36,582 nt of DNA from Nitrospirota bacterium (GTDB lineage: Bacteria > Nitrospirota > Thermodesulfovibrionia > UBA6902 > DSMQ01), in contig JACRGX010000057.1 of assembly GCA_016212185.1 (NCBI GenBank), positions 1 to 36,582 on the forward strand, in the 5' to 3' direction. Within the stretch, counting starts at the first letter, position 1, and each line of letters begins with the position of its first letter. The notes beneath the pieces are model-generated. The model did no database searches, was not told where the DNA came from, and worked only from the letters and a program-made list of their open reading frames with translations. The position numbers were made by a program, and so were the translations under genes. Below, piece by piece: positions 1-36,582 of this stretch.

Positions 1-385
1 ACGGTGCATCCTGCCCCTCTGCCACTTTGTCCCTTTGCCACTTTGCCACTCTAAAGAATGTCAGCAGCGCCAGCCAGTACACAAGCAATGCGTTTATGAT
101 ATGGATTATGAGATTGACTGCATGATAGCCTGTGACATCAAGACCGTGCAGTCTGTAATTCAGAGCAAATGTGAGGAAACCTATAAATCTGTTTTTAAAG
201 CCATCATATATGTTAAGCCCTTTTGCTTTTGAAGGCTCTGAAAAATACCGGAAGTCTTTAATAATAGAATTTTCAACAATATTTCGCTTATCATCAAACT
301 GAAATGATGATTGAAGGGTATTTGAATAGACAAAAATGCCGGCAATAACAATCAGCAATACATGAAATATGCGGGTTTTCAGCAT
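1..385 (-). CDS. TMTC/PMT-like membrane glycosyltransferase, N-terminal fragment
   Basis: This reading frame opens with ATG at 385-383 and stays open for 128 codons to the left edge, so the gene is cut by the window. The protein starts with a basic residue and a hydrophobic segment (about residues 6-22). A QFDDKRNIVENS motif follows, with acidic residues D31-D32, then a stretch ending in FALNYRLHGLDVTGYHAVN and a second membrane segment (about 102-118). The FDD...NxxI motif followed by a 'LNY...G.....YH..N...H..N' stretch is typical of bacterial TMTC-like or GT39-like GT-C enzymes, which often carry TPR repeats further on and use lipid-linked sugars at the outer face of the inner membrane. 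The last ~14 residues before the edge are encoded by an 8-mer array (positions 11-52). The family call is by pattern recognition; the substrate is unknown. Confidence 0.7.
   Translation of the reverse strand, partial: MLKTRIFHVLLIVIAGIFVYSNTLQSSFQFDDKRNIVENSIIKDFRYFSEPSKAKGLNIYDGFKNRFIGFLTFALNYRLHGLDVTGYHAVNLIIHIINALLVYWLALLTFFRVAKWQRDKVAEGQDAP
11..52. repeat. 8-mer word array, in frame in the left-edge glycosyltransferase
   Basis: Five consecutive degenerate 8-mers with consensus YTGYCMCT (CTGCCCCT, CTGCCACT, TTGTCCCT, TTGCCACT, TTGCCACT). It lies just after the second membrane segment of the fragmentary glycosyltransferase and is read through without a stop. It may continue beyond the window, so a partner arm cannot be judged. 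Confidence 0.7.
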
Positions 386-467
386 AAATCAGTATAACAA
401 AAGTTAATATAAGTTATAAATTATTTGTCGTAGATGCTTTATTAGAGTCTATAGAGTCTATAGCGGC

Positions 468-497
468 TTGACTTTCACCGGTGTTCTAAGCTATCAT
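468..497 (+). promoter_or_regulatory. Predicted sigma-70 promoter for rpsT
   Basis: TTGACT (468-473) and TATCAT (492-497) are separated by 18 bp. This would start transcription near 504 and leave a leader of about 90 nt before rpsT. A short direct repeat, AGAGTCTAT twice, lies just upstream (444-462). Confidence 0.5.
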
Positions 498-540
498 ATC
501 AATCTGTTAATAATTACCGGATTAAATGGATAGTGAGCGT

Positions 541-567
541 ATTCCCTGTGGTTTTGCCACGGGGAAT
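541..567 (+). promoter_or_regulatory. Hairpin in the rpsT leader
   Basis: ATTCCCTGTGG (541-551) and CCACGGGGAAT (557-567) form an 11-bp stem with one G-U pair and a 5-nt loop (TTTTG), ending 13 nt before the Shine-Dalgarno. No T-tract follows, so it is not an obvious intrinsic terminator. Its position suits translational or autogenous control of S20, which is inference. Confidence 0.5.
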
Positions 568-591
568 CTCAATAAGCAGGGGAGGTAAGTT

Positions 592-888
592 TTGCCGGCT
601 AAGTCACCACCGAAAAAGAGCAAATCAGCAATAAAAAGGGCAAGGCAGGCGCCTAAAAGGAGAGCGAGAAATGTCTCCGTAAAGAGCGCGTTGAAGACTT
701 TTACAAAAAAAGTTGAGTCAGAAGTGCTCGGTAAAAATGCAGAAGGCGCAAAGGCTGTATTGCACAAAGCTGTTCGTGCCATTGATAAAGCTGCTTCTAA
801 GGGGATAATCCACAAAAACACTGCTGCAAGAAAAGTTTCAAGGCTTACAAGGCTTGTCAATTCATTGAGTGCGGCTGGAGCAGCTTAA
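592..888 (+). CDS. rpsT: 30S ribosomal protein S20
   Basis: 98 residues, very basic, alanine- and lysine-rich, with the S20 pattern: KSAIKRARQ near the N-terminus and IDKAASKGIIHKNTAARKVSRL near the C-terminus. S20 is a primary 16S rRNA-binding protein of the small subunit. The start is TTG at 592-594, preceded by a strong GGGGAGGT Shine-Dalgarno at 579-586. A rare start fits the family, because E. coli rpsT also uses UUG and is autoregulated. The gene converges on holA, and the two 3' ends overlap by 32 bp. A leader hairpin lies upstream. Confidence 0.95.
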   Translation: MPAKSPPKKSKSAIKRARQAPKRRARNVSVKSALKTFTKKVESEVLGKNAEGAKAVLHKAVRAIDKAASKGIIHKNTAARKVSRLTRLVNSLSAAGAA

Positions 889-1825
889 GCAGAAGCAGTT
901 CCATAATTACTTCCGGTCTACCCGTTGAAGTTTTTATTCCTGCATCTGCTTCGTGCATGCATTGGAATATGCCGGAGAAATATTTTTCAGTGCAGGACGG
1001 CAGGTGTTTTAAAAGCGTACGGTAGGTAATTTCTCCCATCTTTAGAACCCTTTTGCCTTTCCCTTCCCACAGGTTATAAAACTGCCTGTAATGCCAGTTT
1101 AAAGCTCCGAGGATTGATGTTGCCTCAAAACCGTTTTCAAACAGCACTTTTAAAATTCTGAAGGCATTTGCCTTGTTATTTGCCATTACGGCATCAACAA
1201 GATTAAAGACAGTGTATTCCCTCATCATGCCAGTGAGCGACAGTATGTCTTTTCCGCCTATTAATTTAAGCCCGGAAGCAGAAAATTTTTCCAGCTCAGC
1301 CGCCAGCAGTCCGATATCATGTCCTAAAAATTCAATCAGATAATCAACTGCTCCCTGAGTCATGTTAATGCCCTTTTCATGCGCCCTTTGTTTTATCCAG
1401 GCAGGCACATCAGCCTCCTTTATTATCAGCGGGAATACGGGCACGTCATCAAAAAGGTTTTTTTGGTCTTTTCTGGTTTTTGGTTTTACCTGTGAAAGTA
1501 TGAGCATGCATGTGCTTTGGGAAGGCTGCTTTAAATACGGCTCCAATGCCTTGATAAAAGACTTCTGAAACTGGTGAAAATCCCTGACAACTACCAGTCT
1601 CCGCGGCGCCATGAAAGGCAGGGTAAGCGCAGAATCTATAATCTCATTCGGGACAGTTTCAGGATAAAAAACATTGAAGTTGAAGTCTTTCAGATGGCCG
1701 GCAAGAACCATATCAACCGCTTTTGAAAGAAAGTCATCCAGAAAAAAATTTTCTGCGCTCCAGACAAAGTAAATGGGCTGCGGCAGGTGTTTTTTCAGCT
1801 CTTTTTCAAGGCCTTTGTTTAGCAT
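857..1825 (-). CDS. holA: DNA polymerase III subunit delta
   Basis: 322 residues, the usual length for HolA. The protein begins with the typical 'IYFVWSAENFFLDDFLSKAV' type of N-terminus and ends with 'TGRPEVIMELLLLKLL', both characteristic of delta. Delta opens the beta sliding clamp within the clamp-loader complex; this subunit has an AAA+ fold without ATPase motifs. The start overlaps the end of lptE by 20 bp, giving the order leuS-lptE-holA also found in E. coli, which supports the identification. The 3' end overlaps convergent rpsT. Confidence 0.93.
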   Translation of the reverse strand: MLNKGLEKELKKHLPQPIYFVWSAENFFLDDFLSKAVDMVLAGHLKDFNFNVFYPETVPNEIIDSALTLPFMAPRRLVVVRDFHQFQKSFIKALEPYLKQPSQSTCMLILSQVKPKTRKDQKNLFDDVPVFPLIIKEADVPAWIKQRAHEKGINMTQGAVDYLIEFLGHDIGLLAAELEKFSASGLKLIGGKDILSLTGMMREYTVFNLVDAVMANNKANAFRILKVLFENGFEATSILGALNWHYRQFYNLWEGKGKRVLKMGEITYRTLLKHLPSCTEKYFSGIFQCMHEADAGIKTSTGRPEVIMELLLLKLLQPHSMN

Positions 1826-2348
1826 ACTTTATTACGGTTTTCCCTATTATCTCTTTTGCTATTTCTGCGCATGCCTTATCAACCGTTTTTTCCTTATGAA
1901 CAACAGCCTGGCTTACGGAGCCGGAAGATTGGAAAGTAATTCTTAAAGGCGATTCTATTGATGCAAACTCGGTAACTTTACCTTTGTCTGTAATTTTTAT
2001 GTCAACCTTCATTATTATTGCCTGTTCCTGTGCTTTTTCATCAAGGGTGGCTATGGTGTTCAGTTCAAATGCAGTTACAGTGGCCTCAATTTCAATATCG
2101 CCTTTTTCCGTTTTTACATTAATGCCCTGTGCAATGAATTCCTTTGCAAGCGCATTATGCAATCTTTCTTCAAGACGGGGCTCATAGGTCTTATTCTTAA
2201 CCGGTTTAATGGTCACCGAATCAAATGGCAGGGTGCTGGAGCCGATTAAATGATAACCGCAGGAGGTTAAAAAAAATGCAAAATGCAAAATGCAAAATGC
2301 AAAATTAAGGAAATTTTTATTTTTGAATTGTATTTTTGAACTTTTCAT
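1806..2348 (-). CDS. lptE: LPS-assembly lipoprotein LptE
   Basis: 180 residues. A lipoprotein signal ends in LTSC with the lipidated cysteine at residue 30, followed by GYHLIGSSTLP, the usual start of mature LptE. LptE plugs the LptD barrel in the outer membrane and helps insert lipopolysaccharide. The gene sits between leuS (14-bp gap) and holA (20-bp overlap). The oddity is that the start codon, n-region and hydrophobic core (NFAFCILHFAFF) are written in an A/T-rich heptamer array, TTTTGCA repeated on the coding strand, so the signal peptide seems to be built from a repeat element. The mature domain looks normal. Confidence 0.9.
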   Translation of the reverse strand: MKSSKIQFKNKNFLNFAFCILHFAFFLTSCGYHLIGSSTLPFDSVTIKPVKNKTYEPRLEERLHNALAKEFIAQGINVKTEKGDIEIEATVTAFELNTIATLDEKAQEQAIIMKVDIKITDKGKVTEFASIESPLRITFQSSGSVSQAVVHKEKTVDKACAEIAKEIIGKTVIKYAKQRP

Positions 2349-2355
2349 TTTTAAT
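2273..2355. repeat. Heptamer array forming the lptE signal sequence
   Basis: Four exact copies of AAAATGC (2273-2300) and a partial fifth are followed by a short spacer and about seven degenerate T-rich heptamers of the TTTTNAT type up to about 2355. The second array is roughly the reverse complement of the first. The element covers the lptE start codon, the first ~26 codons and the leuS-lptE gap. Because 7 is not a multiple of 3, it is read in all three frames and gives a 7-residue period. Confidence 0.75.
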
Positions 2356-2362
2356 TTTTATT

Positions 2363-4870
2363 TTAAAGGACTATGTTTACAAGCCTGCCCTGAACCACTA
2401 TTATTTTTTTGACAGACTTGCCCTTTGTATATTCTATAACTTTAGGGTCAAGAAATGCTTTTTCCTTTATTGCTTCATCGTCAAGCCCGGAAGGTATTGT
2501 GAGCTTGCCCCTTAATTTGCCGTTTATCTGTACGACAAGTTCAACCTCATCTTCCTTTGTCATCGCTTCGTCCCATTCGGGCCAGGGTTCAGTAAATATG
2601 CTCTGTCTGCTTCCTGAAAATTCCCATGCTTCCTCAGCAAAATGCGGCGCAAACGGCGAAAGCAAAATGATAACATTTTTAATGCAGAATAGCAGGGCTT
2701 CTGCGTCCTCCGGGGTGGAGGCATCAAAAGCCGCCGCCTCATTCATAAGCTCCATTAATGACGCTATGGCAGTGTTGAAATGATAATCGCGCTCAATGTC
2801 GTTTGTGACTTTTTTAATGGTCTGATGGGTCTTTCTTAAAAGCCGTGATGCGTTATCCGTGATGTGTAACCTGTTTATATTTTCTGACGCATTACCCGTT
2901 ACGTTTAATGCATTACGGCTTTTATACACAAAGCCCCATACCCTGTTTAAAAAGCGGAATGCGCCTTCCACTCCGTGGTCTGACCAGTCCAAATCCCGTT
3001 CAGGCGGTGCGGCAAAAAGGCAGAAAAGTCTTACAGTGTCAGCGCCGTATTCCCCGATTAAATAATCAGGGTCCACGACATTGCCCTTAGATTTGGACAT
3101 CTTTGCGCCTTCTTTAATTACCATCCCCTGAGTAAGAAGTTTTTTAAACGGCTCGTCTGCTTTGACAATGCCGATTTCTCTGAGCGCCTTTGTAAAAAAT
3201 CTGGAATAAAGCAGGTGGAGGACTGCATGCTCAATCCCTCCTATGTACTGGTCCACGGGCATCCAGTAATTGACGGCGTCTGAATCAACAGCCTTATCAT
3301 TAACTGAGGGGGAGCAGTAGCGCAAAAAATACCATGACGAGTCAACGAATGTATCCATGGTATCTGTTTCCCTTTTTGCAGGCTTACCGCATTTCGGGCA
3401 TTCGGTATTAATAAAATCCGAAAGCTCTGATAAGGGCGTGGCGCCCTTGCCTGTGAGCGTGACGTTCTCAGGAAGAATGACAGGAAGTTTGTCCTCAGGC
3501 ACAGAAACGATGCCGCAGGTGTTGCAGTAAATTACCGGAATCGGCGTGCCCCAGTACCGCTGTCTTGATATGCCCCAGTCCCTTAATTTGTAATTCACGA
3601 CCTTTTTGCCGAGACCGCCTGCCTCAATAAAGCCGGCAATTTTTGACCTTGCCTCATCGCTCGGAAGCCCTGAGAATTGTCCTGAATCAATTAAGACGCC
3701 CTCGTCTTCGTAAGCGGCGGTGAGAGGGGTCCAGGGGTCCAGGGGTCCAGCGGCCAAATGAGAATTACTTGAACCCTTGAACCCTTGAATCCTTGAATCC
3801 TTTACAATTACAACTCTCACCGGCAGATTATACTTCTGTGCAAACTCGTAATCTCTCTGGTCATGCGCGGGAACGGCCATGACTGCGCCGGTGCCGTATT
3901 CCATGAGGACAAAATTTGCAGCCCAGACTGGAATCTTGTCACCGGTCAGCGGATTGACGGCATAATGCCCTGTAAAAACGCCTTCTTTTTTCTCCGGGTT
4001 TTCAGGGAGCGATTCAATTTTCTTGAGGGTTTTTTTGTCCTTTACAAGTTCGGCAATGAGCGGGTGTCTTTTTGCAAGGCTCATAAATGTTGCACCGAAG
4101 AGCGTATCCTGCCTTGTGGTGAATATCCTGATTTTTTTGTCATATCCGGCAATTTTAAAGTCAACCTCAACGCCCTCGCTCCTGCCGATCCAGTTTCTCT
4201 GCATGGTTGTGACCTTCTCGGGCCAGCCTGTAAGATTATCGCAGAATTTTAAAAGCTCCTCGGCGTACGAGGTGATTTTAAAAAACCACTGCTCAAGTTT
4301 TTTTTGCGTTACAGCGCTGTCGCATCGCCAGCACAGCCCGTCAAGGACCTGCTCATTTGCAAGGACAGTTTCACATGAGGGGCACCAATTGACAAAAGAA
4401 GCCTTTCTGTATGCCAGCCCTTTTTGTAGCATCTTTATGAAAAACCACTGATTCCATTTGTAATATTCGGGCGAGCAGGTTGCAACTTCTCTCTGCCAGT
4501 CATAACTGATGCCCAGCTTTTTAATCTGCCCGCGCATGTAATCAATATTCTCATAAGTCCACTTTGCGGGGTGAACGCCGTGTTTTATTGCCGCATTCTC
4601 GGCAGGCAGGCCGAAGGCGTCCCATCCCATCGGATGAAGCACATTAAAACCGCGCATCCTTTTGTATCTTGAGATTACGTCTCCGATAACATAATTGCGC
4701 ACGTGCCCCATATGAATCTTCCCTGAGGGATAGGGGAACATCTCAAGGCAGTAGAACTTAGGGGAGACGGAGTCTTCTGTTACCATGTAAAGGGCTTTCT
4801 TATCCCAGAAGTCCTGCCACTTTTCTTCAATTTCCTGCGGGTTGTATTTTTCCTGCAAAACCGCCTCCAT
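2363..4870 (-). CDS. leuS: Leucyl-tRNA synthetase
   Basis: About 835 residues. It has the HIGH-type motif HMGH in [15 protein letters not shown] (about residues 48-62), the zinc-ribbon-like CPSCE...CWRCD, a CP1 editing domain with [12 protein letters not shown] and [12 protein letters not shown], and the KMSKS loop near residue 590 ([14 protein letters not shown]). It charges tRNA-Leu with leucine and edits mischarged product. I chose ATG at 4870; a TTG three codons upstream (4879) is in frame, and neither has a clear Shine-Dalgarno. It is the first gene of leuS-lptE-holA. Two word-array insertions are read in frame: about residues 357-381 in the editing domain, and about 650-676 just before the anticodon-binding domain. 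The catalytic motifs are intact. Confidence 0.96.
2842..2919. repeat. Inverted heptamer arrays, in frame in leuS (C-terminal insert)
   Basis: Left arm: CGTGATG, CGTTATC, CGTGATG, TGTAACC (2844-2871). Right arm: CGCATTA, CCCGTTA, CGTTTAA, TGCATTA (2888-2915). The ends are GCCGT and ACGGC, exact reverse complements. The right arm reads as an imperfect reverse complement of the left. It encodes the LeuS stretch around [20 protein letters not shown]. The same word family recurs at 22232-22259. Confidence 0.75.
3726..3799. repeat. 8-mer arrays, in frame in leuS (editing-domain insert)
   Basis: Three exact copies of GGGGTCCA (3726-3749), an 18-bp spacer, then four copies of CTTGAACC/CTTGAATC (3768-3799). 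The reverse complement of the second word (GGTTCAAG) resembles the first word permuted, so the arms can pair imperfectly. It encodes roughly [20 protein letters not shown] within the LeuS editing domain. Confidence 0.75.
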
Positions 4871-5009
4871 AGTAAGCAAATAAAAATTCAGAGGGTTTTA
4901 TTTTACCATAAACATAAGATTTCTAATCTGATGTTGTATACTATAGCGGTTTTATTTAATGCCTTAAAATATGAGGCTGACAATGAGGTTATATTAAGGA
5001 AATGTTTTT

Positions 5010-5375
5010 ATGGGTAAAATAAAGAAAAAACTAAACTGTTGGGAAGTTATGAAATGCGGCAGGGAACCACGCGGGAAAAAGGTTTCCGAGTTAGGAATTT
5101 GTCCGGCTGCCACAGAGATCAGGGCAAACGGCATAAATGAAGGGAAAAACGCCGGGCGCGCCTGCTGGGCGGTAGCTGGGACCTTTTGCCGCGGGACAGT
5201 GCAAGGGACCTTTGCTCAAAAATTAGGTAATTGCGGGATCTGTAAATTCTACAAACTTGTGATTAAAGAAGAAGGCACTGAATACCAAACAGCGGAAGAC
5301 ATATTGGAAAGGCTGGAAAGGCGGGATATTGAGAAATATTTTATCAAGCCTTTATTATCCGGCAAGAAAAAATAA
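5010..5375 (+). CDS. Two-CW domain protein (small cysteine-rich)
   Basis: 121 residues with two Cys-Trp pairs (C10-W11 and C52-W53) and further cysteines at 16, 31, 60, 75 and 78. The segments NCWEVMKCGREP, LGICPAATE and NAGRACWAVAGTFC match the 'two-CW domain' family. That family is of unknown function, and its conserved cysteines suggest metal or redox-cofactor binding. There is no signal peptide or membrane segment, so it is probably cytoplasmic. ATG at 5010 has an AAGGA Shine-Dalgarno at 4996-5000. It stands alone between divergent leuS and the downstream glycosyltransferase, which has its own promoter. Confidence 0.8.
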   Translation: MGKIKKKLNCWEVMKCGREPRGKKVSELGICPAATEIRANGINEGKNAGRACWAVAGTFCRGTVQGTFAQKLGNCGICKFYKLVIKEEGTEYQTAEDILERLERRDIEKYFIKPLLSGKKK

Positions 5376-5422
5376 ATAGGCTCAACGGCAGCCGGCAAGG
5401 TTTATTGAGAACATCATGTTTT

Positions 5423-5451
5423 TTGACAAATTCCGCTTAAAAATCTATAGT
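5423..5451 (+). promoter_or_regulatory. Predicted sigma-70 promoter of the glycosyltransferase operon
   Basis: TTGACA (5423-5428) and TATAGT (5446-5451) are separated by exactly 17 bp. The expected start of transcription is near 5458-5460, only about 5-7 nt before the ATG at 5465, and there is no Shine-Dalgarno. The message would be nearly leaderless. Confidence 0.6.
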
Positions 5452-5464
5452 AAAAAGCATACCG

Positions 5465-6154
5465 ATGAAGCTCTCCGTAATCATCCCCTGCTTTAACGAA
5501 ATCAGCACCATCGACAGAATTATTGACGCCGTAAAGAATTCTCCTTACGCTGATAAGGAAATAATCATTGTTGATGATTTTTCCACTGACGGGACAAGAG
5601 AGAAACTTGAAAAAGACATTGTCCGGAAAGTAGATAAGGTTATTTATCATGAATCCAACAGGGGGAAGGGCGCAGCGGTAAGGACCGGCATTAAAGAAGC
5701 CACAGGCGATATAGTTATCATACAGGATGCCGACCTTGAATACGACCCGAACGAATACCCGCGGATAATCCAGCCTATTTTAGATGGCAGGGCGGATGTT
5801 GTTTACGGCTCAAGATTTATGGGCGGAAGGCCCCACAGGGCGATTTATTTCTGGCACAGGGCGGGAAACGGATTAATAACTTTATTGTCAAACTTCTTCA
5901 CCAACCTTAATCTGACGGATGTGGAGACCTGCTACAAGGCATTCAAAAGGGAGGTTATCTCCTCTATACAGATAGAAGAGAACAGATTTGGTTTTGAGGC
6001 GGAGATTACTGCAAAAGCGGCAAAGAAAAAGTGCAGGATTTATGAAGTAGGCATTTCATACCACGGCAGGACTTATGCCGAAGGCAAGAAAGCCGGCTGG
6101 AAGGACGGCATCTCTACGCTGTGGTGTATTTTTAAGTATAATCTATTCAGATAA
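5465..6154 (+). CDS. GT2 glycosyltransferase, polyprenyl-phosphate sugar synthase type
   Basis: 229 residues, a GT-A fold family 2 enzyme close to dolichol-phosphate mannose synthase (DPM1). It has an SVIIPCFNE start, VDDFSTDGT (36-44), GKGAAVRTG (68-75), the metal-binding D88-A-D90 in QDADLEYDP, YGSRF (114-118) and a C-terminal ENRFGFEAEITAK. It lacks the C-terminal membrane domain of longer relatives. Such enzymes transfer a sugar from a nucleotide donor to polyprenyl phosphate at the inner face of the membrane. Two genes downstream lies a PMT-like enzyme that could use this product, which supports that role. Which sugar is used cannot be read from the sequence. Translation seems to start almost at the 5' end of the message. 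Confidence 0.85.
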   Translation: MKLSVIIPCFNEISTIDRIIDAVKNSPYADKEIIIVDDFSTDGTREKLEKDIVRKVDKVIYHESNRGKGAAVRTGIKEATGDIVIIQDADLEYDPNEYPRIIQPILDGRADVVYGSRFMGGRPHRAIYFWHRAGNGLITLLSNFFTNLNLTDVETCYKAFKREVISSIQIEENRFGFEAEITAKAAKKKCRIYEVGISYHGRTYAEGKKAGWKDGISTLWCIFKYNLFR

Positions 6155-6169
6155 GTACAATCCGTCAGC

Positions 6170-6919
6170 ATGCATGATATGGGGGAAAAGACCTTTACAA
6201 AAATTGCAGTGCGGGCAGGCTCTCTGGTTATCCCTATTTTTTTTATTTATTCGCTTTATACGCTGCATACCAACGGGCTTAAGGCAAGGGTCTATTATAC
6301 AGCTTACGGCCTGAACGATACAGCTATCCCCATTACCCTTTTTAAGAATTCTTATGAGGTCTATACTTTTTATAAGACGCGGGGAGTACATGGAAGGGTA
6401 CTTGTCAACTTCGGCAGATTTTTAAACTTTGTTGGGATTGAAAATGACGATGTCTTTAAAAATGCGGACAGCTTTCCGGTTAAGAGGCTTAACATTATGG
6501 AAGAGTATGAAAAGCGTTTAACCGCGAGGAACTTTTTGTGGATTGCAATGCAGGGCAATATCATCAGGGAGATTGATTATGTTTTGCCGGATGCGGTATT
6601 TGAAGAAAAAGGGAGGACTGCGTGGAATGAACAGGATGTTTTTAAGGCGACTCCCGACAGGATTATTGCTCATGAATGGGGCTCAAAGAGAATCCTGTCA
6701 AATCACATCCCTGATATTATTGAACCTGTAGTGCTTAACATAGATGCCTCTTTTTTCAGTAATACAGATGCGGTATCGCTTGCACAGGAGATTAAAAAAT
6801 CTGCTTTAAAGGCGGATGTTGTTACCCTTAACCTTTCAGAGGACAACCCTGATGTGACTGAAAGTGAAAGAGAAGAGCTCAGGAAATTTGCCGAGATGCT
6901 GAAGGGGGAGCGCGAATGA
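6170..6919 (+). CDS. Membrane-anchored protein of unknown function
   Basis: 249 residues. One membrane segment near the N-terminus (about 12-33) is followed by a soluble domain that probably faces the periplasm. I do not recognise the family with confidence. A segment reading PVVLNIDASFF near residue 186 recalls the hydrophobic-acidic strand ending in FF of UPF0489-type domains, but that is weak. The gene starts 15 bp after the GT2 gene and overlaps the GT39-like gene by 4 bp (ATGA), so it is part of that operon and may be an accessory subunit. ATG at 6179 is an alternative start. Confidence 0.55.
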   Translation: MHDMGEKTFTKIAVRAGSLVIPIFFIYSLYTLHTNGLKARVYYTAYGLNDTAIPITLFKNSYEVYTFYKTRGVHGRVLVNFGRFLNFVGIENDDVFKNADSFPVKRLNIMEEYEKRLTARNFLWIAMQGNIIREIDYVLPDAVFEEKGRTAWNEQDVFKATPDRIIAHEWGSKRILSNHIPDIIEPVVLNIDASFFSNTDAVSLAQEIKKSALKADVVTLNLSEDNPDVTESEREELRKFAEMLKGERE

Positions 6920-8184
6920 CCGCTGAACAGAAAAAAATTTTTTATGCTGCATTGATTCTTATAACGCTTGCCGGAGTATTCCTGCGTTTTTGGGGCGTTA
7001 TTGAACAGCCGCCAATTCATGATGAAGTTATGACGGCGTATGCCGCAGATTCTTATATTGAGAGCGGGCAGTTCATGTATGTGATGCCTCATCACCCTAA
7101 ACTGAGGAACATCCTTGTTGACCTGTCTATGAATATGTTTGGCAGGGGGGCTGCCGGTCTGAGGGGGTTCAGTCTTTTATTCGGTTGTCTTTCCGTACTG
7201 CTTCTGGGGCTGCTGCTTTACAGGATTTCTTCCAATACGACAGCATCATGTCTTGCCGCCTTTTTTCTTGCCGTAGACCCCATGCACATCACTTTCAGCC
7301 GTCAGGCAATTCAGGAGGTTCATACCACATTTTTTTTCATCCTCGGGACACTGCTTGCGGTTCTGAGCGTCAGAGACGAGAAGGAGGAAATAATTTGGTG
7401 GCTGCTCCCACTCTCAGGGATTGTCTTTGGACTCGGGCTTGCATCCAAGGGGCATGCATTGTTTCCGCTGCTGGTCTGCATACCGTATATTATTACCAAA
7501 ACCCTTAAGTTGAAAGACCCCGGCCTTATAATTTTTGCAATTCTTTCGCTCACGGTTCTTCCTTTTACCGTTTTTCTGCTGACTTATATTCCCTGGTTTG
7601 ATCGTGGTTATGATTTATCCGACTGGCTGTTTATGCAGCAGGCTTTATCCAAAGAAATTGCAACGCATCAGGGCAGCAGCGGCGACGTCTTTAAATACAC
7701 GCAGGCATGGCAGTGGTTCATCAATCCGCTCATGGCGTACGGCAATTTTTCATACAGCGGGGGAAAGCCGCATGTAACCGTTGCAATGGGTAATCCTCTG
7801 GTTTGGCTCCTTGTGCTTCCGTCCTCATTCTACCTGCTTTTTAATGCCCTGAAGCAAAAGAAAGGGTTTATTGTTTTATTTCTTTTCTGGATCTCCTATC
7901 TCCCCCTTGCCCTGGCATTACGCCCGATACAAATGCTTTCTTCGCTGGGTGTCATACCTTTTGCTTTTTGTCTTGTGGGGCTTACAGTTTCTGAAATAAA
8001 AATGAAGACAGGCGCGAAATATTTTTATGCGTATCTCACTGCGGTATTGCTTGCGGCTATGCTGCTTTATCCTTTGGCCACAGGAAAGGCGCTGGACTAT
8101 GGCTATCTGAGGTCAATCACCGAGAGGGCGAATCCGCATACTATTAATCAAAATCCGCAAGGCATTTTGCTGCAAGGCATTTAA
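6916..8184 (+). CDS. GT39/PMT-like GT-C glycosyltransferase, integral membrane
   Basis: 422 residues, strongly hydrophobic with around ten membrane segments. The first external loop has the acidic pair D36-E37 (PPIHDEVMTAYA), as expected for GT-C enzymes of the PMT or ArnT type. Further on, PWFDRGYDLSDWLFMQQ resembles the PMT-family loop. Members move mannose or another sugar from a polyprenyl-phosphate carrier to protein or lipid on the outer side of the membrane. It is translationally coupled to the gene before it (4-bp overlap) and ends 4 bp inside the convergent MFS gene. The GT2 enzyme upstream is the plausible donor synthase. The acceptor is unknown. Confidence 0.8.
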   Translation: MTAEQKKIFYAALILITLAGVFLRFWGVIEQPPIHDEVMTAYAADSYIESGQFMYVMPHHPKLRNILVDLSMNMFGRGAAGLRGFSLLFGCLSVLLLGLLLYRISSNTTASCLAAFFLAVDPMHITFSRQAIQEVHTTFFFILGTLLAVLSVRDEKEEIIWWLLPLSGIVFGLGLASKGHALFPLLVCIPYIITKTLKLKDPGLIIFAILSLTVLPFTVFLLTYIPWFDRGYDLSDWLFMQQALSKEIATHQGSSGDVFKYTQAWQWFINPLMAYGNFSYSGGKPHVTVAMGNPLVWLLVLPSSFYLLFNALKQKKGFIVLFLFWISYLPLALALRPIQMLSSLGVIPFAFCLVGLTVSEIKMKTGAKYFYAYLTAVLLAAMLLYPLATGKALDYGYLRSITERANPHTINQNPQGILLQGI

Positions 8185-9470
8185 CTTATCTTCAGCACCT
8201 CAGGTTTTTTCCATAAAAGCAGTACTATTCCAAAGAGGCATAATACAGCGCCCGTTGCAACCGCATTCTGGGTTCCGATGCGGTGCGCAATACTGCCTAC
8301 GATAAAATTCCCCACAGCCGCCATTCCCAGAAACATGAGCGTAAAGGCGCTCATGACCCTTCCCCTGAGTCTGTCAGGGGCGGTAATCTGAAGCATGCTG
8401 TTTGCGGTCGCCATCTGGCTTATTGCCCCCCAGCCGACAAGGAAGAGCATCAAAGATGAAAACCATGGAGTTTCCGAATATGAAAAAAGGAGCAATGCAA
8501 CCGGGAAGGTAATTCCAGCCGCTGCAAAAAGCATCCCCTTCCTCTTAAAATCCTCTTTTAATGCAAGCCCGACTGCGCCGGTAAATGCCCCGGCTCCGGC
8601 AGAGCCCATGAGCACGCCAAGCCCGGTGGCCCCTGTTTTAAGGATGTCTCTTGCATACACAGGCAGGAATGTAATGTATGGAAACCCGAAGAGGCTTGTT
8701 ATTGCCACAAAGACAATAAGCGTATATATTTTCGGTTCTGTAAAGATATATTTTATGCCTTCTTTGAATTCCTGAAATATGTCAGTAAACAGTCTTTTGC
8801 CCGGCAGTGACAGTTTTGCTTCTGGAGGTTCAACAGTCTTCATCTCATCTGGACGCATCCTTAAGTAACTGATTATGCCGGCAATAAAGCTGACTGCATT
8901 TATATAAAAACATACTGCAATGTCAAGATAGCCTATGAGAAATCCCGCTATTGCAGGGCCTATAACCCTTGCCCCGTTAAATGCCGCTGAATTAAGGGCA
9001 ATGGCGTTCAGAAGGCTTTCCTTGCCCACCATTTCCATTAAGAAGGATTGCCTCGCCGGAATATCAAAGGCGCTTACCATACCGATAAGAAAGGAAAAAA
9101 ACAGCACATGCCACACATTTATAATTTTTGCAGACACAAGGACAGCCAGCATCAGCGTAAGCGCCGTGAACATCACCTGCGTGAGCAGAAGCATGTTTCT
9201 TTTTGAGAATCTGTCGGCAGCCACACCGCCGGCTAATGAAAATAAGATTATCGGCAGGCCTCCTGCCATGCCTGCAAGTCCTAAGTAAAAAGGCGAGTCC
9301 GTGAGTTTCAGCACGAGCCAGCCCTGTGCGGCAGACTGCATCCATGAGCCTGTGAGGGATATGACCTGTCCGATCCAGAAGAGACGAAAGTTCCGGTATG
9401 TTAATGCAGAAAAAGGTTTTAAGGGTCTCACTGTCGCCAAGGCATTGGGTGAAGAAGTCGCCTTCCCCAC
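8181..9470 (-). CDS. MFS exporter, EntS-like (DHA3) family
   Basis: 429 residues with about 12 membrane segments. The opening FSALTYRNFRLFWIGQVISLTGSWMQ and the loop motif GGVAADRFSKRNMLL are typical of the MFS_3 (EntS-like) group, which exports siderophores, macrolides or other small molecules by proton antiport. The substrate cannot be predicted here. The gene is monocistronic: its 3' end overlaps the PMT-like gene by 4 bp, and it is divergent from bamA across 128 bp. Confidence 0.85.
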   Translation of the reverse strand: MGKATSSPNALATVRPLKPFSALTYRNFRLFWIGQVISLTGSWMQSAAQGWLVLKLTDSPFYLGLAGMAGGLPIILFSLAGGVAADRFSKRNMLLLTQVMFTALTLMLAVLVSAKIINVWHVLFFSFLIGMVSAFDIPARQSFLMEMVGKESLLNAIALNSAAFNGARVIGPAIAGFLIGYLDIAVCFYINAVSFIAGIISYLRMRPDEMKTVEPPEAKLSLPGKRLFTDIFQEFKEGIKYIFTEPKIYTLIVFVAITSLFGFPYITFLPVYARDILKTGATGLGVLMGSAGAGAFTGAVGLALKEDFKRKGMLFAAAGITFPVALLLFSYSETPWFSSLMLFLVGWGAISQMATANSMLQITAPDRLRGRVMSAFTLMFLGMAAVGNFIVGSIAHRIGTQNAVATGAVLCLFGIVLLLWKKPEVLKIS

Positions 9471-9598
9471 AACTATTTTTTTATACCATTAACCTGCTAA
9501 TTTTTCAATAAAAAAATAATTACGTTTTGACCCGTTAAAATGGATTTTATAAAGTCATTAGTGCTATACTACCACTTGATTTTTTACGGCAAAATTGC

Positions 9599-11896
9599 AT
9601 GACTGGGAAGAATACAGTCAGGGAGGTAATTATCAGCAAGCTAAAGTGGTCATGTGCCGCAGGCGCCGCATTCATAATGGTGTTTTTTATCTTTGCTTCT
9701 GTCATTTTTGCGGAGGAAATGCCGCTTGTCACCTTTATTGAGATTAAAGGGAATAAAAAAATTGATGAAGATACAATCAGGACGAAGATGAAAAACAGGG
9801 TCAATGAACCGTTTTCTTATGAACTTGTGCAAAAAGACATCAAGACGCTGTACGGCACCGGATACTTTGACGATGTCAGGGTTGAGATTGAGACATTTGA
9901 AGGCGGCATTAAATTAATTCTTATTTTTAAAGAGAAACCTACGATAACAAGCATAGATTTTCAGGGGAATGAGGAGATAGAGACAGACAAGCTTAAAGAG
10001 GAGATAACAATAACCTCAGGCTCTATGGCAAACATTTCCCTTATAACAGACAATGTTGATAAATTAATCTCTTTTTATCAGTCTGAAGGGTACTGGCATG
10101 TAAAGGTCATTCCCGTGGTCAGGGAGGTTTCAGAAGAAGCGGTGGCCCTTACATTCCAGATAGAGGAAGGCCCGAAAGTAATAATTAAAGACATTGCAAT
10201 AGAGGGTAACAGGAACTTAACTGAAAAAGAAATTAAGAAAGCCATGAAAACAAGGGAAAGATGGCTGCTCTCGTTTATCACCGGGTCGGGCCTCTACAAG
10301 AAAGAAGAGATGAAAATAGATGTGGAGAGAATAAGAGAGCTTTACCACAGCAAGGGCTACATATATGTTGTAATCTCTGAGCCTCTTGTTACGCTTAACC
10401 CTGAAAAGACGAAGATTTATATAAAAATATCCGTATCCGAGGGTGAGCAGTACAGGGTCGGGGCTGTTAATATCACCGGCAATACAATATTTACTGCCGA
10501 TGAATTGTTTAAACAGGTCGGGACATCTTCCGGTAAGATCTTTAACAGGTCTGCATTGAGAAGCGATATTGACAAGATTCTTGATCTCTATATGGATAAA
10601 GGATACGCAAGGGCGGACGTCAATCCTATAATTGATATTAATGCGGATAAGAGGATAGCAAACGTAACCCTTTCAATAACAGAAGGCGACATCTTCAGAA
10701 TCGGCAGGATTGAGATCACGGGGAATATGAAGACAAGGGACAAAGTAATCAGGAGGGAAATGCGCCTTGATGAGGGTGATATATTCAGTAAAAAACTCCT
10801 GAAAAGGAGCTATCAGAGGATAACAAACCTGAACTACTTTGAATCCGTGGATCTTTCATCAGAGCCGAAGGCAGAGGAAAAACTCGTTGACCTCAATGTT
10901 AAAGTCAAGGAGAGGTTAACCGGCATGCTGAGTATCGGCGGCGGCTACAGCTCAACGGATAAATTTATGGTCATGGGTGAGGTGTCACAGTCAAACCTCT
11001 TTGGGAAGGGGCTGTTTTTGAAGTTCAGGGCGGATATGAGTTCACGCAGGAGGAATTACAGCATTACCCTGAGAGACCCATGGTTTATGGATAAACCAAT
11101 ATCCGCATCCGTCAGCGTTTATAATGAATTGTACCATTATCCTGATTATGACAAGAAATCTATCGGCACATCACTGGGGCTGGGCAAGGAATTATCAGAG
11201 TATGTAGCCGGCAATATCACATACAATTTTGAAAACGTTGAAATTACTGAGATAGCTGAAGACGCATCATCATTTATAAAGGACCAGGAGGGAACGAAAA
11301 TTACAAGCAGCATAAGCCCTTCAATCTGGAGGGATACGAGGGATAATTATCTGGATCCGACTACGGGCTCAAGATATGCCCTTTATACTACCTATGCAGG
11401 CATAGGCGGGGACAACTATTTTGTAAAAGGTTTAGTTGACAATAGCTGGTACTTCCCTGTGATATGGGATACCACCATTGGATTAAGGGGGCGCTTTGGC
11501 TCCGCCTCGGGCATAACAGGGCATGAACTGCCTATTTATGAGAGATTTTATGTAGGCGGCATAAGTACGGTCAGAGGCCTTAGTTTCGGAGAGGGCGGTC
11601 CCAGAAATGAACAGGGAGAAAAAATAGGCGGCAATAAAGAACTGATACTTAATGCAGAATATATTTTCCCTATAGAAAAAACCGTCAAGCTTAAGGGACT
11701 TGTCTTTTTTGATTCAGGCAGCGCCTTTGACAATAATGAAAACATATCTCCGTCAGAACTCAGAAATACTACGGGTGTTGGGATCAGATGGATGTCCCCG
11801 ATCGGGCCGATAAGGCTTGAATGGGGTTATAATATATCACCGAAACAGGATGAGGACCAGAGCAAACTTGAGTTTACCTTTGGAGGACTGTTCTAA
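9599..11896 (+). CDS. bamA: Outer membrane protein assembly factor BamA
   Basis: 765 residues. A signal peptide (about 1-39, ending ASVIFAEE) is followed by five POTRA-type repeats, recognisable by recurring I.I.GN...... segments (FIEIKGNKKI, SIDFQGNEEI, DIAIEGNRNL, AVNITGNTIF, RIEITGNMKT), then a C-terminal 16-strand-type barrel from about residue 440. The barrel lid motif VRGF appears as VRGL (658-661). The last residues are EFTFGGLF, with a terminal phenylalanine as usual. BamA folds and inserts outer-membrane proteins. ATG at 9599 has no Shine-Dalgarno; a GGGAGG lies at 9620-9625, inside the frame, but no standard start codon follows it. It leads the envelope cluster. Confidence 0.95.
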   Translation: MTGKNTVREVIISKLKWSCAAGAAFIMVFFIFASVIFAEEMPLVTFIEIKGNKKIDEDTIRTKMKNRVNEPFSYELVQKDIKTLYGTGYFDDVRVEIETFEGGIKLILIFKEKPTITSIDFQGNEEIETDKLKEEITITSGSMANISLITDNVDKLISFYQSEGYWHVKVIPVVREVSEEAVALTFQIEEGPKVIIKDIAIEGNRNLTEKEIKKAMKTRERWLLSFITGSGLYKKEEMKIDVERIRELYHSKGYIYVVISEPLVTLNPEKTKIYIKISVSEGEQYRVGAVNITGNTIFTADELFKQVGTSSGKIFNRSALRSDIDKILDLYMDKGYARADVNPIIDINADKRIANVTLSITEGDIFRIGRIEITGNMKTRDKVIRREMRLDEGDIFSKKLLKRSYQRITNLNYFESVDLSSEPKAEEKLVDLNVKVKERLTGMLSIGGGYSSTDKFMVMGEVSQSNLFGKGLFLKFRADMSSRRRNYSITLRDPWFMDKPISASVSVYNELYHYPDYDKKSIGTSLGLGKELSEYVAGNITYNFENVEITEIAEDASSFIKDQEGTKITSSISPSIWRDTRDNYLDPTTGSRYALYTTYAGIGGDNYFVKGLVDNSWYFPVIWDTTIGLRGRFGSASGITGHELPIYERFYVGGISTVRGLSFGEGGPRNEQGEKIGGNKELILNAEYIFPIEKTVKLKGLVFFDSGSAFDNNENISPSELRNTTGVGIRWMSPIGPIRLEWGYNISPKQDEDQSKLEFTFGGLF

Positions 11897-11900
11897 AGAA

Positions 11901-12005
11901 CAGTAGTTAGTAGACAGTAGTAAGTAGTCAGGGGAAACAAAAAAACAAATTTTTAAAATATTTTTCTTAACTACTAACTACTTGCTGCTTACTAATTACT
12001 AATTA
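11901..12005. repeat. Inverted heptamer arrays between bamA and skp
   Basis: Left arm: CAGTAGT, TAGTAGA, CAGTAGT, AAGTAGT (11901-11928). Right arm: TAACTAC, TAACTAC, TTGCTGC, TTACTAA, TTACTAA (11968-12002). A 12-mer of the left arm, AGTAGTTAGTAG, has its exact reverse complement in the right arm, so an RNA or DNA hairpin is possible. The skp Shine-Dalgarno follows directly. The same word family occurs at 26842-26926. Confidence 0.8.
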
Positions 12006-12020
12006 TAAAAGGGGGATATT

Positions 12021-12539
12021 ATGAAAAAGACGGCTTTTACTGCAATAGTCATACTGGCATTTTCTGTAGTTTCCGCATGGGGCGCTGATGTAAAAATTGG
12101 CTATGTGGATGTAATGAAGGCGCTGAATGAATCTATAAAAGGACTGGAGGCCAAAAGGACGCTTGAACAAATGGTGAATACCAGGCAGGTTTCTATTGAT
12201 AATATTGAAGGAGAGTTAAAAAAACTTCAGGCCGAGATGGAGAAACAAGCCTCTGTCCTGACCCCGGAGGCAAAAAAGGAGAAAGAGGAGCAGGTAACCA
12301 AGCTTAAAAGGGATTATCAGAGAACTTTGCAGGATTCTGAGGAAGAAATTAAAAAGAAAGAATCAGAATACACTCAGGGGATACTCAAAGACCTGCAGGC
12401 AATTATTAAAAAAGTCGGTGATGAAGAGGGATATACGGGTATTTTTGATGCGCGTGATATGCTTCATTTTTCCAAGAAGCTTGATATCACCGAGAAAGTA
12501 ATCAAGACGTATAATGAGTCATACAAGGCAAAAAAATGA
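12021..12539 (+). CDS. skp: OmpH/Skp-family periplasmic chaperone
   Basis: 172 residues. A signal peptide (about 1-22, ending SAWGA) is followed by [14 protein letters not shown], the usual start of mature Skp, then a long charged coiled-coil hairpin (about 45-125) and a conserved C-terminal end. Skp holds unfolded outer-membrane proteins in the periplasm and hands them to the BAM complex; its position between bamA and lpxD is the classic one. A GGGGG Shine-Dalgarno sits at 12011-12015. The stop overlaps the lpxD start by 4 bp. Confidence 0.92.
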
Positions 12540-13552
12540 GACTGCGCAAGCTGTCGGAACTCGTAGGCGGCAAAGTAATTGGGGATGCAGGATTAGACAT
12601 AACAGGTGTATCCGGCTTAAAAGAGGCAGGGAAAGGCGAGATAGCCTTCCTTGCCGACAAGAAAAATTTAAAGGACGTTCAGACAACAAAGGCCTCTGCC
12701 CTGATAACTAAAGAAGGAATAATCAAAGACGGTGAGTTTTCAGGCAGCCTGCTGATTGTTGAAAACCCCTATCTCATATTTGCAAAGGCACTGGAGGTTT
12801 TTTATAAAAAACCCTTCAAGGCAGTTGGTGTCAGTGATAAAGCCATTATCGGCAGTGATGTGAGCCTCGGCAAAGATGTCTCAATCTATCCTTATGCATA
12901 TATCGGCGGCAAGGTCGTAATTGGGCAGAGGGTGACAATATTTCCAAATGTATTTATCGGAGATAATGTATCAATCGGTGATGACACGGTTCTTTATCCG
13001 AATGTCACGGTTAGAGAAGGGGTAAGCATCGGCAGTGGTGTGATTGTTCATTCCGGTGCAGTCATAGGTTCTGACGGTTTCGGATATGTTCAGGAAAAGG
13101 GCGAGCATTACAAAATACCTCAGGTAGGCGGAGTCATAATTGAAGATAACGTGGAGCTTGGCGCAGGTGTCACAGTTGACAGGGCCACGGTTGGGAATAC
13201 AATAATAGGAAGCGGGACAAAGATAGACAATCTTGTTCAGGTTGGGCATAATGTCAAAATCGGAAAGAACTGCATTATTATTTCGCAGGCGGCTATCGGC
13301 GGCAGCGTGGAGATTGGCGACGGCGTTATTATTGCAGGGCAAGTCGGAATCAGGGATCATGTTAAGATCGGCTCCCGTGTCATGATAGGTGCCCAGTCCG
13401 GCATAGGCGGCGATATCCCGGATGGTCAGATTTTCTCAGGAAGCCCTGCAATTCCACACAGGGACTGGCTCAGGGCGCAGAGCATTTATGCAAAACTGCC
13501 TGAGATGCTTAACCGTTTGAGAGAGCTTGAAAATAAAATTGCAAATAAATAA
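12536..13552 (+). CDS. lpxD: UDP-3-O-acylglucosamine N-acyltransferase LpxD
   Basis: 338 residues, typical length. An N-terminal uridine-binding domain (about 1-100) is followed by a left-handed beta-helix of hexapeptide repeats ([20 protein letters not shown] and on) and a helical end. The catalytic histidine is H238 in [11 protein letters not shown]. LpxD adds the second acyl chain during lipid A synthesis, on the cytoplasmic side. It is translationally coupled to skp by an ATGA overlap. A word-array element separates it from fabZ. Confidence 0.95.
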
Positions 13553-13560
13553 GATTCAAA

Positions 13561-13642
13561 GGCACAGAGGATCAGAGGATCAGAGGCGCAGGGCAATAAA
13601 TAACTTTGTGTTTTTGTCCTTTGAGTTGTTGTGTCTTTTTAG
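13561..13642. repeat. 8-mer word arrays between lpxD and fabZ
   Basis: Left: GGCACAGA, GGATCAGA, GGATCAGA, GGCGCAGG (13561-13592). Right: ACTTTGTG, TTTTTGTC, CTTTGAGT, TGTTGTGT, CTTTTTAG (13603-13642). Left is purine-rich and right is pyrimidine/T-rich, so they are only loosely complementary. The fabZ Shine-Dalgarno follows immediately. Confidence 0.6.
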
Positions 13643-13657
13643 AGGAGGAAAACTAAT

Positions 13658-14089
13658 ATGATGGATATCCGTGAGATACAAAGCTTATTGCCGCACAGAT
13701 ACCCGTTTCTTCTGGTGGACAGAATCATTGAGTTAGAGCCGGGTATAAAAGCGGTTGGAATCAAAAATGTTACAATAAACGAGCCTTTTTTTCAGGGACA
13801 TTTCCCAAACTTTCCTATCATGCCCGGCGTCTTAATCATTGAGGGGATGGCTCAGGTGGCCGGTGTCCTGGCTTTCCGCTCTGGCGCAAAGGGCAACTCA
13901 GTATATTTTATGAGTATTGAAAAGGCGAAGTTCAGAAAACCGGTTTTCCCCGGAGACCAGCTTAAATTTGAGATAAAGATAATACAGGTTAGAAATAATG
14001 TATGGAAACTTTCAGGCGAGGCGTTTGTTGACGGCAAGCTTGTATCAGAGGCTGAATTTACGGCAATGGTCTCGGAACGGGAGTTATAA
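13658..14089 (+). CDS. fabZ: 3-hydroxyacyl-ACP dehydratase FabZ
   Basis: 143 residues, a single hot-dog domain. The active-site histidine is H48 in FFQGHFPNFPIMPGVL and the acid is E62 in IIEGMAQ. FabZ dehydrates 3-hydroxyacyl-ACP in fatty acid elongation and competes with LpxA and LpxD for the same pool, which explains its place among lpx genes. GGAGG at 13644-13648 precedes ATG 13658; the second ATG (13661) is a possible alternative. It is followed 2 bp later by lpxA. Confidence 0.95.
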   Translation: MMDIREIQSLLPHRYPFLLVDRIIELEPGIKAVGIKNVTINEPFFQGHFPNFPIMPGVLIIEGMAQVAGVLAFRSGAKGNSVYFMSIEKAKFRKPVFPGDQLKFEIKIIQVRNNVWKLSGEAFVDGKLVSEAEFTAMVSEREL

Positions 14090-14091
14090 AA

Positions 14092-14874
14092 ATGGTAAAA
14101 CCTAAAATTCACAGCACTGCAATAATTGACCATGATGCAAAGCTGTCAGACGGGGTAACCATCGGTCCATACTGTATTGTCGGCAAAGGGGTAAAACTCG
14201 GCAAAAACACCTCCCTTATCTCCAATGTTGTTATTGAAGACACCGAGGTCGGCAGGGACTGTCAAATATATCCTTTTTCTTCAATAGGGCTTCCGCCTCA
14301 GGATATTAAATATAAGGGTGAGAAGACTATGGTAAAAATAGGCGATAACAACATAATCAGGGAGTGTGTCACTATACACCGCGCCTCTGTTGAAGGCGAT
14401 GGAGTAACGGCAATCGGAGACAACAATTTTTTAATGGCGTATGTCCATATTGCCCATGACTGCAAACTCGGGAATTCCATAACAATGGCTAATGTTGCAA
14501 CGCTTGCAGGGCATGTACTGATGGAAGACCATGTAGTTGTAGGCGGGCTTGCCGCAATTCATCAGTTTTCAAGGATAGGCGCTTACTCAATGATAGGCGG
14601 TTACAGCGCAGTGGCTCAGGACGTCCCTCCATTTACAATAGCATCCGGGAACAGGGCTAAACTCTACGGGCTTAATGTAATAGGGCTTAAGCGGCATGGT
14701 CTTGACGCAGCAGCGCTCAGGGACATAAAACAGGCGTACAATATATTGTTCCGCAGCAAATTGACCATGAAAGAGGCGATAAGCAAGGTGCGGTCCGAGA
14801 TAAAATTATCAAAAGAAGTAAAACACCTGCTTGAATTTTTAGAAAACGGTAAAAAAAGAGGGATATGCCGCTGA
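14092..14874 (+). CDS. lpxA: UDP-N-acetylglucosamine (or GlcNAc3N) acyltransferase LpxA
   Basis: 260 residues. A hexapeptide-repeat beta-helix (about 1-185) and a helical C-terminus. The catalytic histidine is H122 in AYVHIAHDCKLGNS. LpxA transfers a 3-hydroxyacyl chain from ACP to the 3-position of the UDP-sugar, the first step of lipid A synthesis. Because gnnA/gnnB-like genes lie just downstream, the acceptor may be the 3-amino sugar, which would give an amide rather than an ester; that is inference. The 3' end overlaps lpxI by 10 bp. Confidence 0.95.
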   Translation: MVKPKIHSTAIIDHDAKLSDGVTIGPYCIVGKGVKLGKNTSLISNVVIEDTEVGRDCQIYPFSSIGLPPQDIKYKGEKTMVKIGDNNIIRECVTIHRASVEGDGVTAIGDNNFLMAYVHIAHDCKLGNSITMANVATLAGHVLMEDHVVVGGLAAIHQFSRIGAYSMIGGYSAVAQDVPPFTIASGNRAKLYGLNVIGLKRHGLDAAALRDIKQAYNILFRSKLTMKEAISKVRSEIKLSKEVKHLLEFLENGKKRGICR

Positions 14875-15752
14875 AGGGAGGGATTAGGGATTTGGGATTA
14901 GGGATTACCCACCCCAAAATCCCAACCGCTGCACCCCGCATTTTGGGGCTTATTGCCGGAAAAGGGGACCTGCCCAAGGCAATTGCCTCAGAAGCCAGGA
15001 AGATGGATTACAAAGTCGTTGCTGTCGGCCTAAGGCCTCTTGCCGATGAATCCCTCAGGCATTTTGCAGATGAATTCATTGAGATTAATGTAGGTCATCT
15101 CGGAAAATTAATAAGCTCCTTAAAAAAATTCCATATAACCGAAGCTGTTATGGCAGGCAAGGTGCCAAAGGGGCTTCTTTATAAAAACAAAGGCAGAATC
15201 CTGCCTGACCTCAGGGCCATAAAACTCCTCTTCTCTCTGAAAGACCGCTCTGACGATTCAATCATGAACGGGATAGTCCATGAGCTTGAAAAAGAAGGCA
15301 TAAAATTGTTAAAGACAACCGCATTCACAAAAAATCTTCTCACTGCTGAAGGTGTGCTGACAAAAAAACAGCCGGATGAAAAACAATGGAAGGATATGGA
15401 ATTCGGATGGAAGATTGCCAAAGAAATCGGAAGGCTGGATATAGGTCAGACCATAATTGTAAAAGACAGGGCAGTAATGGCAGTTGAAGCCATAGAGGGC
15501 ACTGATGAGGCAATACTGAGGGGCGGGGCGCTTGCCGGCGCAGGCGCAGTTGTTATAAAAGTCAGCAAGCCTCAGCAGGATATGCGTTTTGACGTCCCTG
15601 CAGTAGGCATTGATACCATTCATGTAATGAAAAAAGCCCATGCAGGCGTGCTTGCGCTTGAGGCTAAAAAAAGCATCATCATTGACAGGGGAAAATTTAT
15701 CCACGAAGCTGAAAAGGCGGATATAGCAGTAGTCGGAGTGGGTGATGCTTAA
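14865..15752 (+). CDS. lpxI: UDP-2,3-diacylglucosamine pyrophosphatase LpxI
   Basis: 295 residues. After an unusual ~25-residue leader the protein reads LGLIAGKGDLPKAIASEARK, the usual LpxI (DUF1009) start, then MAGKVPKG and a C-terminal domain with DRAVMAVEAIEGTDEAILRGG. LpxI hydrolyses UDP-2,3-diacylglucosamine to lipid X, replacing LpxH. The leader (MPLKGGIRDLGLGITHPK) is encoded by a GGGATTA heptamer array. I kept ATG 14865, coupled to lpxA, because the only later candidate, a TTG just before GLIAGKG, has no ribosome binding site. The stop overlaps the next gene by 8 bp. Confidence 0.92.
   Translation: MPLKGGIRDLGLGITHPKIPTAAPRILGLIAGKGDLPKAIASEARKMDYKVVAVGLRPLADESLRHFADEFIEINVGHLGKLISSLKKFHITEAVMAGKVPKGLLYKNKGRILPDLRAIKLLFSLKDRSDDSIMNGIVHELEKEGIKLLKTTAFTKNLLTAEGVLTKKQPDEKQWKDMEFGWKIAKEIGRLDIGQTIIVKDRAVMAVEAIEGTDEAILRGGALAGAGAVVIKVSKPQQDMRFDVPAVGIDTIHVMKKAHAGVLALEAKKSIIIDRGKFIHEAEKADIAVVGVGDA
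14880..14923. repeat. Heptamer array in the 5' end of lpxI
   Basis: GGGATTA, GGGATTT, GGGATTA, GGGATTA (14880-14907), then CCCCAAAATCCC (14912-14923), an inverse-complement style arm. It is read in frame as the extra N-terminal residues of LpxI. Confidence 0.75.
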
Positions 15753-16659
15753 GGTTGGCGTTGTGGGCATCGGTTCAATAGGGATTCATCATGCAAGGAT
15801 ATACTCACAGATTGAGGGGGTGAGGCTTGCGGCAGTTGCAGACAGTAATTTTGCAAAGGCTGAGGAGACGGCGTCAAAATATAACTGCAAGGCTTATGAT
15901 AATTATCTTGAGATGATGGACCGTGTTGATGCGGTCAGCATTTCCGTGCCGACAGTCCTGCACTACCGGGTGGCTATGGATTTTCTCAAAAACAACAAAG
16001 ACATACTGCTTGAAAAGCCGATAACATCAGATGTGAAAGAGGCTGAGGAGCTTATTTTTGAGGCTGAGAAAAGGGGCCGGGTGCTTCAGGTCGGTCATCT
16101 GGAACGGTTTAATTCAGGCGTTGCCCTGATAAGCGGCATGATTAAGGAACCTAAGTTTATTGAATCGCAGCGCCTGTCCCCTTTTTTGGGAAGGGGCACT
16201 GACGTTGACGTAACACTGGACCTGATGATACATGACATTGATATAATACTCAGCCTTATGGATTCGGAGATTTCTGACCTGAGGGCAACGGGCGCAAAGG
16301 TTCTTACTGAGAATATTGATGTCTCGCATGCCTGGATTGAATTTAAAAGCGGCTGTATTGCCGAGGTTGTGGCAAGCAGGATAGCGCCTGAGAAAAAAAG
16401 ACAGCTTAAAGTTTTCCAGCATAATGCCTATTTAAGTCTTGATTATCAGACGCGGGAAGTTATGCGCTACAGGAAATTTAACGATAAAATAGAACAGGAA
16501 ACTATGAAGGCTGAGGATAAGGAGCCGCTTAGGGAGCAATTGGCATCCTTTATTGAATGTGTGAAAAACAGGACAAAACCTCTAGTTTCAGGGCGTGAAG
16601 GCAAAGAGGCGCTCAAGGTGGCATTAAGAATATCTGAAGAAATAAGAAATGAGAAATAA
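15745..16659 (+). CDS. gnnA: Gfo/Idh/MocA oxidoreductase, probable GnnA
   Basis: 304 residues. An N-terminal Rossmann domain has VGVVGIGSIGIHHARIY (4-20) and the E90-K91-P92 motif; a C-terminal dehydrogenase domain follows with D159 and H163 in LDLMIHDIDI. I infer that it oxidises the 3-hydroxyl of UDP-GlcNAc with NAD+, because a DegT aminotransferase follows directly. The two lie in an lpx operon, as with GnnA and GnnB of Acidithiobacillus ferrooxidans. LpxI is commonly followed by such an oxidoreductase, so the specific activity is not proven. ATG 15745 fits the GGAG at 15735 better than GTG 15742. It overlaps lpxI by 8 bp. Confidence 0.75.
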   Translation: MLKVGVVGIGSIGIHHARIYSQIEGVRLAAVADSNFAKAEETASKYNCKAYDNYLEMMDRVDAVSISVPTVLHYRVAMDFLKNNKDILLEKPITSDVKEAEELIFEAEKRGRVLQVGHLERFNSGVALISGMIKEPKFIESQRLSPFLGRGTDVDVTLDLMIHDIDIILSLMDSEISDLRATGAKVLTENIDVSHAWIEFKSGCIAEVVASRIAPEKKRQLKVFQHNAYLSLDYQTREVMRYRKFNDKIEQETMKAEDKEPLREQLASFIECVKNRTKPLVSGREGKEALKVALRISEEIRNEK

Positions 16660-16662
16660 AGA

Positions 16663-17778
16663 ATGGATAAAAAAATGACAATTCCAATGCTGGACCTCAG
16701 GGCGCAGTACAGGTCCTTGAAATTTGAGATAGAGGAAGCTCTCCATGAAATTTTTGAAAGCGGGCATTTTGTCTTGGGTCCAAATGTAGAGGCATTGGAA
16801 AGGGAAATAGCTGAATATCACGGTGTTAAATATGCGCTTGGCCTTGCCTCAGGCACGGATGCGCTTCATTTCAGTCTAAGTGCGCTTGGAATAAAGGAAG
16901 GAGACGAGGTGATAACAACACCGTTTACCTTTATTGCAACTGCCGAGACAATTGCCTATGTAGGAGCCATGCCGGTTTTTGCCGATATTAAAAAAGATAC
17001 ATTTAATATAGACTCCCTGAGTGTTGAGAAAAAGATAACGCCGAGGACAAAAGCCATTATTCCTGTGCATCTTTTCGGACAGCCTGCTGACATGGATGAA
17101 ATAATGCAGTTAGCAAAGAAATATAACCTGAAGGTAATTGAGGACTGCGCCCAGGCATTCGGGGCAAAGTACAAAGGGGTTAAGGCAGGCGGCATTGGCG
17201 ATGCCGGATGTTTTAGTTTTTATCCGAGCAAAAATCTTGGCGCTTACGGTGACGGCGGCATGATGATAACCAATAATCCTGAAATATATGAAAAAGTAAA
17301 ACTTCTTAGGAATCACAGTACTGTGGCGCCGTACCGGCATCGTTCAATCGGTTATAACAGCAGGCTTGATGAAGTGCAGGCGGCAATTTTGAGAATAAAA
17401 TTCAGACATATAGATTTATATAATCAGAAAAGGCAGGAGGTTGCCAAACTTTATACGACAATGCTCGGCAGTGCAGTCCGGTGTCCGCAGGAATTTTCCG
17501 ATAGGACGCATGTCTATCACCAATATACAATCAGGTCAGCGAAAAGGGATAAAATACAGAGCTTCCTCAAGTCAGACAATGTATCTTCGGTTGTTTATTA
17601 TCCGCTGCCCCTTCATCTTCAGGAGGCTTTTAAATATCTGGGGTATAAAGAAGGTGATTTTCCTGAGACTGAGTCTGCGGCAAAAGAAGTCCTCTCGCTT
17701 CCGATTTATCCCGAATTGGAATCGGAGAAGGTAAAAATTATTGCTGAAATTATTTTGAAGTGGTTTAAAATTTCCTAA
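16663..17778 (+). CDS. gnnB: DegT/DnrJ/EryC1 PLP aminotransferase, probable GnnB
   Basis: 371 residues, full-length sugar aminotransferase. The PLP lysine is K190 in SFYPSKNLGAYGDGG; D161 and Q164 in EDCAQAFGAKY position the cofactor ring; SGTDAL (63-68) binds phosphate. It starts 3 bp after the oxidoreductase gene, so the pair is co-translated. I infer that it aminates the 3-keto sugar to UDP-GlcNAc3N using glutamate, giving a 2,3-diamino sugar for lipid A. Other DegT enzymes make O-antigen sugars, so this remains a context-based call. The 3' end overlaps convergent fabF by 14 bp. Confidence 0.78.
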   Translation: MDKKMTIPMLDLRAQYRSLKFEIEEALHEIFESGHFVLGPNVEALEREIAEYHGVKYALGLASGTDALHFSLSALGIKEGDEVITTPFTFIATAETIAYVGAMPVFADIKKDTFNIDSLSVEKKITPRTKAIIPVHLFGQPADMDEIMQLAKKYNLKVIEDCAQAFGAKYKGVKAGGIGDAGCFSFYPSKNLGAYGDGGMMITNNPEIYEKVKLLRNHSTVAPYRHRSIGYNSRLDEVQAAILRIKFRHIDLYNQKRQEVAKLYTTMLGSAVRCPQEFSDRTHVYHQYTIRSAKRDKIQSFLKSDNVSSVVYYPLPLHLQEAFKYLGYKEGDFPETESAAKEVLSLPIYPELESEKVKIIAEIILKWFKIS

Positions 17779-19087
17779 GCACCAACACTGCATTGACCCC
17801 GCCAAAACCAAAGGAGTTTGAGAGAGCGGTATTTAAGTCCTTCTTTTGCGTTTTTTTAACATAATTAAGATTACGGTCAAGGTCCGGATTTTCGAGATTA
17901 ATAACCGGCGTTATAATTCCCCTGCTGATTGAGAGAGCTGTTATTGCAGCCTCAACCGCGCCCGCACCTCCAAGCATATGCCCGAGCATGGATTTACAGG
18001 CGCTTATGGGAATACCGGAGGCATGTGTGCCAAAGACTTTTTTTACTGCCTGTATCTCCGCCCTGTCCCCGAGCGCTGTTGATGTGGCATGGGCATTAAT
18101 ATAGTCAACATCTTCTATTGAGATTTTTGCATCGTTTAACGCCTTCTTTATCGCAGAGGCTTCGCCTCTGCCGTCAGGCTTTGTCATGTGAAACGCATCA
18201 GAAGATGTCCCGTATCCGGTAATTTCAGCATAAATATTTGCACCTCTTTTTAGTGCGTGATTAAGTTCTTCAAGCACAAGAATTCCCGCGCCTTCTGCAA
18301 TTACAAAGCCGTCCCTGCCTCTGTCAAAAGGCCTGCTTGCTTTTTCAGGGTTATTATTTCTTTTTGAGAGTGCGCCTGCTGCACTGTAACCGCCGACGGC
18401 AAATCTGCAAATAGGCGCCTCCGCCCCTCCTGCAATTGATAGATTAATTTCTCCATGTTGTATTAATCTTAATGCCTCGCCGATGGCGTTTGCCCCGGAG
18501 GCGCAGGCCGTTGATATGCCGAGGGAAGGGCCCTTTATGCCAAAGCGCATGGAGATATAAGATGAGGCCATGCTGATTGCAGTTGCAGGCATAAGATATG
18601 GGGAAAAACGTAAGATGTGAGGTGTAAGGCGTGAGGAGATAAACTTTTTTCTGACTCCCGACTCTCGGAATCGAGTCGTGCCGACCTGACTTCTGATGAT
18701 AGATTTTTCAAAAGTGCTTATCCCCCCCCTGCTTGAGCCGATGACAACTCCTGCTGAAGCAAGTGAGGAGTGATTTTGTTTTTCTAACCCCTGACCTCTG
18801 ACCCCTGACCCCCGACGTATAAGTCCCGCATCTTCCAGCGCCATTACCGCGGCGGCAATTGCATAATGTATGAACGGATCAAGCCTTAGGATATCTTTTT
18901 TTGAAAGATATTTTTCAGGTGAAAATCCTTTGAGTTCCCCGGCGATTCGGGATGAGAGCCCGGAGGCGTCAAACCTTGTTATTAAGCCTATTCCCGAGCG
19001 CCCTTTTTTTAAATTTTCCCACGTAGCTTCAATGTCGTTTCCAAGCGGAGTAACAGCGCCGATGCCTGTGATTACAACTCGTTTCAT
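17765..19087 (-). CDS. fabF: 3-oxoacyl-ACP synthase II (FabF), with two in-frame insertions
   Basis: 440 residues, about 25-30 longer than usual. The catalytic triad is intact: C195 in GISTACASG, H333 in NAHATSTALGD, H370 in SMLGHMLGGAGAVE, with K365. FabF condenses malonyl-ACP with acyl-ACP in fatty acid elongation. Two repeat-derived insertions are read in frame, at about residues 92-110 (RRGSGVRGQGLEKQ) and 133-163 (SQVGTTRFRESGVRKK to about ILRFSP). Both lie before the active-site cysteine, in segments that vary in length in the family. A good promoter sits only 8 bp upstream of ATG, suggesting a leaderless message. It converges with gnnB. Confidence 0.92.
   Translation of the reverse strand: MKRVVITGIGAVTPLGNDIEATWENLKKGRSGIGLITRFDASGLSSRIAGELKGFSPEKYLSKKDILRLDPFIHYAIAAAVMALEDAGLIRRGSGVRGQGLEKQNHSSLASAGVVIGSSRGGISTFEKSIIRSQVGTTRFRESGVRKKFISSRLTPHILRFSPYLMPATAISMASSYISMRFGIKGPSLGISTACASGANAIGEALRLIQHGEINLSIAGGAEAPICRFAVGGYSAAGALSKRNNNPEKASRPFDRGRDGFVIAEGAGILVLEELNHALKRGANIYAEITGYGTSSDAFHMTKPDGRGEASAIKKALNDAKISIEDVDYINAHATSTALGDRAEIQAVKKVFGTHASGIPISACKSMLGHMLGGAGAVEAAITALSISRGIITPVINLENPDLDRNLNYVKKTQKKDLNTALSNSFGFGGVNAVLVLRKF
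18609..18696. repeat. Heptamer arrays in frame in fabF (insert 2)
   Basis: CGTAAGA, TGTGAGG, TGTAAGG, CGTGAGG (18609-18636, consensus YGTRAGG), an A/T spacer, then CTGACTC, CCGACTC and related words to about 18696. Within the second part, CGACTC and GAGTCG form a perfect 6-bp inverted repeat around TCGGAATC. It encodes about 30 residues of FabF without a stop. Confidence 0.7.
18787..18814. repeat. Heptamer array in frame in fabF (insert 1)
   Basis: ACCCCTG, ACCTCTG, ACCCCTG, ACCCCCG in direct succession. On the coding strand it reads as GSGVRGQG in FabF. No partner arm is evident. Confidence 0.7.
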
Positions 19088-19095
19088 AGCAGTTT

Positions 19096-19124
19096 ATATT
19101 AGCATGGGTGAAAAGAAAGAACAA
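19096..19124 (-). promoter_or_regulatory. Predicted fabF promoter, possibly leaderless
   Basis: On the minus strand, TTGTTC (19124-19119) and TAATAT (19101-19096) are separated by 17 bp. The -10 box ends 8 nt before the fabF ATG, so transcription would start at or within about 2 nt of the start codon. Confidence 0.45.
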
Positions 19125-19155
19125 AGAACTGCCGTTAACTACTGATTCTATTAGC

Positions 19156-19246
19156 TGTCATTCCCGCGTAGGCGGGAATCCAGACATCGGAATTAGATTT
19201 CTGTTTTTACAGGAAACCCTGGATTCCTGCTTTTGCAGGAATGACA
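19156..19246. mobile_element. dRS3/MITE-like hairpin element, copy 1
   Basis: 91 bp bounded by TGTCATTCC and GGAATGACA. The left end folds as ATTCCCGCGTAGGCGGGAAT and the right end as ATTCCTGCTTTTGCAGGAAT, giving two hairpins that are also related to each other as an inverted repeat (GGAATCCAG/CTGGATTCC). It resembles ATTCCC...GGGAAT repeats known from Neisseria (dRS3) and many other genomes. No coding capacity. A second copy is at 34381-34491. Confidence 0.75.
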
Positions 19247-19325
19247 GAAAGCGCAAAAGTGCGTTTTGTGGTGAACTTTTTTCAGAGAATAGAAAATTTT
19301 ATCCTGAAAAGTTATCATATGCGGT

Positions 19326-19465
19326 ATGAATAAAACCGAAGAAGCAACAGAACTTTTCAGCAAGGGCTTTAACTGAACGCAGTCATGATTGCCAAAGAGA
19401 AATGCCCAAGGTATATTAAAGACGCGGTTGAGATATTGGAGGATATACTAATAGAAAGAAATTGA
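19326..19465 (+). pseudogene. Remnant of a C_GCAxxG_C_C family redox protein gene
   Basis: Two pieces of a gene remain. ATG at 19326 reads MNKTEEATELFSKGFN and then hits TGA (19374) where family members have the first cysteine of GFNCAQAV. In another frame, 19385-19465 reads MIAKEKCPRYIKDAVEILEDIL and so on to TGA, matching the family's C-terminus. The roughly 100 residues between, with the other conserved cysteines, are missing. A deletion with frame change is the simplest reading. The surrounding ~490 bp (19088-19580) holds only this remnant and two repeat elements. Confidence 0.5.
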
Positions 19466-19550
19466 TTAGCCACAGATGAACACAGATTTTAAAAATATTT
19501 TTGATGTTTCTGTATTTTTTCTGTGTAAATCAGTGTAAATCTGCGGCTAA
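19466..19550. repeat. Inverted 8-mer arrays upstream of moaC
   Basis: The ends are TTAGCC and GGCTAA, exact reverse complements. Left words: GCCACAGA, TGAACACA, GATTTTAA. Right words: TTCTGTGT, AAATCAGT, GTAAATCT, GCGGCTAA. The arms pair imperfectly (CACAGATGAACACAGAT against GCAGATTTACACTGATT). Similar 'CACAGATGAACACAGAT' repeats are common in other bacteria. Confidence 0.7.
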
Positions 19551-19580
19551 AATCTTATAATTCCCTAAATTTAAAAAATC

Positions 19581-20054
19581 ATGAAAAAGCTTAGTCATTT
19601 TGATGAAAAGGGCAGGGCAAAGATGGTTGATGTAGGCGTCAAACCAGCGACAGTGCGCGAGGCAGTTGCAGGGGGCGCTGTTTATATGGAAAAAGAAACG
19701 CTTAAACTTATTACCGGCAGGAAAATCTCAAAAGGCGATGTGTTTGAAACGGCAAGGCTTGCCGGCATAATGGCGGCAAAGAAAACGCACGAGCTGATCC
19801 CCCTTTGTCACCCGCTCAATATTACTTCGGTCAGCGTGGATTTTGATATTGATAAGAAAAAAAACAGAGTCGGCATTGAGGCGAAGGTGAAATGCACAGG
19901 ACAAACAGGAGTGGAAATGGAAGCGCTGACAGCCGTTTCAGTCGCTGCTCTTACAATTTACGATATGTGCAAGGCTGTGGACAGGGGGATGGCCATTTCA
20001 GACATCATGCTTATGGAAAAACGCGGCGGCAAAAGCGGAGAGTGGAAGAGATAA
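19581..20054 (+). CDS. moaC: Cyclic pyranopterin monophosphate synthase MoaC
   Basis: 157 residues, full length for MoaC. It opens with [16 protein letters not shown] and contains [33 protein letters not shown] and [12 protein letters not shown], which supply substrate-binding and active-site residues. MoaC turns 3',8-cyclo-GTP into cyclic pyranopterin monophosphate in molybdenum cofactor synthesis, after MoaA. No other moa gene is in the window. No Shine-Dalgarno is visible before ATG 19581; the inverted word array ends 30 bp upstream. Confidence 0.95.
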
Positions 20055-20084
20055 CACATAATATGTATAATATAATGAATTTTC

Positions 20085-20115
20085 TTGACAGAAATTATGA
20101 GTTTATGTTTATGTA
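20085..20115 (+). promoter_or_regulatory. Possible promoter for the RCC1-repeat gene
   Basis: TTGACA (20085-20090), with a -10-like TTATGT (20109-20114) after 18 bp. It overlaps a palindrome, GTTTA-N8-TAAAC (20101-20118). Weak -10, so uncertain. Confidence 0.35.
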
Positions 20116-20139
20116 AACTCGCACTGACGAGGGGGTAAG

Positions 20140-21714
20140 ATGAAGAAGACGACCGTATTTATAAACTGTTTTTTACTGCTTTCACTGTCTGTTATTTTTC
20201 TGTTTGCGGCCCTGCCGGCGGAATCCTTAGCCGCTACTCCGAAGATTGTATCAGGATATTATCATACATTAGCCATAAAGTCAGACGGGACCTTATGGGC
20301 ATGGGGAAGAAACAACTACGGTCAATTAGGAGACGGAACGACAACCCAGAGAACCACTTCAACACAAATAGGCACAGATAATAAATGGGTCTCCATTGCT
20401 GCAGGAGGCACTCACACGGCAGCCATAAAGTCAGACGGGACATTATGGACATGGGGGAGCAACAGTTACGGTGAATTAGGAGACGGAACAACAACCAATA
20501 GATTTGCCCCGATACAAATAGGAACGGATAATAAATGGGTCTCAATTACAGCGGGCGACTCTTATACAATAGCCATAAAGTCAGACGGGACCTTATGGGT
20601 ATGGGGAAAAAATAACGAGGGCCAATTAGGAGACGGAACAACAACCAATAGAAACATTTCGACACAGATAGGCGCAGATAATAAATGGATATCTGTTACA
20701 GGGGGATTTTATCACACCATAGCCTTAAAATCAGACGGGACATTATGGGCATGGGGATCCAACAATTATGGTCAATTAGGAGACGGAACAACGACTAAAA
20801 GAAACACCCCGGCACAAATAGGCGCGGATAATAACTGGGTTTCTGTTGCAACAGGATATTTTCACAGTATAGCTCTCAAATCAGACGGGACATTATGGGC
20901 ATGGGGATGGAGCTATTCAGGTCAGCCCGGCGGTACAACAACTCAGAGATTAACCCCGGCACAAATAGGCACAGAGAATGTATGGGTCTCTGTTGAAGGG
21001 GGAAGAGATCACACCATAGCTTCAAAATCAGACGGGACGATATGGGCGTGGGGATGGAACGGGTATGGCCAGCTTGGAGACGAAACAATAAGTCATAAAT
21101 ACTCACCTGTTCAAGTAACTACTTCTGCTAAAGCAACCAAACCTGTTCAAGCGGCTGCACCTGCTCAGGCAACCACACCTGCTCAAATAACTGATTGTGC
21201 TGATAAAGATGCCGATGGATATGGCAATCCCGGCAGCGCCTCCTGCCCTAACGGTTTAGCAACAGACTGTAATGACAATGATGGCACAATCAACCCCGGT
21301 GCGGCTGAGATATCAAATAACAATACTGATGACGATTGCAATCCTGAAACGCCCGGCATTTCAGTTTCAGGCAATGCTTACAACTACCCTGTGCCTTTAT
21401 TCAGGGCCGGGTTGTCCCTTAGTGTGAATTCATCATCACTGTCAACAAGTTATCTTAACTATTACTATGCCCGTAACGTGTTTAGTTTTATAAGCACATC
21501 AATTACAGACGTTACTGCAGCAGGAGGAATTGCAACGGTTACAGGTACAGGAAAAGTCAATGGAATTGATGGGTGTTCGTTTAAGGCAACAGTCACTGAC
21601 GGCGCCCCGGATGCTATGGGAATAGTGATTACGCCTGGGGGAGCCTGCACTACTTCTTACAATGCTGACACACAGACCGTAACCAGCGGGAATCTTATGG
21701 TAGCGGGAGAGTGA
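20140..21714 (+). CDS. Secreted RCC1-repeat protein with MopE-like metal-binding motif
   Basis: 524 residues. A signal peptide (about 1-31) leads into six near-identical RCC1 repeats of about 51 residues (core [20 protein letters not shown]), then a Pro/Ala/Thr-rich linker ([16 protein letters not shown]). Next comes [11 protein letters not shown]...[15 protein letters not shown]...DDDCN, the pattern of MopE-type and thrombospondin-like Ca2+ or Cu-binding segments on surface proteins. A C-terminal beta-rich domain ends in a Gly-rich tail. Location should be cell surface or outside. RCC1 propellers normally have seven blades; only six are clear. Shine-Dalgarno GAGGGGG at 20129-20135. Function unknown. 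Confidence 0.75.
20250..21110 (+). repeat. Six tandem RCC1 repeats, about 153 bp each
   Basis: The DNA repeats as well as the protein: TCAGACGGGACATTATGG and close variants recur about every 150 bp, at six sites. Nucleotide similarity this high suggests recent duplication or ongoing conversion. Copy five has lost LGD (GQPGGTTT). Confidence 0.8.
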
Positions 21715-21715
21715 G

Positions 21716-22222
21716 TTACCTGTACCTCTTCACCTCAAACCTGTAAAGTTCAATTTTTTCCCCGGGTGATATGCCTGCTTTAAGCGATGCTATCCTTATC
21801 TGTTCTTCAACTGTGTCTACGCCTTCAAGGTCAGGAAGAAGCAATCCCCTCCGACTGCCGCTTTTGACAATCACGCCGTATTTTTTAGGGTTAAGTTCCT
21901 GCGGTTCCCTGATTTTTTCAGGCGGTGTGAGCACGTCAACCGAGTATTGAAGTTCATCAAGTTCTGAAGGCTCAACAGGAAGGAATCTCGGGTCCTGCGT
22001 GGCGGCGCTTATTGCATTTTGGATAATTTCATGTGCAACATTTTTAGCAACAGGAGAGAATGTTCCTATACAGCCCCTCAGTTCGCCCCTCTTTTTGATG
22101 GATACAAAGACGCCTGCCTTTTCAGTCATTTCAGGGGTAAGCTCAGCAGGCGGACGGCATATTTTCCCTTCCCTGACATATGCCTCAACTGTGCTTTTAG
22201 CAAGTTTTACAAGAGGATGCAT
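21716..22222 (-). CDS. amrA: AmmeMemoRadiSam system protein A (AMMECR1 domain)
   Basis: 168 residues covering one AMMECR1 domain, with the hallmark LRGCIGTF (54-61) and [30 protein letters not shown]. Bacterial members usually occur with a Memo-like and a radical-SAM protein; neither is in the window. The biochemical role is unresolved. It ends 1 bp from the convergent RCC1 gene and follows the polyprenyl synthase gene after 39 bp that are filled by a heptamer array, so it is probably the last gene of that operon. Confidence 0.88.
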
Positions 22223-22230
22223 TTTAAATA

Positions 22231-22260
22231 CCGTTATTCGTTATTCGTGATGCGTAACGG
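22231..22260. repeat. Heptamer array between the polyprenyl synthase gene and amrA
   Basis: CGTTATT, CGTTATT, CGTGATG, CGTAACG (22232-22259), with CCGTTA and TAACGG at the ends as inverted complements. The same words (CGTGATG, CGTTATC) form the left arm of the leuS insertion at 2842-2919. Confidence 0.75.
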
Positions 22261-22261
22261 C

Positions 22262-23251
22262 TCACTTTTCACGTCTTAATGAATAATCCGAGATTGCAAG
22301 CAGGGCAGTTTTTTCCATTGAATCTTCAAATATATCAAGTTCTGCCTTTGCTTCATTGAGTATTGCATTTGCCTTTTCATAGGACTTCTCAATGGATTTA
22401 TATTTATTTAACAAATCTAAGATATAAGAAAGGTCTTCTTTTGTGAGTTCTTCAGCCTTGATTATCGTCCTTACTTTTTCAACCTCATCAGGCGATGCTT
22501 CTCTGAGAAGGTATATCAGGGGAAGGGTGATTTTGCCTTCCTCTATGTCTTTCCCTAAGTTTTTGCCGAGCGTTTTTTCTTCTGCCATGTAATCAAGGAT
22601 ATCATCCGCCATCTGAAATGCCATGCCCAGTTTTAATCCAAATAATTCAAGGGCGTTTTCTTTTTCCTGCGGGGCACTAGCTAAAACAGCGCCGCACCTG
22701 CATGCGGCTGACATGAGGATGGCTGTCTTGCCCTTTATAATATTCATGTAATTTTCCTCTGATATGTCAGGGCTGCCTTTTTTGCTTAATTGTATCAGCT
22801 CTCCTTCGCTCATCTTGACAGTGGCATTGGCAAGGGCATCCATAATCTTCTGGCTCTGAAATGAATTGGCAAGCCACAGCGCATTTGAGTAAAGATAATC
22901 GCCGACAAGCACTGCTATCTGATTTCCCCAGAGGGAATGGGCTGACGGCTGTCCGCGCCTCATATTTGCGCCGTCAACCACGTCGTCATGAAGCAGGGAA
23001 GCTGTATGTATTGATTCGGCGCAGCAGGCTAAGATGCTGCTCTTTTCTCCGATATACCCGGATATTTTGGAGGATAGAATTGCGAGCAGGGGCCTGATGC
23101 GCTTTCCGCCGCCTTCAAGCAGGTGCCTGCCGACCATGGAGATCGCAGGGGCGACAGTGCCCAGAGTTTCTTTTATTCTTTGCTCTGCTGCCGCTATGTC
23201 CTTCTGATAATATTTCCAGACTTCTTCTGCCGTCATAGTTTTAACAATCAA
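22262..23251 (-). CDS. Long-chain polyprenyl diphosphate synthase
   Basis: 329 residues, all-helical prenyl synthase. The first aspartate-rich motif is DDVVD (89-93) in HTASLLHDDVVDGANMRRG, the second DDILD (216-220) in FQMADDILDYM. The fifth residue before the first motif is Ala84, a small residue typical of enzymes making long chains. It elongates FPP or GGPP with isopentenyl diphosphate to give a quinone side chain or carrier lipid precursor; exact length cannot be read. It overlaps mtnA by 4 bp. ATG for Met6 (23236) is another start. Confidence 0.9.
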   Translation of the reverse strand: MIVKTMTAEEVWKYYQKDIAAAEQRIKETLGTVAPAISMVGRHLLEGGGKRIRPLLAILSSKISGYIGEKSSILACCAESIHTASLLHDDVVDGANMRRGQPSAHSLWGNQIAVLVGDYLYSNALWLANSFQSQKIMDALANATVKMSEGELIQLSKKGSPDISEENYMNIIKGKTAILMSAACRCGAVLASAPQEKENALELFGLKLGMAFQMADDILDYMAEEKTLGKNLGKDIEEGKITLPLIYLLREASPDEVEKVRTIIKAEELTKEDLSYILDLLNKYKSIEKSYEKANAILNEAKAELDIFEDSMEKTALLAISDYSLRREK

Positions 23252-24309
23252 TGTTTCACCCTTATTTTATCAAGATTGATATTGTTTTTTTGCAGTTTGT
23301 ATAAATCTTTAGGCTTAAATGCGCCTTTTTCTGTGATGATGGCAGTTATGTACTTTGCCGGTGTTACGTCAAAGGCGATATTTCTTGCCTTTACGCCGTG
23401 CGGCGCTATTCTGCATGAAAATACACTGGTGACTTCTTTTGAATCTCTCTCCTCTATCGGGATAAATTTCCCTGACGGGATTGAAAAGTCAATACTGCTT
23501 AACGGCGCCGCAACATAAAAAGGGATGCCGTGCTCCTTGCATAGAACTGCAAGAGGGTAGGTCCCTATCTTATTTGCCACATCGCCGTTGCGCGCTGTCC
23601 TGTCGGTGCCTACAATGGCGAGATTAATTTCCCCTCTTTGCATTAAAGCGCCGGCTGTATTATCCGGGATTAATGTCACGGGAATTTTATCCTTCATTAA
23701 TTCCCATGCGGTAAGGCGCGCTCCCTGAAGCACCGGTCTTGTTTCATCGGCAATTACCTTTATTTTTTTACCCTTTTGGACTGCCATGCGTATTGGTCCG
23801 GTGGCAGTTCCATAACCTCCTGTGGCAAGGGCGCCAGCATTGCAGTGCGTGATTATAGCGTCTCCGTTTTTTATGAACCGTTCACCCCATTTTCCTATTG
23901 CCTTGTTTATCTCAATATCTTCTTTTAAAATCTTTTTTGCCTCTTTTACCAAGAGCGCCTTAAGCTGTGGAACAGCAAGATTCTTATTTGCAATGAGCAG
24001 GTTTTTCATCCTGTTGTTGGCCCATTCTATGTTTACTGCAGTGGGTCTTGTTGACAATATATCCTTAAAGACAGGCTGCAGCGCTTTAAAAAATTCACCA
24101 AAATTCTTTGCCTTTATTTTCTGCGCCCCTAATGCCACGCCCATTGCAGCAGCTATCCCTATGGCAGGCGCACCCCTTATCCAGAGTTTTTTAATCCCTT
24201 CAGCAACCTTGCGGTAATCTTTGCAGATGACATATGAAACCTTTAGCGGGAGCTTGCTCTGGTCAATCATTCTGACTTTTCCGTTGACCCATTCTATTGT
24301 CTTAACCAT
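23248..24309 (-). CDS. mtnA: S-methyl-5-thioribose-1-phosphate isomerase
   Basis: 353 residues, full-length MtnA (eIF2B-like fold). It has RGAPAIGIAAAMG (45-57), the catalytic cysteine C156 in THCNAGALATGGYGTA and the catalytic aspartate D236 in GTDRTARNGDVANKIGTY. It converts methylthioribose-1-phosphate to methylthioribulose-1-phosphate in methionine salvage. It lies 10 bp after the Nramp-related gene and overlaps the polyprenyl synthase gene, so it is within the operon. No other mtn gene is in the window. Confidence 0.95.
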   Translation of the reverse strand: MVKTIEWVNGKVRMIDQSKLPLKVSYVICKDYRKVAEGIKKLWIRGAPAIGIAAAMGVALGAQKIKAKNFGEFFKALQPVFKDILSTRPTAVNIEWANNRMKNLLIANKNLAVPQLKALLVKEAKKILKEDIEINKAIGKWGERFIKNGDAIITHCNAGALATGGYGTATGPIRMAVQKGKKIKVIADETRPVLQGARLTAWELMKDKIPVTLIPDNTAGALMQRGEINLAIVGTDRTARNGDVANKIGTYPLAVLCKEHGIPFYVAAPLSSIDFSIPSGKFIPIEERDSKEVTSVFSCRIAPHGVKARNIAFDVTPAKYITAIITEKGAFKPKDLYKLQKNNINLDKIRVKH

Positions 24310-24319
24310 TTTTGAATTT

Positions 24320-25558
24320 TTACTCCTTCCACATAGGAGTCACTGTCATAAAGGCAAGGGTAGCTGTCAGAGCTATGATAACAATCACTGTGCCCCATGA
24401 TATAAGGTTGCGGCTTCTTTTATTAGTATATTCACCCATGATTTTTTTGTCATTAACTAAACGCAGGGCAAAGATAAGGACAAAAGGCAGCAGGAGGCCG
24501 TTTAATAAAGAGGATAAGATCATCAGAAGTATCAGGGGCGCTCCTGGTATTAAAACAAGCAGTGATGAGATGACAATAAGAGTGGTGTAGATCCACATAA
24601 AATGAGGGGCGTCTTTGAAGGTCTTATCCACACCGGCTTCCCATCCCATGGCCTCGCATATGTAGTATGCCGTTGCCAGCGGCACAACTATGGCTCCTAA
24701 TATGGATGCATTGGCAAGGCTGACTGCAAATAGAGTTGAGGCATACTGTCCGGCAAAAGGTTTTAGAGCCAGCGCCGCCTCATGCGCCTCAGTAATTCTT
24801 ATCCCGTGCGGGAAAAGTGTTGTGGCGCATGTGATGATAATAAAAAAGGCGATAATATCCGTTATAAAGCATCCAACGATAACGTCAAATCGTGATGCTT
24901 TATAATGCGCCCTGCTTATTCCCTTTTCGGCTATTGAAGACTGCAGGTAAAACTGCATCCATGGAGTTATGGTAGTTCCTATTATCGCAATGGTAAGTAT
25001 GATAAATTCAGTATCCCATTTCATTGAAGGTATGAACGTGTTTTGGGCGATAAGGCTCCAGTCAGGTTTTGACATAAAGCCTGAAAACACGTAGCCTAAA
25101 TAAAGCAGGCAAGCGCCCAGCAGAATCCTTTCTACTATTTTATAGCTGCCCTTTGTAACAAGTATCCAGACTAAAAAAGCGCCTAACGGGACCATGATAT
25201 ATTTGCTCAGTCCGAAGACCTCCATGCTTGCGGCCCAGCCTGCAAATTCCGCCACTGTGGTGCCGAAGTTTGCAACGAGAAGCACTATCATCATGAAGAA
25301 AGTTACCTTTACGCCGTACCGTTCCCTGATTAAATCAGACAGCCCTTTCCCTGTTATGACACCCATTCTTGCGATCATCTCCTGTATGACGATAAGGGCA
25401 ATGGTTGTTGGTATCAAGGTCCAGAGCAGAGTGTACCCGAAGCGCGCGCCTGCGACAGAATATGTGGTTATGCCCCCGGCGTCATTGTCAATATTTGCGG
25501 TTATTATGCCGGGTCCGATAATGGATATGAAAATGAGCAGTTTTCTCCAGCGGCTCAT
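24320..25558 (-). CDS. Nramp-related divalent metal transporter with altered metal motifs
   Basis: 412 residues with about 11 membrane helices and the Nramp start IGPGIITANIDNDAGGITTYS. In classical Nramp proteins helix 1 carries DPGN and helix 6 MPHN. Here helix 1 reads D24-N-D-A-G-G, and helix 6 reads ITPWMQFYLQSS (from about 197), so the metal-coordinating Met is replaced by Thr198. Loss of that Met is a feature reported for Nramp-related magnesium transporters. The gene overlaps by 4 bp a protein with an MgtE-type Mg2+ sensor, supporting Mg2+ (or another hard cation) as substrate. That specificity is inference. Confidence 0.82.
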   Translation of the reverse strand: MSRWRKLLIFISIIGPGIITANIDNDAGGITTYSVAGARFGYTLLWTLIPTTIALIVIQEMIARMGVITGKGLSDLIRERYGVKVTFFMMIVLLVANFGTTVAEFAGWAASMEVFGLSKYIMVPLGAFLVWILVTKGSYKIVERILLGACLLYLGYVFSGFMSKPDWSLIAQNTFIPSMKWDTEFIILTIAIIGTTITPWMQFYLQSSIAEKGISRAHYKASRFDVIVGCFITDIIAFFIIITCATTLFPHGIRITEAHEAALALKPFAGQYASTLFAVSLANASILGAIVVPLATAYYICEAMGWEAGVDKTFKDAPHFMWIYTTLIVISSLLVLIPGAPLILLMILSSLLNGLLLPFVLIFALRLVNDKKIMGEYTNKRSRNLISWGTVIVIIALTATLAFMTVTPMWKE

Positions 25559-26817
25559 ACCTTCCTCCGCTTTTTTCTTGAGGCAGGCGGCAGGAGGAGG
25601 TCCACGACATCGTCAACAGTCACCATGCCCAGAATGACATTGTCTTTGTCAACTACCGGGAGCGCAAGAAGGTTATATTTTGAGATTATGCCTGCAACGA
25701 CTTTCTCATCTGTTTCAGGGGCTACCGTCTGAAGCTTATCTTGCATTATATCAGAGAGCTTTGCATCGGTCGGCGCCAGAATAAGATCCCTTAATGATAT
25801 TGCGCCGAGCAGTTTTTCTTTTGCATCAGCCACATAAATATAATAAGCCTCTTCCAGTTCACCGGCATCTTTTCTGAATCTCTCAATCGCCTCTGAAACA
25901 GTTAATTCAGGGGGATATGCTATAAACTCATTTATCATTAATCCGCCTGCAGTATCTTCCTCATGCCCTAAAAGCTCGCTGATGGATTCAGCCTCCTCCC
26001 TTTCAATCATGCCCAGAAGCTCCTGCGCCTTTTCCGTGGGGAGGTCTGAGATGACGTCTGCCGCCTCATCTGCCGGCATCCTCTCAATAATCTCTGATGC
26101 ATGCTCCGAGTCCATCTTGTCAATTATGGCCGCCTGCATGTCAGGCCTTAGTTCATGGAGCGCTTCGGCTGCGGCGTCAGGGTCCAGGCCCTCAAACAGT
26201 ATGACGCCTTCTTTATGGGATACCTGGCTGATAATTTCCGCAATATCAGAAGGGTGAAGCTCTGAAAGCATCTGCCTGGGGATAGTGAGTGAAATGGTTG
26301 TGAGTCTCGGCTCAAGGGGCTGGATGTAATTCCAGCTTATCAGATTGTATGTGAGCGTTTTGCCGAAGACCTGCACCAGATTTTCTCCGTTGCGCTCTAC
26401 GCCGAGTCTTCTCAGTATCCCCCTCATGCCGACATCAACCGCAATAAGACATGCGTCTCCGTTAAGCCCTTCAAGCTTTACGTCGTTGACCCTTACGACC
26501 TTTGCGCCGTTTGCATCCACTATCTGTTTGTCAAAGATATCCCTTACGATTAAAAGGTCGTCTGCCGAGGGGGAATACACTTCAAGTTTGTCCGCATAAA
26601 TTTTTGCCGATATTATGCGCTTGTTGAAAATGCTCAGGGAATCCCATTTTAAAAGGTATTGAGCCTTTTTTTTCTCAATGATAATGGCGGATATACGCGG
26701 CAGGGGTTCGCCCTTGATAACCAGCACGTCTTTAACCCTGCCGAGGTCATCGCCTCTCGGGTCCAGAACGGGTTTTTTTAATATTTCGCTTACAAAGAGT
26801 TCTCCAAAAAGAGGCAT
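25555..26817 (-). CDS. PRC-barrel / MgtE-N / CBS protein without the MgtE channel
   Basis: 420 residues, no membrane segment. The N-terminal ~165 residues look like two PRC-barrel-type modules (PVLDPRGDDLGRVKDVLV; KQIVDANGAKVVRVNDVKL). An MgtE_N superhelix follows (about 185-285, LHPSDIAEIISQ ... MPADEAADVISDLP), then the MgtE signature HEEDTAGGLM (285-294) and two CBS domains (about 298-410). In MgtE these parts sense Mg2+ and gate the pore; the pore domain is absent. Its stop overlaps the start of the Nramp-related gene, so it is probably the cytoplasmic Mg2+-responsive regulator of that transporter. Confidence 0.85.
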   Translation of the reverse strand: MPLFGELFVSEILKKPVLDPRGDDLGRVKDVLVIKGEPLPRISAIIIEKKKAQYLLKWDSLSIFNKRIISAKIYADKLEVYSPSADDLLIVRDIFDKQIVDANGAKVVRVNDVKLEGLNGDACLIAVDVGMRGILRRLGVERNGENLVQVFGKTLTYNLISWNYIQPLEPRLTTISLTIPRQMLSELHPSDIAEIISQVSHKEGVILFEGLDPDAAAEALHELRPDMQAAIIDKMDSEHASEIIERMPADEAADVISDLPTEKAQELLGMIEREEAESISELLGHEEDTAGGLMINEFIAYPPELTVSEAIERFRKDAGELEEAYYIYVADAKEKLLGAISLRDLILAPTDAKLSDIMQDKLQTVAPETDEKVVAGIISKYNLLALPVVDKDNVILGMVTVDDVVDLLLPPASRKKRRKV

Positions 26818-26841
26818 GTTAATCCCCCGCTAAAAAATAGC

Positions 26842-26926
26842 AGCAAGTAGTAAGTAGCAAGTAGCTAAAGAATTGGGAAAAACTTATTTTCCCCTTTACT
26901 ACTAACTACCAGCTACTAACTACTTT
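26842..26926. repeat. Inverted heptamer arrays upstream of the MgtE-N/CBS gene
   Basis: Left arm: AGCAAGT, AGTAAGT, AGCAAGT, AGCTAAA (26842-26869). Right arm: TTACTAC, TAACTAC, CAGCTAC, TAACTAC (26896-26923). The arms are imperfect reverse complements. The word TAACTAC is shared with the bamA-skp element. Confidence 0.8.
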
Positions 26927-26967
26927 AGTTGAATAAGTATACCTAAGGAGAGAAGTTTTCGGCAACC

Positions 26968-27495
26968 TTAAAAATCCGCTGTTTTTTGCCGGCCTGATTC
27001 TGTTACACGCTTCATTATCAGTCCCGTAATCATGCCGTTAAACACCCCTGTTATTGTGCCGAGGAGGAGAATTACCGGACTTATAATGATAATTGCCTCA
27101 GGTCTTCTCACAAAAAAAAGATATGCCAGAAAGAGCTGGGCAATATTGTGGGTTACTGCTCCCAAAAGACTTAACCCGATGGGGCTTAGAAGTCTTTTGA
27201 ATAAAATGTGTGCAAGCCACATTATAATTGTGCTTGATACCCCGCCTCCAAGGCTCAGGACAAATGCCGGGCCTAAGAAAGTGCCGCGCAGGAAGCTCCC
27301 AAGGAAAATTCTGATAAGCGTAACTGTCATTCCTGCCCTGAATCCGTAAAGCAGGAGGGTTGTAAGGGTTATTATATTGGCAAGCCCGATTCTCAGCCAT
27401 GGAACTGGTGTCGGGATTAATGCCTCAATGCCGTGAAGCCCCACCGCATAGGCGGAAAGAAGGGCGATGTGGAAATTGTCTGTGCGTTTTGTCAT
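26968..27495 (-). CDS. Gx transporter family membrane protein (EetB-like)
   Basis: 175 residues with about five membrane helices and the family patterns LHGIEALIPTPVPWLRIGLANI and RIFLGSFLRGTFLGPAFVLSLGGG. The family is also annotated 'heptaprenyl diphosphate synthase component I', a name that probably reflects gene context rather than activity. In Listeria-type extracellular electron transfer loci the EetB protein belongs here, beside a NusG-II protein and a flavin transferase, the same neighbours as in this window. Its function is not settled; a membrane-embedded electron-transfer or transport role is inferred. Word arrays flank it on both sides. Confidence 0.8.
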   Translation of the reverse strand: MTKRTDNFHIALLSAYAVGLHGIEALIPTPVPWLRIGLANIITLTTLLLYGFRAGMTVTLIRIFLGSFLRGTFLGPAFVLSLGGGVSSTIIMWLAHILFKRLLSPIGLSLLGAVTHNIAQLFLAYLFFVRRPEAIIIISPVILLLGTITGVFNGMITGLIMKRVTESGRQKTADF

Positions 27496-27517
27496 TGTTA
27501 ATTCAGAGATAGATATA

Positions 27518-27660
27518 GTTCAAATCGTTTAACATTGTTCAAATCGTTCAAAATAAAAAAACTGTTCAACATTGTTTAAACCGTTTAATTTTGAACCATC
27601 TTAAACTATTTGAACGCCTTTGTCTTTTTTGAACCATGTTAAACAATCTTGAACTGTTTG
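27518..27660. repeat. 9-10-mer inverted word arrays between the Gx and NusG-II genes
   Basis: One half has GTTCAAATC, GTTTAACATT, GTTCAAATC, GTTCAAAAT and related words. The other has TTGAACCAT, CTTAAACTA, TTTGAACGC and TTGAACCAT, GTTAAACAAT, CTTGAACTG. GTTCAA/GTTTAA units on the left are complementary to TTGAAC/TTAAAC on the right, so the 143-bp region can fold into a large imperfect hairpin. It fills the whole intergenic gap. Confidence 0.8.
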
Positions 27661-27661
27661 T

Positions 27662-28081
27662 TCACCGGGATACTGCATCGTATTGTCCGTTATTTTCATC
27701 GTTGCTGATTGTTACGACTACCCTGTTTGGAACGCAGACTATGGCGCCGCTTTCTATCCAGCCCTGACGGACGCACAGCTTATTGGGACAGGGCGACTCT
27801 TTCATGCGCACTTTCCTGTTTTTTATTTCAATTACGCTGTCTCCGGCAGCGCCTTTTACGGTTACGGTCTCTGCCTCATCCAAAGGAAGGACATAAGCAA
27901 TCTTGTTGTCAGAGGCGATTTTGACAAGATTGCCGGGATGGATGAATTTTTTTGCAAGCGGAAAACTGATGACGGTAAGAATAATCAGCAGCAGGAATAT
28001 GAGCTTATCCATGATGGTGGCAGTACGGGAAAAAACTGTCCATAAATCTTTAAAGAGGTTTTTCAATTGTAATCTTTCCAA
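27662..28081 (-). CDS. NusG domain II protein (EetA-like)
   Basis: Up to 139 residues. One membrane anchor (about 25-45, after MDKL) precedes a small extracytoplasmic domain with SPCPNKLCVRQGWIESGAIVC and PNRVVV, the cysteine pattern of NusG-domain-II proteins. These are not transcription factors despite the name. They occur next to Gx transporters and ApbE-type enzymes in flavin-based extracytosolic electron transfer loci, as here. The TTG start (28081) overlaps apbE by 32 bp; ATG 28012, right before the membrane segment, is an equally plausible start. Neither has a strong Shine-Dalgarno. Confidence 0.78.
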   Translation of the reverse strand: MERLQLKNLFKDLWTVFSRTATIMDKLIFLLLIILTVISFPLAKKFIHPGNLVKIASDNKIAYVLPLDEAETVTVKGAAGDSVIEIKNRKVRMKESPCPNKLCVRQGWIESGAIVCVPNRVVVTISNDENNGQYDAVSR

Positions 28082-29132
28082 TCAGATCTTTTGTAATGTG
28101 CATTTTTTTGCCGGCATCAACTATTATGCCGCTTAAGCCCATTGATTCAAGGAGTTTAATCCCCTTTTCAGGCCCGAGTACAAATGCCCCTGTAGAAAAA
28201 CTGTCAGCGGCGTATCCATTATCCGCTATGACTGAAACACTGATGGAGTTTGATGCAGGAAAGCCGGTTTTAGGGTCAATGATGTGATGATAGCGTCTGC
28301 CGTCTTTTACAAAATATCTCTGGTAGTCGCCGGAAGTTGATATTGCTTTGTCCTGAAGGTCAATAGCTGCAAATATTCCATCTGCCCTTGGATCCTGTAT
28401 TCCGACCCGCCACGGCTTTCCATCGGGCTTAATGCCGAACCCTTTTATATCGCCTGCGATTGACACGAGCGCTGCCTTGATGCCTGCCGCCTTAATTGCT
28501 TCAATTGCCATGTCAGCGGCATAGCCCTTTGCAATTGCCCCAAGGTCAATTGCCATGCCTTTTTTTTGCAAAAATACTTCTGACAGGGAGTTGTTTATTA
28601 TGATTTTTTTGTAATCAATCAGAGGGAGGATGTTTTTTATTTTATCATCCTGCGGGATACCGGCAGCGCCCTTGCCGGAAAATCCCCAGAGTTTTGTCAG
28701 CGGTCCTATGGCAGGGTCAAATGCGCCGTTTGTGCCGTCTGAAACCATCAGCGCCTTTTTTATAATATCCAGCGTTTCAACGCTTACCTTGACAGCCTTG
28801 TATCCTGCAGCCTTATTAACGGCGGAGATTTCGCTGTCATCCGAGAAGAAATTAAGGAGCGCCTCAAGCTTTTTAATTTCAGCAAACCCCGCATCCACTG
28901 CCTTTTTGGCATCTTTTTCCGATGCACTTACAGCAGTGATTGTGCAGACGGTATCCATGATTACCATATTCTCTTTGTAGGTTTTATCCTGTCCTGCGCA
29001 ACCGGAGAAAAACAGTAAACAGTAAACAGTGAATAGTAAACAGTGAATAGTAATCAGTGAACGGTGAATAGTGAACAGTGAACGGAAAATTTGGAATTTG
29101 GAATTTGGAATTTGGAATTTTGCTTTTCTCAC
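28050..29132 (-). CDS. apbE: FAD:protein FMN transferase ApbE, lipoprotein
   Basis: 360 residues. A lipoprotein signal ends in FFSGC (cysteine 45), then an ApbE domain with [43 protein letters not shown] and [12 protein letters not shown]. ApbE attaches FMN from FAD to threonine of exported redox proteins using Mg2+. GTG 29132 overlaps the uvrA stop (GTGA), so it is coupled to uvrA. The entire signal peptide ([11 protein letters not shown]... then [20 protein letters not shown]) is encoded by two heptamer arrays. No in-frame start lies between them and the lipobox, so the repeats must be translated. A NusG-II and a Gx gene follow. Confidence 0.92.
29011..29121. repeat. Two heptamer arrays forming the apbE signal peptide
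   Basis: Ten consecutive copies of AAYAGTR or close variants plus a partial (29011-29085), then four copies of AATTTGG plus a partial (29088-29120). Both are read in frame on the minus strand. They are not reverse complements of each other, unlike most loci in this window. Confidence 0.85.
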
Positions 29133-31654
29133 GCCGCCTCTCTTTGAGAAAACTTTTTTTTCAGAGCGGCGCCTGTGTACGAGTTGGGATTCAGCGCCAC
29201 GTCTTCAGGCGTTCCTGCTGCAACTACCCTGCCGCCTTCATCACCGCCTTCGGGACCCAGATCAATGATATAGTCTGCGCATTTTAAAATTTCCATGTTG
29301 TGCTCAATGACCAGAACGCTGTTGCCCGCATCAACAAGGCTGTTTAATACATCCAGCAGCCTCTGGATATCCACAAAGTGCAGTCCGGTTGTCGGTTCGT
29401 CAAGGATGTAAATTGTTTTGCTCGGGGCCCTTTTGCTTAATTCCCTTGAAAGCTTTACCCTCTGCGCCTCACCGCCTGACAACGTAGTCGCAGACTGCCC
29501 TAACTGAATGTAGCCGAGCCCGACATTTTCAAGTGTAAGAAGCTTGTTCCTGAGCAGGGGGATTGAGCAGAAGAATTCAAGCGCTTGTGTGACGGTCATT
29601 TCAAGGACGTCTGAAATATTTTTGCCTTTATACATTATTTCAAGGGTTTCCTTGTTATATCTTTTGCCTTTACACAGATCGCAGGGCACATAAATATCAG
29701 GCAGAAAATGCATGGCAACCTTAACGAGCCCGTCTCCGCCGCATGCCTCGCATCTGCCTCCGTGGACATTGAAGCTAAAGCGCCCGGGCCCATATCCCCT
29801 GACCCTTGACTCAGGGATTTTTGAATAGAGGTCTCTTATGACGGTAAATATGCCGGTATATGTTGCAGGGTTTGAACGGGGCGTTCTGCCCAGCGGAGAC
29901 TGATCAACATTAATTACCCGGTCAATGTTTTCAGCGCCTTTTAATCCGGCATGCCTGCCGGGCGCTTGCCTGTCATTTGCCCTGCCGTACAATTTTTGCA
30001 TAAGCGCCTTGTACAGGATTTCAAATACAAGAGTGCTTTTACCTGAGCCGGAAATACCTGTTACGCATGCAAGAACTCCCATCGGGATTTTTACATCAAT
30101 ATTTTTCAGGTTAAATTCTCTTGCCCCGAGTATCGTAATAAAGCCGCAGGGCGTTCTCCTTTTTACGGGTGTTGGTATTGTAATATTGCCTGAAAGATAA
30201 GCGCCTGTAAGGGATTCTTTATGTTCCATAATTTCACACAGGCTGCCTTCGGCCACAACATAGCCTCCGTTTATGCCTGCTCCCGGTCCCATGTCTATAA
30301 TATGATTGGCCCTCCTAATTGTTTCTTCGTCGTGTTCTACAACTATTACCGTATTACCCATATCCCTCAGTGCGCAAAGACTTTCAAGCAGTTTTCCGCA
30401 GTCTCTATGATGCAGTCCGATACTCGGCTCATCAAGTATGTAGAGGACGCCTGTCAGGGAGGATCCGATTTGTGTGGCAAGCCTTATCCTCTGCCCTTCG
30501 CCGCCAGAGAGGGTGGAGGCAGGCCTGTCAAGAGTAAGGTAGCTGAGTCCGACCCGGTCCAGAAATGTCAGCCGTTCTTTTATTTCCTTTAAGACCTTTG
30601 AGACGATTAAGTATTTTTTTTCTTTGAGTTCAAGGCGGTAGAAGAACTTGACCGCATCTTTTATTGATTTGCGTGAAAGCTCGCTGATGGTAAGCCCGCC
30701 GACCTTTATGCCCGAGGCCTCTTTTCTGAGTCTTGAACCGCTGCATGAAGAGCACTGTTTTATTGTGGAATTAAAGGCGCCTTCTTCTTCATCTGTTAAG
30801 CCCTCAAACCCGATGCCATTGCATTTCGGACATGCGCCGTAAGGGCTGTTAAAAGAGAAGAACCTCGGACTTATTTCAGGGTAACTGATGCCGCACACGG
30901 GGCAGGCTAACTTACGGCTGAAGAGCAGGTCTTTTTTGTTTTCCGCAAGATTTATTATAACTGTTGCAGTGAATTTAAGGGCCAGTTTAATGGCCTCTGT
31001 GAGCCGTCTTTCAATGCCGGCTTTTATTATCAGCCTGTCAATGACAATATCAATGTTATGCCGTTTATGTTTGTTTAATTTGATTTCTCTTGTGATGTCT
31101 GTCATTTCTCCGTCTATTCTGGCCCTGATAAAACCTTTCTGCCTTATTTCGTGGAGCTCTTTTTTATATTCTCCCTTTCTGCCTGCTACGACCGGTGAGA
31201 GTATCTGGATGCGTGTGCCCTCAGGCATGGCAGTTACAGACTCAATAATCTGCTGTATGTCCTGTGATGTTATGGGGCTGCCGCACTTATAGCAGGTTAT
31301 GTCGCTTATCCTTGTGTAGACAACCCTCAGATAGTCATAAATTTCCGTAATCGTGCCGACGGTTGAACGCGGATTTTTAGTAGTTGTCTTTTGTTCAATT
31401 GCAATGGACGGAGAAAGCCCCTCAATAGAATCTACATCCGGCTTCTGGAGCTGTTCCAGAAATTGTCTTGCATAAGCGGAAAGGCTTTCTACATAGCGTC
31501 TTTGCCCTTCTGCATAAATAGTGTCAAATGCAAGCGAGGACTTGCCGGAACCCGACGGCCCGGTAATGACAATAAACTTATCGCGCGGGATATTCAGGGA
31601 TATATTTTTCAGGTTATGAACCCTTGCGCCTTTAACAATTATATGCTCAAGCAT
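29129..31654 (-). CDS. uvrA: UvrABC system protein A lacking the insertion domain
   Basis: 841 residues, about 100 fewer than usual. Both ABC modules are complete: Walker [10 protein letters not shown] (32-40) and GISGSGKST (533-541), signatures LSGGEGQ (382-388) and LSGGEAQ (725-731), Walker B LYILDEP (404-410) and YILDEP. Zinc finger 1 is C251, C254, C275, C278; zinc finger 2 is C635, C638, C658, C661. The UvrB-binding region (about 120-245) is present. Between C278 and the CSSCSGSRL motif (301) only 22 residues remain, where E. coli and Bacillus have about 115-120, so the insertion domain is absent. The frame is continuous. UvrA finds DNA damage for nucleotide excision repair. It is divergent from metK. 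Confidence 0.95.
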
Positions 31655-31687
31655 GGGTTTGTCATTCAGAAAATAAGAATGCCTTTT

Positions 31688-31717
31688 ACTATAACTTAAT
31701 AATATTTATATTGACAA
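31688..31717 (-). promoter_or_regulatory. Predicted uvrA promoter
   Basis: On the minus strand, TTGTCA (31717-31712) and TATAGT (31693-31688) are separated by 18 bp, giving a leader of about 26 nt. Its -35 box lies on the opposite strand of the metK -35 box. Confidence 0.55.
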
Positions 31718-31740
31718 GATAACCATAAAAACTGTTAAAA
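31711..31740 (+). promoter_or_regulatory. Predicted metK promoter
   Basis: TTGACA (31711-31716) and TTAAAA (31735-31740) are separated by 18 bp, followed by a short leader of about 25 nt. There is no room for a SAM riboswitch. Confidence 0.5.
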
Positions 31741-31772
31741 TTAAAGACAATACTCTCCGGGAGGGCAAAACA

Positions 31773-32921
31773 ATGAAAAAAAGGAATTACCTGTTTACGT
31801 CTGAATCTGTAACCGAAGGGCATCCGGATAAAATCGCAGATCAAATCTCCGATGCAATTCTTGACACAATAATAGCAGAAGACCCTAAGGCAAGGGTTGC
31901 ATGTGAGACAATGCTTACAACCGGCCTTGCATTTGTCGCAGGGGAGATTACAACCAACTGCTATGCCGATATCCCGTCAATAATAAGGGAAACTATTAAA
32001 GACATCGGGTACACAAGGGCAAAATACGGATTTGATTATGAAACCTGCGCGGTTATTACATCCATTCATGAGCAGTCGCCTGATATTGCCATGGGTGTTG
32101 ATACTGGCGGCGCAGGGGATCAGGGTCTTATGTTTGGATTTGCGTGTAATGAGACACCTGAACTGATGCCCATGCCGATAATGCTTGCGCACAAGCTTGC
32201 CATGAGGCTCTCTGAAGTCAGGAAAAAAGACATCCTCGGATATTTAAGGCCTGACGGGAAAAGCCAGGTTACCATAGAATACAGAGAGGGGAAACCCTAT
32301 AGAATTGACACTGTAGTTGTATCTTCACAGCACAGCCCCGATATAACATTACGGGATATGAAAGAAGACATAATTGAGAAGGTTGTAAAACCCGTACTTC
32401 CTAAGTCACTGCTTGATGAAGAACATATTACCTATCATATCAATCCTACCGGACGTTTTGTAGTCGGAGGGCCGATGGGTGATACGGGACTGACCGGGAG
32501 AAAGATAATAGTTGACAGTTACGGCGGCGTAGGAAGCCACGGCGGAGGCTGTTTTTCAGGGAAAGACCCGTCAAAGGTGGACAGGTCGGCCGCATACATG
32601 GCAAGATATGTGGCAAAAAATATTGTTGCCGCTGGAATTGCCGACAGGGCAGAGCTTCAGATTGCATATGCAATAGGCGTTCCGGAGCCTGTTTCAATAC
32701 TTGTAAATACGTCAAATACAGGTAAAATCCCTGACAGCGAGATTGAAAAACTCGTGAGAAAGACTTTTGATTTAACGCCTGCCGCAATCATAAAGAAGCT
32801 TAATTTAAGAAGGCCGATTTTCAAAAAGACTGCTGCATACGGCCATTTTGGCAGAAACCTGCCTGAATTCACATGGGAAAAGACAGACATGGCAGAGAAG
32901 CTGAAGAAGGCTATAAAGTAA
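31773..32921 (+). CDS. metK: S-adenosylmethionine synthetase
   Basis: 382 residues, full length. It has the ATP-site start [20 protein letters not shown], the loop [20 protein letters not shown] and the phosphate-binding [19 protein letters not shown]. It makes SAM from methionine and ATP. GGGAGG (31759-31764) is 8 nt before ATG. It is followed after 20 bp by ahcY, so SAM production and disposal of the methylation by-product are co-transcribed. Confidence 0.97.
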
Positions 32922-32941
32922 TTGAATAAGGAGCTAACGAT

Positions 32942-34372
32942 ATGACTACCGCAACACTTAAAAAAAGCGCAGTTGATTATAAAGTTGCTGATATCAGCCT
33001 GGCTGAGTGGGGAAGAAAAGAGATTGAGATAGCAGAGAAAGAAATGCCCGGGCTCATGGCAGTCAGGGAGAAATACAGAAAATCCAAGCCGCTCAATGGA
33101 GTCAGGATCTCAGGCTCATTGCATATGACCATTCAGACTGCAGTCCTCATTGAGACCCTTGTTGAGTTAGGGGCAAATGTCAGATGGGCCAGCTGTAATA
33201 TTTTTTCAACACAGGACCACGCAGCAGCGGCAATTGCAAAGGCAGGCCTTCCGGTTTTTGCCTGGAAAGGCGAAACGCTTGAAGAATACTGGTGGTGCAC
33301 ATTAGAGGCATTAACCTTTCCGGGAGGCATGGGCCCCCAGTTAGTCGTTGACGATGGAGGCGATGCCACTTTGCTCATTCACCGCGGGTATGAGGCTGAG
33401 AACAATTCATCCATACTTGATGTAAAAACGGATAACAGGGAGCTTCAGATTATTAATAACCTCTTAAAAGCCCAGTTGAAGGAAGATAATAAATGGTGGC
33501 ATAACGTAGTAAAAGAATGGAAAGGCGTTAGTGAAGAGACAACAACCGGGGTCCACAGACTATATGAAATGATGAAAAGCGGAACATTACTGGTTCCAGC
33601 CATAAATGTGAATGACTCTGTTACAAAGTCAAAGTTTGACAACCTTTACGGATGCAGGGAGTCGCTGGCAGACGGCATAAAAAGGGCAACAGATGTAATG
33701 CTTGCCGGAAAGGTGGCGGTTGTCTGCGGCTATGGAGATGTGGGCAAGGGCTCTGCAAAGTCTTTGAAGGAGTTCGGGGCCAGGGTGATAATTACTGAAA
33801 TAGACCCGATTTGCGCACTTCAGGCTGCTATGGAAGGTTATGAAGTGACCACTGTTGAAGACACACTTGGAAAAGGTGATATTTATGTCACGTCAACCGG
33901 CAACAGGGACATTATAACAATTGATCATATGGCTCAGATGAAGGATCAGGCGATTGTCTGCAATATCGGTCATTTTGATAATGAAATACAGATGGACAAG
34001 CTGAATGCCTATAAGGGCATTAAAAAAATCAACATCAAGCCGCAGGTTGATAAATATGTGTTTCCTGACGAACATGCCATATTCATACTTGCGGAAGGCA
34101 GGCTGGTAAATCTCGGCTGTGCCACCGGACACCCCTCATTTGTAATGTCCAACAGTTTCACAAACCAGACACTGGCCCAGCTTGACTTATGGAAGAACAG
34201 GGATATATACGAAAAGAAGGTATACAGGCTTTCCAAGCAGTTGGACGAAGAGGTCGCGCGCCTGCACCTTGAGAAAATAGGGGTCAAGCTGACAAAACTG
34301 ACCAAGGCTCAAGCGGATTATATCGGAGTCTCCGTAGAAGGTCCGTACAAGGCAGAGCATTATAGGTATTAG
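32942..34372 (+). CDS. ahcY: Adenosylhomocysteinase
   Basis: 476 residues. An N-terminal substrate domain with [17 protein letters not shown] and [14 protein letters not shown], the central [20 protein letters not shown], an NAD-binding [13 protein letters not shown], and the C-terminal [18 protein letters not shown] with a terminal KAEHYRY typical of the family. It hydrolyses S-adenosylhomocysteine to adenosine and homocysteine, relieving inhibition of methyltransferases. AAGGAG at 32928-32933 precedes ATG 32942. The second gene of the metK-ahcY operon, followed by a dRS3-like element. Confidence 0.97.
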
Positions 34373-34380
34373 TTTTTTTC

Positions 34381-34491
34381 TGTCATTCCTGCGAAAGCAG
34401 GAAGCCAGTATTCTTAGGTTCTGATTTCCCTGATTTAATCGGGGGACGACATCTGGATTCCACATTCCCGAAACATCGGAACGGAATGACA
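34381..34491. mobile_element. dRS3/MITE-like hairpin element, copy 2
   Basis: 111 bp bounded by TGTCATTCC and GGAATGACA, like copy 1 at 19156-19246. The left end folds as TTCCTGCGAAAGCAGGAA; CTGGATTCC appears in the right half as in copy 1. The middle differs and is longer. It starts 8 bp after the ahcY stop, preceded by a T-run, and could also act as a terminator for both ahcY and the convergent diguanylate cyclase gene. Confidence 0.7.
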
Positions 34492-34502
34492 TGTTTTTTG
34501 TT

Positions 34503-36005
34503 TTATTTCATGCCTGCGGCTTTATACTGCTGATAGGTAATGACCTTGTTTTTCCCCATTTTTTTGGTCATATACAGGGCGTCGTCAGCGGCCTTTATCA
34601 GGCCGTCTTTATCCACGGAGTCGTCGGGGAACATTGAGGCCCCTATGCTGACAGTTACGGAAACTTTGCTGCTGTCATCTTTGCATGTAGAAAAGTACTG
34701 GCAGGTTTCATCGCGTATTCTTTCTGCAATTGCAACCGCATCGTCAAGCGAAGTTTCAGGGAGAATTACCGTGAACTCTTCTCCGCCGTAGCGGGCCGCA
34801 GAGTCAATACTACGCAGGTTCTTATTAAGGATTTCCGCAACTTTTTTAAGTACAGAGTCTCCTGCCTGATGTCCATAGGCGTCATTAAAATTTTTAAAAT
34901 TATCAAGGTCTATCAATAACAGCGATAGAGGCCTGTTGTAGCGCTTGGCCCTTTTGATTTCAACATCCAGTATCTCATGGAAGGTCCTGTGGTTGTTCAG
35001 CCCTGTAAGACCGTCTGTTCTTGCAAGGAGTACGACCTTCCCGTGAAAAATAGCCCTGTCAATAGCTATGGCCGCCTGAAAAGTAAACATTAAGGCGGTA
35101 TCTTCATCTTCAGCCGTAAACTCATCGGCATTGACTTTATTGCCGAGTAAAAGCGCCCCGCGCATTTCCCCTTCTATCATGATAGGCACAACCAGAAGAT
35201 TTTTGATCTGCAGGCCGTCTGATGTGAAATCTCCGAAACATTTGTCTTTTGAAGTGTCACTGCACCGTAGAGGTATTCCCTTGTTCAGGAAATCCTTAAT
35301 AAGACTGCCTGCCATGCGGTGTAAATCATCAGCCTTATCAGGCATTGATGAATGAAAATGGGAAATCTCACGGCTGTGCCGGTCAATCAGGGCAATAGCG
35401 CTGAACCCCGCCTTTATAAGTGTTTTACTGTCGTTTATTAAAGTTGACAAAACGTCGTTAAACTCCAGTTTAAAAATGAGAGAACCGATGAATTCATTCA
35501 GGATATTAAGCCTTCTTACAACTTTTTGCTCTCTTATGAGGGTGTTTTCAATTTCCTCTATTTTATCCCTCAATGCACGGCTCATGGAATTGAAATTTTC
35601 CGCCAGCAGTCCTATTTCCGTACTGCCTGTTACGGGAAGTGTTTCAAACTGTCCCTGAGCTATTTTTTTTGTTGCTAAATTAATCTGGTGTAACGGCTCT
35701 ACGATATTTTTCCTGTATATATAAACAAAAAGAAAAATCCCGATAGAGGATAAAAGCAGGGCTGATGCAAAGAAAATATATGCCTTTGTACGTATGGAGC
35801 CAATCTCAGTGAGCGCTGCACTGAGCCCGGCAGATTCGGAGTCTGACAAGTTGGGATGTTTTGTAAGAACTGATTGTGTAAGCTTAAATATATACTCTGT
35901 GCTTGAGTAAATATGATTAAAAGAGATGACAGCAATTACAATAATAACGGCTAACAGTCCAAATCCAATAAAATATAATGTTGTCAGATTCCGGAGCTTT
36001 TTCAT
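34503..36005 (-). CDS. Membrane diguanylate cyclase (HAMP-GAF-GGDEF)
   Basis: 500 residues. Two membrane helices (about 10-29 and 76-98) enclose a short ~46-residue periplasmic segment; a HAMP linker (about 99-155), a GAF domain (about 168-320) and a GGDEF domain (about 330-495) follow. The active site is GGEEF (407-411), and the inhibitory I-site RSID (398-401) is present five residues before it, so the enzyme should make c-di-GMP with product inhibition. The small periplasmic part suggests that the signal is sensed by GAF or the membrane. A CRP-type palindrome lies 80 bp upstream of the start. No clear Shine-Dalgarno. Confidence 0.92.
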   Translation of the reverse strand: MKKLRNLTTLYFIGFGLLAVIIVIAVISFNHIYSSTEYIFKLTQSVLTKHPNLSDSESAGLSAALTEIGSIRTKAYIFFASALLLSSIGIFLFVYIYRKNIVEPLHQINLATKKIAQGQFETLPVTGSTEIGLLAENFNSMSRALRDKIEEIENTLIREQKVVRRLNILNEFIGSLIFKLEFNDVLSTLINDSKTLIKAGFSAIALIDRHSREISHFHSSMPDKADDLHRMAGSLIKDFLNKGIPLRCSDTSKDKCFGDFTSDGLQIKNLLVVPIMIEGEMRGALLLGNKVNADEFTAEDEDTALMFTFQAAIAIDRAIFHGKVVLLARTDGLTGLNNHRTFHEILDVEIKRAKRYNRPLSLLLIDLDNFKNFNDAYGHQAGDSVLKKVAEILNKNLRSIDSAARYGGEEFTVILPETSLDDAVAIAERIRDETCQYFSTCKDDSSKVSVTVSIGASMFPDDSVDKDGLIKAADDALYMTKKMGKNKVITYQQYKAAGMK

Positions 36006-36084
36006 ATGGTTAAGTAAATTATATTATATTATTTATTCCCCTTTTAATTCCATATAATTTTACCGTCAGGAACTTGACTTAAGA

Positions 36085-36100
36085 TGTGATTTGCGTCACA
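36085..36100. promoter_or_regulatory. Perfect CRP-type palindrome upstream of the diguanylate cyclase gene
   Basis: TGTGA-TTTGCG-TCACA, an exact TGTGA-N6-TCACA half-site pair as bound by CRP/FNR-family regulators. It lies 80 bp upstream of the diguanylate cyclase ATG and 18 bp upstream of the last codon of the deaminase gene on the same strand. Confidence 0.6.
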
Positions 36101-36117
36101 GATAATGACTTTCTGTC

Positions 36118-36582
36118 TTAGGGGGCTTTTTCAGGGGATGAGTTAATGGCGTTTACCCTTACGAATTTTCCATCTTTTTTCAGATAGACTATCTCTGCTA
36201 TCCATGCGTTTTTAATCATCCTGCTGCACAGCAGGCAGGGAGTGCCGTCTGCAAATTCTTTTGGTCTGCCGTCTTCGGCCTTTTCTTCAAATCCCGCGAT
36301 ATAAATAACGGCATCCCTCATCCGTTCGGGACTTCCGTTAATAATCGCATTCTGCTCGGCATGGACCGCCTCGCAAAGCTCATATCTTTCGCCCGACGGG
36401 ATATTAAGCTCTTTTCTCTTGCACTTTTGGGTGTCAATGCAGTTAAGCATGCCCCGTGGAGAGCCGTTATAGCCGGTGCTTATTATCACATGGTCCTTGA
36501 CAATGACGGCCCCGTATTTTCTCCTCAGGCAGGTGGACCGTGAAGAAACCACCTTTGCGATTTCAATAAAATAATTATCCCA
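36118..36582 (-). CDS. Deoxycytidylate (dCMP) deaminase, ComEB-like; N-terminus outside window
   Basis: 155 codons are visible and the frame stays open to the right edge, so the 5' end is missing. The usual family start, W-D-x-Y-F-x-E-I-A, appears as WDNYFIEIAKVVSSRSTCLRR right at the edge, so the GTG at 36552 is internal. Zinc and catalytic motifs are H-A-E in AVHAEQNAIING and PC-x-x-C in GTPCLLCSRMIKNAWI. The enzyme deaminates dCMP to dUMP for thymidylate synthesis. The diguanylate cyclase gene follows on the same strand after 112 bp. Confidence 0.9.
   Translation of the reverse strand, partial: WDNYFIEIAKVVSSRSTCLRRKYGAVIVKDHVIISTGYNGSPRGMLNCIDTQKCKRKELNIPSGERYELCEAVHAEQNAIINGSPERMRDAVIYIAGFEEKAEDGRPKEFADGTPCLLCSRMIKNAWIAEIVYLKKDGKFVRVNAINSSPEKAP

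Follow-up and report, generated by a model that had tools for sequence, protein, structure and literature searches.

Comparison of gene starts within one order of Nitrospirota suggests that export signals in these bacteria are assembled from repeat DNA, with repeats that differ between species. The case examined here is the lptE gene in a 36,582-nt stretch of Nitrospirota DNA (the window). Its signal peptide probably consists of a decayed A/T-rich segment, which supplies the start codon and a basic n-region, and a perfect (ATTTTGC)n array, which supplies the h-region, both placed on an ancestral lipobox and mature protein; it would be one case of an order-wide process in which arrays turn over and are filtered by function.

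The Pfam match of LptE scored 35.8 bits against a cut-off of 23, and the gene sits between leuS and holA, which is its orthologous position. As stated in the original prediction, AAAATGC is found four times head-to-tail on the plus strand (2273-2300), and these copies extend to a perfect array of 33 nt (Table 1). The array lies inside the coding sequence and codes for residues ~15-26 of LptE (N-FAFCILHFAF-F), that is, the h-region of a signal peptide reading MKSSKIQFKNKNFLNFAFCILHFAFFLTS^CGYHL; in the stretch NFAFCILHFAF-FLTSC the array-coded core abuts the lipobox. As had been proposed, a heptamer free of stop codons yields one heptapeptide cycle whichever frame is read, 7 and 3 being coprime. 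The expected period FAFCILH is present, but it is read for only about 1.5 periods, since 33 nt correspond to 11 codons. The start codon, n-region and hydrophobic core had all been assigned to the heptamer element. This holds for the h-region, but the start codon (M1, 2346-2348) and the n-region (MKSSKIQFKNKNFL) lie outside the perfect array in degenerate A/T-rich DNA, for which TRF gave a period of 28 (4 x 7) with 81% matches over 2310-2364 and a period of 7 with 65% matches over 2312-2364. Tandem AAAATGC (at least two units) occurs at this single site in the 2.33-Mb genome, and the reversed control pattern does not occur in it.

The n-region MKSSKIQFKNKN is positively charged, with four Lys within residues 1-12 and acidic residues absent, and the hydrophobic h-region FLNFAFCILHFAFFL is uncharged apart from a single His (mean Kyte-Doolittle value of the unit, 2.1). 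LTSC fits the lipobox pattern [LVI][ASTVI][GAS]C. From its sequence, LptE is therefore predicted to bear a lipoprotein (signal peptidase II) signal peptide, and we infer that the product is exported and lipidated at the Cys. A usable LptE start downstream of the array was looked for and is absent; the sole start-like codon after the n-region is a TTG within the array (residue 21), and a start there would leave MHFAFFLTSC, without a charged n-region.

Table 1. Coordinates of the lptE and apbE features in the window
Feature	Position	Strand	Description
holA (DNA pol III delta)	857..1825	-	downstream neighbour, overlapping the lptE 3' end; Pfam, ORF
lptE	1806..2348	-	LPS-assembly lipoprotein, 180 aa; ORF and Pfam PF04390 LptE, residues 42-168, E=1.4e-8
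Lipobox LTSC	2259..2270	-	directly following the array; codon of Cys30 at 2259-2261; in relatives the mature part likewise begins with a conserved Cys
Perfect array (AAAATGC)4.7	2273..2305	.	minus strand ATTTTGC, LptE h-region, AFCILHF cycle
lptE start codon and n-region	2306..2348	-	in a decayed A/T-rich stretch of period 7/28, similar to the AAAATTC arrays that encode n-regions in relatives
leuS	2363..4879	-	upstream neighbour, stop ~15 nt before the lptE start; Pfam, ORF
apbE lipoprotein	28050..29132	-	another signal peptide built from arrays, the window's second; 44 residues, then ^C; Pfam ApbE E=1.3e-90
ApbE lipobox FSGC	28998..29009	-	at the array end; translation; ApbE match (28053-29000) starts at the Cys codon
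Imperfect AACAGTG/AACAGTA heptamer array, 10 units	29010..29083	.	hydrophobic h-region of ApbE
(AATTTGG)4.7 array	29088..29120	.	polar/basic n-region of ApbE, 11 residues

We determined the abundance of such arrays in the source genome. Perfect period-7 arrays of at least 2.5 copies numbered 53 in 605 kb, against 0 in a Markov-1 simulation, and period-8 arrays 19, against 0 simulated; periods 5, 6 and 9-12 were at background. The 73 period-7 arrays in 866 kb fall into 33 unit families, headed by AACAGTG (20) and AACCTTC (8). Perfect period-7 lengths peak at 33-34 nt (five copies minus one or two bases) with a maximum of 38 nt, and no perfect tract above about five copies was found in the samples. 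The size cluster (7-mers at 33-34 nt, a single 8-mer at 39 nt) and its sharp upper limit are seen, for example, at L046:17135, L052:2884, L069:4004 and L147:1541, a pattern more like birth at a fixed size than slippage without an upper bound. Stop codons in at least one orientation are carried by 27 of the 33 unit families vs. about half of all heptamer families, a difference that A+T content may explain. A search for a larger mobile element, via common flanks of single-unit copies, matched only paralogous genes and neighbouring repeats.

Arrays are also found outside export signals. The octamers AAGGGGTC and AACCCTTG are mostly intragenic, as in leuS at 3725-3802 of the window, and in many relatives arrays with differing units recur at two fixed leuS sites (roughly -1050 and -620 relative to the Cys codon of lptE; L005-L021, L124), which are probably tolerant loops of LeuRS. 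In an lpxI-like gene, a 5'-terminal AGGGATT array (14879-14907) gives the cytoplasmic-looking protein an N-terminal GIRDLGLGI extension; gene-start arrays therefore extend beyond signal peptides. Elsewhere in the window, an ACCCCTG array (18783-18816) lies within a beta-ketoacyl synthase gene (VRGQGLEK), and an RCC1-like repeat protein (20140-21714) combines tandem repeats of ~150 nt with a signal peptide.

The array-built signal peptide of apbE, whose GTG start overlaps the uvrA stop codon, is accompanied by others elsewhere in the source genome. They belong to LolA (MKKQLSVISYQLSVKRLFTVHCLLFTVLLTVHCLLFTAVYA^AT), GspD (MKQLSVISYQLSVKKFLISCFSVIIFLFTVHCSLFTAVYA^ET), a DacA-type carboxypeptidase (Peptidase_S11; 43 residues, then ^DD), an Omp85 protein, a DUF3108 protein and one lipoprotein without a Pfam match; the family was confirmed with Pfam for LolA, Peptidase_S11/DacA, GspD, Omp85 and DUF3108. 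Gene starts were taken from a simple gene finder. Among the 109 signal peptides predicted in 875 kb of the genome, a strict caller placed arrays in 6, an under-call, as it missed at least those of apbE, lolA and gspD. In pseudopilins of type II secretion, too, the leader that precedes GFTLIE is written in several different heptamers (L046:7311-10408, L037:1201).

For comparison with relatives we used LptE, ApbE and LolA orthologs from up to 40 genomes of the same order in Nitrospirota, mostly MAG-like draft assemblies; lptE orthologs were present in 55 of the 61 genomes searched, and orthologs of BamA and DacA were also found. A period-7 array occupied the signal-peptide window in 20/40 lptE, 16/28 apbE and 21/30 lolA orthologs (57/98 together); these genes were selected because the source genome has arrays there, and the genome-wide share is smaller. 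At the same threshold, periods 4, 5, 10, 11 and 13 gave 0/98, and at the four loci (lptE, apbE, lolA and skp) a period-7 tract was present in 27 of the 2791 remaining windows, about 1% (Fisher p~1e-71). No array was found in 30 skp signal peptides, nor in the 24 predicted signal peptides of a nearly array-free genome of the same class (G058). Four skp loci (L205, L207, L208, L211) have heptamer-like tracts in the spacer just 5' of the start codon, with ordinary signal peptides. In 39 lptE orthologs, the source genome being excluded, period-7 self-match was 0.40-0.51 in the 110 nt leading up to the Cys codon, vs. 0.27-0.39 for control periods 4/5/10/13 over the same stretch; it dropped to 0.23 right after the Cys codon and stayed at background across the remaining locus.

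The composition of the arrays follows their position. Those ending within 25 nt of the cleavage site encode a hydrophobic heptapeptide in 43 of 46 cases (mean Kyte-Doolittle value +1.5), and those ending more than 40 nt upstream of it a polar one in 31 of 34 (mean net charge +1.1; MWU p=5e-13 for near vs. upstream arrays). The array chemistry is that of the h- and n-regions, in the right order. About 82% of the signal-peptide units carry a stop codon when reversed; the requirement for no stop explains the orientation in most cases, but not the n/h ordering.

It is possible, if on the doubtful side, that the arrays reflect permissiveness and nothing else, random arrays surviving where sequence is irrelevant, never selected as better signals and creating no export. 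Arrays of other types do occur in leuS loops, prepilin leaders, TPR proteins and spacers, and permissiveness is also part of the model we favour. Taken alone, it is difficult to reconcile with the frequency of arrays in the three signal peptides, as period-7 tracts were found in only 0.4-3% of intergenic windows, counted without runs of N (22/742 in the source genome, 2/452 in G008 and 2/91 in G012). The second of these genomes has arrays in all three signal peptides despite its low intergenic density. Furthermore, the peptide has to fit the chemistry of the n- and h-regions. For the remaining arrays, permissiveness may be enough.

The units themselves differ widely between species, with 31 distinct perfect heptamer families in the lptE, apbE and lolA signal peptides. 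In relatives, the 5' region of lptE carries ACTTCTT, GCTTACT, ACTTGTT, ACTGTTC, ACTTCTC, AAAATTC and more, that of apbE TCTGTGC, TTCATCC, ACTGTCT, TTACTTC, TCTTTGC and more, and lolA is similarly varied; within one genus, at least five lptE units occur among ten species. Conservation of one sequence across distant relatives would have spoken against a repeat-derived signal, and we found the opposite, orthologs carrying other heptamers at the same place. Together with the lack of a downstream start, this comparison of sequences supports the proposal that export signals could be created or replaced when a repeat lands on a signal peptide. In a congeneric genome (G001), apbE is 91% identical over the aligned part and uvrA is conserved up to its stop codon, after which an AGTTATC array stands in place of AAATTCC; lolA is 88% identical with a different signal peptide, and lptE gave no match in this assembly, which is 87% complete. 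In the G001 apbE sequence (L176, ~1457-1510), five AGTTATC copies are present, the h-region and first mature residues are absent and the frame is broken, by deletion or assembly error; for this reason only the n-region comparison is safe. Amino-acid divergence of the signal peptides was dropped as evidence of replacement, as skp signal peptides diverge as much. Because signal-peptide identity is low in skp too, the case rests on DNA periodicity and not on divergence.

Related species sometimes share units, such as SLVT/SLFT in LolA of genus g8, or have units one substitution apart; the pattern is therefore partly inheritance and in-place change and not all fresh replacement. Such change could account for the whole pattern if a repeat signal peptide was inherited and its unit drifted by point mutations spread via slippage or gene conversion, with no insertion or replacement, a possibility to which we give tentative weight. 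Many h-type units are indeed one substitution apart (ACTTCTT, ACTTGTT, ACTGCTT, ACTTCTC), two genomes (G029 and G031) share one lptE signal peptide and differ little in that of lolA, and lolA of genus g8 keeps SLVT/SLFT-VHA. Yet ATTTTGC in the lptE described here and TTAATTA, or no array, in other species are not single steps apart, and neither are AAATTCC and AGTTATC in congeneric apbE. The same units also occur at unrelated loci (AACAGTG in 20/73 arrays), and copy number never exceeds about five, unlike in slippage-prone tracts. An array could be inserted, take the place of another or be re-homogenised where it stands; of these routes we infer replacement over slow in-place drift.

In the array-turnover model that we favour, short arrays of many heptamers and some octamers (perfect stretch of up to about five copies, 33-38 nt) would arise and turn over continually. 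They would persist where sequence matters little, in spacers, loops and prepilin leaders and chiefly in Sec and lipoprotein signal peptides. T-rich stop-free units would give a membrane-spanning core in any frame, and A-rich units a basic n-region (AAAATTC giving NSKFKIQ, AAGTCAG giving SEVRSQK). Recognition by SecA/SRP and by LspA or LepB may then retain arrays only where type and place both fit, and these would become replacement signal peptides. Random-sequence screens suggest that signal peptides require only crude chemistry; they would tolerate arrays for this reason and because the same peptide is read in every frame. An extended form of this model, which we think rather unlikely, has a dedicated process emitting fixed-size heptamer and octamer arrays (about five copies, 33-39 nt) at gene junctions, as portable n-type and h-type export cassettes that rebuild the signal peptides of essential envelope genes on species-level time scales.

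The position of the arrays at tight operon junctions could instead point to a role in DNA or RNA, as a protein-binding site or in translational coupling, with the signal peptide as a tolerated by-product. Several arrays start 3-16 nt past the upstream stop codon, the starts of apbE and lolA overlap or abut the upstream gene, and in Beggiatoaceae TAACTGA repeats lie just upstream of start codons (PMC4679880). This reading becomes quite unlikely because the 31 unrelated heptamers are beyond recognition by one site-specific factor; hydropathy and charge follow the signal-peptide position, and the period-7 signal ends at the Cys codon. Phase variation, in which gain or loss of one 7-nt copy would switch lptE off or on, is very improbable: a 7-base coding repeat does shift the frame by one, and the other two frames past the array are not LptE, but the array has fewer than five copies, long arrays are absent from the samples, and lptE, an essential assembly gene in model Gram-negatives, does not present a long tract in a dispensable surface gene. 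We give hardly any credence to an assembly or annotation artefact, with the array as a 5'UTR or assembly error and the LptE start elsewhere, as the MAG data, possible TTG starts and the frame-broken apbE of G001 would allow, given that three genes, across dozens of independent assemblies, share one architecture and that no alternative start leaves a signal peptide ahead of the conserved lipobox.

If the array-turnover model is correct, these genomes hold a natural repeated experiment on the birth of export signals, and the origin of targeting signals becomes testable through species comparison. Evolution appears to exploit the loose requirements of signal peptides with a DNA module that is proof against reading out of frame. 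The model would also account for the difficult annotation of gene starts and signal peptides in these genomes and tie the poorly understood heptamer repeats of bacteria to an effect on protein.

Bacterial heptamer arrays are already known, the STRR repeats of cyanobacteria being comparable 7-nt simple repeats; for signal peptides encoded by heptanucleotide arrays we found no report in literature searches, most subscription journals being outside their reach. G-rich heptamer repeats are described as GGGAATC in Xanthomonas and GGGGA(T/C)T in Nostoc, intergenic and G-quadruplex-forming (PMC4692102). They share with our arrays the excess of 7 nt over other periods and differ in their intergenic position, their quadruplexes and their one or two units. 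A neuO-type tract is an N-terminal 7-nt repeat translated as a repeating heptapeptide, in this respect like lptE, but it is a long, variable-copy switch in a cytoplasmic enzyme and not an export signal. Such phase-variable heptanucleotide tracts at gene 5' ends, including that of neuO, appear in the accessible part of one account (PMC13001214). Available excerpts on Borg elements (PMC9879509) and on the lysine-rich localisation repeats of Plasmodium, a targeting signal (PMC5207086), describe new protein segments made from repeats as here; as far as these excerpts go, those repeats act at the amino-acid level and in disordered regions and are not bacterial Sec signals.

The closest likeness in array size is to two further systems. 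Multicopy elements of Geobacter metallireducens contain 4-5 tandem heptanucleotides within and between genes; they differ in having a fixed consensus, read as regulator binding sites or RNA elements, and the portion of the paper available reports no coding of signal peptides (PMC2700814). TAACTGA direct repeats of marine Beggiatoaceae, cyanobacteria and Bacteroidetes (MacGregor 2015, PMC4679880) are mostly intergenic, upstream of start codons, with one dominant unit and a proposed role in translational regulation; their translation LSVISYQ is given there and signal peptides are mentioned 0 times. The lptE array is similarly a head-to-tail 7-nt repeat and, with 4.7 copies, lies within their 2-6 copy range, and TAACTGA itself is found here in the n-regions of lolA and gspD and in apbE of G001, encoding LSVISYQ. 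It differs in its unit, AAAATGC, and in being intragenic instead of mostly intergenic and upstream of the start, and in these genomes many units, not a dominant one, code for export signals.
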